Made by a program: the position numbers and the translations under genes. 64,000 nt of DNA from Kaistella flava (ex Peng et al. 2021) (GTDB lineage Bacteria; Bacteroidota; Bacteroidia; Flavobacteriales; Weeksellaceae). Below are positions 1-64,000 of this stretch, one piece after another. The stretch spans positions 310,001-374,000 of the forward strand of contig NZ_CP040442.1 of the NCBI RefSeq assembly GCF_015191005.1, in the 5' to 3' direction. Every line of letters begins with the position of its first letter. Position 1 is the stretch's first letter. The notes under the pieces are model-generated. The model saw only the letters and a program-made list of their open reading frames with translations. It was not told the origin of the DNA and ran no database searches.

Positions 1-551
1 TGAGCAGCTATATTGACTTGTTCAGCCGCCAACCCTTTAACAGCATCTGTAAGTGCGTCAGTTCTAGCAATAGCGTCTTGAATATCTTGTAAATTCAGTT
101 GTTCTTTGCTTAAAACGTCTAATTTAACTGACGCTTGAATATCTTTTTGGGAACTGATAAAATCAATTCTTTTTTGAACATTATCTAATTCAACCAAAAG
201 ACCTTCACGCATGTAACTTGCCCACTCAATAGATTTTTGTTTAGCAAATTCAAATTCAGACCCTAAATTATTGCTACTTAAACCGATTGCTTTTAAGTTT
301 TCTGGAATTTTTCCAGAGGTGATCCCTAGCAGGTTTTCAGATAATTCAGTGATTACAGCGACCGTTTTGCTTCCGACATTTTTAATTGAATTCGCTGATT
401 TATCAAAAGTTCCATCTAAAGCTTCACCAACTTTCTCAGCTAGATCGCTAAATCCCATCAAATTACCTCCGACATCTTTGAGACCTGATTTAAGTTGTGA
501 TACATCCATTGTTGCAACGTATTGCAACTCTCCACCTGTTATTTCTGCCAT
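1..551 (-). CDS. Tail tape-measure-like phage protein, N-terminal part (partial)
   Basis: An open frame starts at an ATG on the minus strand (base 551) and runs off the left edge of the window without a stop, giving about 183 residues. It begins MAEITGGELQYVATMDVSQL and continues with long amphipathic helices rich in Lys, Glu, Asn and Ser. A short beta-like start followed by an apparently very long helical protein is how tape measure proteins of siphophage-type prophages begin. They set tail length and help DNA ejection. No catalytic motif is visible. It lies 70 bases downstream of an unknown 194-residue gene in the same direction. The assignment rests on architecture and on the prophage context (terminal integrase), so another long coiled-coil phage protein is possible. 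Confidence 0.55.
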   Translation of the reverse strand, partial: MAEITGGELQYVATMDVSQLKSGLKDVGGNLMGFSDLAEKVGEALDGTFDKSANSIKNVGSKTVAVITELSENLLGITSGKIPENLKAIGLSSNNLGSEFEFAKQKSIEWASYMREGLLVELDNVQKRIDFISSQKDIQASVKLDVLSKEQLNLQDIQDAIARTDALTDAVKGLAAEQVNIAA

Positions 552-620
552 TTTATTTAAAATTAAGTATGCTCAAAATAGAGGGATTTCGGAGCGAGTT
601 ATTAAAGTATGTTTCTGTTT

Positions 621-1205
621 TTAAAGATTATTGTAATTGAGTTCAGCCGGTTCCGTCAAATCATCCTGACGTGTTTTAAAGAATTTCACCCAAAATAAAA
701 TCCTGTTTTTTTCAGAAAGAAGAGAAAGAAACTCATTGATTTTATCAGACGCCTCCAAATGCAGTTTCATTAATTTCTCTGCTCTTTCAGAATCCAAAGA
801 ATCTTCAAACTTTTCTTTTAATGAGGTTAAAGCCTTTTCTGTAATGTGAACTTTACCATTAAGTATTGAGAGATTTCCTGGAATGTAATATTTGTATTGT
901 TTATATTTTTCCAACTCCGAAATGCACTGTGAAATGAATTTCTTAACGTCTTCTCTGGCTTCTTCACGAAGAATTTTTGATTTTATTTCTGTGTAAATTT
1001 CAGAATCAAAATAATTATCTGGATTTCTTTCAAAATTTAGAAAGATCTTTTTTGCAATGGAATCAGTAAGTTTTAGATCATATTCATCTTTTAACTCCTG
1101 CATCATTGCCATTGTGCGTTCTGCGTAATTTTCGTGCTCTTCAATTTCTTGATTGTAAGCAAACTCGTCAAACTTTAATACTTTTTTTTCGAATGTTTCT
1201 TGCAT
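621..1205 (-). CDS. Unknown phage-region protein, helical, 194 aa
   Basis: I do not recognise this protein. It is highly charged and predicted almost wholly helical (EIEEHENYAERTMAMM near the start, then many Glu/Lys heptad-like stretches), with no signal peptide and no membrane segment. It sits directly before the tape-measure-like gene and 16 bases after the DnaA-domain-like gene, all on the minus strand, so it belongs to the same transcript. In tailed phages the slot just before the tape measure often holds a tail assembly chaperone. That is only a positional guess, because no frameshift site was identified. Confidence 0.6.
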   Translation of the reverse strand: MQETFEKKVLKFDEFAYNQEIEEHENYAERTMAMMQELKDEYDLKLTDSIAKKIFLNFERNPDNYFDSEIYTEIKSKILREEAREDVKKFISQCISELEKYKQYKYYIPGNLSILNGKVHITEKALTSLKEKFEDSLDSERAEKLMKLHLEASDKINEFLSLLSEKNRILFWVKFFKTRQDDLTEPAELNYNNL

Positions 1206-1221
1206 GATTTTTATTTTAAAA

Positions 1222-1809
1222 TTATTTGTTAAATTGTTTTTCTGGAGAAAAATCCTCCGCCTTATTTCCGGTCAGTGAAAAGACGTCAAGTTCCTTACCT
1301 CCCAAATCCTTAGCGCGGTTTTTTTTGGAATCGATGTAATCTTGAATTCCATCAGTTAGTTTTGGATCTCCTTTGATGATTCCCATTTCTTTTAAGACGG
1401 TCAGTAATTCTATTACTGTTTGCTCAGAAGATTGCTTTGCTGCTGCTGCAGCGATGTCTTCTATTAGTGAATTTGCCATGTCATTGTACTTTTTTATATT
1501 AATTTTTTGTTTTATTGAGATATAATCTTTGTCGAAATTTGTCCTGTCATAATTTTGGTTGAGGAAATACACAATTGAAGCCTTATTCCTTTCCAAAAAT
1601 GCCGCTATATCTTTGTTTCGGGCTCCCATGCCGAAAGCCATAGAAGTAAAGAGAATACGTGCGGTTACGAGATCCTGAACCCTCGAACGTGAGCGCAAAT
1701 CATCTTTTGTAATGCCTAGAATTTTTTCAATTGCATTTGCTGCCTTTAAAATCGCTAACTCGGAATTTACTTTGTAAGAAAATGTTTCAGATTGCCTGAT
1801 CGTCATCAT
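1222..1809 (-). CDS. DnaA domain IV-like DNA-binding protein
   Basis: A 195-residue protein whose residues about 20-90 resemble the C-terminal DNA-binding domain of DnaA. There is a helix (AANAIEKILGITKDDLRSRS), then RVQDLVTARILFTSMAFGMG, then a helix-turn-helix ending in RNKASIVYFLNQNYD, which matches the usual DnaA layout of an arginine-rich helix followed by the signature RDHSTVIHA-type helix. The AAA+ ATPase part of DnaA is absent. The rest is helical, ending in a polar tail. Small proteins carrying only this domain occur in phages and mobile elements. It may bind an origin or act as a regulator. Its place between small genes and tail genes is unusual for a replication protein. Confidence 0.55.
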   Translation of the reverse strand: MMTIRQSETFSYKVNSELAILKAANAIEKILGITKDDLRSRSRVQDLVTARILFTSMAFGMGARNKDIAAFLERNKASIVYFLNQNYDRTNFDKDYISIKQKINIKKYNDMANSLIEDIAAAAAKQSSEQTVIELLTVLKEMGIIKGDPKLTDGIQDYIDSKKNRAKDLGGKELDVFSLTGNKAEDFSPEKQFNK

Positions 1810-1820
1810 AGCTTTTAATT

Positions 1821-2012
1821 TTATTGTTTTTTATAACTTTCCAGAACTACTACTTCTATTGGTTGCATTGATTTGCATCTCTTCTTAAATTCATGTAATT
1901 GTACTCTGCGACCATAAAGAAAATATTCAGTAAAAACCTCACAACCTTTGTATTTGGTAACAACCGCAACCGGGCGTTGGAAACTTATTTTTTTTATCTG
2001 TTCTGGTGCCAT
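1821..2012 (-). CDS. Small unknown protein, 63 aa
   Basis: A short gene 11 bases upstream of the DnaA-domain-like gene and on the same strand, so probably co-transcribed. The product starts MAPEQIKKISFQRPVAV and contains a KGCEVFTEYFLYGRRVQLHEF stretch that looks like a small beta-rich fold. It has no signal peptide or membrane segment. I do not recognise it. The 267 bases upstream of it hold no open frame that I can support. Confidence 0.5.
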   Translation of the reverse strand: MAPEQIKKISFQRPVAVVTKYKGCEVFTEYFLYGRRVQLHEFKKRCKSMQPIEVVVLESYKKQ

Positions 2013-2279
2013 ATTTCTGAGTTTAAATACAATTGCAATACATTTTTTCTTTCAAATGCTTAATAAATCCTTTATTTATGGTGATTTACTTGGTTTAATT
2101 GTTATCCGTTCACGATTAGAGCCCTTATCTAACTACATAAACATGATTTGCAGTCTTTTGTCTTGACTAACCTAATCTAGTTTAAGGTTATTTGATGAGT
2201 TGCTATTGTGACCCTTTCGGTTTTCGAATAATGCCGTAAATTCAATAGTAGCACGATTTCAGCGCAAATAGTTTTTTTG

Positions 2280-2636
2280 CTAGTCCGCATTTTGGTGAGT
2301 TGCTTTGGGGTTGCTTTGGTTTTCCCGATTATTTACGTTCACTTTCTCGAAGGATTCCAAAATTTCTTCTGCTCTTTCTAATCTTTTAGCGGTCCAAGCC
2401 CAAACCCCGAAATCGTTTGCTTTTGGATATCGCTCTTTAAATTCAGTTTCGGAAAATATCTTCTTTTCAAAATCAACACACAGTGGCGTCAATTTTCGCA
2501 TAAAAACTTCATAACCATACATTGTGTCGCTTTCGCTATTATGGATTGAAAATAAGTAACCACTATCAGTTGATTTGACTAATTTATAAGTAAAGCCATT
2601 CTGCGTAATCTCGTTTTGTAATTTTTGGACTTTCAT
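2280..2636 (-). CDS. Unknown phage-region protein, 118 aa
   Basis: A small soluble protein that I do not recognise. The first 80 residues look alpha/beta (FTYKLVKSTDSGYLFSIHNS, then YGYEVFMRKL), followed by a Trp-rich segment (GVWAWTAKRLERAEEILESF) and a low-complexity Asn/Gln tail. It follows the replication/HTH gene by 33 bases on the same strand and is probably translated from the same message. The spacing and the small size fit an accessory early phage gene. Confidence 0.55.
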   Translation of the reverse strand: MKVQKLQNEITQNGFTYKLVKSTDSGYLFSIHNSESDTMYGYEVFMRKLTPLCVDFEKKIFSETEFKERYPKANDFGVWAWTAKRLERAEEILESFEKVNVNNRENQSNPKATHQNAD

Positions 2637-2669
2637 TTTATGTGTTTTGTTATTTATTTTAATTGGCGT

Positions 2670-3668
2670 TTATCTTCTTTCTGCTCGGCTGAGTGTGCTT
2701 TGTGCTGCTGTTCCGTTTGATTGAGATGTATTTATTTCAAAGAATCCTTTCCAGCCTTTGTCTATGCTTTGTCTGATTATTAGACTTGCCATTGATTCAT
2801 TTTTTTTCGAAAGATTAAATAATTCACTAAGTGCCTTTTGTTCGCTTTGCTCATCGAAATATTGGAATTTATCTTTCTTCTTTCGATATAATTTCCACAA
2901 ATCCCAACTTGCTTTAAATTCTTTAGTTGGGAATGGAAATTCTATTTCTTTTTTTTGCGCAACTTTTTTTCTTTCTTCTGTTTTATTCAATGATTTAAAA
3001 GAGTTTACGGTGACGTTTGAGTTTAACCATAATTCAAAATTCTTTTTTAAATCTTTCTCACTTGACCACGTATTTTCTTCCCACCTAAACTTCTTTTCTA
3101 CAAACTCATGGATTTTAGAATTTACTAGATCAATTCCTAATTTGTAAAACCTTGCAAGATTATCGATGGTTATTTTTTGGGAAAGTAAAAATTCTTTAGT
3201 TTTAATCTCATCGACGAAAATCGGGCGTATTACATCTACGGTTCTTTTAATACTATTTTCTATTTTAATACTATTAGAATCTATTAATAGTGTCGGATTT
3301 CCCTGATTTGGGTTTCCCTGATTTGGGTTTTCCGTATTAGCCTTATCCGTGTTTTCCGTATTTGGCTCGTATTGAGTATTATTGTATGGAATTTCGAAAA
3401 AGGTATATTCGGTATGACCAGATCTTAATTTTTGTTTTTTGACATATTTCGCTTGCTCTAGTTCTTTGATTCCAGAATAAACAGAATCTTTGGATTCTTT
3501 ACACATCGTTATAATTCCGGCAACAGAAAACACCCAACTATCTGGCAAAGACATTATAAGTGCATGCATTCCTTTTGCTTTCAAACTCAAAGATCTATCG
3601 TGAAGAATTGTCTTTTCGTACTGAAAATAATTTTTAGAAAGTGATTTGTCAACTTTAACCCTATTCAT
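2670..3668 (-). CDS. Helix-turn-helix replication-type protein
   Basis: This 332-residue protein begins MNRVKVDKSLSKNYFQYEKT and carries a winged-helix segment at about residues 25-75 (SLKAKGMHALIMSLPDSW, then IKELEQAKYVKKQKL), typical of phage and plasmid replication proteins of the RepA/DnaD-like group. A central low-complexity linker contains two tandem NQGNP repeats. The C-terminal half is helical and basic and ends in a Ser/Arg tail. It probably binds the element's origin or loads the helicase. An inverted repeat lies immediately upstream of its start. The function is inferred from the N-terminal fold; the C-terminal half is not recognised. Confidence 0.6.
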   Translation of the reverse strand: MNRVKVDKSLSKNYFQYEKTILHDRSLSLKAKGMHALIMSLPDSWVFSVAGIITMCKESKDSVYSGIKELEQAKYVKKQKLRSGHTEYTFFEIPYNNTQYEPNTENTDKANTENPNQGNPNQGNPTLLIDSNSIKIENSIKRTVDVIRPIFVDEIKTKEFLLSQKITIDNLARFYKLGIDLVNSKIHEFVEKKFRWEENTWSSEKDLKKNFELWLNSNVTVNSFKSLNKTEERKKVAQKKEIEFPFPTKEFKASWDLWKLYRKKKDKFQYFDEQSEQKALSELFNLSKKNESMASLIIRQSIDKGWKGFFEINTSQSNGTAAQSTLSRAERR

Positions 3669-3669
3669 T

Positions 3670-3690
3670 GTAACGGTGTTTTACTGTTAC
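3670..3690. promoter_or_regulatory. Inverted repeat just upstream of the replication-type gene
   Basis: GTAAC at 3670-3674 and GTTAC at 3686-3690 form a dyad, with a further GGT/ACT partial match inside. It lies one base from the start codon of the minus-strand gene at 3668, where a repressor or autoregulator could block expression. A hairpin in the message hiding the start is also possible. Confidence 0.35.
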
Positions 3691-3784
3691 GTGAAATGTT
3701 AGGTAAGTTCCGGTTCGGATTATTGCGAGATTTGCAACTGAGAATTAAATTTGTCATATTATTTCGCACTTTAATTTTTGAGGG

Positions 3785-3810
3785 ACCGCCTTTTTCCCAG
3801 GGCGGTTTTT
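3785..3810 (+). terminator. Hairpin with T-tract, plus orientation
   Basis: ACCGCC (3785-3790) pairs with GGCGGT (3801-3806) and is followed on the plus strand by a run of T. On the minus strand the hairpin has no T-tract, so it does not look like the end of the neighbouring minus-strand gene. No plus-strand gene is seen upstream, which raises the possibility of a short plus-strand RNA (see findings). Confidence 0.45.
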
Positions 3811-4119
3811 CTATTTTATAAGTTCAGACTTCTTATAATAAATTTTACCACCGATCCTTTTAGGAGTGAGTTGTTTTGACTTTTCCCAACGCTCCAATGT
3901 ACAGACGTGAACGTCCAAATAATCGGCTGCTTCTTTTCTATTAAGCAATTGTTCATCTTTCACTTCTGGCAAAGAAATACGTCCTATCATTTCACTTTGA
4001 ATTTGCTGCTCTCCTAACTGTTTTTGTATAAGAGATTTCAAGCCAGATATTTCTTGTCTCTGTTCTTTTACTTCTTTGAGTAATTCTGCAAACTCAGAAA
4101 AAAGTTTTTGAAAATCCAT
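3811..4119 (-). CDS. Excisionase/MerR-like helix-turn-helix protein
   Basis: A 102-residue protein with an N-terminal coiled coil (residues 1-45, Leu/Glu/Lys heptads) and a C-terminal HTH_17-type winged helix: LLNRKEAADYLDVHVCTLER followed by WEKSKQLTPKRIGGKIYYKK. This is the common helix-turn-helix protein found next to integrases in Bacteroidota mobile elements, thought to act as excisionase or local regulator. Compared with bare excisionases it carries an extra N-terminal coiled coil, probably for oligomerisation. It lies between the replication-type gene and a terminator that separates it from the integrase-side genes. Confidence 0.75.
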   Translation of the reverse strand: MDFQKLFSEFAELLKEVKEQRQEISGLKSLIQKQLGEQQIQSEMIGRISLPEVKDEQLLNRKEAADYLDVHVCTLERWEKSKQLTPKRIGGKIYYKKSELIK

Positions 4120-4213
4120 ATCGTTATTATTTTTGAAAAGAAATTGATTTTTATATAAAAGTTAGATAACTTTTCTATGCTCCAAAAGTACTTATAGGTA
4201 AGTGTTTGCCAAT

Positions 4214-4240
4214 AAAAAAACCGTTCAAATCGTTGAACGG
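4214..4240 (-). terminator. Rho-independent terminator, minus strand
   Basis: CCGTTCAA and TTGAACGG form a perfect 8-bp stem with a 4-base loop at 4221-4240, followed in minus-strand reading by seven T (4220-4214). It ends the transcript of the 274-residue gene to its right and so splits the element into two minus-strand units. Confidence 0.85.
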
Positions 4241-4271
4241 TTCAGGGCTAATTGTTTAATTATTTCGACGG

Positions 4272-5096
4272 TTATTTAATGCTGTAATTTTCTAATTCTA
4301 TTAAAAATATTTTATTGCGCTTTTCTGTGTGCCCAATTTTACTGAAAGCTTTTTGATGATTGACCTCAAATTTTTTTAAAAAATCGACCTTACTTTTAAG
4401 TCTAATTACTTCTTTAGTTTCTTTCATTTCTTTACTAACGCCACGGCATCGGTCAAATATCCAATTAATATTAGAATCCCTTCCGTTACTTCTTAGTTCA
4501 CCAAATTTGTCTAAAACTCTGTAAAAAAAATCAGAAGCATTCTTGCTGTAAAAAATACTATCATCATAATCTCCAACTTCTTGAATTTCTTTATTTTCTG
4601 AACCACTTTCGTTTTCTTGTGAATTGATAATATTTCCACCAATATTTCTTTGTGAAACCGCTCTTAAATTTTCTTTTCTTTCCTGTTCTATGTATTCATC
4701 GAGATAGGCGCAAATTGCTTCCATGCATTCTCGATAACAGATAACAGTTCCCTCGTGTAAATTTTCCCATCGGTCCGTATGGGGTGTTTCATCAATGCAA
4801 TAAATTAAAGTTTCAAGTAACTTTTGGTTAACAGAAAATTTCAAATCAGGAATTAGAGCGGCATAAGTCCTTTTTAGAGCATCTTGAATATCTGTTCGTT
4901 GGTGAACTCCTTCCATTGAAACTTCTTCCAGAATAAGGATTACAGCATTCGAAATTCTCTCATTATACTCTTCCTGAACTTGATCGTATAAATTCCGGTA
5001 TTCTTTGAGAAAATCAATTACAGGTCCGCCATATCCAGAAAAATTATCTCTGAAATTTTCTTTAAATTCCTCTACGTCAAGATAAGTAGTAAGCAT
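4272..5096 (-). CDS. Unknown mobile-element protein, 274 aa
   Basis: A soluble protein, mostly helical, with no recognised domain. Residues 1-140 are acidic and Tyr-rich (FKENFRDNFSGYGGPVIDFL; LETLIYCIDETPHTDRWENL); a polar Asn/Glu/Ser linker around 150-180 leads to a basic C-terminal helical part. Genes of this size and shape lie between integrase and excisionase in many Bacteroidota elements and may have a regulatory role similar to RteC, but I see no motif to prove it. It is the last gene before a strong terminator at 4214-4240. Confidence 0.55.
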   Translation of the reverse strand: MLTTYLDVEEFKENFRDNFSGYGGPVIDFLKEYRNLYDQVQEEYNERISNAVILILEEVSMEGVHQRTDIQDALKRTYAALIPDLKFSVNQKLLETLIYCIDETPHTDRWENLHEGTVICYRECMEAICAYLDEYIEQERKENLRAVSQRNIGGNIINSQENESGSENKEIQEVGDYDDSIFYSKNASDFFYRVLDKFGELRSNGRDSNINWIFDRCRGVSKEMKETKEVIRLKSKVDFLKKFEVNHQKAFSKIGHTEKRNKIFLIELENYSIK

Positions 5097-5138
5097 ATTT
5101 TTTACCTATTTTATAGTGCGGTTTTTGACCGTATTTAA

Positions 5139-5165
5139 TCAAAGGTGATTTGAAACCACCTTTGA
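5139..5165. other. Perfect 9-bp hairpin between two element genes
   Basis: TCAAAGGTG (5139-5147) and CACCTTTGA (5157-5165) form a perfect stem with a 9-base loop. There is no clear T-tract on either side, so it may be a weak terminator, an RNA-stabilising structure or an operator in front of the 274-residue gene. Confidence 0.45.
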
Positions 5166-5184
5166 AAATATATTGTTGGAAATT

Positions 5185-5388
5185 TTAGAAGTGGGGCTTT
5201 ACCAGTTTTTCACGCTCTGGCGAAATTGTTTCCTCATTCGTTCTAGTCTTGCTCAAAACTTCGTGCAGAACACCGTCAATAGTCATGTATAATTTGCCTG
5301 GTTTGCGTTGCGTTTCTTTTCTTAGCTCAACAGCGTAAGTATTACCATTTTCGAATAGAGTAGTTGTAGTTGTAGTTGTAGTTTCCAT
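5185..5388 (-). CDS. Small unknown protein with poly-Thr start, 67 aa
   Basis: A short gene whose product starts METTTTTTTTLFENGNTYAV. The Thr run is encoded by alternating ACT and ACA codons, seen on the plus strand as a six-base tandem repeat around 5359-5388. The remainder looks like a small beta-rich domain (KPGKLYMTIDGVLHEVLSK). It lies 11 bases downstream of the 70-residue gene on the same strand. Its function is unknown. The repeat could change in copy number, which would lengthen or shorten the Thr run without shifting frame. Confidence 0.5.
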   Translation of the reverse strand: METTTTTTTTLFENGNTYAVELRKETQRKPGKLYMTIDGVLHEVLSKTRTNEETISPEREKLVKPHF

Positions 5389-5399
5389 TTTTAGAATTT

Positions 5400-5612
5400 T
5401 TATGATTTTAAATTATTATTTATTTCTGTGATTACATTTTGAAGATCCGTAATTTCATTGAAATATGATTTCCGATTTTCTTCAAAATCTTTTCCCGACA
5501 TCTGTGAGTAATTGAACAGATCGTCTATTAGTTTGTCGGCAATTCTGGCGAAACTTTGTAGTTTTTCCTGCTTCTGTTCTTGAAGTTCGTCAAGTGGTAA
5601 GTTGGTTTCCAT
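5400..5612 (-). CDS. Small coiled-coil protein, 70 aa
   Basis: A short acidic protein, helical throughout (METNLPLDELQEQKQEKLQS; DLQNVITEINNNLKS), without membrane segments. It lies in the row of small genes downstream of the integrase, 30 bases after the 116-residue gene. I do not recognise it. Its size and helicity would suit a regulator or antitoxin-like peptide, but no partner toxin is seen. Confidence 0.5.
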   Translation of the reverse strand: METNLPLDELQEQKQEKLQSFARIADKLIDDLFNYSQMSGKDFEENRKSYFNEITDLQNVITEINNNLKS

Positions 5613-5642
5613 ATTATGAATTTTTAAGGGTTTGTGTTTTTT

Positions 5643-5993
5643 TTATTCTGAGAAAAGATAATTTTCAATTGCTGTTGTTTCTTCAGCTTCATCTGGCTCG
5701 ATCAAACTATGTCTTATTTCTTGCCCATCGTAACATTCAACCAAAGAGAAGTCAATACTAATTGCCGAATTTTCACCCATGTTAAAATCTTCGGGGCTCG
5801 CAAAAGGAAAAATATAAGTAGAGGTATCGATTCCTACAACCTTCTCATTATAATATTCTTCCGCTTCTTCTCTTGCTTTAGATAGATTTTCGTCTTCAAA
5901 TTTTTCAATATGACGGAACGGTTTTGTTTCGTTTTCATCTTTTTCAAAAGTTGTGGTGAATATGTCCACTTCATAATAGTATTTAGTCATCAT
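5643..5993 (-). CDS. Unknown small protein overlapping the integrase, 116 aa
   Basis: The start overlaps the 3' end of the integrase gene by 11 bases, indicating translational coupling. The product (MMTKYYYEVDIFTTTFEKDE at the start) is acidic, alpha/beta in appearance, and has no signal peptide. It is not recognised. As the first gene after the integrase, it may modulate integration, or simply be passenger. Confidence 0.55.
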   Translation of the reverse strand: MMTKYYYEVDIFTTTFEKDENETKPFRHIEKFEDENLSKAREEAEEYYNEKVVGIDTSTYIFPFASPEDFNMGENSAISIDFSLVECYDGQEIRHSLIEPDEAEETTAIENYLFSE

Positions 5994-7374
5994 TTTTAAG
6001 GTTTTTAATTAAGGTTTCAATATCGAAATGTTTATTCTTTATTAGTTCTTGCAGTTGGTTTAAGAGATCTTTATCTTTTGTATCATCACTATATAATGCT
6101 GCGAGTTTCGGCGCCGCTTCGTGTGCTCTGTCGGTCTTTTTTTTATTTACGTAGACAAGGAATGTTTTCTCGATAACATGTCCTGTGAGGTACATAATAT
6201 CTGAAATAGGCATTTTCCCAAAGGCGTTACTCGCAAAACTTCTACGTCCAGAATGTGAGCTGAAAAATTGATAACGAGGAAGTTTAACATCTTTCTTTCT
6301 CCAAACTCCTTCTGATATTTCAATTAACTTTCGGCCCCAAACCTCATTTGTAAATCCGGCTTTTTCCAAAACCTTTTTAAGATATTCATTATATTTAGCA
6401 TCAGAAATTTTGCGAGGAAAGTTCCCACCATGCTTTTGTAATATTTTTTCTAATTTGGGAATGATAGGAATTGACATTAACTCACCTGTTTTAGATTGCT
6501 CAAATTCAAGCAAACGCTGTCCGTTTTCTTCACGGATCATTTCTTTATTAAACCTCATGAAATCGCTTATCCTTTGCCCGGTGTAAAGTGATACTAAAAA
6601 TAAATCCCTCACATTATCCAGTGACGGCATGAGACCTTCAAGATTTTCAACAATTAGAATTTCTTCCGGATTTAAAATTTCATGAATTATTTTCTTTAGT
6701 TGAGGTGCTTTGAAATCTTTGTGTTTTTTATGTAATTCGATACCTTCTAAACCTGCGCTTTTACATAGTGTAGAAATATATCCGAAATCTCTGTTAATAG
6801 TATGTTCAGCGTAATTTGCAACCTCACGTGAGTAAGTAATAAATTCTCTTCTGAAAAGATTGTCAATATCATAGATTTCAATTGTTTTTCTTCTAAACGC
6901 CTGGAAGGTTTCAAGTTTACTTTTCAGCACCCTGTATTTAGATTTCATTACATCATTCAACTCTTCATTTTCAATGAAAAAATCAATGTAGGAAACCAGA
7001 TCGGTCGGAATTTCTTTTGACGCTTTGTTTTTTGCAATTAGTTCTGGAAAGTAATATTGGTTCACAATATTCTGCAACCATTTTTTATTTGTCAGCTCCG
7101 GCTCGGTGATGGCAAATGCTGAAAGTACCAACTCTTCAATTTCTTGGATATCGGTATTAATCTTAAGTTTTAGATTTTTAATAGCAGCATCCCGATTATT
7201 GGTATTTTTATTTTCACGATACAATTCCCAATCTTTAGCCGAAATAAACAAATTGCTTTTAGCATCCAGAAAGAATGCTTTAGCATCTGGTTTTTTCCCA
7301 ATCCAAAATTGAAGTCTTACGGTAAGTGGTGCTCGATCCTTGGAGGAACGATATAAGAAATTAACAGTAGCCAC
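5983..7374 (-). CDS. Tyrosine-type site-specific integrase
   Basis: A 463-residue phage/transposon integrase that would catalyse recombination between the element's attachment site and the chromosome. An Arm-binding/SAM-like N-terminal region (about 1-210) is followed by the catalytic domain. The catalytic set is complete: Arg268 (LYTGQRISD), a Lys near 295, His374 and Arg377 (HSGRR), His399 (LTGH) and the nucleophile Tyr408 (LVYVN). The gene is at the right end of the element, pointing inward, next to a tRNA-like 3' fragment, as expected for a terminal int gene. It overlaps the 116-residue gene by 11 bases. Confidence 0.92.
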   Translation of the reverse strand: MATVNFLYRSSKDRAPLTVRLQFWIGKKPDAKAFFLDAKSNLFISAKDWELYRENKNTNNRDAAIKNLKLKINTDIQEIEELVLSAFAITEPELTNKKWLQNIVNQYYFPELIAKNKASKEIPTDLVSYIDFFIENEELNDVMKSKYRVLKSKLETFQAFRRKTIEIYDIDNLFRREFITYSREVANYAEHTINRDFGYISTLCKSAGLEGIELHKKHKDFKAPQLKKIIHEILNPEEILIVENLEGLMPSLDNVRDLFLVSLYTGQRISDFMRFNKEMIREENGQRLLEFEQSKTGELMSIPIIPKLEKILQKHGGNFPRKISDAKYNEYLKKVLEKAGFTNEVWGRKLIEISEGVWRKKDVKLPRYQFFSSHSGRRSFASNAFGKMPISDIMYLTGHVIEKTFLVYVNKKKTDRAHEAAPKLAALYSDDTKDKDLLNQLQELIKNKHFDIETLIKNLKNDD

Positions 7375-7476
7375 AATAAATATTTTTCAAATCAACAATA
7401 CAAATGTAGTAATTTTTGTATTGCAAAATACATTTTATTGCTTTTTTTTGCGGCGAATAATTTGAGATGAAAAATG

Positions 7477-7497
7477 AGTGAGGCGTAACACCTCACT
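7477..7497. other. Perfect hairpin upstream of the integrase
   Basis: AGTGAGG and CCTCACT form a perfect 7-bp inverted repeat around CGTAACA, about 100 bases upstream of the integrase start. It is not followed by T. It could be an integrase arm site, or an operator between the attachment site and int. Confidence 0.35.
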
Positions 7498-7544
7498 ATT
7501 AGATGGTTGTTTGAGTTCGTTTCGGTTCGTTTGATTTTATATTG

Positions 7545-7576
7545 GTTCGCTAGGGTCGAATCCCTTCGCGGTCACA
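7545..7576 (+). other. Candidate attachment site resembling a tRNA 3' end
   Basis: GGGTCGAATCCC (7553-7564) looks like a T-arm with a shortened loop and is followed by CGCGGTCA, like an acceptor strand with discriminator, then by a terminator hairpin. No complete tRNA is present. This is what remains on the far side of an element that integrated into the 3' end of a tRNA gene. The T-loop lacks one expected base, so the call is tentative. Confidence 0.35.
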
Positions 7577-7611
7577 AAAAAAAGGATAAAATTAATTTTT
7601 TATCCTTTTTT
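7576..7611 (+). terminator. Bidirectional terminator after the tRNA-like fragment
   Basis: An A-rich arm ending in GGATAAA pairs with TTTATCC followed by a T run, forming a stem usable in both directions. It directly follows the tRNA-like sequence, as tRNA terminators do. The remaining bases from 7612 to 7870 are AT-rich and I see no gene or motif in them. Confidence 0.7.
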
Positions 7612-7870
7612 GTTTTTAGTGATGGTGAATTTAATATAATAGATTTTAAATCAATTGTTTATAGTATTTGCACGGTTAGTGAAACTAAAATTTATCGTTA
7701 AACAATTCATAGTGTTTTTAGTGAAAAATATATTATTAAAATAATTAAACAAAGTTTTAGTCAATTTTAAAATTTACCTTTTCTTTTATTTTTCTAGAAT
7801 CATTAATATTTAAGAGGCTGGATTTATATTAGTTATTGATAAAATTATGAATTAGAATTTCTGATAACTT

Positions 7871-8509
7871 TTATTTATTTAGCTCAACTAAATCTTCTAA
7901 GTATTTCTTTAAATATATTGCCAAATTTGGTGGAGCATAAATAATAATTGGTGCTTTTGTTTTGCCACTATCTTTTAGATATTTGAACTTTTTAGTTTTT
8001 GAATCTAAGTACCTTCTAATATTCCTATAATCAATACTTTCAGAGTTATATTTAGGATTAATAATCAAAGATGTTAATTTACTTTTATTGTAATTATTTA
8101 CAATTGAAAATGTGTCTATTTTACTAATTTTATTTAGCGGTATAGTTAATAGTTCGTTCTCAATAAAAAATTCCACTAAACATTCACAATTTGTATCAGT
8201 TTTATTTTGTACAATAAGGTCCCTACTAGTATTTGTAAAATTGAAAAAAAAATGTGTTGAAACATTTACTAGCCCTTTGCATTTTATTCCTTTATCATCT
8301 ATGCATCTGTCATATGGTAAACTTAATTTATAGCTTGTAAGAACTTCTATAATATTATTAGTTTTTAAATTTAAATTAATTTCAATGTTAGTTTTAGGTT
8401 CGATAAATCCAAATGGATACAAGTTTTTTTCATCTTGTTGTGCAGAGATTTTGGATTCTTTATTACAGCTGATTATAGCTATTAAAAAAAATAGTATTAG
8501 TTTTTTCAT
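7871..8509 (-). CDS. Putative lipoprotein of unknown function, 212 aa
   Basis: The start MKKLILFFLIAIISCNKES is a lipoprotein signal peptide with the lipobox Cys at residue 15, so the protein is probably anchored in the outer or inner membrane facing the periplasm. The mature part contains a Cys pair region (YDRCIDDKGIKCKG and TNCECLV) and no recognised domain. The very AT-rich coding sequence (many Ile, Asn and Lys) differs from the surrounding core genes and suggests accessory DNA. It stands alone between the prophage end and the IS21 element. Confidence 0.7.
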   Translation of the reverse strand: MKKLILFFLIAIISCNKESKISAQQDEKNLYPFGFIEPKTNIEINLNLKTNNIIEVLTSYKLSLPYDRCIDDKGIKCKGLVNVSTHFFFNFTNTSRDLIVQNKTDTNCECLVEFFIENELLTIPLNKISKIDTFSIVNNYNKSKLTSLIINPKYNSESIDYRNIRRYLDSKTKKFKYLKDSGKTKAPIIIYAPPNLAIYLKKYLEDLVELNK

Positions 8510-8613
8510 ACAATTAAATTATTTATCATTCTTATAAAATCTGTTAATTTATCTTAAACCTTAAATTTATTTTATAATATCATAATAATAATAATAAATA
8601 TACAAAATACTTA

Positions 8614-8618
8614 GTAAC
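8614..8618. repeat. Left target-site duplication of the IS21 element (GTAAC)
   Basis: GTAAC stands immediately before the TG that opens the element and recurs at 11254-11258 immediately after the closing CA. A 5-bp duplication lies within the known 4-8 bp range for IS21. Confidence 0.85.
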
Positions 8619-8623
8619 TGAAT

Positions 8624-8781
8624 ATTCCGCTGTAAACTACACCACCATTCCGAGGCAAAGTGCACCATTTATTCCGAGACAAAGTGCACCACTTAAATGC
8701 ATTATTTAAGAAAAAATCGCGAATTATATTTTTTGATGACTCATTAAAAAAGAGTGACATTCCGACACAAAGTACACCACT
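8624..8781. repeat. Iterated IS21 left-end binding motifs
   Basis: Four copies of a motif like ATTCCGAGGCAAAGTGCACC begin at 8624, 8647, 8671 and 8759. They are the multiple terminal repeats that IS21 transposases bind. The first copy, at the tip, is the most diverged (ATTCCGCTGTAAACTACACC). Confidence 0.85.
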
Positions 8782-8841
8782 GAGGTTCAAGTAAACAAAT
8801 TAATTGCTAGTTTAAATTCCACAAGAATAAAAGCTAGCATT

Positions 8842-10407
8842 ATGGCAAATAAACCTCTACGTATGCAAAAAATTAAACAGATTTTACTGTTGATAGATCG
8901 CGGTTATTCACAGCGATCGATTGAAAAACAGACTTGTGTGAACCGACGAACTATTGCGGTTTACCTGCAAAGGCTTAAGGATAGCGGCTTTACCGTAAGT
9001 GAGCTCTTGAATTTTGACGAGGAAAAGCTTCATGTTATTCTATCCCCTTCTAGAGTGATTTCAGAAGAACGAGAACCTCGTCATGAGGTTTTGGAATCCC
9101 TTATTCCTTATTTTAAGACGGAACTTAATCGCGTGGGAGTTACTCGAAACCTTTTATGGCAAGAATATATTGTTCAGCATCCTGATGGCTTTGGATATTC
9201 CAGGTTTTGTGAACTTCTGCAAACCCATTTTAAAAAGCATAATGCAACGATGCACTTTGAGCATGTTCCCGGGCACTTAATGCAAGTAGATTTTGCAGGT
9301 GATAAGCTTCATTATTTTGACCCTAATACAGGAGAGCAGATTGATGTTCCTGTTTTTGTGGTAGTCTTGCCTTACAGTGGCTATAGTTATGTTGAAGCAC
9401 TTACTAACGCATCCGTTCCACAAGTTATTCGCGCCTTAAACAATTCAATATCATACTTTGGAGGTTGTCCCGAGATTGCTAAATCAGATAATATGAAGCA
9501 ATGGGTTGTTCGGTCTTGTCGATATGAGCCTAAATTTAATGATTTGATAGAACAATGGGGGAATCATAATCAAATCGTCTTGAAGGTTGCTCGTGTAAGG
9601 AAGCCACGTGATAAAGCCACTGTGGAAGGTGCGGTATTAAATGCTTACCGGCGTATTTACGCCCCTCTTCGCAATGAGAAATTCACCTGTCTTGAGGATC
9701 TAAATAAAGCCATAAGACTACAGCTTACAAAGCATCACGAACAAAACTTTCAGGGAAGAACTTACAGCCGTAAGGATCGCTTTGAGAATGAGGAGAAACC
9801 TCTACTACAAGCTCTTGTGCAAAAATCTTTTGTAATCAAACATTATACAAAAGCTAAAATCCAAAGTAACTACCACATTATGGTTGGTGAAGATAAACAC
9901 TATTACAGTGTGCCATTTAAATACATTGGCAGTAGTGTGAATGTTGTTTATTGTACAGACCATATTGAAATTTATCTTCAAAATACCCGTATTGCATTAC
10001 ATAGACGGAACTACCGTCCATACACCTATACCACGTTGCCTGATCATCAACCGCCGCATCATAGACGGATAGGGGAACAAAACTTATGGGATCCAGATAT
10101 GTACCTGCATCAAGCAGAACAGTATGGTCCCTGTACCCGTGCGTTCTTTAAAAAGGTAATGGAGGACAAAACAATCTTAGATCAGTCTTTTCAGTCCTGT
10201 CAAGGACTCCTACGTATCGCCAGGCAATACCCAGAGCGTATTGAAGGAGCATGCCAAAGAGCCTTAAGAGGGTGTCGTTTTAATTACAATACTATAAAAA
10301 ACATTATTACGAATAAGATGGACCTTTTGGAAGAAAAGCCAAGTGAAGGCCACTCGCACAAGATTGGATCCCATAGCAATATACGCGGCTCCCAAGAATA
10401 CAATTAA
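8842..10407 (+). CDS. istA: IS21-family transposase IstA
   Basis: A 521-residue DDE transposase that cuts and joins the ends of the element. The N-terminal helix-turn-helix (about 5-50: IKQILLLIDRGYSQRSIEKQ, then NRRTIAVYLQRL) binds the terminal repeats. The rve-type catalytic core holds Asp in LMQVDFAGD, Asp in AKSDNMKQW and Glu in DKATVEGAV. The C-terminal part has the usual beta domain. There is no frameshift or truncation. The stop is 10 bases before the start of istB, so the two are one operon. Confidence 0.95.
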   Translation: MANKPLRMQKIKQILLLIDRGYSQRSIEKQTCVNRRTIAVYLQRLKDSGFTVSELLNFDEEKLHVILSPSRVISEEREPRHEVLESLIPYFKTELNRVGVTRNLLWQEYIVQHPDGFGYSRFCELLQTHFKKHNATMHFEHVPGHLMQVDFAGDKLHYFDPNTGEQIDVPVFVVVLPYSGYSYVEALTNASVPQVIRALNNSISYFGGCPEIAKSDNMKQWVVRSCRYEPKFNDLIEQWGNHNQIVLKVARVRKPRDKATVEGAVLNAYRRIYAPLRNEKFTCLEDLNKAIRLQLTKHHEQNFQGRTYSRKDRFENEEKPLLQALVQKSFVIKHYTKAKIQSNYHIMVGEDKHYYSVPFKYIGSSVNVVYCTDHIEIYLQNTRIALHRRNYRPYTYTTLPDHQPPHHRRIGEQNLWDPDMYLHQAEQYGPCTRAFFKKVMEDKTILDQSFQSCQGLLRIARQYPERIEGACQRALRGCRFNYNTIKNIITNKMDLLEEKPSEGHSHKIGSHSNIRGSQEYN

Positions 10408-10417
10408 ATTTATTTAT

Positions 10418-11149
10418 ATGAACACAGATCAAACAATTGAACAATTGCAAACACTTCGTTTAGGAGGTATGGCATTGCGGTACTCTGCCATTGCAGACTT
10501 GCCTGTTCACCAATTACAAAACGTGCATGAACTCGTAGCTTGTATCGTTCAGGCAGAAATCGAACATCGAGACCACGCAAAAACTCAAAAGTACCTCAAA
10601 GCTAGCCGACTTCGGTATTTTGCAGTCCCTGAAGAAATTATGTGTACCCCAGAGCGAGGAATCACGAAAGAACAAATTTTAAGGCTCTCGGATGGACAAT
10701 TTATTAGAAGAGGCGAAAACGTTCTTATTACAGGAGCAACAGGCTGTGGTAAAAGTTATTTAGCTTGCGCATTAGGACGATCTGCGTGTTTATTAGGGTA
10801 TAAAACTTTATATTTTAGTATGAATCGCTTTATGGACACTCTTATCCAAGTAAAACTTGATGGTACCTACCTTAAGTGGATCAAATCTATAGCAACGAAC
10901 AAACTGTTAATATTAGATGATTTTGGACTCAAACCGATGGATCCAGATACAAGATTAACCTTACTAGATCTGCTAGAAGATCGCTATGCGCAAAGCTCTG
11001 TGCTCATCACGTCACAGCTTCCTGTTGAATCGTGGTACGACTACATTAATGAACCTACACTAGCAGATGCAATAATGGACAGAATGACAGCTTCGGCTCA
11101 CCGTTTAGAATTAAAAGGTAAATCTTTGAGAAAGAAAAAAAATCATTAG
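10418..11149 (+). CDS. istB: IS21-family helper ATPase IstB
   Basis: An AAA+ ATPase (243 residues from this start) that assembles on target DNA and directs IstA to it. Walker A is GATGCGKSY and Walker B is LLILDDFG; sensor residues follow in VLITSQLP. The frame is open further upstream (to 10343), but the ATG at 10418 (MNTDQTIEQLQTLRLGGMA) gives the family's normal length and starts just after the istA stop, so I chose it. It ends about 100 bases before the right end of the element. Confidence 0.93.
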   Translation: MNTDQTIEQLQTLRLGGMALRYSAIADLPVHQLQNVHELVACIVQAEIEHRDHAKTQKYLKASRLRYFAVPEEIMCTPERGITKEQILRLSDGQFIRRGENVLITGATGCGKSYLACALGRSACLLGYKTLYFSMNRFMDTLIQVKLDGTYLKWIKSIATNKLLILDDFGLKPMDPDTRLTLLDLLEDRYAQSSVLITSQLPVESWYDYINEPTLADAIMDRMTASAHRLELKGKSLRKKKNH

Positions 11150-11204
11150 CTTTGATTTAATACGAATCCAGGGGAAAGTCTAGGAAGTTTTTTATGAAAT
11201 TAAC

Positions 11205-11248
11205 TGGTGTACTTTGCGTCGGAATGAGTGGTGTACTTTGTTCGGAAT
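11205..11248. repeat. IS21 right-end binding motifs
   Basis: Two inverted copies of the terminal motif, TGGTGTACTTTGCGTCGGAAT (11205-11225) and the copy ending GTTCGGAAT at 11248, mirror the four copies at the left end. Confidence 0.85.
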
Positions 11249-11253
11249 AATCA

Positions 11254-11258
11254 GTAAC
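11254..11258. repeat. Right target-site duplication of the IS21 element (GTAAC)
   Basis: A direct copy of the 5 bp found at 8614-8618; together they mark the insertion point. Confidence 0.85.
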
Positions 11259-11303
11259 CTAATTCTGTATTGATTTTTAATTGTGCAGCTTATATTTGCA
11301 ATT

Positions 11304-11351
11304 AAAATTAAAAACGACAAAACTTATGTAAGCTTTGCCGTTTTTAATTTT
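11304..11351. terminator. Long bidirectional terminator palindrome
   Basis: A 48-base near-perfect palindrome. The arm AAAATTAAAAACG is mirrored by CGTTTTTAATTTT, with the tip CTTATGTAAG. A and T tracts on both flanks let it stop transcription from either side. It closes the ohr operon (minus strand). Confidence 0.85.
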
Positions 11352-11424
11352 GATTAAATCTCAGAATCGATTCAATCCGCTATATATAATGATGTGTTTT
11401 TTAATAAATCTGAACAGAACTGAA

Positions 11425-11847
11425 TTAATTATTGGTCACTGAAAGTTTAACCTCAATATTATTTCTTGTGGCGTTCGAGTAAGGACAAACCTGATGCGCT
11501 TGTTCTGTCAACGACTGCGCTTCTTCTAAAGAAACACCGGGAACATTAACATCTAATTCAACCGCTAACCCAAAACCTCCATTTTCAATTTGACCAATGC
11601 TCACTTGTGCTTTTACGGTAGTTTCACCTGTTTCAATCTTTGCTCTCTTGATCATCAAGTTTAAAGCACTGTCAAAACATGCAGAATATCCTGCTGCAAA
11701 AAGCATTTCAGGATTGGCGAAGTCATCACTTGCGCCTCCTAAAGATTTTGGAGTTCTAACATCTAATTCTAAAATTCCGTTTTCACTTTTAACGTGTCCG
11801 TCGCGGCCGCCTTTAGCAGTTACGCTTGTTGTGTATAATGTTTTCAT
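11425..11847 (-). CDS. ohr: Organic hydroperoxide resistance protein Ohr
   Basis: A 140-residue OsmC/Ohr-family thiol peroxidase that reduces organic hydroperoxides in the cytoplasm, using lipoyl-type thiols in known members. Both redox cysteines are present: the peroxidatic Cys57 in GYSACFDSAL and the resolving Cys121 in QVCPYSNATRNN. The start MKTLYTTSVTAKGGRDGHV is typical of the Ohr subfamily rather than OsmC. It is the last gene of the nitroreductase-ohrR-ohr operon, three bases after the ohrR stop, and a strong terminator follows. Confidence 0.95.
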   Translation of the reverse strand: MKTLYTTSVTAKGGRDGHVKSENGILELDVRTPKSLGGASDDFANPEMLFAAGYSACFDSALNLMIKRAKIETGETTVKAQVSIGQIENGGFGLAVELDVNVPGVSLEEAQSLTEQAHQVCPYSNATRNNIEVKLSVTNN

Positions 11848-11850
11848 TTC

Positions 11851-12285
11851 TTATTTTTCTATGATTTGCATTAATTTGTCCACTGTTGCTTTCAATTCTA
11901 AAAGATCGTCGTCTGATAAATTGAGTTTTTCCGCCATTTTGCCTGGAATGGAGCAAGCCATTTTCTGTAAATTTCTTCCTTCCTCAGTTAGAGATACTTC
12001 GACAACTCGCTCATCTTCCTTTTTTCTTTTTCTAACTAAATAGGATTTCGCTTCCAGTCTTTTTAATAATGGAGTTAAAGTTCCGCTGTCTAAAAAAAGT
12101 TTTTCACCGATTTGATTAACGGTCAAACCATCATTTTCCCAAAGCACCATCATCACCAAATACTGCGAATAGGTAATCTCTAATTCCTCCAGAAAAGGGC
12201 GGTACATTCCTGTAATTTCTTTGGAGAGGACGTAGAGTGGAAAACAAATTTGGTTTTCTAATTTTGGGGTTTCTTGATTTTCCAT
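11851..12285 (-). CDS. ohrR: MarR-family peroxide sensor OhrR
   Basis: A 144-residue MarR-type repressor with a winged helix (LTVNQIGEKLFLDSGTLTPL, then LEAKSYLVRKRKKEDERVVE) and the conserved N-terminal sensing Cys14 in the OhrR context QICFPLY. In known OhrR proteins oxidation of this Cys by organic peroxides releases the repressor from DNA. The wing and the LDSGTLTPLLKRL helix match OhrR closely. It lies between the nitroreductase and ohr. Tandem palindromes upstream of the nitroreductase are its likely operator, so the operon would be autoregulated. Confidence 0.93.
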   Translation of the reverse strand: MENQETPKLENQICFPLYVLSKEITGMYRPFLEELEITYSQYLVMMVLWENDGLTVNQIGEKLFLDSGTLTPLLKRLEAKSYLVRKRKKEDERVVEVSLTEEGRNLQKMACSIPGKMAEKLNLSDDDLLELKATVDKLMQIIEK

Positions 12286-12316
12286 AATTTCAAATCGGAT
12301 TGATTAACTGAAATAA

Positions 12317-12949
12317 TTATTTTTTAATGATAAATTCCTCCATCGGAATTCTCACTTTCTTCATGTGCGAAAGATAATCTTTCTCCAGATCTCTGTAACC
12401 TAGATAGAGTAGTGTCACACTTCTTAAACCCAGTTCTTTTAAACCTAGCATTTCATCAACCACTTCGTTGCTGAAACCTTCTGCTGGCGTACTGTCAATC
12501 TTCAATTCAGCAGCTTGAGCCATGGCTAAACCTAAAGCAATATAGGTTTGTCTCGCAGTGTGGGCAAAGTTTTCTTCCGCAGTCTGGGCATTATAAATTT
12601 CTTTTAATTTATCCGTATAACTTCCGAATCTTCCTCTTGGTAAATCTCTAACATCTGTGTGATGATCATAGACTTTATCAATTTTTTCATCAGAATAGCT
12701 ATCCCAGGCAGCAAAAACCAAAACCTGAGAACAGTCTTTCATGACTTCTGGATTCAAAGCGCCTTGAACCATTTTCTCTTTCATTTCCTGATTTTCTACA
12801 ACAATTACACGGAAAGGTTGAAGTCCTGAAGAAGTTGGAGCTAATCTCGCCGCTTCTAATATTGTATTAAGATCTTCTTGAGAAACTTTTTTTGAAGAGT
12901 CATAAGCTTTTACAGCGTGTCTCCATTTTAAATTTTCTATTAATGACAT
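12317..12949 (-). CDS. NfsB-like NAD(P)H nitroreductase
   Basis: A 210-residue FMN-dependent nitroreductase-family protein. The start IENLKWRHAVKAYDSSKKVS and the segment AARLAPTSSGLQPFRVIVV carry the FMN-phosphate-binding Arg and the Ser/Gln cluster of the NfsB group. The C-terminal GLRSVTLLYLGYR is the second cofactor-contact region. Such enzymes reduce quinones, nitro compounds or flavin. The physiological substrate cannot be read from the sequence. It is the first gene of the operon with ohrR and ohr, which suggests a role in clearing reactive electrophiles produced during peroxide stress. Confidence 0.9.
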   Translation of the reverse strand: MSLIENLKWRHAVKAYDSSKKVSQEDLNTILEAARLAPTSSGLQPFRVIVVENQEMKEKMVQGALNPEVMKDCSQVLVFAAWDSYSDEKIDKVYDHHTDVRDLPRGRFGSYTDKLKEIYNAQTAEENFAHTARQTYIALGLAMAQAAELKIDSTPAEGFSNEVVDEMLGLKELGLRSVTLLYLGYRDLEKDYLSHMKKVRIPMEEFIIKK

Positions 12950-12980
12950 CTATTTTAAATTTTATTGTTATTTGGAATCG

Positions 12981-13021
12981 CAAATATAGTAAACAATTAA
13001 ATTGTGTGCAATTTAAATGGG
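12981..13021 (-). promoter_or_regulatory. Promoter with candidate OhrR operator
   Basis: On the minus strand a -7 box TATATTTG (12988-12981) lies about 31 bases before the nitroreductase start, and a TTG about 20 bases further upstream fits a Bacteroidota -33 box. Between and over them lie CAATTAAATTG (a perfect 5-1-5 palindrome, 12994-13004) and CAATTTAAATG (one mismatch, 13009-13019), which resemble the AT-rich palindromes bound by OhrR. Confidence 0.6.
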
Positions 13022-13151
13022 GCTAAATTTTTATTTATTTTTAGAATTAGTGATTAATTGTTTTATAATAAAAATCTGATCTTCTCAAATAGGGTTATTT
13101 ACCTTCTTTTTAAATAATTAAATTTTATATATTTACATACACACAAATGAC

Positions 13152-14579
13152 ATGAAAAAATTTACTTTTTTTCTGATTATCCTCTTATGCGGTATTCAGG
13201 TATTTTCGCAGATTAATATCACAAAAGACAATTCGTTTGGGAATGGCGGTGTTTTCACAACGGATGTTAGTTTAGGCCAAACAATTCTTAATAGTAATTT
13301 ACTTGTTTTGCCGGATAATTCTATTCTATATATTATAAATGGCGCCGACAAAAATCAGATTCTGAAACTTAAACCCGATGGTAGTTTGGATTCCAATTTT
13401 GCGAACAACGGCACGCTGGATTTTCAGGAAAATAACTTTATGAATGCCGTTCTGCAGGGTAATAAAATTATCATTTATTTTGGACCTAAACCAGCAGATT
13501 TTGATAATATTTACGAAGATTCAAAAATATTAAGATACAATCGAAATGGAACTTTGGACACTACTTTCGGGAATAATGGAATTTTAAATGAAGTTACAGA
13601 AAATACAAACCCACAATCTCTGAGTGTTATAGTTCTTGCGGATCATAGTTTGATTGTTACGAATTCGAATGCCACTTATCCTAAGAAATTCACTGTTGAT
13701 GGTCAATTAGATTCAGGTTTTGGAAACAATGGTGAGATTATTTATGATTATCATTTTCCTCTCGGCCAGTCTTTAAACGGGAAAATTGCCACGTGTGATG
13801 TCAGTTCGCTTTCTTCCTCTATATATTCATTTTATGACTTGAACTCGTTAGCGACAAACAAAGTTTTGAATTTAAATACTACTGCTACTCACCAATACAA
13901 TGGTTTTACCTTGCAGAACAAAACTAATATCTCGACAAGAATGACCGATAATGGAATGGTTTATTCCATTTTTGCATACCAGAATTATCCACTTCCGACT
14001 TTCAGCAGATTGGCTGTTATCAAGAATGAACAATTAGATCCTAATTTTAATGGAAATGGATTTTTAACTTCTGAAAATGAAGAACGATTTTTAGATAGCG
14101 GATTTAAAAATAATGTGTTTTTGATTTTGAATCAAAAAGCAAATCAAAAAGCGCTCAGTGCCTATTCTTCGACTGGGAATTCTTTGAAAATTAATAATAT
14201 GACCGACTTTAATCTTTTGTCTGGTCACGAAATAGAGATGAAGGACGATTATATTTTAGTCAATTCTATTATTCCAGATGATAATCAAAATCTTGTTGGT
14301 GTTAAAATTGAAAAGTTTTTAATAGTGAATGAACTGCTCGCAACCTCAAATAATAGTCTTAAAAAGATAGAAATTGAAAATCCAGTAAAGGAGTTTTTAA
14401 ATATTAAAAATGCTGAAAACGCTGAGGATTTTGAGGTTTATAATATTGAAGGTAGAAAGGTTCTAACTTCCAAAAACTTCAAGAATATCAATACTTCTAA
14501 TCTTCCAAAAGGAAGTTATATCCTGAAAATTAATATGAAAAACGGAGAATTGTTTTCAAAGAAATTAATTAAGAATTAA
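13152..14579 (+). CDS. Secreted delta-60 repeat protein with T9SS sorting domain
   Basis: A 475-residue exported protein. A Sec signal peptide (MKKFTFFLIILLCGIQVFSQ) is followed by repeats of the delta-60 type (GSLDSNFANNGTLDF, GTLDTTFGNNGIL, GQLDSGFGNNGEI, QLDPNFNGNGFL), which form short beta units probably building a propeller-like fold. The last 75 residues are a type IX secretion sorting domain (EDFEVYNIEGRKVLTSK, LPKGSYILKINMKNG, FSKKLIKN). The protein is thus probably carried across the outer membrane and left on the surface or released. No catalytic residues are visible. It stands alone and ends at a shared terminator. Confidence 0.88.
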   Translation: MKKFTFFLIILLCGIQVFSQINITKDNSFGNGGVFTTDVSLGQTILNSNLLVLPDNSILYIINGADKNQILKLKPDGSLDSNFANNGTLDFQENNFMNAVLQGNKIIIYFGPKPADFDNIYEDSKILRYNRNGTLDTTFGNNGILNEVTENTNPQSLSVIVLADHSLIVTNSNATYPKKFTVDGQLDSGFGNNGEIIYDYHFPLGQSLNGKIATCDVSSLSSSIYSFYDLNSLATNKVLNLNTTATHQYNGFTLQNKTNISTRMTDNGMVYSIFAYQNYPLPTFSRLAVIKNEQLDPNFNGNGFLTSENEERFLDSGFKNNVFLILNQKANQKALSAYSSTGNSLKINNMTDFNLLSGHEIEMKDDYILVNSIIPDDNQNLVGVKIEKFLIVNELLATSNNSLKKIEIENPVKEFLNIKNAENAEDFEVYNIEGRKVLTSKNFKNINTSNLPKGSYILKINMKNGELFSKKLIKN

Positions 14580-14604
14580 AAGATTTTCTTTTATTTTAAA
14601 GAAC

Positions 14605-14634
14605 AAAAAAACCGTCTGAACTTTCAGACGGTTT
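14605..14634. terminator. Bidirectional terminator between convergent genes
   Basis: AACCGTCTGAA (14610-14620) pairs with TTCAGACGGTT (14623-14633), with an A run on the left and a T/A run on the right. It serves both the T9SS gene and the transaldolase. Confidence 0.9.
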
Positions 14635-14659
14635 ATATATTTAAAAGAAAAATTTCTTC

Positions 14660-15313
14660 TTATCCCAATTTTTTAGCATCAGCAACAAACTGCGCTAAAC
14701 CTTTATCAGTCAATGGGTGATTCAATAAATTAAGAATCGAATCTAATGGTGAAGTAATCACATCTGCACCGATTTTCGCACAGTTAATAATATGCATTGG
14801 TGAACGGATCGACGCTGCAAGGATTTCTGTATCGAACATATAGTTATCAAAAATAATCCTGATTTCTTCGATCAGGTTCATTCCGTCTACTGAAATATCA
14901 TCTAATCTTCCCAAGAATGGAGAAACATAATTCGCTCCAGCTTTTGCAGCCAGTAAAGCTTGTCCAGCGGAGAAAATCAAAGTACAGTTGGTTTTGATTC
15001 CTTTGTTTGAAAAATATTTTAAAGCTTTAATACCGTCTTTAATCATTGGAATTTTCACTACTATATTCGGGTGAATTGCTGCTAATTCGTCACCTTCCTT
15101 AATCATTTCTTCATAAGTGGTGCTCAAAACTTCTGCAGAGATATCTCCGTCCACGATTTCGCAAATGGTTTTGTAATGGTTCAGAATTGCTTCTTTTCCA
15201 CTGATTCCTTCTTTTGCCATTAATGATGGATTGGTGGTCACTCCATCTAAAATTCCTAAATCCTGTGCTTCTTTAATTTGCTCCAGATTAGCGGTGTCGA
15301 TAAAAAATTTCAT
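14660..15313 (-). CDS. fsa: Transaldolase of the fructose-6-phosphate aldolase type
   Basis: A 217-residue short transaldolase/FSA-family enzyme. The TIM barrel begins [20 protein letters not shown] and contains the Schiff-base Lys87 in IVVKIPM, plus the family signatures [10 protein letters not shown] and [16 protein letters not shown]. It transfers a dihydroxyacetone unit between sugar phosphates (non-oxidative pentose phosphate pathway) or performs the related aldolase reaction. The short form cannot be assigned strictly to transaldolase or FSA from sequence alone. It is a single gene ending at the shared terminator. Confidence 0.93.
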
Positions 15314-15651
15314 ATTACTTTTTGTTTTTGCAAAGGTAAGATTTTCGGGTGCAATAGGAAAATGATTTTGGTCTTAAAAAAGGAGTAGCTGAAATCTTTT
15401 TAACCACAAAAGTCACAAAAGTTTTACCTATTATAAAATGTTTTGAAGACATTAATAGATTTAGTTCTTCTTAAAAAATCTCAAGTTGTTATGTGATGTA
15501 AAAGTCCATATAAGCAGATTTAAAATTCATGAAGGAAATCTTAATCTTCTTAATTTTTAACTAAAAACTTAATGATGCAGTTTTGTGTCATTTGTGAAAT
15601 CATTTGTGCCATTTGTGTTTAAGAAATCTCCGAAATGAAATTAATAAAAAA
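15314..15651. repeat. Intergenic region with interspersed repeat
   Basis: This 338-base gap has no gene. From 15403 it carries ACCACAAAAGTCACAAAAG, and near its other end a decayed mirror (TTTGTGTCATTTGTG around 15582-15597 and CATTTGTGCCATTTGTG after it). The same family recurs at 20951-21090 and 22987. It looks like an old palindromic miniature element without coding capacity. Confidence 0.6.
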
Positions 15652-15906
15652 CTACTTCGCAGCAAGTTTCTCTTCAATCACTGCCAAAGCAGATTTTACA
15701 TCCCGCATTTTTTCCATAGAATCGGCATCGATTTCAATATCAAAAACTTCTTCTACATCCAAAATCACATCAACCAAATTGGCCGAATTAATATTTAAAT
15801 CGTTGATGAAATCTGTGTTTTCATTGATGTTTTTTAAAGCTTCCTCATTTTTGACATAAGGTTTTACGATTTCTTTTAATTTTTGAATTGCCTCTTCCTT
15901 GTCCAT
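15652..15906 (-). CDS. Acyl carrier protein of the PKS cluster
   Basis: An 84-residue four-helix carrier protein. Ser41 in DLNINSANLVDVI sits where phosphopantetheine is attached, although the usual DSL motif is NSA here. The protein is clearly not the housekeeping AcpP, whose site is a DSL/DSV motif. Its place after a dedicated ketosynthase suggests that it carries the acyl chain that primes the type III polyketide synthase or is modified for it. It is the last gene of the minus-strand cluster. Confidence 0.88.
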   Translation of the reverse strand: MDKEEAIQKLKEIVKPYVKNEEALKNINENTDFINDLNINSANLVDVILDVEEVFDIEIDADSMEKMRDVKSALAVIEEKLAAK

Positions 15907-15924
15907 ATTGAGAATTAAATTTTA

Positions 15925-17196
15925 TTAAGAATATTTTTTAAAGATAATACATCCATTCACGTCACCAAAACCAAAACTTACTTTTGCAGCAATATTAATT
16001 TCCTTTTCGATTAAATTTAGTGGAATACATTCCGCATCTATAATTGCAGTAATTTCTGGATTTAAATCTTCGCAATTGATATTCGGTGCTACAAAATTTT
16101 CCGAAAGTTGCAAAACTGCGGCGACACATTCTACACTTGCTGCTGCAGAAAGGCAATGTCCCGTTAAAGCTTTTAATGAATTGATATAAGGGAAATCTTT
16201 CCCGGATCTATTTAAAGCGGTTGATAAATTCTGAATTTCGGTAGCATCTTTTGAAGTCGCGGTTAAATGTCCGCTTATATAATCGATGTCTTTAGCTTCA
16301 ATGCCGGATTCTATAATTGCGTCTTTTACACATTTCTGAACAGCGGTTGAATTTGGTGCGGTCATACTTCCACCGCCGCGTTGTCCGCCGCTGTTTAGAT
16401 TTCCACCCAAAATTTCGCAATAGATTTTCGCATTTCTTGCCAAAGCCGATTCCAAATCTTCGATAACCAAAGCGCCAGCACCGCTACCAGGAACAAATCC
16501 TGCTGCAGAAGCGCTCATCGGACGAGAAGCAGATTCTGGTTTGTCATTAGATTTAAAACTACAAACTTTTATTGCATCGAAACCTGCCCAAATATAAGGT
16601 CCGGAATCACTTGTACTTCCTGCCAAAATACGTTTTGCTTTTCCGGATTTTATGCGGTCGAAAGCCATTAAAATACTTTCTGTTCCTGTAGTACAAGCAG
16701 AAGAATTGGTCGTGACTTGATTTCCCAAACCTAACTTTCCACCTAAATAAGCAGAGATTCCACTGTTCATAGTTTGAGAAACCGCCGTACTTCCTAATCT
16801 TCGGGTTTGTAGAGCATCGATTTTATAAATGCTTTCACGGAACTTTTCAATTCCAGAAGTTCCTGCGCCGAAAATCGTTCCGCTTTCCCAATCTGGATTT
16901 TCTCCATCTGAAGGTTCTAATCCGGCATCTTTCCAGGCATCTAATCCTGCGATAACGCCGTACATAATTCCCGTTGAATTAAAATTACGGAGTTCTAAAT
17001 CGGTGAAATATTGGTTCAAGTTTTCTTTAACTATTGGCGGAGTTCCAGAAACTTGACAGGAAAATTGTAAGTCGGCTAATTGCTGATCAAACTGAATACC
17101 AGAGCGACCTTCTTTTAAAGCAGACCGGAAACTCTTCAAACCAACTCCATTGGGTGCAACGACTCCTAATCCTGTGATGACAACTCTTCTTTCCAT
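15925..17196 (-). CDS. Beta-ketoacyl-ACP synthase (KAS II type)
   Basis: A 423-residue thiolase-fold condensing enzyme that extends acyl-ACP with malonyl-ACP. The nucleophile is Cys168 (NSSACTTGTESI) and the two catalytic His are His310 (SGHLTATSKDATE) and His347 (LTGHCLSAAA). All three are intact, so this is an active ketosynthase rather than a chain-length factor. The substrate pocket cannot be read. It is followed after 18 bases by the ACP and preceded by a FabZ-like gene, so the three form a small dedicated fatty-acyl elongation set. Confidence 0.92.
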   Translation of the reverse strand: MERRVVITGLGVVAPNGVGLKSFRSALKEGRSGIQFDQQLADLQFSCQVSGTPPIVKENLNQYFTDLELRNFNSTGIMYGVIAGLDAWKDAGLEPSDGENPDWESGTIFGAGTSGIEKFRESIYKIDALQTRRLGSTAVSQTMNSGISAYLGGKLGLGNQVTTNSSACTTGTESILMAFDRIKSGKAKRILAGSTSDSGPYIWAGFDAIKVCSFKSNDKPESASRPMSASAAGFVPGSGAGALVIEDLESALARNAKIYCEILGGNLNSGGQRGGGSMTAPNSTAVQKCVKDAIIESGIEAKDIDYISGHLTATSKDATEIQNLSTALNRSGKDFPYINSLKALTGHCLSAAASVECVAAVLQLSENFVAPNINCEDLNPEITAIIDAECIPLNLIEKEINIAAKVSFGFGDVNGCIIFKKYS

Positions 17197-17197
17197 T

Positions 17198-17695
17198 TTA
17201 ATTCACTTTAATGATTCCCGCAATTGTTCCCTCACAAACGATTTCTGATTGTTCATTCAGAATCTTCACTTTGCATTTTAACTTGTTAAATCTAAAGTAT
17301 ATTTTCTCTGAAATCACGGTCACTTTCTCACCCGGAAATACGGGTTTTAAGAATTCAATAGCTGTGGAAGTTAAACCGATCTGACTTTCTTCAGTCAAAT
17401 CATCGCCAACCAGAAAAATTCCCAAACAAACCAATCCGATTTGTGCCATTGTTTCCGTTAAAATAACTCCTGGTGTTATTGGATTGTTTTTAAAATGACC
17501 TTTGTAAAAATCTAAATCTTTTTTAAAAGTAAAATTTCCAGTCACCCCATTTTCATCAACGCTCACCAAATCATCCACAAATAAAAATGGAGTAGAATAG
17601 GGTAGTTTTTCTAAAATTTCTTTGTTTTTCACTTTGGTACTTTCGCTTTTGTGAAGATGCGAAAAAAAATAATATTTTAGCCTTGGTGAAAGCAA
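17198..17695 (-). CDS. FabZ-like 3-hydroxyacyl-ACP dehydratase
   Basis: A hotdog-fold protein with the FabZ-type active site His67 and Glu81 in YKGHFKNNPITPGVILTETM (numbering from the upstream ATG). It would dehydrate 3-hydroxyacyl-ACP made by the neighbouring ketosynthase. The frame opens at 17695, but the first 21 residues are unlike the family. A GTG at 17632 (VKNKEILEKLPYSTPFLFVD) gives the normal FabZ start and may be the true one. Its stop is one base away from the start of the ketosynthase gene. Confidence 0.85.
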   Translation of the reverse strand: MLSPRLKYYFFSHLHKSESTKVKNKEILEKLPYSTPFLFVDDLVSVDENGVTGNFTFKKDLDFYKGHFKNNPITPGVILTETMAQIGLVCLGIFLVGDDLTEESQIGLTSTAIEFLKPVFPGEKVTVISEKIYFRFNKLKCKVKILNEQSEIVCEGTIAGIIKVN

Positions 17696-17875
17696 TTATT
17701 TTAAAGTTTTACATGTCATCAATGATATGTTTTTGGATTGCTATTTTGTAATACATCAATAAGGAGTGAGCATCCTCATTAAAGAAATGACCGTGAACTT
17801 TAAGAAAATCTTATCATGGGTCAACAAGACTGTGGCCGGATTGTTGGTAAATTTGCTTCTACAAAAATTGAATAA

Positions 17876-18958
17876 ATGAAACTTTTAGAAAAATACACCT
17901 CCAAAAATTTAAAATTAGAAAACAGAATTGTGATGGCGCCGATGACAAGAAGTCGCGCGGATAATGAGGAACACGTTGCGAATGACCTGATGCAAAATTA
18001 TTATTCACAAAGAGCAACGGCCGGTTTGATCATCACCGAAGGTATAAATGTGAGTAAAGATTCTGTCGGATACATCAACGTTCCCGGTCTTTACACCGAA
18101 AAGCAAACAGAATCATGGAAAAATGTAACTACCGCTGTGCACGCAATGGGCGGGAAAATATTTGCACAATTGTGGCACGTTGGTCGCGTTTCGCATCCGG
18201 ATTTTCATGAGGGTAAAGCGCCTTTAGCTCCTTCTGCTGTAAATCCTGAAACGCAGTCTTATACTTACGAAGGTTTCAAAGATACGGTTACGCCGCAGGA
18301 AATGACGTTGGAAGATATCAAACAAACCGTTCAGGATTTTGCCAATGCTGCAGAAAATGCAATGAAAGCGGGTTTCGATGGTGTTGAAATTCACGGTGCA
18401 AACGGTTATTTGTTTCACCAGTTTTTTGCCCTGACTTCCAACAAAAGAGAAGACAATTATGGCGGTTCGACTGAAAATAGAGGACGGTTTTTGTTTGAAG
18501 TTTTGGATGCTGTAATCGAGAAAATACCATTGGAAAAAGTTGGATTGCGGCTTTCTCCAGATTTTGATGGTGTTTTTGGTATGAAGAAAGATGACGAAAC
18601 GACAGAAATGTTTGAATATTTGGTGAACAAATTAAATGACTACGAGCTGGCTTATCTTCATTTCAGCGGATTTGCAGGTCAGGATGATGATCCTTTAAAA
18701 AGTATTCTGGAAATCGCCAACCATTATCGTAAAATTTACAAAGGAATATTTATGATCAACGGTGGATTTAAAAAAGATACCGCAGATAAAGCGATAGAAG
18801 ATGGTCTTGCAGATCTGGTTTCTTTCGGAGTTCCTTTCATCAGCAATCCGGATCTCGTACAGCGTTTTGCGGTTGATGCACCGTTAAATGAACCTGATCA
18901 GAATACATTTTACACGCCAGGTGCAAAAGGTTACACTGACTATCATTTTTTAAAATAA
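17876..18958 (+). CDS. Old Yellow Enzyme-family alkene reductase (NemA-like)
   Basis: A 360-residue FMN-dependent TIM-barrel oxidoreductase. It shows the OYE features: RIVMAPMTRSRA, AQLWHVGRVSHPD (flavin and substrate contacts), VEIHGANGYLFHQF with the substrate-binding His/Asn pair, and EDNYGGSTENRGRFLFEVLD. It reduces electron-poor C=C bonds or nitro groups with NAD(P)H. It is transcribed opposite to the polyketide genes on both sides and may be an insertion into the cluster or a tailoring enzyme for an enone intermediate. A TAAATTTG box at 17848-17855 may be its -7 element. Confidence 0.93.
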   Translation: MKLLEKYTSKNLKLENRIVMAPMTRSRADNEEHVANDLMQNYYSQRATAGLIITEGINVSKDSVGYINVPGLYTEKQTESWKNVTTAVHAMGGKIFAQLWHVGRVSHPDFHEGKAPLAPSAVNPETQSYTYEGFKDTVTPQEMTLEDIKQTVQDFANAAENAMKAGFDGVEIHGANGYLFHQFFALTSNKREDNYGGSTENRGRFLFEVLDAVIEKIPLEKVGLRLSPDFDGVFGMKKDDETTEMFEYLVNKLNDYELAYLHFSGFAGQDDDPLKSILEIANHYRKIYKGIFMINGGFKKDTADKAIEDGLADLVSFGVPFISNPDLVQRFAVDAPLNEPDQNTFYTPGAKGYTDYHFLK

Positions 18959-19008
18959 GCAAAATTTATAGGGGAACTCTTTTTTTTGAATTTCTTTCCA
19001 TTGTAATT

Positions 19009-19042
19009 AAAAGATCGGTCCAAAATTGGGCTGATCTTTTTT
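19009..19042. terminator. Bidirectional terminator between OYE and SDR genes
   Basis: AAAAGATC at the left pairs with GATCTTTT at the right, with further GGTCC/GGGCT partial pairing inside and T/A tracts on both sides. It separates two convergent genes. Confidence 0.8.
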
Positions 19043-19046
19043 AATT

Positions 19047-19844
19047 TTATTGTAAATGTTCGCCACCATCGACGGGAATTACACAACCGTTAATCCAAGC
19101 GGCTTCATCAGTACATAATAAACTGACCACATTTGCCACATCTTCTGGCGTAGTTAATCTTTTAAAAGGATTCCGTTTTTTAGTGTGCTCTTTTATTTCT
19201 TCACTTCCAGGAATCATTTGCAAAGAACGAGTGTCCGTCACTCCTGCTTGAATACAGTTTGATCGTAAACCAAATGGAGCAAACTCCAAAGCGATATTTC
19301 TGGAGATGGCTTCCAAAGCGGCTTTTGCAGCGGAAACTGCACCGTAATTGTTGATTGGTTTTATACTTCCTTCGCTTGTGAAAGCAAGAATTCGCGCGTC
19401 TTCCGCAAACAGTTTTTCGTTGTAAATTAGTTTCGTCCAATCATATAAACTGGTTGCCATGGCGTGAAGCGTAATTGCAAAATCATCGGTAGAAAGACTT
19501 TCATCTTCGTTTCCGACCATCGGTTTCAAATTTCCTTTGGCAATACTGTGCAAAATACATCGAACTTTTCCTTCTGAACCTAACGCGGTTTTTAATTCTG
19601 TTAAAACATCCTGTTGATGTTGGAGATTTAAAGCATCTTTATTTAAACTTAAAAACTGAATATTTTCGTTTTTAATAAAATTAAATTCTTCATTAATATT
19701 TTCTATTTCAGCACGGGAACTGCGATGAATAATATAAATATTCATTCCTTCGCGTGCCAGTTTTTTTGCAGAAGCCAAACCTAATCCTGAACTTCCGCCC
19801 AGAATTACAGCCCAATAATTTGTATTTTCAAATCTTCTTACCAT
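19047..19844 (-). CDS. Short-chain dehydrogenase, enoyl-ACP reductase-like (FabL/FabI type)
   Basis: A 265-residue Rossmann-fold SDR. The cofactor loop is GGSSGLGLASA, and the catalytic pair is spaced Tyr-x6-Lys (NYGAVSAAKAAL) as in FabI/FabL enoyl reductases, not Tyr-x3-Lys as in classical ketoreductases. The C-terminus has NPFKRLTTPEDVANVVSLL and VIPVDGGEHLQ. It probably reduces the enoyl-ACP made by the FabZ-like enzyme. It overlaps the upstream type III PKS gene by 7 bases, so the two are coupled. Confidence 0.88.
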   Translation of the reverse strand: MVRRFENTNYWAVILGGSSGLGLASAKKLAREGMNIYIIHRSSRAEIENINEEFNFIKNENIQFLSLNKDALNLQHQQDVLTELKTALGSEGKVRCILHSIAKGNLKPMVGNEDESLSTDDFAITLHAMATSLYDWTKLIYNEKLFAEDARILAFTSEGSIKPINNYGAVSAAKAALEAISRNIALEFAPFGLRSNCIQAGVTDTRSLQMIPGSEEIKEHTKKRNPFKRLTTPEDVANVVSLLCTDEAAWINGCVIPVDGGEHLQ

Positions 19845-20890
19845 TGCAATAAAACTCGTTGTGCAGAAAATCCTGGTCCGAAACTTAACATTAAACCTTT
19901 CTCGCCTTTCTGCGGTTTTTGATTTATGATTTCTTCTAAAACGTAAAGAACGGTCGCGCTCGACATATTTCCATAAAGTCTTAAAATCTCTTTTGTAGTG
20001 TCAATATTTTTACCTAATTCTGAAAATAATCCTTCTACCATTTGAACAATTTTTTTTCCACCCGGATGAAAAATAAGATAATCGATATCTTTAATTTTTA
20101 AATTTTGTTTGGCTAAAAAAGGATGAATAATATTTGGGAAATGTTCCCCGATCGTATCTGGAACTTCAATATCTAAAATCATTTGCAGTCCAGAATTGGT
20201 CAGTTTGAAACCCATCATATGTTCATTATTGTAAAAATGATACATTTCTTGCGCAAGAATTTCTGGACCTTCTGCATTTTCTTCTGACGATAAAAGAACA
20301 CATGCAGCGCCGTCGCCGAAAATCGCAGCGCTCACAATATTTGCCATGGAGAAATCCTCCAATTGAAAAGTCGCGGTCGGACTTTCGACTGCGATAACTG
20401 CGGCACGTTTTCCAGGATTTGCCTGAAGGAAATTCTTAGCGTAGATAATTCCGGAAACTCCGGCAGCGCAACCCATTTCTGTAACCGGCAAACGAACGAT
20501 GTCTTGGCGTAAATTTAATTTGTTGATCAAATAAGCATCAAGGGACGGAATCATAATTCCAGTACAACTTACGGTGATAATATAATCCAGTGATTGCGGA
20601 TCCCAACTGGCTTTTTTCAAAGATTTATCCAAAACTTGCTCACCTAATAAAACGACTTCCCGAGCGTAGATATCATTTTTATCTTCAAAAGATGTCGCCG
20701 TGAAAACTTCAATTGGATCCATGATGGAATACCTTTCATCAACTGCGGCACCTTCAAAAATCTTTTTGACTTTACGCACAAAACGGCTGTCCTGGTTGAC
20801 CAACCACTGATCCAGGAAAGGTAAAACTTCGGAAGTTTTTCGGGAATATTTTGGGAGTTGCTTGGCAACGGTAACTATTTTTACACTCAT
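19838..20890 (-). CDS. Type III polyketide synthase (chalcone/stilbene synthase family)
   Basis: A 350-residue homodimeric condensing enzyme that extends an acyl starter with malonyl-CoA and cyclises the product to an alkylresorcinol or alkylpyrone. The catalytic triad is complete: Cys141 (TEMGCAAGVSG), His275 (IFHPGGKK) and Asn308 (LYGNMSSATV); the C-terminal loop SFGPGFSAQ is typical. The dedicated ACP, ketosynthase, dehydratase and enoyl reductase nearby imply a fatty-acyl starter, so the product is probably a phenolic lipid. A methyltransferase and an FAD oxidoreductase upstream resemble the Streptomyces srsA-srsB-srsC set. Confidence 0.93.
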   Translation of the reverse strand: MSVKIVTVAKQLPKYSRKTSEVLPFLDQWLVNQDSRFVRKVKKIFEGAAVDERYSIMDPIEVFTATSFEDKNDIYAREVVLLGEQVLDKSLKKASWDPQSLDYIITVSCTGIMIPSLDAYLINKLNLRQDIVRLPVTEMGCAAGVSGIIYAKNFLQANPGKRAAVIAVESPTATFQLEDFSMANIVSAAIFGDGAACVLLSSEENAEGPEILAQEMYHFYNNEHMMGFKLTNSGLQMILDIEVPDTIGEHFPNIIHPFLAKQNLKIKDIDYLIFHPGGKKIVQMVEGLFSELGKNIDTTKEILRLYGNMSSATVLYVLEEIINQKPQKGEKGLMLSFGPGFSAQRVLLQW

Positions 20891-20950
20891 TAATTACTAA
20901 TTATAATATTTCAGATTCTTGCGCTTTTACAAAAACAAACCTTAGTTTTT

Positions 20951-21090
20951 ACCACAAAGTCACAAAGTTTAGTTTATAAATGATTTTAAAAGAGCATACA
21001 GTTTTAAAAATTTTTCGCTTCTAGTTTACTCTATGAACTTTAATTTTTTTTAATATTAATGTTTCACCTTAATCTTTGTGACTTTGTGGT
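20951..21090. repeat. Palindromic interspersed element between PKS and methyltransferase
   Basis: ACCACAAAGTCACAAAG (20951-20967) recurs as an exact inverted copy at 21074-21090. The 106 bases between are AT-rich and non-coding. The arms match the repeat at 15403 and 22987, so this is a full-length member of a miniature inverted-repeat family. It sits inside an otherwise co-directional gene cluster. Confidence 0.7.
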
Positions 21091-21104
21091 TTTAAAATTT
21101 CCAA

Positions 21105-21815
21105 TTATTTTTCAATAATCCATTGGTAGCGGAATGCCCACTTCCATTTGATGCTAAATTTTTTTAAACCTAAATCTTTTGAAAATTTATCTAAATCTTC
21201 TCTTTTGAAACCTCTCAAAATGGAAATTAATCCGTCCTCCGCGGTCATTTTTTCTAATCTAAAGATAAAGATAATTGCCTGAAAAAGTCGGTAAGCCAAT
21301 TTACTTCTTTGTAAATCATTGACGACGATTCCTTTTTTAACCAAATTTAAAATGACACGCATTATTTTTAAAATTTCGTCATCTTTAAAGTGATGTAAAG
21401 TAAGGGTTATCAGAGCAATGTCAATATTATATTTTGAGAAATCGTACAGAAAAATATCTTCCGCTAAATACGTGATATTTTCAAAATCTACGGAACATTT
21501 TTCAGCGTGGCGAATCGTGGCTTCATTCGCATCAATACCAATTAACTGAAAATTTAAATTATTTTCCTTTCCAAATTTTGATAACATTCGCAGCATATCG
21601 CCGCTTCCACAACCGAAATCCATGATGGTGATCGTTTTATCTTTTGGGAAATCTTTAATTAAAGTTTTAACTCCACCTAAAGTCACGGAGTTTCCACCGA
21701 GCAATTGATTAATTCTGGCAATGTCGTCCAAAGCGGTTACTAAACCTTCATTATCAATGGAGAAATCGTCCATCGATTCTTCAAGATCTGTTCTGTACGT
21801 TGTATCTAAAGCCAT
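21105..21815 (-). CDS. SAM-dependent class I methyltransferase of the PKS cluster
   Basis: A 236-residue methyltransferase with the SAM-binding motif IMDFGCGSGDMLRML and the following LIGIDANEATIRHAEK acidic loop; VNDLQRSKLAYRLFQAIIF is characteristic of the subgroup encoded beside type III PKS genes. It would methylate the hydroxyls or ring carbon of the resorcinol made by the PKS. Its start overlaps the stop of the FAD oxidoreductase by one base (TAATG), indicating coupled translation. Confidence 0.88.
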   Translation of the reverse strand: MALDTTYRTDLEESMDDFSIDNEGLVTALDDIARINQLLGGNSVTLGGVKTLIKDFPKDKTITIMDFGCGSGDMLRMLSKFGKENNLNFQLIGIDANEATIRHAEKCSVDFENITYLAEDIFLYDFSKYNIDIALITLTLHHFKDDEILKIMRVILNLVKKGIVVNDLQRSKLAYRLFQAIIFIFRLEKMTAEDGLISILRGFKREDLDKFSKDLGLKKFSIKWKWAFRYQWIIEK

Positions 21816-22957
21816 TAATTTTGAGTCATATTGATTTCTTTTCCGTGGGTTTTTCTAATGATAATCGGAAGTAGGAAAGGAAGATGGGTTATTAAATTTG
21901 TCAAAACTTCGGAAAGTTTTGAATGTTCTAAAATACTACCTAAAATTCGGCCATACCATAATCTTTGTTTGAAATTCTTATTCCAGTTCGAAGAATAATT
22001 TTTTTCCATTTCTTGACGAGAAGTTTTACCTGACAAAAAATCTAATGTTTGTTCTGAAGCCAATTTTGCACTATGAATTGCCATTGCCATTCCATTACCA
22101 CATAAAGGATGTATTAATCCTGCGGTGTCACCCATCATTAAAATATGATCTTCTACATTTTCTTTTTTGTCAAAACAAATCTGACTGATGGTCAAAGGTT
22201 TTTCAAATACAGTAGTAGAATTTTCTAAAATATTTTTTAAATGTGGATTTTGAGAGACAACTTTTTCCTGGAACTCATCAATATTTTTATATTTCTTGAA
22301 AGATTTAAAATTAGTTAAATAACAGATATTGAGCAAATTATTCTCCACTTTTGAAACACCACAATAACCACCTTTAAAATTATGCAAACCCACAACATCA
22401 TTTTCAAATTCTCCTTTGTAGTGAGACTTCACCGCCAACCAAGGAGATTTATTTTTTAAAAAATCGCGATTCATTTTTAAATCTAAATTTGATCGTTTTC
22501 CAAATCCGCCCAAAACAACTTTTGAGGATAAAGTTTTTCCGGATGCCAAATGAACTTCAAAATAATCATCTTTAAAAATCACCTCATTTACCTGATCTTC
22601 TATAACCTCGCAGTTTTGAGAAAGAGCCTTTTTATAAAGTGCATCATCTAAAGTATATCTGCTGATCCCAAAACCACCGAGCGGAAGTTTGGTTTCAATC
22701 GTTCTTCCAGACTCGGAAGAAAATTGCAAGGTTGAAATGTGGGTTGGCTTTAATTCATCAATTTTAATATTCAACCAATCGAAATAGGGAAGGACTTCAT
22801 TAGAAATATATTCGCCGCAGACTTTATGTTTTGGGTAAGAATTCTTCTCAATAACAATGACTTTACGACCCATTTTCGTGAGATGTATCGCGCTCGTTAA
22901 ACCTGCTAAACCGCCACCAATGATGATGACTTCGGTATCGCAATTTGAATTCTTCAA
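21815..22957 (-). CDS. FAD-dependent oxidoreductase of the geranylgeranyl reductase family
   Basis: A 380-residue flavoprotein with an N-terminal dinucleotide-binding motif (VIIIGGGLAGLTSAIHLTKM), the subgroup signature KHKVCGEYISNEVLP, and the second FAD motif MMGDTAGLIHPLCGNGMAMA. Enzymes of this group reduce prenyl chains or hydroxylate aromatic rings. Beside a type III PKS and a methyltransferase, ring hydroxylation leading to a quinone-like product is likely, as for SrsC. It is the first gene of the minus-strand cluster. Confidence 0.88.
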   Translation of the reverse strand: MKNSNCDTEVIIIGGGLAGLTSAIHLTKMGRKVIVIEKNSYPKHKVCGEYISNEVLPYFDWLNIKIDELKPTHISTLQFSSESGRTIETKLPLGGFGISRYTLDDALYKKALSQNCEVIEDQVNEVIFKDDYFEVHLASGKTLSSKVVLGGFGKRSNLDLKMNRDFLKNKSPWLAVKSHYKGEFENDVVGLHNFKGGYCGVSKVENNLLNICYLTNFKSFKKYKNIDEFQEKVVSQNPHLKNILENSTTVFEKPLTISQICFDKKENVEDHILMMGDTAGLIHPLCGNGMAMAIHSAKLASEQTLDFLSGKTSRQEMEKNYSSNWNKNFKQRLWYGRILGSILEHSKLSEVLTNLITHLPFLLPIIIRKTHGKEINMTQN

Positions 22958-22986
22958 TTTTTTATTTAAATGTAGTAAAAATTTTT

Positions 22987-23004
22987 ACCACAAAGTCACA
23001 AAAG
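22987..23004. repeat. Further copy of the ACCACAAAGTCACAAA repeat arm
   Basis: This copy sits just upstream of the FAD oxidoreductase. No exact inverted partner is seen; the DNA from 23005 to 23160 holds only degenerate matches (ACACATGAGTCACATTAG near 23038) and GAATCTTAATGAATCTTAAC-like sequence. No gene is present in this gap. Confidence 0.55.
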
Positions 23005-23161
23005 TTTTATTGTACAAGTTTACCATTTGCTTTTTAACACATGAGTCACATTAGTTAAAGTTTAAAAACACGACGCGGAAAAACAGACATTAGTTTTTAA
23101 TTTCCGTAGGGAATCTTAATGAATCTTAACTCCTTAACCAAAACCTTAATGGTGAAATTTT

Positions 23162-24088
23162 TTACTCAATTTTTTGCCATTTCTGCTTTTCCATTATCGC
23201 GTGAATCGAATCGTAAAATTTTAATAGACCAAGAGAACCTTTCTCGCCATAGTCGTAAATAGTTTTTATTTTTCCGTTATCGTACACTACTTTAGTTTCT
23301 ATGGCAGAATGATCGCAGCAACCGATGGAATATCTTTCTTCTAAATTTTTGAAATCAATATTATTGAGATACAATCCCAAATTTTGAAAATCTTGGTTTT
23401 TATTTCCGACGAAATTACCTTTTAATTTTTTATAAAATTTTGAATTTAAAATGATGGAATCTTTTTTAAAAGACAATGTGAAATAAACTCCGGGAGCATA
23501 ACCGCCATACTGGGTGAATTTAATTTCTGAAATATTATTGTTACTTCTCTTATTTGCAAATTCTGTAAGTTGATTATTTGTAACCATTAAGGTATCGAAC
23601 TTCAGGATATTATTTAAGTCATCAAATCTTGGTATAAAGTTTAACACCTTAATCAAATTCTGACCGTTGTAATTTATAATTTTGGCGGAAAAGATATCGT
23701 AAACCCTTTTCTTACCTGCACTTAAAATTTTGTAACCATTGGAACTGCTTAATAAAACGACACAATTTTTAGCATCATCATCTATGAATCTTACCAGATT
23801 TTCATTGGTACTGTCTTTTTTATATTCCAAATTGACTAAATAATCCTGTTTTCCATCACCATTCAAATCGGCTTTAAATATGGGTTTTAGATTTTCCTTC
23901 GCAATTATTTTTCTAAAAGATTTAATAGAGTCGATGAAATTTTCACCAGTCAAAAAATCTGTTTTTAGTTGAAGATCTTCGTAGTTTTTATCAGCATGAA
24001 TAATCTCTAATACTTCTTTATCAGTAAGATCTTTTTTATCACAAGATAAAATTAGAAATAGCGAAACAAAAAGGAAAATATATTTCAT
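23162..24088 (-). CDS. Putative lipoprotein with one calcium-loop-like motif, 308 aa
   Basis: The start MKYIFLFVSLFLILSCDKKD is a lipoprotein signal with the lipid-bearing Cys at residue 16. Residues about 65-85 contain KADLNGDGKQDYLVNLEY, resembling an FG-GAP/VCBS calcium-binding loop. A later part (KFTQYGGYAPGVYFTLSF) is similar in style to DUF6438-type domains. Probably a periplasm-facing surface lipoprotein. It is a single gene downstream of the acs terminator, with no partner visible. Confidence 0.65.
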   Translation of the reverse strand: MKYIFLFVSLFLILSCDKKDLTDKEVLEIIHADKNYEDLQLKTDFLTGENFIDSIKSFRKIIAKENLKPIFKADLNGDGKQDYLVNLEYKKDSTNENLVRFIDDDAKNCVVLLSSSNGYKILSAGKKRVYDIFSAKIINYNGQNLIKVLNFIPRFDDLNNILKFDTLMVTNNQLTEFANKRSNNNISEIKFTQYGGYAPGVYFTLSFKKDSIILNSKFYKKLKGNFVGNKNQDFQNLGLYLNNIDFKNLEERYSIGCCDHSAIETKVVYDNGKIKTIYDYGEKGSLGLLKFYDSIHAIMEKQKWQKIE

Positions 24089-24124
24089 ACTTAAATTTAA
24101 AAAAAGAAAGATACAATTTAATGC

Positions 24125-24153
24125 AAGAAAAAACCTCGCGTTTCCGCAAGGTT
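24125..24153 (-). terminator. Terminator of the acs gene
   Basis: AACCTCGCG (24132-24140) and CGCAAGGTT (24145-24153) form a 9-position stem with one mismatch and a TTTC/GAAA loop; minus-strand reading continues into a T run. The DNA from 24178 to 24210 carries CATCCATCATC-type repeats also present near 60540. Confidence 0.8.
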
Positions 24154-24211
24154 CTATAATTTATTGTAAGATTGTAAACATCCATCATCAGACATCCATC
24201 ATCCAACAATC

Positions 24212-26119
24212 TTAAATCTTCTCATTCTTAATTTCCTCCACAATCTCCGGATTCAAAAGCGTAGAAGTATCACCGAAATTAGCAAAATCACCTTCCGCAA
24301 TTTTTCTCAAAATACGGCGCATAATTTTCCCGGAACGGGTTTTTGGCAAGGCAGAAACAAACTGAATTTTATCCAGTTTCGCGATTGGTCCAATCGTATC
24401 CGAAATAACGTTGTTGATTTCTTTTCTCAAATTATCTCTATCACGATCTTCACCACTGTCTTTTAACATCACAAAACCGTAAAGCGCACTTCCTTTCACG
24501 TCGTGTGGATACCCAACAATCGCAGATTCCGCCACGGCTGGATGTAAATTCACACTATCTTCAATCGGTGCAGTTCCCAAATTATGTCCGGAAACAATGA
24601 TCACATCATCAACACGTCCGGTGATTCTGTAATAGCCAACTTCATCTCTCAAAGCGCCATCTCCTGTGAAATATTTTCCCGGGAAAGCGGTAAAATAAGT
24701 ATCTTTATATCGTTGATGGTCACCCCAAATTGTTCGCGCAATTCCAGGCCACGGAAAACGGATACATAAATTTCCATCCACTTGATTTCCGGTAATTTCA
24801 TTTCGTTTATCATCCATCAAAACGGGCTGAATTCCCGGCAACGGCAAAGTCGCATAAGTCGGTTTTGTCGGCGTGATAAAAGGCAATGGTGAAATCATAA
24901 TCCCTCCGGTTTCAGTTTGCCACCAGGTATCAACGATCGGACATTTTTTCTTGCCGACATGATCATTATACCAATGCCACGCTTCATCATTAATCGGCTC
25001 ACCAACAGACCCGATCACTCTCAGACTTGACAAATCATGTTTCTCAACCCATTCGTAAGATTCTTTTGCCAAGGCACGAATCGCTGTTGGAGCCGTATAA
25101 AATTGCGTTACTTTATGTTTTTCAATCACTTCCCAGAAACGATCCGGTTCCGGATAAGTTGGTACTCCTTCAAAAATAACGGTCGTTGCGCCATTCAACA
25201 ACGGTCCGTACAAAATATAAGAATGTCCCGTGATCCAGCCAATATCGGCAGTACACCAATAAATATCGTTCTCCTTATAATTGAAAACATTTTTAAAAGT
25301 ATAAGCCGTGTAAACCATGTAACCGGCGGTGGTGTGCAACATTCCTTTCGGCTTTCCAGTCGATCCTGACGTATATAAAATAAACAACGGATCTTCCGCA
25401 TCCATGATCACCGAAATAAAATCAGAAGGCGCTTTGTCATAAAGAGGCGCCAACCAAAGATCTCTTCCTTCCTTCATTTTTACCTCGCCGCCGGTTCTTT
25501 TTACGACCAAAACTTTTTCCACGGTCGGACATTTTTCTACGGCTTCATCGATGATTCCTTTCAAATCAATCGATTTTGTACCGCGGTAACTTCCATCCGA
25601 ACAGATGATCATTTTCGCTCCACAATCGTTAACTCTTGATTCCACAGCATTTGCCGAAAATCCCGCAAAAATTACGGAGTGAATCGCGCCCAATCTTGCA
25701 CAGGCCAACATTGAAACCGCCAGTTCCGGAATCATTGGCAAATAAATACAAACGCGGTCGCCCTTTTGGACGCCCTGATCACGAAGCACATTCGCCATTT
25801 TACAAACCCGGTCGCGCAATTCGCTGTACGAAATATGTTGCGCCTCCTCTTTCGGATCATTCGGCTCAAAAATAATCGCCGTTTTATCCCCACGCTCATT
25901 CAAATGCCGGTCGATACAATTCTTCGTAATATTCAGTTTTGCATTTTTAAACCATTGAATTTTAGCATCTTCCATATTGTAATCCACCACTTTAGACCAC
26001 CGTTGATACCACACAAAATTCTCATCGGCCACTTTATCCCAGAATTTTTTCGGGTTTTTAATCGATTTTTTATACTGTTTAAAATAGTCCGGCAAATCGT
26101 CTATCACGTAATTTTTCAT
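24212..26119 (-). CDS. acs: Acetyl-CoA synthetase
   Basis: A 635-residue AMP-forming ligase that converts acetate, ATP and CoA to acetyl-CoA in the cytoplasm. The P-loop-like motif LFILYTSGSTGKPKG and the core DTWWQTETGGIMISPLP are present. The C-terminal KTRSGKIMRRILRK carries the Lys that is acetylated in known Acs proteins. Its length is near the family norm. It is transcribed toward its own terminator, downstream of a structured repeat in its leader. Close neighbours are a propionyl-CoA synthetase and an SSS-STAC kinase, pointing to short-chain carboxylate use. Confidence 0.96.
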   Translation of the reverse strand: MKNYVIDDLPDYFKQYKKSIKNPKKFWDKVADENFVWYQRWSKVVDYNMEDAKIQWFKNAKLNITKNCIDRHLNERGDKTAIIFEPNDPKEEAQHISYSELRDRVCKMANVLRDQGVQKGDRVCIYLPMIPELAVSMLACARLGAIHSVIFAGFSANAVESRVNDCGAKMIICSDGSYRGTKSIDLKGIIDEAVEKCPTVEKVLVVKRTGGEVKMKEGRDLWLAPLYDKAPSDFISVIMDAEDPLFILYTSGSTGKPKGMLHTTAGYMVYTAYTFKNVFNYKENDIYWCTADIGWITGHSYILYGPLLNGATTVIFEGVPTYPEPDRFWEVIEKHKVTQFYTAPTAIRALAKESYEWVEKHDLSSLRVIGSVGEPINDEAWHWYNDHVGKKKCPIVDTWWQTETGGIMISPLPFITPTKPTYATLPLPGIQPVLMDDKRNEITGNQVDGNLCIRFPWPGIARTIWGDHQRYKDTYFTAFPGKYFTGDGALRDEVGYYRITGRVDDVIIVSGHNLGTAPIEDSVNLHPAVAESAIVGYPHDVKGSALYGFVMLKDSGEDRDRDNLRKEINNVISDTIGPIAKLDKIQFVSALPKTRSGKIMRRILRKIAEGDFANFGDTSTLLNPEIVEEIKNEKI

Positions 26120-26150
26120 AATATTTAATTTTTTTTAATTCTAATTTTAT

Positions 26151-26272
26151 TTAGGAGCCGTCTCTTCCTCAAGACGAGATGCTATCCGCTCATACTCCTC
26201 ACGCCAAGGCTTTTCCCAACGCTTGTTCCGGGGTAACCGCTTCTATCAGGGCTAGTTACGACCCGTTTTATT
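26151..26272 (-). ncRNA. Candidate structured RNA/repeat in the acs leader
   Basis: A GC-richer block in an AT-rich gap, just upstream of acs on its strand. In minus-strand reading it contains TAGCCCTGATAGAAGCGG, later GAGCGGATAGC, a CGTCT/AGACG hairpin and terminal GGAG/CTCC pairing. The TAGCCCTGATAGAAG consensus is familiar from repetitive intergenic elements of Flavobacteriia. It may be a Flavo-1-like non-coding RNA or a REP-type repeat. The class is not proven. Confidence 0.4.
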
Positions 26273-26574
26273 TATTCCAATTTTCGTTTAAATATAATTT
26301 CATCTTTTTCATTCATAGATTCATAAATTCATAGGGCTACACCCCATGCTATTGATTACGCCACTTCGTGGCTGGATTAAGAATTTCCATTTACCTTAGT
26401 TTCCTATTAGTTAACCGTTGATCAATCTTAATTTTACTTAATTTCTTACTGGTTAAATTTCGCACGGACAATATTTGCTAAGTGAAACGCCTTTGCGCCC
26501 GTAATTTTATGCAGCATTATTAATAAATTCTTTGCGTCTTTGCGTTAAAATATTTAGTGTAGTTGGACAACAAT
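26273..26574. repeat. Repeat-rich intergenic region between acs and prpE
   Basis: There is no gene in this stretch. It holds a GGGCTACACCCCATGCTATT block with a GCCACTTCGTGGC hairpin (around 26330-26375) and, nearer prpE, AACGCCTTTGCG and CTTTGCGTCTTTGCGTTAAA (to about 26550). Each looks like a fragment of a repeat family; the last resembles sequence near 62660-62780. Confidence 0.5.
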
Positions 26575-28476
26575 TTACAAATACTTCTTTTTATATTCAT
26601 CCATTTTCAACTGCAATTCCTCCACAACACTTTCATCATCAATCGTCGATGGCATTTGATATTCCTTTCCATCCAACATCGTCCGAATCAATTTTCTCAA
26701 AATTTTCCCCGACCGTGTTTTCGGTAAACGGTTCACCACCAAAGCATTTTTCATACACGCCACAGCACCGATTTTTTCCCTAACCAATAAAACAAGATCC
26801 TTTTCCAAAGTCTTCTCATCCGCTTCTGAACCTGATTTTAAAACCGCAATGGCAAAAGGAATTTGACCTTTTAAATCATCATCAATTCCGACCACGCAAC
26901 ATTCTGCAATTTCTTTGTGAGCAGATACTACTTCTTCCATTTCCGCGGTAGAAAGTCGGTGTCCTGCTACATTAATTACATCGTCAACTCTTCCTGTCAC
27001 GAAAACATATCCGTCTTCATCTTTAATTGCGCCGTCTCCGGAAAAATAGTAACCCGGAAATCTGGATAAATATCCAAATTTAAAACGTTCCGGATCGCCC
27101 CAAATTCCCATCATCGCTCCAGGCGCTAAAGGAAGTTTGATCACCAAATAACCTTCATGATGCGGTTCGAGTTCATAACCTTCTTCGCTGAAAATTTTAA
27201 TATCATAACCTGGAATCGGTTTTCCAGCCGAGGCTCTTTTAATTTTAACATCTTCAACACCCGGCATTAATCCCAACATCGGCCAACCTGATTCCGTTTG
27301 CCACCAATGATCAATTGCAGGAACTCCCACAAATTTTTCATACCAATCCAATGTTGCGACATCACATCTTTCACCAGCCAAAAACTGGGTTCTTAAAGAC
27401 GATAAATCATATTTTTTGACCAGTTTTCCTTCGGGATCTTCTTTTTTAATAGCACGAATTGCGGTCGGAGCCGTGAACATGATGGATACTTTATGCTCTT
27501 CAATCACTCGCCAAAAAGTTCCTGCATCCGGCGTTCCGATTGGTTTTCCTTCAAAAATAACGGTTGTATTTCTGTTAATCAAAGGACCATAAACCGAGTA
27601 ACTGTGGCCAACTGCCCAACCAATGTCAGAAGCCGCCCAAAAGGTTTCGCCTTCATTTGCACCGTAAATATTTTTTATTGAAAATTTCATGGCAACGGCA
27701 TGACCGCCATTATCACGGACAACTCCTTTCGGTTTTCCAGTCGTTCCGGAGGTGTACAAAATATACAAAGGATGCGTAGATTCTACGGAAACGCACTCGG
27801 TTGGTTCGGATTCGGTCATTAACTTTTCAAAATCAACCAAGGAAGAATCATTTTTAAAATCAACCCGATTTCCTAATAATTTTCTATCGAAAGCCACGAT
27901 ATGTTCTGGTTGATGTTCAGACATTGAAACTGCTTCTTTCACGAAAGGCAAATACGGAATTCTTCTGGAAACTTCCATTCCGGAACTTGCGGTAATAATC
28001 GCTTTTGGATTACAATCGTCAATTCTGATGGCTAATTCCTGCGGCGCAAATCCACCAAAAACAACGGAATGGGTAACGCCTAATCTAGCACAAGCCAACA
28101 TTGCAAATACGGATTCTGGAATCATCGGCATGTAAATAATCGCGGTATCGCCTTTTTCTAAACCTAATTTTTTCAGTCCGCCCGCAAATTTTGAAACATG
28201 TTCTAAAACTTGACTATAAGTATATTTAATAATTCTATTCGTTACCGGAGAATCGTAAATAATTGCAACCTGATCGCCGAATCCATCATTGACATGTTTA
28301 TCAACCGCCAGAAAACACGTATTCAATTCTCCATCTGCAAACCACGTAGGATAATTTACACCATCATCGGTTAAGATATGTTTTGGCTTTTTAAACCATT
28401 CAATTTGTTCTGCCTGTTCTGCCCAGAATTTTTCTTTGTGAATAATACTTTCTTTAAACATTTGATCTGCGTTCAT
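26575..28476 (-). CDS. prpE: Propionyl-CoA synthetase (PrpE-like)
   Basis: A 633-residue AMP-forming acyl-CoA synthetase. It shows the adenylation motif LYILYTSGTTGKPKG followed directly by VVRDNGGHAVAM, which is characteristic of PrpE rather than Acs; also DHWWQTESGWPM and the C-terminal LPKTRSGKILRKL. It activates propionate (and probably acetate or other short acids) to the CoA thioester. The gene lies between acs and a response regulator on the same strand. The 84 bases downstream of the regulator carry TTTAGGTTTTAGG repeats. Confidence 0.93.
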   Translation of the reverse strand: MNADQMFKESIIHKEKFWAEQAEQIEWFKKPKHILTDDGVNYPTWFADGELNTCFLAVDKHVNDGFGDQVAIIYDSPVTNRIIKYTYSQVLEHVSKFAGGLKKLGLEKGDTAIIYMPMIPESVFAMLACARLGVTHSVVFGGFAPQELAIRIDDCNPKAIITASSGMEVSRRIPYLPFVKEAVSMSEHQPEHIVAFDRKLLGNRVDFKNDSSLVDFEKLMTESEPTECVSVESTHPLYILYTSGTTGKPKGVVRDNGGHAVAMKFSIKNIYGANEGETFWAASDIGWAVGHSYSVYGPLINRNTTVIFEGKPIGTPDAGTFWRVIEEHKVSIMFTAPTAIRAIKKEDPEGKLVKKYDLSSLRTQFLAGERCDVATLDWYEKFVGVPAIDHWWQTESGWPMLGLMPGVEDVKIKRASAGKPIPGYDIKIFSEEGYELEPHHEGYLVIKLPLAPGAMMGIWGDPERFKFGYLSRFPGYYFSGDGAIKDEDGYVFVTGRVDDVINVAGHRLSTAEMEEVVSAHKEIAECCVVGIDDDLKGQIPFAIAVLKSGSEADEKTLEKDLVLLVREKIGAVACMKNALVVNRLPKTRSGKILRKLIRTMLDGKEYQMPSTIDDESVVEELQLKMDEYKKKYL

Positions 28477-28560
28477 GATATTTAGGTTTTAGGTAGTGGG
28501 TTTTAGGTTTTAGTCTAAATTCCCAAAATTGAGTTTTATTGATTGCTTATTATCGATTAA

Positions 28561-28932
28561 TTATTGCTTATCTGTCAAAAGTTCTTCAACCCGTTCTGTC
28601 AGTTTTTTTATTGAATAAGGTTTGGTGATGTAATCATCTGCGCCAAGTTCCAGCCCTTTTTTAATATCTGCTTCACCACTTTTTGCGGAAAGTAGAATGA
28701 CTTTAATTCCACTCAGGTTTTTATCTCTTTTAATTTCTGCGAGCGTGGTGTAACCATCAACATTGGGCATCATAATGTCCAATAAAATCATATCGGGAAT
28801 TTCGGTTTTCAACAGTTCCAAAACTTCGGAACCGTCTCTGGCGATAAAAACTTCATAACCGGCTTTCTTAAATGCGTATTCCAAGGTCATGATGATCTTG
28901 TGTTCGTCGTCGGCGATTAATATTTTTTTCAT
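28561..28932 (-). CDS. Receiver-only response regulator
   Basis: A single-domain response regulator (123 residues from this start). The acidic pair is in KILIADDEH, the phosphoacceptor Asp in MILLDIMMPN, and the conserved Lys in DYITKPYSIKKL. No output domain is present. The frame is open to 28968, but those extra codons lie inside a hairpin repeat and the ATG at 28932 gives the normal start, preceded by GAAGAAAC. It is the likely partner of the kinase at 29564-32263, from which it is separated by a REP-type transposase. Confidence 0.93.
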   Translation of the reverse strand: MKKILIADDEHKIIMTLEYAFKKAGYEVFIARDGSEVLELLKTEIPDMILLDIMMPNVDGYTTLAEIKRDKNLSGIKVILLSAKSGEADIKKGLELGADDYITKPYSIKKLTERVEELLTDKQ

Positions 28933-28951
28933 GTTTCTTCTTTTTTGGGGC

Positions 28952-29034
28952 GACCGCGAAGCGGTCAAATATTCATAGCCGTATGTGAAACATACGGATC
29001 GTTTACGGACATGTTTGTGAAATTTTCAAACATG
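28952..29034. repeat. Left REP-like hairpins flanking the transposase
   Basis: Three hairpins stand in a row: GACCGC-GAA-GCGGTC (28952-28966), CCGTATG-TGAAA-CATACGG (28979-28997) and CATGTTTG-(9)-CAAACATG (29010-29034). The middle one recurs almost exactly, inverted, on the other side of the transposase. Confidence 0.75.
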
Positions 29035-29044
29035 TGAACGGAAT

Positions 29045-29491
29045 TTATAAAAAATATTTTTCATCAAATTCAATTTCATTTTCAAGCAATAATCTCCGGT
29101 ATTCGGATTCAAAATCTTCAGCATGGTGATGCTTTTTTTGATTTTTAATATAATTAATAATCATCTCTTTATCTCTGATGCAGTACGTAAATGCGCCATA
29201 ACCTTCCTGCCATTCTTCAAATTCAGGAAACAAACCACTTTGTTTCATCCATAAGTTACTGGCAATTTTAATGTCTTTTACCAGATCGCTCAGTCGTACG
29301 GTTGGGTGCAAACTGGTGAAAATATGGAGATGATCCGGCATTCCATTAATCCTGTATAGCGTGCATTTTTTGTTTTTAATAATTCCCCAGATATATTTGT
29401 ACAATTCGTCTTCGTGTTCAGAATTGAGGCTTGGTTTTCTATGTTTTGTAGAAAATACGATGTGATAATATATTTGGGTGTAGGTTGACAT
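29045..29491 (-). CDS. REP-associated tyrosine transposase (IS200/Y1 family)
   Basis: A 148-residue HUH-type single-strand nuclease. The histidine pair is in GMPDHLHIF and the nucleophile Tyr in INYIKNQKKHHH. The start MSTYTQIYYHIVFSTKHRK is typical of RAYT/TnpA-REP proteins of Bacteroidota. It is flanked on both sides by hairpin repeats, no TnpB is present, and it stands between a histidine kinase gene and its receiver gene in the same direction. It is probably a chromosomally fixed REP transposase rather than a full IS. Confidence 0.9.
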   Translation of the reverse strand: MSTYTQIYYHIVFSTKHRKPSLNSEHEDELYKYIWGIIKNKKCTLYRINGMPDHLHIFTSLHPTVRLSDLVKDIKIASNLWMKQSGLFPEFEEWQEGYGAFTYCIRDKEMIINYIKNQKKHHHAEDFESEYRRLLLENEIEFDEKYFL

Positions 29492-29514
29492 TTTTTTTTA
29501 TTCGTTCGGTTGTT

Positions 29515-29598
29515 GAACCCTTCGGGTTCTTGATTCTTTTTTTATTATTTTTTTCCGTACGTTTCACATACGGCTATTGTTGTTAAACTCTTCGAGTT
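29515..29598. repeat. Right REP-like hairpins, extending into the kinase 3' end
   Basis: GAACCC-TTC-GGGTTC (29515-29529), CCGTACG-TTTCA-CATACGG (29555-29573) and AACTC-TTC-GAGTT (29586-29598). The second is the inverted counterpart of the hairpin at 28979. The stop codon and last codons of the kinase gene fall within these hairpins. Confidence 0.72.
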
Positions 29599-32263
29599 CA
29601 TTGTTATGTTCTTTAATTGGTAAGAAAACTTCAAACGTTACTCCAATTTCTTTATTTTTCACTTCGATGTCGCCGCCATGTGCGATCATTATTTTTTTAC
29701 AAATCGCTAAACCTAGTCCGCTTCCTGTTGGTTTTTGCAGATTTTGATTTTTTGACTGGTAGAATTTTTCAAAGATGAAGGCCAGATCTTCGGTCGGAAT
29801 TATTTTTCCGGTATTGAAGATGGAAATCTTTAATTGGTGTTCCTGTTTCTGAAATTTCGTTTGAATCATTCCTTGTTCATTCGTGAATTTCAAAGCGTTT
29901 CCTAAAATATTTTGAAAAACCTGAATCATTCTGGGTTCATCATATTCAAAGATTTCATCTTCTAAAAGATTGACATCCGAATGATGCAGACTTCTTTGTT
30001 CAAAAAGGTGAAGCAATGGTTTCACTGATTTACGGAAAGTTTCAATGATATTAAAGGACTGAATATTTAAAGGAATAGTTCCCGTCTCCAGTTTATCCAG
30101 GTAAAGAATATCATTAATAATTTCACTCAAACGATCTGATTCTGAAATGATGTTTTCCAGGAAATCCTTCTTTAATTCTGCCGGCATTTCTTCATCATCC
30201 AAAAGAATTTCACTGGTTGCACGAATTGCTGTCAGCGGTGTGCGAAGTTCGTGTGCAACGCTATCGAGGAATTCATCTTTTTGTTTGTCTTTAACAATCA
30301 GATTTTTATTGGCGTTTTGAAGATCGTCAGAGAGTTTCAATAACTGCGAGGATTGTTCGCTTAATTGTTTATTAATAGAAATATTTTCCTTTGATTCTTC
30401 CAAAATTTTTAAAACTTCCGGAAGTGAAATTTTATCTTCTTTGGTTACACCTTCAATTAAAATTTTTGCAGAAGCAGTACCAATTCTTCCACTTAAAAGG
30501 TTTTCAGAAAATTTAATGAAACGGGAATCTGCAGTGTCACTGTCGTTGGTAATTTTATATTTTAAATTAAAAATTTTCAGGGCTTGCTCTGTCTTTTTCT
30601 CGCCAAGAAACTTTACTAAAATCTTTTGAATATCTGACACGTGTGCCGTTCCTTTCCAGATGTAAGCGTTTTCATGATTTTGAATGTAATCATTGATGTC
30701 TACATAAATTTCAGCATAATTTCTTTCGCGATAATCTGAAATAGTATTTGCCGAAATGATGGTAAATAAAAGTCCATTAACTAAAAGACTCCAGAAGAAA
30801 ATCTGTGGAATTGGCGATAAATAAGGAATATTAAAAAAACTGAAGAAACCGTGATTGAAGAAAGTGCTTTGTTGGTAATTTTCAGAAAAACTTGGTAAGA
30901 CCAAACCTAAATAACAAATAAGAACTCCCACAATAATTCCAGTCATCGAACCTAAATAAGTGCCACGTCGCCAAAATATCGCGCCGAAAAAAGAAGGTGC
31001 TAATTGTGCGATTAGTACAAAAGAAACCAAACCTATACTGAATAAACTTTTGCCTAATATAAAATATTTATAAAATATAAAACTAACCAAAATCAATAAG
31101 AAAATACTGATTTTTCTAATGTTAACAATGTTTTTGGTGTTGTTTGTTTCCGACCCAAATTTAAACCGATCCAGCCATCCGTAAGGAATAATGATGTTAT
31201 TGGAAAGCATAATCGACAATGAAATACTCGAAATAATAATCATCGAAATACAGGCGCTTAATCCACCGAAGAAAACCATTGTTGAAATGATCTTATTTCC
31301 AAATTTCTGTGGAATGAGAATAGAGTAGAGTTCGGGATTTACATCTTCACCAAAAAATAAAATCTTTCCGCCCCAGGCAATTGGGAACACGAAGAAGTTG
31401 AAAATCAAAAGATATAAAGGGAACAGCCAAATTGCAGTTTTGATGTGTTTCTCTTTTCTGTTTTCGATAATCGCGGTGTGAAATTGTCTTGGCAAAAGGA
31501 AAATCGCCGACATCGACAGCATCGACATTAAGAACCAGTTGAATCCGCCTTCTAAACCGTTAAAGGTGTTTTTGGCTGCGAAGTCCGGTAGCTTTTCGGC
31601 TTGGTTGTAAATATCTTCAAAACCATTAAATACGCCGTAAACCACGAAGATTCCGAGAATGATGAAGAAAATTAATTTTAAGAAACTTTCAACCGCAACG
31701 GCAGAAATAATTCCAAGTCTTTTTTCCGAAGCATCCACATATTTTGTTCCGTAATAAGAGGAGAATAAGGCGATTATTAAAACAACGTAAGTTGCCGAAT
31801 CGAAAAATATATTCGTAGTTTGATCCGTTTCTGTTATTAAATGAAAGGTTTCCGAGATCGCTTTTATCTGTAAACCGACGTAAGGAATAATCGCAAACAT
31901 ACAAACCAAAGCAATTAAAGCGCTTAAGGAACGACTGTTTCCGTATCTCAAAGAAATGAAATCTGCGATACTGCTGATTTTATTAACCCGAGAAATTCGG
32001 ATGATTTTTGAATTGATATAAATCCAGGCTGGAATAATAATAATGGGACCGATGTAGATCGCCATATATTCTAAACCCTGATTTGCTGCCACACCGATGC
32101 TTCCATAATACGTCCAGGCCGAGCAGTAAACTGCCAGAGAAAGTGCATAAACGTACGGATTGTTTACCCAAAAACTGCTTCTTCTCTTCTCCGCGAAATA
32201 CGCAATAAAGAACAGAAGACCCAGATAGAGGACAACCAGTGCAAAAAGCAAATAACTATTCAT
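29564..32263 (-). CDS. SSS-STAC sensor histidine kinase (CrbS-like)
   Basis: An 899-residue hybrid of a sodium:solute symporter and a kinase. About 12-13 transmembrane segments of the SLC5 fold fill residues 1-510, a STAC-like linker follows (KILVKFLGEK, then FSENLLSGRIGTASAKILIE), then HisKA with the phosphoacceptor in SVAHELRTPL (near residue 660) and HATPase boxes NILGNALKFTNE and GSGLGLAICKK. CrbS-type proteins sense or transport acetate-like acids and control acs. I chose the ATG at 32263 (MNSYLLFALVVLY): it overlaps the small upstream gene by 8 bases and avoids 28 non-family residues. The C-terminus (ELEEFNNNSRM) is encoded in REP-like hairpins. Confidence 0.9.
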   Translation of the reverse strand: MNSYLLFALVVLYLGLLFFIAYFAEKRRSSFWVNNPYVYALSLAVYCSAWTYYGSIGVAANQGLEYMAIYIGPIIIIPAWIYINSKIIRISRVNKISSIADFISLRYGNSRSLSALIALVCMFAIIPYVGLQIKAISETFHLITETDQTTNIFFDSATYVVLIIALFSSYYGTKYVDASEKRLGIISAVAVESFLKLIFFIILGIFVVYGVFNGFEDIYNQAEKLPDFAAKNTFNGLEGGFNWFLMSMLSMSAIFLLPRQFHTAIIENRKEKHIKTAIWLFPLYLLIFNFFVFPIAWGGKILFFGEDVNPELYSILIPQKFGNKIISTMVFFGGLSACISMIIISSISLSIMLSNNIIIPYGWLDRFKFGSETNNTKNIVNIRKISIFLLILVSFIFYKYFILGKSLFSIGLVSFVLIAQLAPSFFGAIFWRRGTYLGSMTGIIVGVLICYLGLVLPSFSENYQQSTFFNHGFFSFFNIPYLSPIPQIFFWSLLVNGLLFTIISANTISDYRERNYAEIYVDINDYIQNHENAYIWKGTAHVSDIQKILVKFLGEKKTEQALKIFNLKYKITNDSDTADSRFIKFSENLLSGRIGTASAKILIEGVTKEDKISLPEVLKILEESKENISINKQLSEQSSQLLKLSDDLQNANKNLIVKDKQKDEFLDSVAHELRTPLTAIRATSEILLDDEEMPAELKKDFLENIISESDRLSEIINDILYLDKLETGTIPLNIQSFNIIETFRKSVKPLLHLFEQRSLHHSDVNLLEDEIFEYDEPRMIQVFQNILGNALKFTNEQGMIQTKFQKQEHQLKISIFNTGKIIPTEDLAFIFEKFYQSKNQNLQKPTGSGLGLAICKKIMIAHGGDIEVKNKEIGVTFEVFLPIKEHNNELEEFNNNSRM

Positions 32264-32450
32264 GGAATTTTTTGAAAATAATAAATGAAGTGAGACATGA
32301 GGCTGCCCAAACAAAAAAGATATAAACATAAATAATCGGCAAGCCAATTAATTTTTGTGAACTGTTGAACAAAAGCAAAACCGGCGCATTGAATAAAATA
32401 AACAATGCAATACTTAAAATAATCAGTTTTTGTTGATGTCTCTTTTTCAT
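32256..32450 (-). CDS. Small DUF3311-like membrane protein
   Basis: A 64-residue protein with two transmembrane helices (IILSIALFILFNAPVLLLF and IIYVYIFFVWAASCLTSFII). The GLPIIYVYIFFVW segment resembles DUF3311 proteins, which are encoded just before SSS transporters and probably act as small subunits. Its stop overlaps the kinase start by 8 bases, so they are translated together and probably interact in the membrane. Confidence 0.8.
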   Translation of the reverse strand: MKKRHQQKLIILSIALFILFNAPVLLLFNSSQKLIGLPIIYVYIFFVWAASCLTSFIIFKKFHE

Positions 32451-32558
32451 ATGAAGTTTCTATTGAACTTAAAAGTCATATGGAATCGTCTAATCGCCAT
32501 TTTGATTTTTTTAGAAAATTTATAATTGACGATTTCATTTTAATAATTAAAAGAAAAC

Positions 32559-32580
32559 AACGGGAAAGGAATTTCCCGTT
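32559..32580 (-). terminator. Terminator after the MFS and small membrane gene
   Basis: AACGGGAAA and TTTCCCGTT form a perfect 9-bp stem with a 4-base loop; minus-strand reading continues GTTTTCTTTT. It separates the porin-MFS unit from the kinase unit. Confidence 0.8.
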
Positions 32581-32602
32581 AGTTTCCTAATTTTAAATTG
32601 TA

Positions 32603-32830
32603 CTATAATTTATCGTCGGAATATTCTCCTGTAAAAGAATACCAACCGAAGATTGCTAAACCACCCACGATGATCGGCATCAGTACGGTGAGGATGATCC
32701 AGCCAAATACGTTGTCTTCTTGTTTGTCCGACATAATTTTCGGAATTCCAAACATACTTAAACCGTAGTAGGCGACTACCACTGCTAAAAGCATCCAGAC
32801 AATTCCTAATATTTTTTTTACTTGATCCAT
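32603..32830 (-). CDS. Small two-helix membrane protein (DUF6814-like)
   Basis: A 75-residue protein with two hydrophobic helices (ILGIVWMLLAVVVAYYGL and WIILTVLMPIIVGGLAIFGW) and a short acidic tail. Such proteins are commonly encoded directly after MHS-family MFS transporters in Bacteroidota and may be accessory subunits. It follows the MFS gene by 46 bases on the same strand and precedes a terminator. Confidence 0.75.
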   Translation of the reverse strand: MDQVKKILGIVWMLLAVVVAYYGLSMFGIPKIMSDKQEDNVFGWIILTVLMPIIVGGLAIFGWYSFTGEYSDDKL

Positions 32831-32876
32831 TTTTTTTGTTTTTTAAAGTTACTGAAAATTTGAAAGATGATGCGTT

Positions 32877-34508
32877 TTAAACTACGGGATTTTCAACCTC
32901 TGGTTCTTCTACTAATTCATCTTCTTCTAAACTTTTATTTTTTGTTTTTAAGTAAAGGGTTCCGATAACCAAACAGACTGCGGCGACTACGATTGGATAC
33001 CATAATCCTTCGAGATACCATTCGGAATGTCCGGCACTTTTTCCGGAGACGACGAGATAAGTTGCAACTGCCGGAAGCAGTCCTCCAAACACTCCATTAC
33101 CAATGTGGTAAGGCAATGACATCGACGTGTACCGAATTTTCAGTGGGAACATTTCTACCAGGAACGCTGCGATAGGTCCGTAAACCATGGTCACAAAAAC
33201 AACCTGTATAAATACTAAAACAATGAGTAACCATCTGGTGTCCGGATTTACCGTAATCGCCTGTTTGATAAGCGGTTCTTCAGGTTTCCCATTAACCATG
33301 CTTGGTCCGGCTGCTGACCAATGTACGATACTGTCTTTTTTCATTACCGTTCCGTCTGTAAATACTTTTTCCTGATGGAACGTGATCAAACTGTCTGTTG
33401 GAATTTTTGCGTGAACTTTAACGGTTCTCTTTTCTGTTAATCCGTTTTTAGCAACGACTTTGCTTTCGATTTTTACAGAGTTGTACATTGCTTTATAGAT
33501 TGGTCGGTAAGCGATAATCGCCAATAACATTCCGATCATCATAATAGGTTTACGACCGATTTTATCAGATAGCCAACCGAAAAGTACAAACAATGGAGTG
33601 GCCACAAAAAGCGCTAAAGCCATCATCGTATCAACTTGTGCAGATTCAATATTCATTACTTTCTGCATAAAACTCATGGAGTAGAATTGTCCGGTGTACC
33701 AGATAACTCCCTGTCCCATTACAGCTCCAAATAAAGCAAGCAATACGAATTTGAAATTAAATTTATTTCCGAAACTTTCTTTTAAAGGATTTTTAGAAGT
33801 TTTTCCTTCTTTTTTCGCTTTGGCAAAAAGTGGAGATTCAGCCATATTCCGACGAATGATGTAAGAAACACCAACCATTAAAATTGAGATCCAGAATGGA
33901 ACTCTCCAACCCCAACTGTCAAATTCTTCTGGAGAAAGTGAAGTTTTAGTTACCAGAATTACAATTAATGAAATAAATAAACCTGAAGTTGCAGTTGTTT
34001 GAATCCAGGAAGTCCAGTATCCTCGTCGGTTCGGTTGCGAATATTCGGCGACATAAGTTGCGGCACCGCCGTATTCTCCACCTAATGCTAAACCTTGTAA
34101 AAGTCTTAAGATTAAAACCAAAACCGGTGCGGCGTATCCAATTGTTTCATATTCTGGAACACAACCAATTAGGAACGTTGAAAAACCCATGATGAGAAGC
34201 GTTACCAGGAACGTATATTTTCTACCAATGATATCTCCAAGTCTCCCGAAGAATAAAGCCCCAAAAGGTCTTACCACAAATCCGGCAGCAAAAGTTGCAA
34301 GTGTTGATAAAAAGGCTGCGGTTGGATTATCTGCCGGGAAAAATTTAGTGGCTAAAACCACGGCTAAACTTCCGAAAATGTAGAAGTCATACCACTCAAT
34401 CAGTGTCCCAAGTGAGGAAGCCATGATGACGCCCCAAATGGTTTTGTTTTTGTTTCTCTCCGCAACATAAGCATCATGCTCTTCCTGCGTTTTAAACTTT
34501 TTGGCCAT
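32877..34508 (-). CDS. MFS transporter of the metabolite:H+ symporter (MHS) family
   Basis: A 543-residue, 12-helix inner-membrane transporter. The family loop GRLGDIIGRKYTF follows helix 2, and a second copy is GWLSDKIGRKP. Around residues 335-410 an unusually long polar insert (VKIESKVVAKNGLTEKRTVK, and so on) interrupts the membrane part between two helices. MHS proteins carry organic acids or zwitterions such as propionate, shikimate or proline. With the porin upstream and acs, prpE and the CrbS-like kinase nearby, a short-chain carboxylate is the likely substrate, but this is inference. Confidence 0.9.
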   Translation of the reverse strand: MAKKFKTQEEHDAYVAERNKNKTIWGVIMASSLGTLIEWYDFYIFGSLAVVLATKFFPADNPTAAFLSTLATFAAGFVVRPFGALFFGRLGDIIGRKYTFLVTLLIMGFSTFLIGCVPEYETIGYAAPVLVLILRLLQGLALGGEYGGAATYVAEYSQPNRRGYWTSWIQTTATSGLFISLIVILVTKTSLSPEEFDSWGWRVPFWISILMVGVSYIIRRNMAESPLFAKAKKEGKTSKNPLKESFGNKFNFKFVLLALFGAVMGQGVIWYTGQFYSMSFMQKVMNIESAQVDTMMALALFVATPLFVLFGWLSDKIGRKPIMMIGMLLAIIAYRPIYKAMYNSVKIESKVVAKNGLTEKRTVKVHAKIPTDSLITFHQEKVFTDGTVMKKDSIVHWSAAGPSMVNGKPEEPLIKQAITVNPDTRWLLIVLVFIQVVFVTMVYGPIAAFLVEMFPLKIRYTSMSLPYHIGNGVFGGLLPAVATYLVVSGKSAGHSEWYLEGLWYPIVVAAVCLVIGTLYLKTKNKSLEEDELVEEPEVENPVV

Positions 34509-34575
34509 AATTTATTTGTTTTTTATTTTGTGAAATTTGGTTTAGGGCAATTTGGGAAATTGGTTTTTCTTTTAA

Positions 34576-35895
34576 TTAAAAAGAATACATCACTCTCACC
34601 ATTGCTCGCAGATTGCCCACATCTTTTAGGTTCTTTTGGGCTTTTCCCTCGGCATTTAAATCGCCCCATTTTGCGGAGGTGTATTCAATTTCCGGAGAAA
34701 TGTTGAATTTATTTTGTTTGAAATCGACTCTTGCAGAAGCACGCCAAACATCGTCCAGAACTCTTGCACCAGAAGCGCCACGAACGTAAAGGTTTTTAAA
34801 ACCTGCATCAACACCCAAGTTTTTAGTGTACCCAAAGAAAACTCCCGGAGCCACTTTCGGATTTGCACTCGCAACATCCACCCAGAACGCTGAAGTTTTA
34901 GTTGGTTTGTAGGATTCCTGTCCGTTTGGTTCTGTGTAACCTGCGAAACCACCGAGCATTACTAAATGATGAAGATTTCCACCTGTAATTCCGTAAAGTT
35001 TGGTAATGATTTTATCGTTGGCATATTTAAAGTAACCGAAGAACATTTCAGAATTTACTTTTTCATTCGATACTAAACCTGCCGATTCAATAACCGGTTT
35101 CAAGGATTGATATTCTGCACCAAATCCGGTCGTAACTGTTTTTGTTTTGTATTGTAATTGTCCGTGGAACGTGGGAATAGAAGAATTAAAAGTCGCACTG
35201 TTAACAGAAGCGCCAATCGCATTTGCAGTTTGGAACTCTCTGTCTTTATAAGCCACAAGACTTAAAGTTAATTCCGGAGTTAATTTTTGAGCCACTTTAA
35301 TTTGACCTGCCCAACCGAATGGATTAAAAATGATTCCAGAATTAAAGTTGGCAACGCCAGGGAAAACATCAGGAACAACTGAAGGATACCAGGTTTGTCC
35401 GAAAGTAACTGCAGTTTTTGGCCAGGCTAAAGTTGCGGTCGCGTGACGAAGTCTCATTAATCCGGTACTTCCACTTCCCGCAGAGGTTTTATTTAATTCT
35501 GTGTTTCCAAAGAAATCGGCTTCGATATTTCCGGTAGCTTTCGCGCCCCAAACATCTGGACCTTTAAATCGAATTCCGACTCTGGAAGTGATTGCTAAAA
35601 AATTACTTCCTCCAGCAGCATTGATGTCTTTTCCATTTGCATCTAATTTTTCATCGAGTGGATAAAGGTTAAGTTGCATTTCTCGCGAGTACGCAGATTG
35701 TCTGCTGTCGAAATTATATTCCGTTCGAACCCAGCCATAGAAGGAAGCGTCCCATTCTTTCGGCTTTGCTTTTTCTGCTTCCAATGCTTCGATTCTTTTT
35801 AGAAGATCTTCATTAGAGGGAGTTTCTTGCGCTAGCAATAAGTTTGAGAAAAGTAGAGAAGAAACGATTCCTAACAAAACAGTTGATTTCTTCAT
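34576..35895 (-). CDS. Outer-membrane porin-like beta-barrel protein
   Basis: A 439-residue exported protein. A Sec signal peptide (MKKSTVLLGIVSSLLFSNLL, cleaved near AQE) is followed by a short coiled coil (NEDLLKRIEALEAEKAK), many amphipathic beta strands, and the C-terminal outer-membrane signature ending in MVRVMYSF. It is probably a trimeric diffusion porin for the substrate taken up by the MFS transporter encoded 67 bases downstream. Confidence 0.87.
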   Translation of the reverse strand: MKKSTVLLGIVSSLLFSNLLLAQETPSNEDLLKRIEALEAEKAKPKEWDASFYGWVRTEYNFDSRQSAYSREMQLNLYPLDEKLDANGKDINAAGGSNFLAITSRVGIRFKGPDVWGAKATGNIEADFFGNTELNKTSAGSGSTGLMRLRHATATLAWPKTAVTFGQTWYPSVVPDVFPGVANFNSGIIFNPFGWAGQIKVAQKLTPELTLSLVAYKDREFQTANAIGASVNSATFNSSIPTFHGQLQYKTKTVTTGFGAEYQSLKPVIESAGLVSNEKVNSEMFFGYFKYANDKIITKLYGITGGNLHHLVMLGGFAGYTEPNGQESYKPTKTSAFWVDVASANPKVAPGVFFGYTKNLGVDAGFKNLYVRGASGARVLDDVWRASARVDFKQNKFNISPEIEYTSAKWGDLNAEGKAQKNLKDVGNLRAMVRVMYSF

Positions 35896-36033
35896 AGATT
35901 AATAATTTTTAGTTTGTTTTTTTGTTGAAACGAAATTGAAACTAAAAATTTAATTGAAGAAATTTAATATATATCATTGTAATGAATATAGTTACTGAAA
36001 TTATACTATAAGAAAAGAAAAATAGGAGTGCTT

Positions 36034-36450
36034 TTATTTCTTAAATCGCTCCCATTTAATCATCATGTATTTATCGCCAAACTCCGTGATGACCAAGCCT
36101 GAACCTTTTAAATTTTCCTCTGTTGACATGTATTCTAAAAGTTCATTTTGTTTAAAAACTTTATACACCGGATGAAAATCAGAATGTGGCGGACGGGTGA
36201 TATTGTATTTCTTAATCCAGGAACTGACCGTGTTGTGCGATACGCCGATAATCCTTTCAATCTCACGATAACTCAAACCTTCCAAATAAAGTTGAAGCGC
36301 TTTTGTAACCACGTAATCGTCAATCTGTTTCCCCAGTTTCTTAACGGTGAAATAGTAATTGCAGTCTTTGCATAAAAACCTTTGACGCTCTTTAATAATA
36401 CCACTTTTAACGATATTCTTTTCATTGCATTTCGGACAGGAATTTGGCAT
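36034..36450 (-). CDS. InsA-like zinc-ribbon/helix-turn-helix protein
   Basis: A 138-residue protein with a zinc ribbon (CPKC at residues 5-8, CKDC near 28-31) followed by a helix-turn-helix (LSYREIERIIGVSHNTVSSW). This is the N-terminal DNA-binding module of IS1-type transposases (InsA), but no catalytic InsB part or IS ends are present, and the C-terminal 50 residues are unlike InsA. It is probably a domesticated DNA-binding regulator. It lies upstream of the porin gene in the same direction and may control the porin-MFS unit. Confidence 0.75.
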   Translation of the reverse strand: MPNSCPKCNEKNIVKSGIIKERQRFLCKDCNYYFTVKKLGKQIDDYVVTKALQLYLEGLSYREIERIIGVSHNTVSSWIKKYNITRPPHSDFHPVYKVFKQNELLEYMSTEENLKGSGLVITEFGDKYMMIKWERFKK

Positions 36451-36674
36451 AACTATATCTTTTTAGCAAATATATATCAAATTAGCAATTTTGTTAATTA
36501 AAAACACAACTATTTTAAATTTTTCTTGTTGAAATACAAATATAATCACAGAAAACCCTATTTCATTCCAAAATTTCAAATTGATTTTTCGCAGATATAA
36601 TATCCTTTAATTTTGAATTGTTTGGTTTAAAAATCTTTACAATTAAATTTAAAAAGTAATTAATTGTTGTTTTA

Positions 36675-36707
36675 TTTGTTTTTTAAAGATTTTTTATCTT
36701 AAATTTG
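36675..36707 (+). promoter_or_regulatory. Promoter of the arginine operon
   Basis: TTTG at 36675-36678 and TAAATTTG at 36700-36707 are separated by 21 bases, as expected for Bacteroidota housekeeping promoters (-33 and -7 boxes). The first gene starts 23 bases downstream. No ArgR-type box was recognised nearby. Confidence 0.7.
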
Positions 36708-36729
36708 CCACTTTAAAAGTTATAAATAA

Positions 36730-37311
36730 ATGAAAATAGAAGTTTCTTCAGATAAACATTTGAAATACGCAGAAGAAATACAACTGGAAATTGCAGATTC
36801 TGCCAAGCAACGGGGAACTGGCATTTCAAAGCGTTCCTTTGAATATATCTGTGAAAAAATATTAGAAGGAAAAGCAGTAGTTGCTTTCGAAGACGACGGA
36901 ACCTGGGTAGGATTCTGTTATATAGAAACCTGGTCGCACGGCACTTTTGTCGCCAATTCTGGCTTAATCGTTTCCTCTAAATTCAGGAATTTAGGATATG
37001 CCACTTTAATTAAAGAAAAAGTTTTTGAACTGTCCAGAGTACGCTATCCGAATGCGAAGGTTTTTGGATTAACCACGGGATTGGCGGTGATGAAAATTAA
37101 TGCTGAACTTGGGTATAAACCTGTAATCTATTCAGAATTAACGCAAGACGAAGAGTTTTGGAACGGCTGCAAAACCTGTGTGAACTACGAAATTTTAATG
37201 AGCAAAAATCGACAAAATTGTCTTTGTACCGCAATGCTTTTTGTGCCGAAAAATGATAATGAACAAATCAAAGTTGAAAAAGATGAAAAAAAGTGTAGTA
37301 CTAGCATTTAG
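36730..37311 (+). CDS. GNAT acyltransferase, probable N-acylglutamate synthase
   Basis: A 193-residue GNAT-fold protein. The acyl-CoA-binding region is around SSKFRNLGYATLIKEKVFEL, followed by VMKINAELGYKPV. As first gene of a complete arginine operon that otherwise lacks argA and argJ, it most likely makes N-acetyl- or N-succinylglutamate. Its last 29 bases overlap argG. The C-terminal tail (after QNCLCTAMLF) is polar and unlike other GNATs. Confidence 0.8.
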   Translation: MKIEVSSDKHLKYAEEIQLEIADSAKQRGTGISKRSFEYICEKILEGKAVVAFEDDGTWVGFCYIETWSHGTFVANSGLIVSSKFRNLGYATLIKEKVFELSRVRYPNAKVFGLTTGLAVMKINAELGYKPVIYSELTQDEEFWNGCKTCVNYEILMSKNRQNCLCTAMLFVPKNDNEQIKVEKDEKKCSTSI

Positions 37312-38473
37312 TGGAGGCTTAGATACTTCGTATTGTGCGAAATATCTGACTGAAAATTTGGGTTACGATGTTCATGCAGTAACCGTTAATACTGGAGGTT
37401 TTTCGAAGGAAGATGAGCAAGAGTTAAAGTTGAAAGCAGAAAAATTAGGCGTGACTTCCTACACTTTTATCGATGCTGTTGAATCGTATTATAATGAATG
37501 TGTGAAGTATTTGATTTTCGGAAATGTTCTGAAAAATAATACGTATCCACTTTCGGTGAGTGCAGAAAGAACTGTTCAGGCACAAAATATCGCAAAATAT
37601 GCTGTAGAAATTGGAGCAACAGCAATTGCTCACGGAAGTACGGGAGCCGGAAATGACCAGGTTCGTTTTGATTTGATTTTTCAGATTATGTGTCCTGGCG
37701 TTGAAATTATTACGCCTATTCGGGATTTGTCTTTGTCAAGAAATGAGGAGATTTTATTCTTAAAAAATCACGGTTATGAAATGGATTTTGAGAAAGCGAA
37801 ATATTCCATTAATAAAGGACTTTGGGGAACTTCTGTGGGAGGAAAAGAAACGTTGACGTCCAAATATAATTTGCCTGAAGACGCTTTTCCTTCTCAAGTT
37901 GTAAAAACTGAACCTTCTGATTTGGAAATCAAATTTAAAAAAGGAGAAATCATTGGTGTAAATGGAGAAAAGTTTTCTCATCCAGTTGCGGCGATTCAAA
38001 AAATTGAAGAGCTGACTTCAGTTTATGGAATTGGCCGTGATATTCACGTCGGTGATACGATTGTTGGGATTAAAGGCCGCGTTGGTTTTGAGGCTGCAGC
38101 GGCGACCGTTATCATTAAAGCGCATCATTTATTGGAAAAACATACGCTTTCGAAATACCAGCAAACGATTAAATCTCAATTGTCAGATTGGTACGGAAAC
38201 TGGCTTCATGAAGCGCTTTTTCTGGATCCTGTGATGAGAAATATTGAAGTTTTTCTAAATGATTCTCAAAAAACCGTGAACGGAAAAGTATTTTTAACGC
38301 TTCATCCTTACCGTTTTGTTTTGAATGGAATTGAATCTGAAAATGATCTAATGTCATCTAAATTTGGAAGTTATGGTGAAGCAAATCTTGCCTGGACTGG
38401 CGAAGATGTGAAAGGTTTTACCAAAGTTCTCAGCAACTCTTTGTCGATTTATCATCAAATTAATAAATCATAA
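37283..38473 (+). CDS. argG: Argininosuccinate synthase
   Basis: A 396-residue ATP-dependent ligase joining citrulline and aspartate. The PP-loop is LAFSGGLDTSYCAKYL; GSTGAGNDQVRFDL and SINKGLWGTSVGGKETLT are family signatures. Upstream ATGs in frame exist, but the ATG at 37283 (MKKSVVLAFSGGLDTS) gives the normal length. It overlaps the GNAT gene by 29 bases and touches argC by one base. Confidence 0.96.
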   Translation: MKKSVVLAFSGGLDTSYCAKYLTENLGYDVHAVTVNTGGFSKEDEQELKLKAEKLGVTSYTFIDAVESYYNECVKYLIFGNVLKNNTYPLSVSAERTVQAQNIAKYAVEIGATAIAHGSTGAGNDQVRFDLIFQIMCPGVEIITPIRDLSLSRNEEILFLKNHGYEMDFEKAKYSINKGLWGTSVGGKETLTSKYNLPEDAFPSQVVKTEPSDLEIKFKKGEIIGVNGEKFSHPVAAIQKIEELTSVYGIGRDIHVGDTIVGIKGRVGFEAAAATVIIKAHHLLEKHTLSKYQQTIKSQLSDWYGNWLHEALFLDPVMRNIEVFLNDSQKTVNGKVFLTLHPYRFVLNGIESENDLMSSKFGSYGEANLAWTGEDVKGFTKVLSNSLSIYHQINKS

Positions 38474-39435
38474 TGAAGTCGGTCGGAATAATTGGCGCCA
38501 ATGGTTACACCGGAAGCGAACTCGTTCGCTTATTGGCATTTCATCCGGAAGTTGAACTCCAATTTTTATACAGCCGTTCGAATGCTGGAATGAAGATTTC
38601 GGAAATCTATCCGGATTTGATTTCACTTTGCGAAATGACTTTAACAAATCAAATTCAAGAAGTTGATATTTTATTTCTGTGTTTGCCTCATCAGGAAAGC
38701 AGAAATTGGTTAACTGAAAATCCTGTAAAAGAAGATGTTTTGGTCATCGATTTAGGAAATGATTTCAGATTAGAAAATAATTTTCAGGACAGAAATTTCA
38801 TTTATGGCTTAACGGAACTTTTTAAAAATGAATTAAAATCTGCCAAAAGTATCGCAAATCCAGGCTGTTTTGCCACCGCGATTCAACTGGCATTATTGCC
38901 TCTAACAAAAGAAAAATTGCTAAAAGACATTTATACCACAGGAATTACGGGTTCGACTGGAGCAGGACAATCTTTGCAATCGACCACTCATTTTTCCTGG
39001 CGTAATGATAATATTTCAGCCTATAAAACCTTAACGCATCAACATGTAGATGAGGTTTTGAAATCCTTGAATCTATCTAATGAAAAGGAAATCGAACTTC
39101 ATTTTGTTCCGTGGCGCGGTGATTTTGTCAGAGGAATTTTTACCAGTTCTATCATTAAATGTGATTTGGATTTAAATGAAATTCAGAAAAAATATTGCGA
39201 TTTTTATAAAGATGCTCCTTTTGTTACCATTTCAGAAAAACCAATCGACATGAAGCAAGTCATTAACACCAATCGATGTGCGATTCATATTGAAAAAAAT
39301 AATGAAACCATCGTGGTTCATTCCGCAATTGATAATTTATTAAAAGGTGCTTCGGGACAAGCCGTTCAAAATATGAATATCGTCATGGATTGGGCAGAAA
39401 ACACCGGTCTTCAGTTAAAACCTATTGCATTTTAA
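38473..39435 (+). CDS. argC: N-acyl-gamma-glutamyl-phosphate reductase
   Basis: A 320-residue NADPH-dependent reductase. The Rossmann motif is GIIGANGYTGSELVRLLAF and the catalytic Cys is in SIANPGCFATAIQLAL; the His in FVPWRGDFVRGI-type region completes the site. It reduces the N-acylated glutamyl phosphate made by ArgB. Its start overlaps the argG stop by one base. Confidence 0.94.
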   Translation: MKSVGIIGANGYTGSELVRLLAFHPEVELQFLYSRSNAGMKISEIYPDLISLCEMTLTNQIQEVDILFLCLPHQESRNWLTENPVKEDVLVIDLGNDFRLENNFQDRNFIYGLTELFKNELKSAKSIANPGCFATAIQLALLPLTKEKLLKDIYTTGITGSTGAGQSLQSTTHFSWRNDNISAYKTLTHQHVDEVLKSLNLSNEKEIELHFVPWRGDFVRGIFTSSIIKCDLDLNEIQKKYCDFYKDAPFVTISEKPIDMKQVINTNRCAIHIEKNNETIVVHSAIDNLLKGASGQAVQNMNIVMDWAENTGLQLKPIAF

Positions 39436-39458
39436 AATGTATTATTAAGAAAGTTAAA

Positions 39459-40595
39459 ATGAATTTATTCCAAGTATATCCTTTATTTAATATCAATCCT
39501 GTAAAAGCGGAAGGTTCTTTTCTTTGGGATGATAAAGGTGAAAAATACCTTGATTTTTATGGTGGTCATGCTGTGATTTCGATTGGTCATAATCATCCTT
39601 ATTATCAAAATAAACTGAAAGAGCAGTTAGAGAAAATCTCCTTTTATTCGAATTCTGTTCATAATAATTTACAAACAGAATTAGCAGAAAAGTTGGGTGA
39701 AATTTCAGGATATCAAAATTACTCGCTTTTCCTTTGTAATTCTGGTGCCGAAGCAAATGAAAATGCTTTGAAACTCGCTTCTTTCCACAACCGAAAAAAG
39801 AAGGTAATTTATTTTTCTGGTTCATTTCATGGTCGCACTTCTGCTGCAGTTTCTGTTACCGATAATTCTAAAATTGTTGCGCCGGTTAATTTTTCAGAAC
39901 GTTTTATTAAATGTGAATGGAATAATGTGAACCAGTTAAACCAATTGTTCGCCAATCATCAAGGTGAAATTTCTTCTGTAATTATCGAAGGTATTCAAGG
40001 AGTTGGCGGAATTATTTTACCAACAGAAGAAATGATTCTCACGATTAAAAATCTCTGTTCTGAAAATGAGGTGATTTTAATTATGGATGAAGTGCAATCC
40101 GGTTATGGACGTTCTGGGAAATTTTTCGCGCATCAGGAATTTGATATTCAACCCGATTTAATTACGGTGGCGAAAGGAATGGGAAATGGTTTTCCGATTG
40201 GTGGCGTTTTGATTAGTCCAAAATTTAAAGCCAGTAATGGTTTATTGGGAACTACTTTCGGTGGAAATCATTTGGCGTGTGCTGCCGGAATTGCAGTTTT
40301 GGACGTCATTAAAAATGAAAATTTAATTGAGAACTCAGAAAAAATAGGCGCTTATATTGAATCTAAAATTCGGGACTTTAACCATATCAAGTCCATCAGG
40401 CGCAGAGGTTTAATGATGGGAATTGAACTGGATCAATCTTGTGCAGAAATTCGCTCCAATTTATTGAGGAAACATCATGTTTTCACGGGAAATTCAAATG
40501 ATGCAAATATTTTAAGAATTCTTCCGGCGCTCAATATTACAGAAAAAGAAGCCGATATTTTCATCGACGCTTTAAAATCTGTTCTTCAAAATTAG
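39459..40595 (+). CDS. argD: N-acylornithine aminotransferase
   Basis: A 378-residue class III PLP aminotransferase that converts N-acylglutamate semialdehyde to N-acylornithine. The PLP-binding Lys is in LITVAKGMGNGFPIGG, the Asp in LIMDEVQSGYGRSG, and the phosphate-site residues are in LCNSGAEANENALK. I chose the ATG at 39459 (MNLFQVYPLFNINPVKAEGS), 23 bases after the argC stop, rather than the open frame extending into argC. Confidence 0.93.
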   Translation: MNLFQVYPLFNINPVKAEGSFLWDDKGEKYLDFYGGHAVISIGHNHPYYQNKLKEQLEKISFYSNSVHNNLQTELAEKLGEISGYQNYSLFLCNSGAEANENALKLASFHNRKKKVIYFSGSFHGRTSAAVSVTDNSKIVAPVNFSERFIKCEWNNVNQLNQLFANHQGEISSVIIEGIQGVGGIILPTEEMILTIKNLCSENEVILIMDEVQSGYGRSGKFFAHQEFDIQPDLITVAKGMGNGFPIGGVLISPKFKASNGLLGTTFGGNHLACAAGIAVLDVIKNENLIENSEKIGAYIESKIRDFNHIKSIRRRGLMMGIELDQSCAEIRSNLLRKHHVFTGNSNDANILRILPALNITEKEADIFIDALKSVLQN

Positions 40596-40652
40596 TAGCG
40601 TTTTTTAAGGTCTATCACAATTGCTAAAAGGCAAATTTTAAATATAAAATCA

Positions 40653-41624
40653 ATGAAAAATTTCACATCAGTAGAAGATATTAATGATCTTCAATCCATG
40701 ATAAAAAAAGCGCTTGAGATTAAAGAAAATCCTTTAGCAGAGCCGAATAAAGGAAAAGCAAAAACAATCGGTCTGGTTTTTCTGAACTCCAGTTTACGAA
40801 CCAGATTAAGCAGTCAAATCGCTGCGCAAAATTTGGGCTTAAATGTTCTTATTTTAAACGCATCGCAGGAAGCCTGGAATCTTGAATTCGCAGATGGAGC
40901 GGTCATGAATAGCGGAACCGTGGAGCATGTTAAGGATGCGGTCGAGGTTCTGAATCAATATTGCGATATCATTGCGGTGCGTTGTTTTGCTCGAATGCAG
41001 AATAAGGAAGATGACGTGAATGAAAGCATTCTATCACAGTTTCTGAAATATGCAAAAGTTCCGGTTATTTCTTTGGAATCCGCAACGCGACATCCTTTGC
41101 AAAGTTTTGCAGATTGTATTACCATCACTGAAAATTGGCCGTTCGACAGGCTCACGATGAATCGCAAGCCGAAAGTCGTTCTAACTTGGGCGCCACATAT
41201 TAAACCGATTGCTCACGCCGTTGCCAATTCTTTTGCTGAATGGATGCAAAATATGGAGGTCGATTTGGTAATTGCCAATCCGGAAGGTTATGATTTAGAT
41301 CCGAAATTTGTAAAAAACACTCCTGTTTTTCATGATCAAAATGAAGCCTTAAAAGATGCCGATTTTGTCTATGTAAAGAACTGGTCTTCATTTGAAGATT
41401 ATGCTGCAATCCCGGAAGTTAAAGGCAATTGGATGTTAACGCAGGAAAAATTGAAATTTACAAGAGAGGCGAAAGTGATGCACTGTTTACCAGTTCGTAG
41501 AAATGTAGAATTGAGCGATGAAGTGATGGATAGTGAAAATTCAATTATCTATCAACAGGCGAAAAATAGAATCTTTTCAGCACAAACTGTTTTCAGTGAA
41601 ATTTTAGATGAATTGTCATCGTAA
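40653..41624 (+). CDS. argF': N-acylornithine carbamoyltransferase (succinyl/acetyl type)
   Basis: A 323-residue transcarbamylase of the Bacteroidota N-acylornithine group, not a classical OTCase. The carbamoyl-phosphate loop is SSLRTR (46-51), and KVVLTWAPHIKPIAHAVANS and MHCLPVRRNVELSDEV are diagnostic of the N-acyl group. Residue 90, which is Glu in N-acetyl-specific Xanthomonas enzymes and Pro in the N-succinyl-specific Bacteroides enzyme, is Val here (SGTVEHV). That suggests N-succinylornithine as substrate. It joins the carbamoyl phosphate made by carAB to N-acylornithine. Confidence 0.9.
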   Translation: MKNFTSVEDINDLQSMIKKALEIKENPLAEPNKGKAKTIGLVFLNSSLRTRLSSQIAAQNLGLNVLILNASQEAWNLEFADGAVMNSGTVEHVKDAVEVLNQYCDIIAVRCFARMQNKEDDVNESILSQFLKYAKVPVISLESATRHPLQSFADCITITENWPFDRLTMNRKPKVVLTWAPHIKPIAHAVANSFAEWMQNMEVDLVIANPEGYDLDPKFVKNTPVFHDQNEALKDADFVYVKNWSSFEDYAAIPEVKGNWMLTQEKLKFTREAKVMHCLPVRRNVELSDEVMDSENSIIYQQAKNRIFSAQTVFSEILDELSS

Positions 41625-41636
41625 AATAGAATTATC

Positions 41637-42434
41637 ATGGATAAACAGAAATTGTATGTCATTAAAATCGGCGGTTCTTTAATTGATAATGAAAAAGATT
41701 TAATGAACTTTTTAGAAGAATTTGCTTCTATAAAGGCATTGAAGATTCTGGTTCATGGTGGCGGAAAATTGGCTTCTGATTTAGCAGAAAAATTAAATAT
41801 TCCCCAACAAATGACGGACGGTAGGAGAGTCACCGATCAAAAAACTTTGGATGTTGTGACCATGGTTTACGCTGGGAAAGTCAATAAAAATATCGTCGCA
41901 AAACTTCAAAATTTAAATTGTAATGCGATTGGATTTTCTGGAGCAGATGGAAATTTAATTAAAGCAGAAAAACGTGTGGTTTCAAATATTGATTATGGAT
42001 TTGTAGGCGATGTTGTTTCAAAAAGTGTGAATGTTGATTTGCTTCAAAAGTTTCTAGAGCTTCAATTGGTTCCTGTTTTTTCAGCGATTACTCACAATAA
42101 AAAAGGGAATTTGCTCAACACCAATGCGGATTCTGTTGCGTCAGTTTTGGCGCAGGCTTTATCTCAAAATTATGATGTTGAACTTTTGTATTGTTTTGAT
42201 AAAGACGGCGTTTTAGAAAATGTAGAAAATCCGGATTCTCTCGTAAAGAATTTAAATTCTAAAAAATATGAGCAGTTAAGGTCTGAAAACAAATTGAATG
42301 AAGGGATTTTACCCAAACTTAAAAATGCTTTTACAGCCAAAGAAAATAATGTGAATAAAGTGGTTTTGCTCAATGAAACCAAACTACAAAACCAACTAAA
42401 TCATCAAAATGAAGGAACAGAAATCGATATATAG
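41637..42434 (+). CDS. argB: N-acylglutamate kinase
   Basis: A 265-residue amino-acid kinase that phosphorylates N-acylglutamate, the second step of arginine synthesis. It shows VIKIGGSLID, LVHGGGKLASDLAEKL and NTNADSVASVLAQAL. It follows argF' by 12 bases and overlaps the argE start by 26 bases. It acts before ArgC in the pathway although encoded after it. Confidence 0.93.
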   Translation: MDKQKLYVIKIGGSLIDNEKDLMNFLEEFASIKALKILVHGGGKLASDLAEKLNIPQQMTDGRRVTDQKTLDVVTMVYAGKVNKNIVAKLQNLNCNAIGFSGADGNLIKAEKRVVSNIDYGFVGDVVSKSVNVDLLQKFLELQLVPVFSAITHNKKGNLLNTNADSVASVLAQALSQNYDVELLYCFDKDGVLENVENPDSLVKNLNSKKYEQLRSENKLNEGILPKLKNAFTAKENNVNKVVLLNETKLQNQLNHQNEGTEIDI

Positions 42435-43491
42435 CCCGGACGAATTACTAACGAATGCCACAGAATTATTAAATAAAATCATCGCAACTCCGTCTTTGAG
42501 TAAAGATGAATACGATGTTTCACTCGTGATCGAAGGATTTTTCCATCAAAAAAATATTCCGACAAAAAGGTTGAAAAACAATATTTGGGCAGTCAATCAA
42601 TATTTTGATGAAACCAGACCTTCCATTGTTTTGAATACGCATCACGACACGGTGAAACCCAATAAAGCATTTACGATTGATCCTTTTATTCCAATTGAGA
42701 AAGATGGTAAAATATTCGGCTTGGGAAGTAATGATGCAGGCGCTTCTTTGGTTTCGATGGTGCAGGTTTTTCTTCACTTTTATGAAGAAGAAAATCTGTC
42801 GCATAATTTAATTATCGCTTTAACAGCCGAAGAAGAAATCTCTGGGAAAGACGGAATCGATTTGCTTTTTCCGCAACTTCTGAATGTAGAATTGGTGATT
42901 GTTGGGGAACCGACTCAAATGAATTTAGCCATCGCAGAAAAAGGGTTGTTGGTCATCGATGGTGAAATTTTCGGAACTGCTTCTCACGCTGCGCATCCAA
43001 ATCCGGACAATGCGATTGTGAAATGCATGGCGGATTTACAGCATATTTTGAACTTCAAATTCCCGAAAGTTTCGCCCTATTTGGGTGAAGTAAAAGTTAC
43101 GCTTTCGGTCATCAATGCCGGAACTCAACATAACGTGGTTCCCGAAAAATGCAACTTCACTTTAGATGTTCGTGTGACTGATGAATACAGCAATAAAGAG
43201 GTTTTTGAAATCATTCAGTCCGAAATGAAATCTAAATTAACGGCGCGATCATTCAGATTAAATTCTTCCAGAATTGATGAAAATCATCCGATTGTAAAAG
43301 CAGGTTTAGAAATTGGCAGAACAACTTACGGTTCTCCGACGTCTTCTGATCAGGCGATTATTCCGTGTACATCGGTGAAAATCGGTCCTGGCGACAGCAC
43401 AAGATCTCATACAGCCGACGAATTTATTTATATTAATGAAATAAAAGAAGGCATTGAAATCTATATTAAAATTTTGGAAAAAATATTGTAA
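42409..43491 (+). CDS. argE: M20-family N-acylcitrulline/N-acylornithine deacylase
   Basis: A 360-residue zinc aminoacylase. Metal ligands and catalytic residues are visible in LNTHHDTVKPN, LGSNDAGASLVSM, ALTAEEEISG and VIVGEPTQM; the dimerisation domain occupies about 170-280. With an N-acylornithine carbamoyltransferase in the operon, its natural substrate is more likely N-acylcitrulline than N-acetylornithine. It overlaps argB by 26 bases. Confidence 0.9.
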   Translation: MKEQKSIYSPDELLTNATELLNKIIATPSLSKDEYDVSLVIEGFFHQKNIPTKRLKNNIWAVNQYFDETRPSIVLNTHHDTVKPNKAFTIDPFIPIEKDGKIFGLGSNDAGASLVSMVQVFLHFYEEENLSHNLIIALTAEEEISGKDGIDLLFPQLLNVELVIVGEPTQMNLAIAEKGLLVIDGEIFGTASHAAHPNPDNAIVKCMADLQHILNFKFPKVSPYLGEVKVTLSVINAGTQHNVVPEKCNFTLDVRVTDEYSNKEVFEIIQSEMKSKLTARSFRLNSSRIDENHPIVKAGLEIGRTTYGSPTSSDQAIIPCTSVKIGPGDSTRSHTADEFIYINEIKEGIEIYIKILEKIL

Positions 43492-43526
43492 ATCTGTTTT
43501 TAACAGTTTTTAAAATAAAAGAAATA

Positions 43527-44831
43527 ATGAAAAAAATTTGGCAAAAAAATAAATCTCTAACCAACCAATTGGTCAATAATTTCACGGTTGGAAAAGATTT
43601 AGATTTCGATGATCGGTTGGCAAAATATGATGTTTTGGGTTCGATGGCGCATTGCAAAATGTTGGCAGAAGTGGGTTTAATTTCAAATCAAGAATCGCTT
43701 AAATTATTATCAGTTTTAAATGAAATTCTAGAAAGCATCGAAAATAATACTTTCGAAATCGATTCTGAAGCAGAGGATATTCACTCTCAAATCGAATCTA
43801 TTTTAATTGAAAAATTAGGTTCAACTGGAAAAAAAATCCATACTGCGCGTTCAAGAAACGATCAGGTTTTATTGGATATTAAATTATATTTATTAGATGA
43901 AATCCGTGAAATTGGTGAATTAACTGATGCTCTTTTTCAGTTATTGATTCGTTTGGCAAATCAGCATAAAAACGTTTTATTGCCGGGTTATACGCATTTT
44001 CAAGTTGCGATGCCTTCGTCTTTTGGATTGTGGTTTGGCGCTTATGCAGAGGCCTTGGTTGATGATGCAGAATTACTTTTGTCAGTCAAAAATATCATCA
44101 ATAAAAATCCTTTAGGATCTGCTGCCGGTTACGGTTCTTCATTTCCGATTGATCGGGAAAGTACGACCTATCATTTGAATTTTAAAACTTTGAATTACAA
44201 TTCGGTTTACGCACAAATGACGCGTGGGAAATCAGAGAAATTACTGGCGTCTTCGATGTCTGTTTTGGCTGGAACTTTAAGTCGATTTTCCTATGATGTC
44301 TGTTTATATTTAAGTCAGAATTTTGATTTCATCAGTTTTCCAAAAGAATTTACAACAGGTAGCAGCATTATGCCACACAAGAAAAATCCTGATATTTTTG
44401 AGTTAGTAAGAGCGCGTTGCAACCGAATTCAGTCTTTGCCGAATGAACTGATTTTGCTCACCAATAATTTACCTTCCGGCTATCATCGGGATATGCAGTT
44501 GACCAAAGAAATCCTTTTCCCAGCGATTGATTCTTTAAAAGAATGTTTGGAAATTTTGATTTATACTTTGCCGAACATCGAAGTTAAAGAAGGGATTTTA
44601 GAAGATGAGAAGTACAGGTATATTTTCAGCGTAGAGAAAATTAATGAAGAAGTGAAAAATGGAAATTCATTTCGTGATGCTTATGTTAACATAGGAAATG
44701 ATATTGAAAATAATGAATTTGAATACGATGCTAAAGACTTAAATCATAGTCATCAGGGAAGTATTGGCAATTTGTGCTTAGACGAAATTAGCCATCAATT
44801 CCATAAAATATCCTGCAAATTATTGGCTTAA
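43527..44831 (+). CDS. argH: Argininosuccinate lyase
   Basis: A 434-residue lyase that splits argininosuccinate into arginine and fumarate, the last step of the pathway. The signature TGSSIMPHKKNPDIFELVRA contains the catalytic Ser loop and HTARSRNDQV is present near residue 100. It is the last gene of the operon. Its stop overlaps the stop of the convergent Lrp-type gene by 4 bases, with no terminator in between. Confidence 0.95.
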   Translation: MKKIWQKNKSLTNQLVNNFTVGKDLDFDDRLAKYDVLGSMAHCKMLAEVGLISNQESLKLLSVLNEILESIENNTFEIDSEAEDIHSQIESILIEKLGSTGKKIHTARSRNDQVLLDIKLYLLDEIREIGELTDALFQLLIRLANQHKNVLLPGYTHFQVAMPSSFGLWFGAYAEALVDDAELLLSVKNIINKNPLGSAAGYGSSFPIDRESTTYHLNFKTLNYNSVYAQMTRGKSEKLLASSMSVLAGTLSRFSYDVCLYLSQNFDFISFPKEFTTGSSIMPHKKNPDIFELVRARCNRIQSLPNELILLTNNLPSGYHRDMQLTKEILFPAIDSLKECLEILIYTLPNIEVKEGILEDEKYRYIFSVEKINEEVKNGNSFRDAYVNIGNDIENNEFEYDAKDLNHSHQGSIGNLCLDEISHQFHKISCKLLA

Positions 44832-45283
44832 TCGAGTTTAAATTTAGTGGTCTTTTTCACTTCATGTAAAGCGATCGAACTGTGATATTGCCAGATATTT
44901 GGCGAGTTAGAAATGACATTAACAGCGAAGTCGTTGTAAGAGTTAATGTCCTTTGCGATAATTTTCAACATATAATCATATTCCCCGGAAAGGCTGATGA
45001 TTTCCTGAACTTCATCAAAACTTTCGATGTGTTTTTCAAAATCTTCCAAGGTTTTTTGAGATTGTTCTTTCAGTCGGATATTACAGTAAACGATAATATT
45101 TAGACCGAGTTTTTCACGGTTAAGGATGGCGACATATTTCTCGATAACGTTCTGTTTCTCGAGTTGTTTGATTCGTTCGTAAGTCGGCGTAAAGGTAAGT
45201 CCGATTTTCTCCGAGATTTCTTTCACCGATAACGTGGAGTCTTCCTGAAGTAAAGTGAGAATCATTCTGTCCTTGGCATCCAT
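44828..45283 (-). CDS. Lrp/AsnC-family transcriptional regulator
   Basis: A 151-residue regulator (from the ATG at 45283, MDAKDRMILTLLQED). An N-terminal helix-turn-helix (LSVKEISEKIGLTFTPTYER) is followed by a RAM ligand-binding domain (residues about 65-145: GLNIIVYCNIRLKEQ; ISLSGEYDYMLKIIAKD). A second in-frame ATG at 45301 is possible. Lrp-type proteins sense amino acids. Between the arginine operon and pyrB-carAB it is a good candidate to coordinate arginine and pyrimidine supply, though its targets are not shown. Confidence 0.88.
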   Translation of the reverse strand: MDAKDRMILTLLQEDSTLSVKEISEKIGLTFTPTYERIKQLEKQNVIEKYVAILNREKLGLNIIVYCNIRLKEQSQKTLEDFEKHIESFDEVQEIISLSGEYDYMLKIIAKDINSYNDFAVNVISNSPNIWQYHSSIALHEVKKTTKFKLD

Positions 45284-45389
45284 AAATTTGATTTTGAACA
45301 AAAATATTAAAAATAAGGCGAAAAGTGCGTGTTGATCGAGAATAGTTTTATTTGTTGAAAAAACCTTTTCCAGATTTCAGAAAATATTA

Positions 45390-45397
45390 TATCTTTG
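45390..45397 (+). promoter_or_regulatory. -7 promoter box of the pyrB-carAB leader
   Basis: TATCTTTG fits the TAnnTTTG consensus. No convincing -33 box is seen at the right distance. The expected transcription start falls within a few bases of the ATG at 45404. Confidence 0.55.
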
Positions 45398-45403
45398 CAA
45401 CTA

Positions 45404-45472
45404 ATGAAAAGAATATTTCCATTAGAAGATTTACATGCAGGCAGCAATGCCGATATTCACGATATTTATTAA
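45404..45472 (+). CDS. Putative pyrB leader peptide, 22 aa
   Basis: An ATG seven bases after the promoter box opens a 22-codon frame (starts MKRIFPLEDLHAG, ends ADIHDIY) that stops one base before the terminator hairpin at 45474. The geometry matches a translation-coupled attenuator: a ribosome at the stop codon would cover the 5' arm of the hairpin. The message would be leaderless or nearly so. No known leader peptide matches. The peptide could also be a chance frame. Confidence 0.5.
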   Translation: MKRIFPLEDLHAGSNADIHDIY

Positions 45473-45473
45473 C

Positions 45474-45503
45474 AACGAAGTCATTTTGGCTTCGTTTTTT
45501 TTT
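45474..45503 (+). terminator. Attenuator hairpin in front of pyrB
   Basis: AACGAAG (45474-45480) and CTTCGTT (45490-45496) form a perfect stem with a 9-base loop, followed by seven T. It is in the same direction as pyrB and lies only 18 bases before its start, so it must be read through or avoided for pyrB to be expressed from the upstream promoter. Confidence 0.85.
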
Positions 45504-45521
45504 GATTTAAAAACTAAAATT

Positions 45522-46418
45522 ATGCTCAGAACAGCCGATTTATCCGTAGAAAAAATTAACAAATTGCTTCAGGAAGCCGACGAGTTTTCCAAAGGTAAAG
45601 TGTTAAAAGCCAAAAGTGAAATCTATGTTTCCAATCTTTTTTTTGAAGACAGCACCAGAACAAAAACAAGTTTTGATGTTGCCGAAAGAAAGTTAGGTTT
45701 AAACGTGGTTCCTTTTGATATCTCCGCAAGTTCCGTTAATAAAGGAGAATCACTTTACGACACGGTAAAAACAATGAAAAGTCTTGGAATCGATCTTTGT
45801 GTGATCCGTCACAAAAAAGAAAAATTCTATGATGAATTTAAAGGAATTGATATTTCGATTATCAATGGGGGCGATGGAACCGGAAATCATCCGTCTCAAA
45901 ACATTTTAGATTTAATGACGATTCAGCAGGAATTCGGAAAATTTAAAGGTTTAAAAGTGGGAATTGTAGGCGATGTAAAACACAGTAGAGTTGCAAATTC
46001 TAACGCTGAAGTTCTTAGAAAACTTGGAGCCAAAGTTTATTTCTCAGGTCCAGAACAATGGTTTGATGAAGGAACAATTATCAACGGAACGTACTTATCC
46101 ATCGATGATTTGGTAAAAGAAGTTGATGTGTTAATGTTATTGAGAATTCAATACGAAAGACACGAAAGCGATGAACAGTTAAAACTTTCTCCTGAAAAAT
46201 ACCACCGCAAATTTGGTTTAACAGTAGACCGTGAAAAAGCGATGAAAAAAGAAGCCATCATTATGCATCCAGCACCGATTAACAGAGGAGTTGAAATAGC
46301 AGACGAATTGGTTGAATGCAAACGTTCCCGCATTTTTAAACAAATGGAAAACGGCGTTTTCGCCAGAATGGCCATTTTGAAAACTGCTTTGGAAGCAAAA
46401 GGATTCGAATTTGAATAA
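45522..46418 (+). CDS. pyrB: Aspartate carbamoyltransferase catalytic subunit
   Basis: A 298-residue enzyme joining carbamoyl phosphate and aspartate, the committed step of pyrimidine synthesis. Signatures: FFEDSTRTKTSFDVAE (phosphate loop), GDGTGNHPSQNILDL, and MHPAPINRGVEIAD. The frame is open upstream, but the ATG at 45522 (MLRTADLSVEKINKLL) gives the family length and lies after the terminator. No regulatory subunit pyrI is present. carA follows after another terminator-like hairpin. Confidence 0.95.
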   Translation: MLRTADLSVEKINKLLQEADEFSKGKVLKAKSEIYVSNLFFEDSTRTKTSFDVAERKLGLNVVPFDISASSVNKGESLYDTVKTMKSLGIDLCVIRHKKEKFYDEFKGIDISIINGGDGTGNHPSQNILDLMTIQQEFGKFKGLKVGIVGDVKHSRVANSNAEVLRKLGAKVYFSGPEQWFDEGTIINGTYLSIDDLVKEVDVLMLLRIQYERHESDEQLKLSPEKYHRKFGLTVDREKAMKKEAIIMHPAPINRGVEIADELVECKRSRIFKQMENGVFARMAILKTALEAKGFEFE

Positions 46419-46465
46419 AATAAATCTATAAAATTGCTAAGGTTAATCCCTTGGTAAATGTAATT

Positions 46466-46503
46466 GACGCAGTATTATGAAAGAAATTCTTGCGTCTTTT
46501 TTT
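46466..46503 (+). terminator. Terminator-like hairpin between pyrB and carA
   Basis: GACGCAG (46466-46472) and TTGCGTC (46490-46496) pair over seven positions with one G-T wobble around a 17-base loop, followed by seven T. It lies 35 bases before carA and would uncouple carAB from pyrB unless relieved. Confidence 0.7.
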
Positions 46504-46518
46504 AAAAATAAAAAGTGA
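46477..46518 (+). CDS. Putative carA leader peptide, 13 aa
   Basis: A 13-codon frame (MKEILASFFKNKK) starts in the loop of the hairpin at 46466-46503, runs through its 3' arm and the T-tract, and stops 20 bases before carA. Ribosomes on it would open the hairpin. The Phe and Lys codons simply reflect the T and A runs, so chance is a real alternative. Confidence 0.35.
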   Translation: MKEILASFFKNKK

Positions 46519-46538
46519 CGATCTAGTAAAAAGTAAAA

Positions 46539-47627
46539 ATGAAAAAGAAATTAATTTTAGAATCTGGCGAAGTGTTTCACGGAAAAGGTTTCGGAGCCGA
46601 GCAGGACATTGAAGGCGAAGTCGTTTTCAATACTGGAATGACGGGTTATCAGGAATTGATATCCGACCCTTCTTACTGCGGGCAAATCGTTTGTATGACC
46701 TATCCGCTCATCGGGAATTATGGAATTAACCGCGACGATTACGAAAGCATCGAACCTGCGATCAAAGGTTTAATCGTAAAAGAAGTATGTGATTTTCCTT
46801 CCAACTTTAGAACTCAAATGGATCTGGATGAGTTTTTCCAAAAAAGAAATCTTTCCGGAATCTCTGGAATCGACACCAGAAGATTAACGAGAGTTCTTCG
46901 AAATTCAGGCGTTGTAAAAGGTAAAATAGTAAATGAAGATGCTGATGAAAATTTAGTAATCGAAAATTTAAAAGCCTCTGTTTTAGCCACCGATCAGGTT
47001 GCCCAGGTTTCTACCAAAACATCCTACGCAAATCCGGGAAGAGGTTTGAAAGTAGTCTTAGTTGATTACGGTTCCAAACTCGGAATTTTACGCGAACTCG
47101 CTCAGAGAGATTGCGACGTTATCGTGGTTTCTCAGGATACTACAGCAGAAGAAATTCTGTTGATTAATCCTGATGGAGTCATGCTTTCCAACGGTCCTGG
47201 AGATCCGGAAGATGTGAAAGGTACCATCGAAATGATTCAAAAACTTTTAGGTAAAGTTCCAATTTTTGGAATCTGTTTAGGACATCAGTTGATCGCTTTG
47301 GCAAGTGGTGCAAAAACTTTTAAATTGAAATTCGGACATCGTGGTGGAAACCATCCGGTTTTAGATCTTAAGAAAAATAAAGTTGCGATTACTTCTCAAA
47401 ATCACGGTTACGCCGTTGATCAGGAATCTTTAAAGAATACCGATTTAGAAGAAACACATATCGCCTTAAACGACAGAACCAACGAAGGTTTGAAACACAA
47501 AATTCATCCTTGTTTTTCTGTGCAATATCACCCGGAAGCAAGTCCAGGTCCGGAAGATGCAAACTATTTATTTGATGAATTTATTGAAATGATGGAAGAA
47601 TTTAAATCTAAAAAATTATCTAAGTAA
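46539..47627 (+). CDS. carA: Carbamoyl-phosphate synthase small (glutaminase) subunit
   Basis: A 362-residue amidotransferase subunit that supplies ammonia from glutamine to CarB. The class I glutaminase Cys is in [15 protein letters not shown] and the His/Glu in [14 protein letters not shown]. The N-terminal half shows [20 protein letters not shown], typical of CarA. Its stop is two bases before the carB start. Carbamoyl phosphate is used by PyrB and by the ArgF' encoded about 6 kb upstream. Confidence 0.97.
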
Positions 47628-47629
47628 AG

Positions 47630-50600
47630 ATGGCAAAACGTACAGATATAAAAACAATTTTAGTTATCGGAAGTGGTCCAATCATCATCGGTCAAGCCGC
47701 AGAATTTGATTACGCAGGAACTCAGGCGTGCTTATCTTTAAGAGAAGAAGGCTATAAAGTAATCCTCATCAATTCCAATCCGGCAACCATCATGACCGAT
47801 GTTGAGATTGCCGATAAAGTTTACATCGAACCAATATCATTAGAATTCGTAAGTCATATTATTCGTAAGGAACGTCCAGATGCGCTTTTGCCAACTTTGG
47901 GTGGACAAACTGGTTTAAATATGGCCGTAGAATTAGAAAATTCTGGAATTCTGGAAGAATGTAAAGTAGAAGTTCTCGGAACCAAACTTTCAGCCATCAA
48001 TCAAGCGGAAGACCGTGATTTATTCCGGAATTTAATGCGTGAATTAAACGAACCCGTTCCAGATTCTGATATTGTAAATAACGTTCAGTCGGCTTTAGAA
48101 TTCGCTCACAATATTGGTTATCCTGTGATTGTTCGTCCAGCGTTTACGATGGGTGGAACTGGTGGTGGAATTGCTCATAGTGATGACGAATTGAAAGAAA
48201 TTACAAGTTTCGGTTTAAAATACAGTCCCGTTCGTCAGTGTTTGATTGAAAAATCCATCGCCGGCTTCAAGGAGATCGAGTACGAAGTAATGCGTGACAA
48301 AAACGACAATGCGATTGTAGTTTGTAATATGGAAAACATCGATCCTGTGGGAATTCACACTGGAGATTCGATTGTGGTTGCTCCTTCACAAACGCTTTCA
48401 GATCGGGAATATCAAATGTTGAGAAATTCTTCATTAAAAATTATTCGCGCTTTAGGAATTGAAGGTGGCTGTAATGTTCAGTTGGCTTTAGATCCAAATT
48501 CTTACGATTACTATATCATCGAAGTAAATCCAAGAGTGTCGCGTTCATCGGCTTTGGCAAGTAAAGCAACAGGTTATCCGATTGCTAAAATCGCTGCTAA
48601 AATCGCTGTCGGTTTGACTTTAGATGAAATCATGAATCCGGTGACTGGAAAAACTTACGCATGTTTTGAACCTGCTTTGGATTATGTCGTAACGAAATTC
48701 CCACGTTTCCCTTTTGATAAATTTGAAACCGCTGACAGAAGACTTTCAACCCAAATGAAAGCAACCGGAGAAGTGATGGCAATCGGTCGAAACTTCGAAG
48801 AATCTTTGCAGAAAGCAATTCGTTCTTTAGAAACAGGTTTAAGACATATCGGACTCAAATCAAAAGATGCTGCTGCATTAACCGACGAGGAAATCGAAAG
48901 AAGAATCAGAGTTTGTGATGATGAGCGTTTGTTCATTATCGGCGACGCTTTGAGAAGAGGCTACGACTGGGAAAAAATAGTTGAGTGGAGTAAAATTGAT
49001 AAATTCTTCATCTGGAAAATTAAAAAACTCATCGATTTCGAAAAGGTTATTGCTGAAAATAAATTCGACAAAGAAACTTTACTCGAAGCCAAGAAATTAG
49101 GATTTTCAGATTTAAGTATCGCAACATTATGGAACTCTACTCAAAAAGAAATTTTTGAATACCGAAGAAATAATGGAGTAATGCCGGTTTATAAAATGGT
49201 CGATACTTGCGCTGCGGAATTTGAAAGTGAAACGCCTTATTTCTACGGAACGTACGAAGAGGAAAACGAAAGTGTTCCTTCCAATAAAGAAAAAATCATC
49301 GTTTTAGGTTCTGGTCCAATTCGGATTGGACAAGGTGTAGAATTCGATTACGCCACGGTTCACTCGGTTTGGGCAATAAAAGAAATGGGTTACGAAGCGA
49401 TTATCATTAATAATAATCCGGAAACCGTTTCCACCGATTTCTCCATTTCCGATAAATTATATTTCGAACCTTTGACCGAAGAAGATGTAATGAACATCAT
49501 CGATTTGGAAAAGCCAAAAGGAGTCGTAGTTCAGTTTGGTGGACAAACTGCCATTAATTTAGCAGATAAATTAGCCGCACACGGCGTTCAGATTTTAGGA
49601 ACTTCTCTGGAAGATTTAGACCGCGCCGAAAATAGAAATAAATTTGAAGCCGCACTTCAGGAAATGGGAATTCCACAACCTTTGGGAAAAACCTGCTTTA
49701 CAAAAGAAGAGGCTTTGGTTATCGCGAATGAAATCGGTTTCCCGGTTTTAGTTCGTCCGAGTTATGTGTTAGGAGGAAGAGCCATGGAAATCGTTTATGA
49801 TGAGCATGAACTTTCTCATTATATGACGAATGCGGTGAAAGAAAATTCTGAACATCCGATTTTGATTGACCGATATTTAACCGGAAAAGAAGTTGAAATT
49901 GACGCAATTTGTGACGGTGAAACAGTAGTGATTCCAGGGATTATGGAACATATCGAAAGAGCAGGAGTTCACTCCGGAGATTCGATCGCCGTTTATCCAC
50001 CACAAAATATCAACGCTGAGCAAATCGCTACGTTAGTTGATTATACCGAAAGATTAGCGAAAGGATTGAATGTGATTGGCTTAATGAATATTCAATATGT
50101 CCTTTATCAAGGCGGTGTTTACGTGATTGAGGTAAATCCAAGATCGAGTAGAACCGTTCCTTTCTTATCAAAGATTACCGAAATCCCGATGGCGAATTTA
50201 GCCACGAAAGTAATACTCGGACAAAAATTAAAAGATCTCGGTTATAAAAACGGTTTGGCTCCAGTGAAAGACGGAGTTTATGTAAAAGTTCCGGTCTTCT
50301 CCTTTTCAAAATTAACAAGAGTTGATATTTCCCTCGGACCAGAAATGAAATCCACGGGAGAAGTAATGGGGAAAGATACGACGTTGGAAAAAGCCTTATA
50401 CAAAGGGTTAATCGGAGCCGGAAGAAAAATGCCTTTACACGGCTCAATCCTTTTCACTGTCGCAGATAAACATAAAGAAGAAGCCTGTGAACTCGCACGA
50501 AGATTTCAGGAAATTGGCTTCAGAATCTGGGCAACTGAAGGAACTGCAAACTATTTTGAAGAAAACGGCGTTCGCACCAAAATCGGTTATAAAATCGAAG

Positions 50601-50815
50601 AAAATCCGGAAATTAATTTGATCGATTTAATTCAAACCGGAAAAGTTCAATACATTGTAAATACCATGACCAAAGGAAAACAATCCGAAAGAGACGGTTT
50701 CCAAATCCGAAGAACGTCGGTTGAAAATGGGGTTCCTTGTTTAACTTCGATGGATACGGTTGAAGCGATTTTAAAGGTGATTGAAAGTATGAGTTTTAAA
50801 ATGGAGCAGATGTAA
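47630..50815 (+). CDS. carB: Carbamoyl-phosphate synthase large subunit
   Basis: A 1,061-residue synthetase with two homologous ATP-grasp halves ([20 protein letters not shown] at residue 13 and [20 protein letters not shown] near 558) and a C-terminal MGS-like allosteric domain. ATP-grasp signatures [17 protein letters not shown] and [17 protein letters not shown] are intact. It makes carbamoyl phosphate from bicarbonate, ammonia and two ATP. It is the last gene of the pyrB-carA-carB unit, followed by two terminators. Confidence 0.97.
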
Positions 50816-50819
50816 ATTT

Positions 50820-50854
50820 ACTTTGTCAAAGTTAAAATCTTTGACAAAGTTTTC
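50820..50854 (+). terminator. First terminator after carB
   Basis: ACTTTGTCAAAG and CTTTGACAAAGT form a perfect 12-bp stem around TTAAAAT, followed by TTTT. It starts four bases after the carB stop. Confidence 0.9.
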
Positions 50855-50864
50855 ATAAAATGAG

Positions 50865-50897
50865 CCCTTCAAGTTATTTAACTTTGAAGGGTTTTTA
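50865..50897 (+). terminator. Second, tandem terminator after carB
   Basis: CCCTTCAAGT pairs with ACTTTGAAGGG (one bulge) and is followed by a T run. Two terminators in tandem isolate the WYL gene from carB. Confidence 0.85.
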
Positions 50898-50926
50898 TTG
50901 CTATTTTTACAAAAAAAAAATACAGA

Positions 50927-51826
50927 ATGAATAAGAAATTCTTGAGAATGACATTGCTGGTTCGAACCATTTTAAATGAAAATGGTCAACTAAATGTTAG
51001 TGAAATTAAAAGCAGAATTGTAAAGCAGTTTAAAGCCTATCAAGATATTAAAAGTTTAAAGATGGATAAATATTCCGATACTACTTTTAGTAATGATAAA
51101 ACTGCAATTAAAGATTCTTGGAAAATAGATTTAGAATGCGATAATCTAAATCGATATTCAATTAACACAGAATTTGAAGGGGTTTTTCAAAATGATTTAC
51201 TCAATTCTGCCATTTTTTTATCATCATTAAATACAGATTTACTATTGCCTGGATTCGTTATTCCTGAAACCAGAAAGAATACAGGATTAGAGTATTTCTA
51301 TCAAATTTCAAAAGCAATTGAAGAAAAATTAGAACTCCAAATTTCCTATTTCGATTATATTTCTGGACTGGAAAACAATAAAACGATTCAGCCGTATCGT
51401 TTGAAACAGAAAGATTTTAAATGGTACGTTTTAGCCACAGATTCAAGCGATGTACCGTTTAAAAGTTATGCGTTGGAAAGAATTCGGGATATTGAAATTC
51501 TAGGAAAATTTAAGCCGAAAGAAATTGATTTCGAAACTCCTTTTCAAAACGCAATCGGAATGTTTACCAATGAAAATACCGTAAAAGTGGTTTTAGAATT
51601 TGATCATCGAGACGGCCATTATCTCAAAGCCAATCCGATTCATCATTCCCAAAAAATACTTTCTGAAATAAAGGAAACCATTCAGTTTGAGTTTTTCGTA
51701 AAACCCAACGAAGATTTTATCATGGAAATCATGAAACGGACTTGGTCTCTAAAAGTAATTGAACCGGCGTTTTTGAAGGAGAAGTTTTTGGATTTTTGGA
51801 GAGATGCGGTGAAGAGGAATGAATGA
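50927..51826 (+). CDS. WYL-domain transcriptional regulator
   Basis: A 299-residue regulator with an N-terminal winged helix (TLLVRTILNENGQLNVSEIK) and a WYL domain around residues 125-205 (ISYFDYISGLENNKTIQPYR, then LKQKDFKWYVLATD and ALERIRDIEIL). WYL domains bind ligands, probably nucleic acid or nucleotides, and WYL proteins often control defence loci. It is convergent with the DUF3883 gene. The gene has its own space after the carB terminators; no clear promoter is seen. Confidence 0.88.
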   Translation: MNKKFLRMTLLVRTILNENGQLNVSEIKSRIVKQFKAYQDIKSLKMDKYSDTTFSNDKTAIKDSWKIDLECDNLNRYSINTEFEGVFQNDLLNSAIFLSSLNTDLLLPGFVIPETRKNTGLEYFYQISKAIEEKLELQISYFDYISGLENNKTIQPYRLKQKDFKWYVLATDSSDVPFKSYALERIRDIEILGKFKPKEIDFETPFQNAIGMFTNENTVKVVLEFDHRDGHYLKANPIHHSQKILSEIKETIQFEFFVKPNEDFIMEIMKRTWSLKVIEPAFLKEKFLDFWRDAVKRNE

Positions 51827-51830
51827 AATA

Positions 51831-51848
51831 AGCCACTTTGGAGTGGCT
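51831..51848. terminator. Shared terminator between WYL and DUF3883 genes
   Basis: AGCCACT-TTGG-AGTGGCT is a perfect 7-bp stem with TTTATAT to the right and an A-rich left flank, placed between two convergent stop codons. Confidence 0.7.
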
Positions 51849-51853
51849 TTATA

Positions 51854-52531
51854 TTAGTTTTTAAGTCTTTTTTTACTAGAATCACTTCGCAATCTTACAG
51901 AAATTATTTCCTCTTTTTTTATTGGAGTATTTATATCAGATAGAAATTCCGAACCATCGTATTTTAAAAATAATTTCACTCTTTTAGATTTTGCTGATTT
52001 ACAGTTCGTAACAATACAAATTCTATAATTTTTTTGATTTTTTTTATCTAACTCTTTTAGTTTTTTATACTCATTTTCACTTAAGTTGATAGTGTAAAAT
52101 TTACCAGATAAGCCTTTAACTTCTAGTAATAAGTTCTCGTTCCCTTTAATTGCCTCTAAATCCCATCCGCAATTATCTGTTTCGACATTATTTACTTCAT
52201 AACCTTCTTTAGTAAAATGTTCAGTAATATCGTTTATTGCAGTCTTTTCAGTTTTTTTTGATTTCTTTTCATTTTCCTTTCTATCAAAAATTGAATATTC
52301 ATTTGGATCTAATCCTTTAGATTCTATAAATCTTTTTAAATGTGACTTATCATTTTTTTCAAATATTGTATTTTCATCAAAAGTATTCAGTAAACCATCC
52401 AGTTGAGAACTATTCGCTTCAAAAATTTTACTTAAATTTTGTCTTTCTGCAAATTTTTCAACTCCTTGCGCATAACTTTTAGAAGTCTTAATTTTAGTAT
52501 TCTGTCCTAGCCATGATACAAATTTTTCCAT
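51854..52531 (-). CDS. DUF3883-type PD-(D/E)XK nuclease-like protein
   Basis: A 225-residue protein. Residues about 100-185 form a DUF3883/NOV-C-like fold with a restriction-nuclease-like core: Asp in CGWDLEAIKGNE and the ExK pair in LLLEVKGLSG. DUF3883 domains occur in DNA-defence and repair systems. The N-terminal 90 residues are helical and unrecognised and may be a DNA-binding part. It is the third gene of a minus-strand trio. No methyltransferase is nearby, so it is not an ordinary restriction-modification system. Confidence 0.78.
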   Translation of the reverse strand: MEKFVSWLGQNTKIKTSKSYAQGVEKFAERQNLSKIFEANSSQLDGLLNTFDENTIFEKNDKSHLKRFIESKGLDPNEYSIFDRKENEKKSKKTEKTAINDITEHFTKEGYEVNNVETDNCGWDLEAIKGNENLLLEVKGLSGKFYTINLSENEYKKLKELDKKNQKNYRICIVTNCKSAKSKRVKLFLKYDGSEFLSDINTPIKKEEIISVRLRSDSSKKRLKN

Positions 52532-52591
52532 ATTTTTTATTTTCCCTAAATATACATTTTTAACTTAAATTTTCTTTTAAAATCTACTATT

Positions 52592-53452
52592 TCACAAACA
52601 ATTCTTATCCATATCCAAAACATTCCCAACCGCACAACGATAATAAAACTGACCACCATAAAAACAATCGGTTTCGCTTTTGTTTATCGTAATTTCTAAA
52701 AATTGACAGCCCATTAAATTTCTTTTATTAAAAGTGAAATGTTGCTTTTCTTTTGGAAAAGAAGTAGTTAGTAATTTCTCAATAGTAAACGCATTTCCGA
52801 AAATATTGTGCAAGTCTTGATTATCATCCATCGATGGATTTTGCCCAAAGATGATGGTTCCTCCATTGGTGTTCAAAAAAGCGCACGTGCTTTCCAGAAG
52901 TTGTTCTATACTTTCTTCTCGGTCTCGATAATCCACAAAATCTATCTTCTCAAAAGAAGTTGCTTTAATTCGATTGAGTTCTGCTAATAATTCTAATCTT
53001 ATTGCCGAAAAAGGAATTTTGTTATTTTGGTCTTGCTCAAAGTTTAATTTTAGTAATTCGTAATATTTTTTCTCCGTTTCTTTACCAACTTTCATACTTC
53101 TCGCTTCACGATGTGAAAGGTTATAATGCGCTTCAATCATATATTTTGTATCTGCTTTATCTGCAATTCCGAACTTATTTACGTCTTCATTAATCCGTAG
53201 ATAAATTCCAATTCCCTGATCATAGTTTTCAGGAATTTTATAGATGATTTTTTCAGAATTGGTATCTTTTATAATTTCACCTTCGTTTTCTAAAACATGA
53301 ATTGCAGTATTGTAATATTCAAATGCTTTTTTACGAGCATCCACAATGTTTTCATCGGTGAAAACTTTTAAATAAAGCGTTTTTAATCCTACATTATTGG
53401 TAATATACTGTGTTTTTACAACATAACTAATGAGCGGTTTTTTGGTTTGCAT
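52592..53452 (-). CDS. Protein with AlbA_2/Schlafen-like domain
   Basis: A 286-residue protein. The C-terminal part (about 185-285) has the AlbA_2-type motif ESIEQLLESTCAFLNTNGGT followed by IIFGQN, which in Schlafen/AlbA_2 proteins forms a nucleic-acid or nucleotide-related fold; FLEITINKSET may be its later strand. The N-terminal half (TQYITNNVGLKTLYLKVFTD, HREARSMKVGKETEKKYYEL) is not recognised. Its start is 11 bases after the stop of the 316-residue gene, so they are co-transcribed. Confidence 0.65.
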   Translation of the reverse strand: MQTKKPLISYVVKTQYITNNVGLKTLYLKVFTDENIVDARKKAFEYYNTAIHVLENEGEIIKDTNSEKIIYKIPENYDQGIGIYLRINEDVNKFGIADKADTKYMIEAHYNLSHREARSMKVGKETEKKYYELLKLNFEQDQNNKIPFSAIRLELLAELNRIKATSFEKIDFVDYRDREESIEQLLESTCAFLNTNGGTIIFGQNPSMDDNQDLHNIFGNAFTIEKLLTTSFPKEKQHFTFNKRNLMGCQFLEITINKSETDCFYGGQFYYRCAVGNVLDMDKNCL

Positions 53453-53463
53453 AATTTTTAATT

Positions 53464-54414
53464 TTAAATGATTTCGATAATGTTTTTTAGTTCTTGGTCG
53501 TTGGTTTGGATTTCTATGATGTCAGAAAAAGTGGTGTGTTCATCAACTTCTTTCACTCCATTGAAGTCTCTTATATAAAGTTTTCCTGTTTTGGAGTAGG
53601 TCAGTGAGCAAGAAATGTTTTCGTGGGTATAAACATAGAAATGAACTCCTTCTATTTCTACATCAGTATAAAATTCAAATTTATTTTCATTTGAATAAGT
53701 TTGAACCAATAAGTCTAAAATTTCTGTTGAATATTTTTCATAATTCTTTGGTACAAAAAGGTATTTCGTAATGAAGAACGTATTATTGATAGATAAAAAA
53801 ATCTTTTCAAATTCTAAAAAAGAATCTGTATTTAATATTACTTTCTGATAGTTATTTTCTTCATTATAAAAAATTTCTCTGACTTCCTGTATTTTTAGTT
53901 TATCAAAATAATTCAATTGATAATTTTCTTTTTTTCTGCGTGCGAACCCATTTCTGGTACCGCCCTTTTCTTCATTTTTGATTTTGAAGATCGTTGACTT
54001 GCCATGTCTTTCCGATTGACTTCCAGTCAGCGCTAAAAATCCGTAAGAATCTAATTTTTCCTTTGCATTTCCATGAATATGCTGATTGAATACGGCGTTT
54101 TTTCTAATATATTTATTAAAGGTGTACCTAATTTGACATTGTAGAATTCGCTCAAAATCAATATTTCCATTTTCTTGAGTATAAATCGAGTTTTCCAGAT
54201 TTGTAATTTTTTCCAAGTTGGAAGAATGGTCATTTTCAAAATCCCAAATCTCGATAACTTCTTTTTGGACGGCTTCCTTCAGTACTTTGGAGAGGTAGGA
54301 AAGTGCTTCTTCTTTTGCAATTTCAGAGTTTTCATTACTGAAATTTGTTGTTTCCATTCCTAATAGCAAATAATGGATTGGTGGGATTTCAACGGTGTAA
54401 GTTGTTGTTGACAT
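53464..54414 (-). CDS. Unknown protein of the DUF3883/AlbA_2 gene group, 316 aa
   Basis: I do not recognise this protein. It is soluble, without a signal peptide. A segment around residues 125-165 (FLALTGSQSERHGKSTIFKI, then GGTRNGFARRKKENYQLN) is basic and polar and could contact nucleic acid; otherwise the protein is alpha/beta with several Tyr/Phe-rich strands. It is the first gene of the trio read leftwards and probably shares its promoter with the AlbA_2 and DUF3883 genes. Its AT-rich, Asn/Lys-heavy composition suggests accessory DNA. Confidence 0.6.
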   Translation of the reverse strand: MSTTTYTVEIPPIHYLLLGMETTNFSNENSEIAKEEALSYLSKVLKEAVQKEVIEIWDFENDHSSNLEKITNLENSIYTQENGNIDFERILQCQIRYTFNKYIRKNAVFNQHIHGNAKEKLDSYGFLALTGSQSERHGKSTIFKIKNEEKGGTRNGFARRKKENYQLNYFDKLKIQEVREIFYNEENNYQKVILNTDSFLEFEKIFLSINNTFFITKYLFVPKNYEKYSTEILDLLVQTYSNENKFEFYTDVEIEGVHFYVYTHENISCSLTYSKTGKLYIRDFNGVKEVDEHTTFSDIIEIQTNDQELKNIIEII

Positions 54415-54583
54415 AATTTTTGTTTTTAAAATTCTACTGCAAAGAAAAGAGGAGCGACTTCCAAAAACATGTAGTCGTAATATTTATTTTCAAAATGTTT
54501 AGTAGAATGTTTGTGATTTTCTTTTCTGCTGACAAATTATTTTCAATCAAAATATTATTTTTACCTTGTATCAAATTATCTAA

Positions 54584-56125
54584 ATGAATCTTTGGGAGCG
54601 CCGCACTTATTTTCTCAATCTTCTTGCAGAACATCTATTGCTTTCTTTAGGTTCCCTTCTGGCAGTGACTTTACTGGGGATTTCGCTGGGGATTTTTGTT
54701 TTTTATTCGACAAAAAGTCGAAAAATTATTCTGCCTTTAATTAATTTTCTCTATACTATTCCTTCAATTGCTATGTTTGGTTTATTGATTCCATTAGTTG
54801 GAATCGGGTTGAAAAATGCGCTTATTGTTTTAATTTTATACGGACTTCTCCCGATTGTTAGAAGTACATATAGCGGATTGAAAGAAGTTCCGCCACAATT
54901 AGTAGAAGCCGCGCAAGGTCTGGGTTCAACGCCAAAACAAGTCTTCAAAAATATTTATTTTCCGCTCGCTTTACCTTCTATTTTATCGGGTTTAAGAATC
55001 ACCGTCGTAATGATCGTTGCTTTAACTGGTTTAGCGGCTTTAATTGGAGCTGGAGGATTAGGTCAAGCAATTTTCCGAGGTTTAAATACCATGAATACAG
55101 GATTGATTGTAACAGGATCTCTCGGTATTTCACTGTTTGCAATATTGGGTGATCAATGGATTGGTCAGTTTGAAAAAGATCAAAGTTTACTGAGATTAAT
55201 TTCTAAAAATGCTACCAAAAAGCAAAAAAACAGAATTATTTATCCAAGTGTTTTTGTTTTGATTTGTACGATTGCTGCTTTGTTTTATCTAAATCCTTTA
55301 GGTGCCAATAATGAGAAAACCATTGTTGTAGCTTCAAAACCGACGAGTGAACAGTTTATTTTAGGAGAAATTATTGCACAGGATATCGAAGCAAATACCG
55401 ATATTAAAGTCGACCGAAAATTTGGAATCGGTGGTGGAACGACCAATATTCACCCAGCAATGTTATCCGGAGATTTAGATGTTTATGTAGAATATACAGG
55501 AACGGCGTGGCTCAATGTTTTGAAGGAAAAATTGCCAGAAAATCATCAGATTAATTTTGATGAATTAAATGAAATCTATCAAAAGCAATTCAAATTAAAA
55601 TGGCTCGGACTTTTAGGTTTCAATAATACTTATGGTTTGGCAATTTCAAAAGAGGATTCGCAGAAGCGAGATATTACAGATTACTCACAACTTGCGCTGC
55701 AAAGTCAGGATTTTACATTCGGTGCAGAATTCGATTTTTTTGAAAGAACTGATGCTTTTCCAGGTTTTAAAAAAGTATATCAATTTCAGTTTAAAAAATT
55801 AGAGGAAATGGATATTAATCTGCGATACAAGGCTTTTGAGGAAGGAAAGATCAATGCGGTTGATGTTTTTACGACCGATGCTCAAATTAAAAAATTAGAT
55901 TTAAAAGTTCTACAAGACGATAAAAATTATTTCCCAAACTATGAAGCGGGAATTGTAATCCGGCAGGAAATTTTAGAAAAATACCCGGAGTTCGAACCAC
56001 TTTTAAACAAACTTCAGAAGAAAATTTCAACCGAAAAAATGCAGCAACTTAATTACGAAGTAGAAATAGAAAAGAAAAGTCCCGCAGAAGTGGCGAAAAA
56101 TTTCCTAAAAAATTTAAAGAATTAA
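54584..56125 (+). CDS. ABC permease fused to solute-binding domain (OpuC/EgtU type)
   Basis: A 513-residue inner-membrane protein. Residues 1-215 are a BPD-type permease (six helices; the EAA loop is VEAAQGLGSTPKQVFKNIYFP). After a further helix, residues about 240-513 are an OpuAC-type binding domain (VVASKPTSEQFILGEIIAQD; MLSGDLDVYVEYTGTAW) facing the periplasm. Such fusions import glycine betaine, choline, carnitine or, in the EgtU group, ergothioneine. Aromatic cage residues are present but do not settle the ligand. The ATPase gene follows after one base. Confidence 0.9.
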   Translation: MNLWERRTYFLNLLAEHLLLSLGSLLAVTLLGISLGIFVFYSTKSRKIILPLINFLYTIPSIAMFGLLIPLVGIGLKNALIVLILYGLLPIVRSTYSGLKEVPPQLVEAAQGLGSTPKQVFKNIYFPLALPSILSGLRITVVMIVALTGLAALIGAGGLGQAIFRGLNTMNTGLIVTGSLGISLFAILGDQWIGQFEKDQSLLRLISKNATKKQKNRIIYPSVFVLICTIAALFYLNPLGANNEKTIVVASKPTSEQFILGEIIAQDIEANTDIKVDRKFGIGGGTTNIHPAMLSGDLDVYVEYTGTAWLNVLKEKLPENHQINFDELNEIYQKQFKLKWLGLLGFNNTYGLAISKEDSQKRDITDYSQLALQSQDFTFGAEFDFFERTDAFPGFKKVYQFQFKKLEEMDINLRYKAFEEGKINAVDVFTTDAQIKKLDLKVLQDDKNYFPNYEAGIVIRQEILEKYPEFEPLLNKLQKKISTEKMQQLNYEVEIEKKSPAEVAKNFLKNLKN

Positions 56126-56126
56126 A

Positions 56127-56768
56127 ATGGAAAAGAACTCAATTATATCAGTTCAAAATATCAGTTTTTCTTACGATGCTGTAGAGATTTTCAAAAATTT
56201 TTCTGCTGATTTTGAAAGAGAAAGTTTTACGTGTATTCTCGGGGAAAGTGGAAGTGGGAAATCAACTTTGCTGCGTCTTATTAATGGACTTCTTATTCCA
56301 CAAAATGGTTTGGTGAAAATTGATAGTGAAGTTTTAACTGCAGAAAATTTAATTCAAAAAAGATTAGAAATGGGTTATGTTTTACAGGGAAATTCTCTTT
56401 TTCCGCATCTTACCGTTTATCAGAATATGATTTACTGTTTGAAATTATTGAAGAAGTCAGATTTATATTGTCAGGAAAAAATTACAGAATTACTACATTT
56501 AGTTGGTTTGAAAAATGACCTTTTGCAGAAATTTCCAGATGAGATTTCTGGCGGTCAAAAACAACGCGTCGGAATTATCCGAGCCATTGCTCACAGTCCA
56601 AAAATCGTTTTAATGGATGAACCTTTTTCAGCCTTAGACAGCGAAACTCGAGATAAATTACAAATTCTGGTCAAAGATATTCACCAAAAATTGAAGACGA
56701 CTTTTGTGATGGTAACGCATTCAAAAGAAGAGGCAAAGATTTTAGCAACAAATGTTCTGGAATTATAA
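56127..56768 (+). CDS. ABC transporter ATPase (partner of the permease fusion)
   Basis: A 213-residue ATP-binding subunit with Walker A GESGSGKSTLLRLING, Q-loop near YVLQGNSLF, signature ISGGQKQRVGIIRAIA, Walker B IVLMDEPFSALD and the switch His in MVTHSKEEAK. It lacks the C-terminal CBS pair of OpuCA/OpuAA, the part that senses ionic strength, so it is short like EgtV-type ATPases. It follows the permease gene by one base; the unit ends in a terminator. Confidence 0.93.
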   Translation: MEKNSIISVQNISFSYDAVEIFKNFSADFERESFTCILGESGSGKSTLLRLINGLLIPQNGLVKIDSEVLTAENLIQKRLEMGYVLQGNSLFPHLTVYQNMIYCLKLLKKSDLYCQEKITELLHLVGLKNDLLQKFPDEISGGQKQRVGIIRAIAHSPKIVLMDEPFSALDSETRDKLQILVKDIHQKLKTTFVMVTHSKEEAKILATNVLEL

Positions 56769-56805
56769 AAATAACGGGAATTCGGCACACCAATTATTAA
56801 GTACA

Positions 56806-56836
56806 AAAAAAGCGAAGAACAAACCTTCGCTTTTAT
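56806..56836. terminator. Bidirectional terminator
   Basis: AAAAAGCGAAG (56807-56817) pairs with CTTCGCTTTT (56825-56834), with A and T flanks. It serves the ABC transporter unit (plus) and the anti-sigma gene (minus). Confidence 0.87.
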
Positions 56837-56856
56837 ATTTTTTAAAATGGTGGTTT

Positions 56857-57633
56857 TTAAACCGTTCCCATCACATACATTTCGTCCATTGTTGGAGTTG
56901 CATTTCCACCTTCTTTTTCCAAAGTGATTGCGAAGGCTTGAGGATTTGCCACGGATTTCATAGGTTGAACGGTCGAATTTTTTTCATTATTGTACATTCC
57001 CATATCTACAGGTTTGCCATCAACAATAGCCCACAATTGATATTGTTTACCCGACGGTGCTGCAGGTAGATTTTTAATATCCAAATACACTTGTTTCGAG
57101 TCGTTCCAAAATACTTCTGCTAACATATCAGGATGTTTTTCTACACCTTTCAACTGAATTCTTTTCGAATTAATTAGCATTGTATTCATTTCTTCTAAAC
57201 TATAAAGCTTAGTAGAAAGTTCTGTGTTATTCTGCACAACTTGCTGAAGTTGATTATTTTTAGAATTCACTTCATATCCCAAATACCCTAATCCAAATAA
57301 AACGGCTACAGAAGCTGCTTTCATCCAACTGGGGAAATTATTTGTTGGTATATCAGTTGCTTTTTTTTGATTTAAAGGAATTACTTTTCCATCAGATGAT
57401 TCTGTATTTCCAAACTCTAATTTACTGCGAATTGCAGCCTCTAAATAAGCAGGTGGTTCAATCGCCTGTCCTGTCGCTAATTTCTCAAAAGTTTGCTGTG
57501 CTTCAAAAACCACGGCTTTAACTTCTGCATTGTTTTTCATCACACATTCTAAAATAGAAGATTCCTCGCTGGAAAGATTTCCCATCGCATAAGCTTCGAT
57601 AACGCCTGATGATATGTAATTTTTTATATCCAC
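56857..57633 (-). CDS. RskA-type anti-sigma factor
   Basis: A 258-residue membrane protein. The cytoplasmic N-terminal region (SSGVIEAYAMGNLSSEESSI) would bind the sigma factor. One transmembrane helix (WMKAASVAVLFGLGYLGYEV, about residues 102-121) leads to a coiled coil and a periplasmic RskA C-terminal domain (GKQYQLWAIVDGKPVDMGMY; QAFAITLEKEGG). No zinc-binding His/Cys motif is seen. It is encoded three bases after the ECF sigma factor gene. Confidence 0.9.
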   Translation of the reverse strand: MDIKNYISSGVIEAYAMGNLSSEESSILECVMKNNAEVKAVVFEAQQTFEKLATGQAIEPPAYLEAAIRSKLEFGNTESSDGKVIPLNQKKATDIPTNNFPSWMKAASVAVLFGLGYLGYEVNSKNNQLQQVVQNNTELSTKLYSLEEMNTMLINSKRIQLKGVEKHPDMLAEVFWNDSKQVYLDIKNLPAAPSGKQYQLWAIVDGKPVDMGMYNNEKNSTVQPMKSVANPQAFAITLEKEGGNATPTMDEMYVMGTV

Positions 57634-57635
57634 TT

Positions 57636-58211
57636 TTATTTAATGAAAAGAAATAAGATGATCACTGTAAATTCTTTCAGTATATTTTTTAGTTCTAATA
57701 GTGCCGCTCTGGTTCTGGTTTTCACCGTTCCCAACGGGACTCCCAATTCTTCTGCAATTTCCTCCTGTGTAAATCCACCGAAGTAGGCTTTGTTAATTAA
57801 TATTTTGTAATCGTCGCGCAAAGTATTCACTCCTTTTTGTATTTCGTTAAATTCATGTTTCTGTTCCGTAGAAAGTGCTACATGGTCATTTACGAAATCG
57901 GGGATACTTTGGTTTTGTAAATCGTTCTGAAAAGATTTTGATTTTAAACGGTCGATGGCAGAATTCCTAGCGATATTCAACATCCACGTGTATAATGAAG
58001 CTTTATTAGAATCGAAACTTTTTACAGAATTCCAGATTTTAACAAAGACATCCTGCAAAACTTCATTCGCCTCTTCTTCATACCGAACGATTCTGAAAAT
58101 CACCCCGTAAAGTGCTCCCGAATAATTTTTGTACAAATAATTAAAACCCTTTTCATCTCTACTTAATAGTAAAGATATAATTTGATCTGGTGAAAGGATT
58201 TCTTTTATCAA
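57636..58211 (-). CDS. ECF-family RNA polymerase sigma factor
   Basis: A 191-residue sigma factor. Region 2 is near residues 25-95 (FNYLYKNYSGALYGVIFRIV, LYTWMLNIARNSAIDRLKS) and region 4 near 125-175 (FGGFTQEEIAEELGVPLGTV, then KTRTRAALLELKN). The C-terminus ends hydrophobic (VIILFLFIK), which is unusual. It is paired with the RskA anti-sigma factor and divergent from msrB and the fasciclin gene, its likely targets. Confidence 0.93.
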   Translation of the reverse strand: MIKEILSPDQIISLLLSRDEKGFNYLYKNYSGALYGVIFRIVRYEEEANEVLQDVFVKIWNSVKSFDSNKASLYTWMLNIARNSAIDRLKSKSFQNDLQNQSIPDFVNDHVALSTEQKHEFNEIQKGVNTLRDDYKILINKAYFGGFTQEEIAEELGVPLGTVKTRTRAALLELKNILKEFTVIILFLFIK

Positions 58212-58304
58212 TTGTTTTATTGAACTTCAAAAATAGTTTTTTTTATTAATATACAAAACCAAATTCCAAAGTTCTCCGTATATCCTTTTATAATTATTAA
58301 TGAA

Positions 58305-58841
58305 ATGAGAAATTTAATTAAAATATCAGCAATCATTTTAATGGGAACGATGGGTTTTCAAAATATGAATGCTCAAAGAATTCAGAAGGTGAATGGTAAA
58401 AATATAATCAATCCTTATTACTCACGAACAGATATCAAAATTCTTAAACTTCCCAATTCAACCTGGAAAAAAGTATTGAACAAAGATCTATATTCTGTTT
58501 CCCGATTGAATGAAACTGAAATGGCAAACACTGGAAAGTATAATAAATTTGACGGAATCGGAACGTATTACTGCGCTGCGTGCGGAAACGCACTTTTCAA
58601 ATCAGATGCAAAATTCGCCAGCACTTGTGGATGGCCAAGTTTTTTTGAAACCATTCGTCCAAAATCGGTGATCTATAAAAAAGACGAATCTTATAATATG
58701 GAAAGAACCGAAGTGAGATGTGGAAGATGTGATGCACATTTAGGACACTTGTTCGATGACGGCCCAACAGCTAACAAAAAGAGATTTTGCATGAATTCTA
58801 TTTCTCTTGAATTTGAACCTATTGTGAAAAAATCAAAATAA
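58305..58841 (+). CDS. msrB: Exported methionine-R-sulfoxide reductase MsrB
   Basis: A 178-residue MsrB with an N-terminal signal sequence (MRNLIKISAIILMGTMGFQN), so it acts in the periplasm or at the surface. Zinc is held by YCAACGN and VRCGRCDAH; the catalytic Cys is in KKRFCMNSISLEF. It repairs oxidised methionine in exported proteins. The reductant is not encoded nearby. It starts 93 bases from the divergent sigma factor gene, and the fasciclin gene follows. Confidence 0.93.
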   Translation: MRNLIKISAIILMGTMGFQNMNAQRIQKVNGKNIINPYYSRTDIKILKLPNSTWKKVLNKDLYSVSRLNETEMANTGKYNKFDGIGTYYCAACGNALFKSDAKFASTCGWPSFFETIRPKSVIYKKDESYNMERTEVRCGRCDAHLGHLFDDGPTANKKRFCMNSISLEFEPIVKKSK

Positions 58842-58926
58842 TTTAAAAAAAAATAAATCCAAAATAAATTCTTCCTCGTATCTCCTAATATCACAAAACA
58901 ATTATATAACATTAAAATTTTTTATT

Positions 58927-59502
58927 ATGAAATTCTTAAAAATCACAACGGCAGCTTTAGCATTAACAATGACTTTAGCCATCGGAAACAATGCGAACGC
59001 GCAAATGATGGCGAAAAAAGAAAAAACAGTGATGGTCGGAGGATCGAAAATGTATCCTACCAAAAATATCGTTGAAAATGCGATGAACTCCAAAGACCAT
59101 ACTACTTTAGTTGCAGCCGTAAAAGCAGCCGGATTAGTTGAAACTTTAGAAAGTAAAGGGCCTTTCACGGTTTTTGCTCCAACTAACGAAGCTTTCGCTA
59201 AATTACCAAAAGGTACAGTAGAAACGCTGCTTAAGCCAGAAAACAAAGCAATGCTTACTAAAATTTTAACGTACCACGTTGTTCCAGGAAAAATTTCTGC
59301 CGAAGATCTTTGGATGTGGACTAAGAAAAATGGCGGAAAATATATGGCAAAAACAGTAGAAGGTGAAGAATTAACGTTCTGGACCAAAGGAAAAGATATG
59401 TATATTAAAGATGCAAAAGGGAATTCAGCGAAAATTACCATTGCAGATGTTAATCAGTCAAATGGCGTAATTCACGTGATCGACACGGTATTAATGCCAT
59501 AG
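58927..59502 (+). CDS. Secreted fasciclin-domain protein
   Basis: A 191-residue exported protein: signal peptide (MKFLKITTAALALTMTLAIG) followed by one FAS1 domain with both conserved boxes (GPFTVFAPTNEAFAKLP and ILTYHVVPGK) and the closing NGVIHVIDTVLMP. FAS1 domains mediate adhesion; the bacterial periplasmic forms often lie in sigma/anti-sigma loci. It follows msrB and ends at a perfect terminator. Confidence 0.93.
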   Translation: MKFLKITTAALALTMTLAIGNNANAQMMAKKEKTVMVGGSKMYPTKNIVENAMNSKDHTTLVAAVKAAGLVETLESKGPFTVFAPTNEAFAKLPKGTVETLLKPENKAMLTKILTYHVVPGKISAEDLWMWTKKNGGKYMAKTVEGEELTFWTKGKDMYIKDAKGNSAKITIADVNQSNGVIHVIDTVLMP

Positions 59503-59526
59503 TTTCATAGTTTTAGTTTTTAATGG

Positions 59527-59563
59527 AGTCACCTGAATTTCGATTCAGGTGACTTTATTTTTG
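59527..59563 (+). terminator. Terminator after the fasciclin gene
   Basis: AGTCACCTGAAT and ATTCAGGTGACT form a perfect 12-bp stem with a TTCG tetraloop, followed by a T-rich tract. Confidence 0.93.
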
Positions 59564-59656
59564 GCCTAATTTATTTTAAAAACAATACACTATTTTTTAA
59601 TATCTTTAAACCTTATTAATATTGACTTTCATTACTTATTAATTTAATTACTTCTT

Positions 59657-60256
59657 ATGAAAAAATTATTTGTTACCGTATTTTTATCGCTTTCCGTTTT
59701 GGGCTTTTCACAGTTCAGTGTTCCTACGGCAAGTCCACGTCAGAAGGTAGAACAGCAGTTCTCGATGACCAAAATTTCTGTTGATTATAGCCGTCCTGGT
59801 GTTAAGGGAAGAAAGGTTTTTGGCGAACTCGTTCCTTATGGAAAAGTTTGGCGTGCCGGAGCCAATTCTGCGACCAAGATTACATTTGAGCAAAATGTTA
59901 ACTTCGGTGGAAAAGATCTGATGGCCGGAACTTATGGCCTTTTCATCGTTCCAACAGAAAAAGAATGGAAAGTCATTTTAAATAAAGATTCCCAACAGTG
60001 GGGCGCTTACACTTATGATGAAAAACTGAATGTTGTTGAAGTTACCGTTCCTGTTCAGAAATTATCTGAAAAACAAGAATGGTTTGAAATTGCTCTAAAT
60101 CCTATTGATATTCATTCCACCGATTTAGTTTTTAAATGGGATACTACCAAAGTTGCAGTTACTGTAAAAGAAGCTAAGCCAGAAGTAGTAGCAAAAATCA
60201 TTGATAAACTTAATGAAATAAAGCAGATTGAAAAAGATGCAGCAGCTAAAAAATAA
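59657..60256 (+). CDS. DUF2911 exported protein
   Basis: A 199-residue protein with a signal peptide (MKKLFVTVFLSLSVLGFSQ). The DUF2911 body shows SPRQKVEQQFSMTKISVDYS, RPGVKGRKVFGELVPYGKVW, RAGANSATKITF and MAGTYGLFIVPTEKEW, all typical of this Bacteroidota periplasmic family of unknown function. The C-terminus is a Lys/Glu/Ala helix. A single gene with its own terminator. Confidence 0.92.
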   Translation: MKKLFVTVFLSLSVLGFSQFSVPTASPRQKVEQQFSMTKISVDYSRPGVKGRKVFGELVPYGKVWRAGANSATKITFEQNVNFGGKDLMAGTYGLFIVPTEKEWKVILNKDSQQWGAYTYDEKLNVVEVTVPVQKLSEKQEWFEIALNPIDIHSTDLVFKWDTTKVAVTVKEAKPEVVAKIIDKLNEIKQIEKDAAAKK

Positions 60257-60258
60257 TT

Positions 60259-60285
60259 AAAGGTGAACTTCGGTTCACTTTTTTT
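60259..60285 (+). terminator. Terminator after the DUF2911 gene
   Basis: GTGAAC-TTCG-GTTCAC (60263-60278) followed by seven T, two bases after the stop. Confidence 0.9.
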
Positions 60286-60306
60286 GTGCGCTTATAATTT
60301 TTATTT

Positions 60307-60386
60307 GGGCGTCTTAATCCGTCTTCCATTCCCGCTTTTTTGCTCCACTTTGTTCCGCAAAAAGAGCTCCATTCAAGCCGGGACGC
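60307..60386. repeat. Structured intergenic repeat (GGGCGTC...GGGACGC)
   Basis: An 80-base block closed by GCGTC (60309) and GACGC (60382) with an inner GCTTTTTTGC/GCAAAAAGAGC hairpin. It looks like a REP-type element common in Flavobacteriia. No gene lies between 60286 and 60627. Confidence 0.5.
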
Positions 60387-60447
60387 AAGATCTGTTATTT
60401 TAATAAAGGTCGGTCATAACCAAAACAATTTTGCGATATAATAAAAA

Positions 60448-60556
60448 ATTCCCCTCCATTGGAGGATGCGGAAAATTTTAAAAATTTTTGACGGGGTGGT
60501 TTATCCTGTCAACAGTCTCCAAGCATCCCTCATCCAACATCCATCATCCAGCATCA
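60448..60556. repeat. CCCCTCC/GGAGG block and CATCCATCATCC repeats
   Basis: CCCCTCCATTGGAGG (60451-60465) with a downstream GACGGGGTGG, then CATCC-type tandem sequence (60522-60556) that also occurs at 24178-24208. Probably degenerate dispersed repeats upstream of ada. Confidence 0.4.
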
Positions 60557-60627
60557 AAAAAAATACTTGTCAATTTTTCGGTTGCAATATTATTTCTGCT
60601 AAACTATTTTTGCTTTAAATTTACAGT

Positions 60628-61671
60628 ATGGAACTTTCAGACGACATCATGTACCAAGCCTCCGTTGACAAAAACCCTGATTTCGAAGGCGTTTTCTGGA
60701 TGGGCGTAAAAACTACCGGAATTTTTTGCCGACCGACTTGTACCGCTCGAAAGCCAAAACCTGAGAACGTTGAGTTCTTTCAAAATACAAAAGATGCCAT
60801 TTTAAAAGGCTATCGTCCTTGCAAGGTTTGTAAGCCACTGGAAAATCCAGATGAAACTCCCGAATATATTCAGCAAATTTTAGAAGAACTGCGAGAAGAT
60901 CCTTCTTTGAAATTTAAAGATTTCGATTTGATTCAACGTGGACTGGAACCTGCAACAGTAAGAAGATGGTTTCAGAAAAATCATGGAATGACCTTTCATT
61001 CTTTTCAAAGAATGTTTCGATTAAATACCGCTTTCAAAAAAATCCAGCAAGGAGAAAATATTATGGAAACTGCTTATGATAGTGGCTTCGAAAGTTTAAG
61101 TGGTTTTAATGAAAGTTTCAAATCCATATTTGGCGTTTCTCCCAAAAATTCGAAAACCCAAAGAATCATTGATTTAAAAAGAATTGAAACTCCCATCGGA
61201 ACCATGTACGCTGCCGCAGTGGAAGAAGGGATTTGTATGCTCGAATTCACCGACCGAAAAATGGTGGAAACCGAATTCAAAGATTTAGCAAAATCATTAA
61301 ATGCAACCATTGTTCAAGGTGAAAATCCACATTTCAAAACTTTAGAAAAAGAACTTTCAGAATATTTCGAAGGAAATCGAACAGAATTTACCGTTCCGCT
61401 TTCTCCTGTAGGAACAGAATTTCAGAAATCTGTCTGGAAAGTTTTACTGAAAATTCCTTATGGCGAAACCTGGACTTATCGTAAACAATCGGAAGTTTTA
61501 GGAGATGCTAAAAAAGTCCGTGCTGTTGCCAACGCTAATGGTATGAATAAAATCTCAATCATCATTCCGTGTCATCGAGTAATTGGAAGCAATGGAACTT
61601 TAACCGGTTATGGAGGTGGAATCTGGCGCAAACAAAAACTATTGGAATTGGAGAAAGCGATTCTTTTCTAA
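60628..61671 (+). CDS. ada: Bifunctional Ada-type regulator and DNA alkyltransferase
   Basis: A 347-residue protein with all three Ada parts: an N-terminal zinc domain (IFCRPTCTARKP and YRPCKVCKP, giving the four Cys, one of which accepts methyl groups from phosphotriesters), an AraC-type helix-turn-helix (LEPATVRRWFQKNHGMTFHS; ETAYDSGFESLSGFNESF) and a C-terminal O6-methylguanine methyltransferase with the acceptor Cys in IIIPCHRVIGSNG. It repairs alkylated DNA and probably activates its own gene after self-methylation. Confidence 0.95.
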   Translation: MELSDDIMYQASVDKNPDFEGVFWMGVKTTGIFCRPTCTARKPKPENVEFFQNTKDAILKGYRPCKVCKPLENPDETPEYIQQILEELREDPSLKFKDFDLIQRGLEPATVRRWFQKNHGMTFHSFQRMFRLNTAFKKIQQGENIMETAYDSGFESLSGFNESFKSIFGVSPKNSKTQRIIDLKRIETPIGTMYAAAVEEGICMLEFTDRKMVETEFKDLAKSLNATIVQGENPHFKTLEKELSEYFEGNRTEFTVPLSPVGTEFQKSVWKVLLKIPYGETWTYRKQSEVLGDAKKVRAVANANGMNKISIIIPCHRVIGSNGTLTGYGGGIWRKQKLLELEKAILF

Positions 61672-61705
61672 AAATAATTATATTTATGTAGCCAATTTTA
61701 ATTCT

Positions 61706-62275
61706 ATGAAATCAATTTTACTTTTTTTGCTTTTTACGAGTCAATTTTTATTCTCGCAACTTAATATTAATCACAGTGTGACGTTAAATATATGTGACAA
61801 TAATTTGGATGGAATAGAGATGGTGGATTTAAATAACACAATTCCTTTAATTTCCAGTGATGCCACATTGACCTATAAATTTTTCAATACTAATTCTGAT
61901 GCTCAAAATAATATCAATCCTATTCCAAATGTAAATATTGTAACATCCAACAAAATAATTTTCGTACGGGTAACTGCACTATCTTCTATGATTGATTTTG
62001 CTGTAATTCAAATTAATTTACTTGATTGTAGCATGAGTACAAGTGACCATGTTTTTACTAAAAAAACTGTTGTTTTTCCTAATCCTGCACATGATTACAT
62101 CTCAATAAATTCTAAAGAAAACTTTGCGCTGAAAGAAATTTATTCCTTAGATGGAAATAAAATTAAATCTTCTAAGGAAAATAAAATTTTTATATCCGAA
62201 TTAAAACCAGGTGTTTATATTCTGAAATTATTGAAAAATAATAGTTTTGAAACCATTAAATTTATAAAACTATGA
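61706..62275 (+). CDS. Small secreted protein with T9SS sorting domain
   Basis: A 189-residue protein with signal peptide MKSILLFLLFTSQFLFSQ. The central part is a short beta-rich domain (CDNNLDGIEMVDLNNTIPLI), and the last 75 residues are a type IX sorting domain (VVFPNPAHDYISINSKE, LKPGVYILKLLKNN, FIKL). The frame is open to 61610 inside ada, but the ATG at 61706 starts the signal peptide. The stop overlaps the next start by 4 bases (ATGA). Confidence 0.85.
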   Translation: MKSILLFLLFTSQFLFSQLNINHSVTLNICDNNLDGIEMVDLNNTIPLISSDATLTYKFFNTNSDAQNNINPIPNVNIVTSNKIIFVRVTALSSMIDFAVIQINLLDCSMSTSDHVFTKKTVVFPNPAHDYISINSKENFALKEIYSLDGNKIKSSKENKIFISELKPGVYILKLLKNNSFETIKFIKL

Positions 62276-62634
62276 ATCCAGACGATTTAAAAAATATTGC
62301 AAAACTTTGGTTTAAAGCATTTAATGAACATCAATTAGAAAACCTGCTGGAACTTTATGATGATAACGCAGAACATTTCAGTCCAAAATTGAAAATTCGC
62401 GAACCTAAAACCAATGGATTAATAAAAGGAAAAGACTCGCTTAGAAATTGGTGGAAAGAATGTTTCGAAAGATTACCAACTTTGCAATATGAAGTAAATA
62501 AATTAACCGCCGATTCTGAACAGGTTTTTATGGAATATACCAGAAAAGTTGAGGGAGAAGAAGATTTGCTAATTGGCGAAGTTTTGGAAATCAAGGACGG
62601 AAAAATTATTTTCTCCAGAGTTTATCACGGTTGA
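62272..62634 (+). CDS. SnoaL/NTF2-like protein
   Basis: A 120-residue NTF2-fold protein (MNPDDLKNIAKLWFKAFNEH; LLELYDDNAEHFSPKLKIRE; VFMEYTRKVEG). Such domains bind or convert small molecules, and the substrate cannot be told. Its start overlaps the T9SS gene by 4 bases, so the two are coupled, an odd pairing of a surface protein and a cytoplasmic protein. Confidence 0.8.
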   Translation: MNPDDLKNIAKLWFKAFNEHQLENLLELYDDNAEHFSPKLKIREPKTNGLIKGKDSLRNWWKECFERLPTLQYEVNKLTADSEQVFMEYTRKVEGEEDLLIGEVLEIKDGKIIFSRVYHG

Positions 62635-62649
62635 TTTTTAATAATTTAA

Positions 62650-62790
62650 AAAATAAAAACTCTCGCAGATTTAGCAAATCATGCAGATTTTTTTCAATGT
62701 TATTTTAGGAATTAATTTGCTGAGTGGAACGCCTTTTCAAAAGTAATTTTAAGAAGAATAAAAGATGAAGTCTTTGCTTACTTTTCATTA
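62650..62790. repeat. Degenerate dispersed repeat
   Basis: CTCGCAGATTTAGCAAATCATGCAGA near 62662 and GCTGAGTGGAACGCCTTTT near 62718 resemble the sequence beside prpE at 26470-26550 (GCTAAGTGAAACGCCTTTGCG). It is a non-coding, decayed member of a repeat family. Confidence 0.45.
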
Positions 62791-62852
62791 AAATATTTTC
62801 AGTTTATGATTTAGCATAAAAACTTATTTTTATCTTTGAAAAAACATCATCT

Positions 62853-63398
62853 ATGAATTTCTCCATGCAACCAACTTTAGAAAACGAACATATCAAATTA
62901 GTTCCTTTGCTGGAAAGTGATTTAGAAAGATTATTTGCTGTTGCTTCTGATCCCGAAGTTTGGGCGATGCATCCAAATAAAGAGCGTTACAAAAAAGAAG
63001 TTTTTCAGAATTTCTTTAATGGTGCCATTGAAAGTAAAGGTGCTTTTTTAATCATCGACAAGCATTCGGAAGAAGTTTTAGGAAGCACAAGATTTTATGA
63101 CTTTAACGAAAATGATAAAAGCATTTTCATTGGTTATACTTTTTACGGCACAAAATCTTGGGGAAGAAACATCAATTCGCAAGTGAAGAAAATGATGTTA
63201 AATTATATTTTTCAATTCGTAAATAAAGTTATTTTCCATGTAGGAAAAGATAATATCCGCTCAGTAAAGGCGATGACTAAACTCGGTGCAGAAAATCTAG
63301 GTGAAGAAGAAGTTGCCTATTTTGGAGAGGCAACGAAAACGAATGTCGTTTTTCAAATCAAAAAAGAGGACTGGGAATTGAAGCAGAATTTACATTGA
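62853..63398 (+). CDS. GNAT acetyltransferase (RimJ/RimL-like)
   Basis: A 181-residue GNAT protein with N-terminal LENEHIKLVPLLESDLERLF, the acetyl-CoA region near FIGYTFYGTKSWGRNINSQV and the closing RSVKAMTKLGAENLG typical of RimJ/RimL-type N-acetyltransferases. The substrate is unknown. ATG at 62853 or four codons later could be the start. Confidence 0.87.
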   Translation: MNFSMQPTLENEHIKLVPLLESDLERLFAVASDPEVWAMHPNKERYKKEVFQNFFNGAIESKGAFLIIDKHSEEVLGSTRFYDFNENDKSIFIGYTFYGTKSWGRNINSQVKKMMLNYIFQFVNKVIFHVGKDNIRSVKAMTKLGAENLGEEEVAYFGEATKTNVVFQIKKEDWELKQNLH

Positions 63399-63400
63399 AA

Positions 63401-63559
63401 TTACTTTCCAGAGCAATCCTGAAATAACTCAGCTCCATAATAAAAGACAAAAAGCCACGCAATTCCTTTTACGGTGAAAAAAATAAGTCCGCCGATTCCG
63501 ACGCGCTTAAACCACTTTTTAAATTTCGAATTTTTATCTTCAGGTTGTAAATTTTCCAT
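63401..63559 (-). CDS. Small membrane protein, 52 aa
   Basis: A short open frame on the minus strand, convergent with the GNAT gene (stops two bases apart). The product starts MENLQPEDKNSKFKKWFKRV and has one hydrophobic helix (GIGGLIFFTVKGIAWLFVFY) before a short tail DCSGK. The basic segment before the helix suggests a cytoplasmic N-terminus. It is too short for the usual gene-length cutoff; the clean layout and topology make it likely real. Confidence 0.65.
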   Translation of the reverse strand: MENLQPEDKNSKFKKWFKRVGIGGLIFFTVKGIAWLFVFYYGAELFQDCSGK

Positions 63560-63630
63560 GGAGAACTTTTTCCAAAATTAAGACTATTATTTAAGCCTTT
63601 AAAATTTAAGTATTAAAATAATTGATATTG

Positions 63631-63690
63631 ATGCTTTTAGGTGGAATTATTGTATTCATCGTATTTGCGATATTGTTTTCTAAATCTTAA
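63631..63690 (+). CDS. Possible 19-aa membrane peptide
   Basis: ATG to stop encodes MLLGGIIVFIVFAILFSKS, a single hydrophobic helix with a Lys near the end. It lies between the 52-residue gene and the ALDH gene. Small transmembrane peptides of this form exist, but a chance frame in AT-rich DNA is also possible. Confidence 0.3.
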   Translation: MLLGGIIVFIVFAILFSKS

Positions 63691-63776
63691 AATCATTTAA
63701 AATTCAATAAAACTCTGTTTAAATTTTTCTGATTTCAGTAATTTTTCTATCTTTAAGCATAATTCAAATTAATATT

Positions 63777-64000
63777 ATGTCCCAAACAAATCAGGATTTT
63801 GGAATAGAAAAATCCCTTTCTAATTTAGGTATTACAAAAGAAAATAAAGGCGTCTCTTCTGGCGGAAATTACTTTGCCAATGGTGATTTACTTGAAAGTT
63901 ACTCACCAACAGACGGAAAACTCATCGCAAAAGTTACAACAGCAAACGAAAGTGATTACGATCAAGTAATCGAAACTGCTAAAAAAGCGTATTTAGAATT
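63777..64000 (+). CDS. ALDH7-type aldehyde dehydrogenase, N-terminal part (partial)
   Basis: The frame runs off the right edge after 74 codons. It begins MSQTNQDFGIEKSLSNLGIT, and NKGVSSGGNYFANGDLLESY with SPTDGKLIAKVTTANESDYD matches the N-terminus of antiquitin/AmaB enzymes (2-aminoadipate or piperideine-6-carboxylate semialdehyde dehydrogenases of lysine breakdown). The catalytic Cys and Glu lie outside the window. TATCTTTA at 63749-63756 may be a weak -7 box. Confidence 0.8.
   Translation, partial: MSQTNQDFGIEKSLSNLGITKENKGVSSGGNYFANGDLLESYSPTDGKLIAKVTTANESDYDQVIETAKKAYLE

Follow-up and report, generated by a model that had tools for sequence, protein, structure and literature searches.

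The window analysed here is a 64,000-nucleotide stretch of the genome of Kaistella flava, a member of the Weeksellaceae (Bacteroidota) whose nearest named relatives by contig search are Kaistella species. It contains pyrB, followed on the same strand by carA and carB. Upstream of pyrB we found a promoter box, a short leader frame overlapped by two hairpins, an A/T-rich tract and a predicted terminator, as listed below.

45390–45397, + strand: −7 promoter box TATCTTTG of the Bacteroidota TAnnTTTG type, seen in the sequence; relatives have a TAHHTTTG box 5–7 nt before the leader ATG
45402, + strand: predicted transcription start, the fifth base past the box, placed by the box position in Flavobacterium; the 5′ UTR would be about 2 nt
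45404–45472, + strand: leader frame of 22 codons, MKRIFPLEDLHAGSNADIHDIY, with ATG at 45404 and stop codon TAA at 45470–45472
45401–45425, + strand: hairpin 1, CTAATG...CATTAG, with the start codon within the stem (sequence and folding)
45440–45451, + strand: hairpin 2, GGCA-GCAA-TGCC, a possible pause hairpin (arm-pair comparison and shuffle test)
45461–45470, + strand: A/T-rich tract GATATTTATT, proposed as a UTP-sensitive pause region (ATATTT recurrence and T fraction)
45474–45503, + strand: predicted intrinsic terminator, with hairpin 45474–45496 and T run 45495–45503
45522–46418, + strand: pyrB, aspartate carbamoyltransferase catalytic subunit (NF002032, 350.9 bits against a cut-off of 263)
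46539–47627, + strand: carA, carbamoyl phosphate synthase small subunit (NF009475, 497.6 bits); possible co-control with pyrB
47630–50815, + strand: carB, carbamoyl phosphate synthase large subunit (NF003671, 1629.9 bits); possible co-control with pyrB

A sequence-only reading of this DNA had described the box followed by an ATG, a 22-codon frame whose stop lies one base 5′ of a hairpin, and an 18-base gap to pyrB. We find all three: six bases separate the box from the ATG, the TAA is one base short of the hairpin, and the pyrB ATG lies 18 bases past the T run. The hairpin had been called a perfect 7-bp stem with seven T. Its outer part is indeed perfect, but the whole stem has 10 pairs including one G–U, and the T run comprises nine T, two of which are paired in the stem. 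This hairpin has the most pairs among 11 terminator-like sites in a 12-kb scan. The terminator site alone proves little, since chance alone would give 9.1 such sites in 12 kb. Folding of the leader gave a z of −2.35 relative to shuffles, with 5 of 200 shuffles equally good, and the 64-kb window has no Rfam match at gathering scores. An extension of pyrB in frame from the ATG at 45435 through the terminator was rejected by eye because the distance from the hairpin to pyrB varies among relatives. Divergent from the leader, on the minus strand, is a gene for an Lrp/AsnC-type regulator (44828–45301), whose best match is below its own cut-off.

In the gap between pyrB and carA, a run of seven T comes after a weak inverted repeat, GACGCA...TGCGTC (46466–46503). 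We rejected this hairpin as a second attenuator: among 17 loci, L007 has a similar one and L009 a degraded one, and by eye none could be recognised elsewhere. Loci L037 and L143 have terminator-like hairpins with T runs just 3′ of pyrB (by eye), which could mean separate transcription of carAB in those genera. The pyrB–carA gap carries short recurring words of the GAGTCAAGAGCCAAG type in L022 and L026 and, less clearly, in L014 and L125.

Conservation of the arrangement and the promoter

We compared 146 regions upstream of pyrB, taken from 37 genomes (36 of the window's genus, its own included, and one of a second genus), 80 named loci (mostly Kaistella and Chryseobacterium, one Soonwooa and some labelled only Weeksellaceae) and 29 loci mostly from further genera. 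These contain 89 distinct sequences, because some genomes are present twice, from two collections. Left out were L002, L119, L120 and L151 (not pyrB, or a repeat of one site) and L150 (from G119), whose pyrB match reaches only 5.8e-4. The set covers a minority of the 263 genomes, among 296 of the family, that have a pyrB match; the other 33 have none, nor do 6 of 33 genera. For the analyses below we used 30 representatives, hand-picked after the sequences had been seen and consisting of one locus per further genus plus divergent ones.

The order box, N5–7, ATG, frame, hairpin, T run and pyrB is present in 142 of the 146 regions, which excludes a chance origin of the arrangement. The four exceptions are a region at a contig edge (L111), a pyrB fragment (L149) and two loci of genus g36 (L147 and L148). 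Both g36 loci examined are without the box–ATG arrangement and have a different terminator (ACATCTTA...TAAGATGT); their pyrB is distant (about 50% identical). The sequence-only reading had proposed aligning the 5′ regions of pyrB from relatives, with loss of the hairpin or frame as a refutation, and its idea withstands this comparison: frame, stop position and hairpin hold over 25 genera (by our own labels), with two exceptions among the 30 representatives.

The box and leader are more conserved than the gene they precede. In the Kaistella group, the mean ungapped identity of the box plus leader (80 nt) is 0.80, compared with 0.74 for the first 450 nt of pyrB, and the box plus leader exceeds pyrB in 412 of 528 pairs. 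The corresponding values in the Chryseobacterium group are 0.91 and 0.83, with the box plus leader higher in 448 of 465 pairs. Third positions of pyrB are far less conserved than the box plus leader, with identities of 0.50 in the Kaistella group and 0.61 in the Chryseobacterium group, and the 60 nt 5′ of the box have identities of 0.44 and 0.57, respectively.

Among the 142 regions the box-to-ATG spacing is 6 nt in 134, 5 nt in 7 and 7 nt in 1. The promoter box occupies −12 to −5 in Flavobacterium johnsoniae (PMC6847099) and the same position in F. psychrophilum (PMC9723704). The fixed spacing and the box position in Flavobacterium together suggest that the RNA starts about two bases 5′ of the leader ATG, which supports the earlier suggestion that the leader frame might be leaderless. 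Such a near-leaderless start would be unusual, since leaders exceed 10 nt in 87% of predicted transcripts of F. johnsoniae (PMC6847099) and leaderless mRNAs make up 5.5% in F. psychrophilum (PMC9723704). Inspection by eye revealed no clear −33 element. A second promoter box between the leader ATG and pyrB is absent from 86 of the 89 distinct leaders; it is present in three, and in two of these it is inside the leader frame. In L131, a TAAATTTG box ends four bases 5′ of pyrB and may yield a second, leaderless pyrB transcript.

The leader frame and RNA elements

The leader frame is open to within 6 nt of the terminator hairpin in 28 of the 30 representatives, compared with 8.4 expected from dinucleotide shuffles (P = 1.4e-14); in 23 of 25 when one representative per genus is used and the T-rich end is shuffled apart (7.9 expected, P = 1.2e-10); and in 14 of the 16 leaders that are less than 55% identical (4.6 expected, P = 5e-7), all three P values presupposing independent lineages, a premise that holds only partly. 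The other two frames are open in 8 and 7 of the 30 representatives. The exceptions are L130, which stops 13 nt before the hairpin, and L134, which stops 8 nt before it. Among the 89 distinct leaders, the stop is at most 4 nt before the hairpin in 22, overlaps its first bases in 51 and is inside it in 4, while in 10 the frame runs through the hairpin; 87 of the 89 frames thus end next to the hairpin, within it or past it, the other two having an earlier stop. The stop codon is TAA in 67, TAG in 14 and TGA in 7, and one leader has no stop in reach. Because the T-rich tract 5′ of the hairpin readily gives a stop, it is the open stretch before the tract that is telling, not the stop itself. The length from ATG to hairpin (n = 25) is found in all three classes modulo 3 (19, 3 and 3).

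No conservation of the peptide itself is visible. By eye, we saw no resemblance between the peptides of different genera and no conserved run of codons for an amino acid of the pathway. The synonymous share of changes is 0.14 in frame 0 and 0.24 and 0.11 in the other frames for the Kaistella group, and 0.06 compared with 0.08 and 0.28 for the Chryseobacterium group. In both of these dense groups, synonymous changes are therefore not favoured in frame, and variation is not greatest at third positions. With neither peptide conservation nor synonymous preference, selection appears to act on the nucleotides and the open frame, not visibly on the amino acids. Residue counts in the 30 representatives gave 50 Asp codons compared with 24.5 in shuffles, spread over 25 of the 30 leaders, and 20 Arg codons compared with 47, a deficit. 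Both the Asp excess and the Arg deficit may be ordinary protein composition.

At the RNA level, RNAalifold, run on 33 of 46 picked leaders, predicts a terminator stem of 9 pairs, 5 of which have changes on both sides, and the mean energy of the terminator hairpin in the 30 representatives is −11.9 kcal/mol. Hairpins 1 and 2 were not predicted in that alignment, in part because its Chryseobacterium rows look shifted. Pairing of the leader with the 5′ arm of the terminator is no stronger than in shuffles (mean −4.65 compared with −4.74 kcal/mol; 1 of 30 representatives below 0.05), so no RNA switch of the antiterminator or riboswitch type is apparent.

Directly before the terminator the leader becomes T-rich. 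The last 14 nt before the hairpin have a T fraction of 0.67, compared with 0.28 elsewhere in the leader, and the fraction is higher there in 30 of 30 representatives. The motif ATATTT is found between hairpin 2 and the terminator in 79 of the 89 distinct leaders. It occurs in all three codon phases (74, 2 and 3) and can therefore be kept independently of the frame. We propose that this tract may be a UTP-sensitive pause region. It is the sole feature of the sequence that points to UTP, and any A+T-rich genome could carry such a tract.

Hairpin 2 recurs in position but not in sequence. Its best arms form 33 different pairs in the 89 leaders, some of just 3 bp. Its pairing is above that of shuffles, with a Fisher P of 2.6e-11 over the 30 representatives (10 of them singly below 0.05) and 0.92 for a control window; with one representative per genus, P is 3.8e-8. 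The 3′ end of the hairpin is 15–28 nt 5′ of the terminator in 89 of 89 leaders when the search is restricted to 14–30 nt, and in 28 of 30 representatives when it is unrestricted. At the E. coli pyrL pause, NusA is reported to be without effect, and compensatory hairpin mutants to give no rescue (PMC9291695). As that pause seems independent of hairpin and NusA, hairpin 2 may not act in pausing; since it recurs here, it may have another purpose. A stem of the hairpin 1 type, which contains the ATG and scores at least 5, is found in 15 of 30 representatives (5.6 expected) and is thus not universal. It has the form CTAATG/CATTAG in Kaistella and Chryseobacterium and CAATG/CATTG in several other genera.

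Regulators and distribution in the family

The absence of pyrI nearby and of PyrR in the window, both claimed earlier, extends to the whole genome, in which no PyrR is over the cut-off (there are two weak matches) and PyrI, the aspartate carbamoyltransferase regulatory chain (ATCase_reg), has no match. PyrR (NF003549) is over its cut-off in none of 80 genomes of the window's family. In a sample of the order, it is over the cut-off in 93 of 148 genomes, none of which is among the at least 20 genomes of the window's family in that sample. All 17 genomes from other families in which pyrB was matched (e.g. G038 and G042; stretches L152–L168) have a PyrR gene over the cut-off directly 5′ of pyrB, a comparison that covers the positions of the PyrR and pyrB genes only. 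The pyrB of these 17 genomes is only 39–43% identical to that of the window.

We built a covariance model from 33 leaders and searched 60 genomes of the family, obtaining 37 matches at E ≤ 1e-4 in 36 genomes, some of which are the model's own input sequences. All 29 matches that were checked are directly 5′ of pyrB, and the remaining 8 are without a pyrB position at hand. A pyrB match is present in 44 of the 60 genomes: 36 have a strong leader match, three a weaker one directly before pyrB (G075, G083 and G090) and five none there, namely G073 (where the leader was found by pattern), three g36 genomes and G113 (a pyrB fragment). There is no strong match to the leader model in the 16 genomes without pyrB. 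In a sample of the class (295 genomes), 13 match at E ≤ 0.01, and only three, of the window's family, reach 1e-4. For the thirteen weaker hits, with E from 1.8e-4 to 0.01 and all but one outside the family, the 3 kb around each contained no pyrB match. Weak cases may be missed in these large sets because the search filter is strict. Within the window's own genome, a strict pattern finds the pyrB site only, and a loose pattern gives 98 matches compared with 73 for a reversed control, with the pyrB site alone recognised among them (loci viewed for 30 of the 98); inspection of one further match yielded nothing. Genome G070 (L126; C11:101623-102507) has two pyrB copies, each with its own leader, which could reflect a duplication or a mixed assembly.

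Proposed control of pyrB by ribosome and polymerase

The anatomy of the locus is close to that of E. coli pyrL–pyrBI, which likewise has a promoter, a short leader frame reaching a terminator, a T-rich tract before that terminator, and pyrB next. The E. coli pyrBI attenuator is not known to use an antiterminator, and none was seen here. The distance from ATG to hairpin is similar, about 88 nt in E. coli pyrL (counted on the genome sequence) and 66–84 nt here. There are also clear differences. The sequences of pyrL and of the leader are unlike by eye, and the pyrL frame has 44 codons and runs past the hairpin, whereas the frames here mostly have 22–24 codons and stop at the hairpin. E. coli pyrL has GGAGG before its ATG, whereas the Weeksellaceae leader has no 5′ UTR led by a Shine–Dalgarno sequence; Bacteroidota are, to our knowledge, a phylum without Shine–Dalgarno signals. 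Unlike pyrL, roughly every second representative has a hairpin over its start codon. The pyrI gene of the enteric pyrBI operon is absent here; it is a feature of that operon and not of the mechanism. Attenuation of pyr genes by a terminator is also a property of the Bacillus PyrR system. Unlike that system, the locus here is found in a family in which none of the 80 genomes has PyrR over the cut-off, and it has no Rfam match in the window and no antiterminator pairing. The trp and his attenuators share a leader frame, a terminator and the ribosome as sensor, but no conserved codon run or alternative pairing is seen here, and the gene makes pyrimidines.

We think it likely that transcription of pyrB is controlled by a cis-acting, translation-coupled attenuator resembling that of E. 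coli pyrBI. It probably senses UTP, the likeliest signal because the gene is pyrB and the tract is T-rich. From the sequence we infer a chain of events that runs from the start site through translation, pausing and the UTP signal to termination. RNA polymerase would start about two bases 5′ of the leader AUG, and a ribosome would load on the emerging 5′ end. Once past hairpin 2, the polymerase would enter the ATATTTATT tract. If UTP is scarce, it would linger in this tract and the ribosome would catch up; on the last codons or the stop codon, the ribosome would cover the 5′ arm of the terminator, allowing transcription into pyrB. If UTP is plentiful, the polymerase would stay ahead of the ribosome, the hairpin would form and transcription would end. 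The leader peptide would have no role of its own, and coupling of transcription and translation in Bacteroidota is assumed. We propose this chain because of the pyrBI-like anatomy and because of published E. coli results: termination fell from about 90% to below 10% when a stop codon was shifted from 28 to 5 bp in front of a terminator (PMC4824070), and keeping the pyrL terminator from acting is stated to require tight coupling over pyrL (PMC5021804). The open frame, the absence of antiterminator pairing, the T-rich motif that is kept in every phase and the lack of PyrR and PyrI also favour this reading. Counting against it are the early stops of L130 and L134, the two g36 loci, the want of a clear −33 element and the RNAalifold prediction, which gave neither hairpin 1 nor hairpin 2. 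It is possible, if doubtful, that the start codon in hairpin 1 at the 5′ end makes the leader a one-shot kinetic timer that weighs ribosome loading against polymerase speed, PyrR having been exchanged for it in one family. After about 25–30 nt had been made, hairpin 1 would shut the AUG away, and only ribosomes on the nascent leaderless 5′ end would translate.

The same coupled anatomy could serve a signal other than UTP, with ribosome supply, the stringent response or the total nucleotide level setting how closely the ribosome follows the polymerase. Anatomy alone names no signal, and a frame that in 87 of the 89 leaders extends to the terminator hairpin would suit any of these; that the gene is pyrB, that the tract before the terminator is T-rich and that the genome has neither PyrR over the cut-off nor a PyrI match make such a signal unlikely. 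We regard as quite improbable an RNA in which a ligand or protein recognises a site made up of hairpins 1 and 2 and the ATATTTATT motif, so that the terminator is controlled without translation. The conservation of the nucleotides above that of pyrB, the pairing of hairpin 2 above shuffles and the lack of any sign of peptide conservation would all fit such an RNA, but the window has no Rfam match at gathering scores, there is no antiterminator pairing, the sequence of hairpin 2 varies freely (33 arm pairs), and an open frame would be superfluous in a non-coding RNA.

Control through the peptide, by an arrest peptide or by an attenuator specific for arginine or aspartate codons, has a certain appeal, given that carAB is 3′ of pyrB and that aspartate, whose codons exceed shuffles, is the substrate of PyrB. 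The peptides of different genera are nevertheless unlike, synonymous changes are not favoured, Arg codons are below shuffles and there is no alternative pairing, all of which makes such control very improbable; we rejected amino-acid sensing despite the Asp excess. There is hardly more to be said for a constitutive partial terminator, or for a separate gene for a small RNA or small protein that merely happens to be 5′ of pyrB, to which we would give only a very slight chance. A promoter, frame and terminator of about 105 nt could stand alone, but 29 of 29 checkable model matches are directly 5′ of pyrB, none is found in the 16 genomes without pyrB, and 86 of 89 leaders have no second promoter box ahead of pyrB.

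The authors of a 2010 survey knew of no demonstrated leader-peptide system beyond Proteobacteria and Actinobacteria, with the exception of the atypical ermC leader (PMC2965389). More recently, clues of leader-peptide attenuators before amino-acid operons were described in F. psychrophilum (PMC9723704). Among the matches listed in the open-licence literature, judged by titles and the beginnings of abstracts, we found no description of a pyrB leader of this kind from Bacteroidota. If the translation-coupled attenuator proposed here is correct, nucleotide sensing by the distance between ribosome and polymerase would exist beyond the enteric bacteria, by way of a leaderless frame and where PyrR is absent. 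The arrangement suggests that in one large family of Bacteroidota the ribosome itself decides the transcription of pyrB, as in E. coli but in a different sequence.
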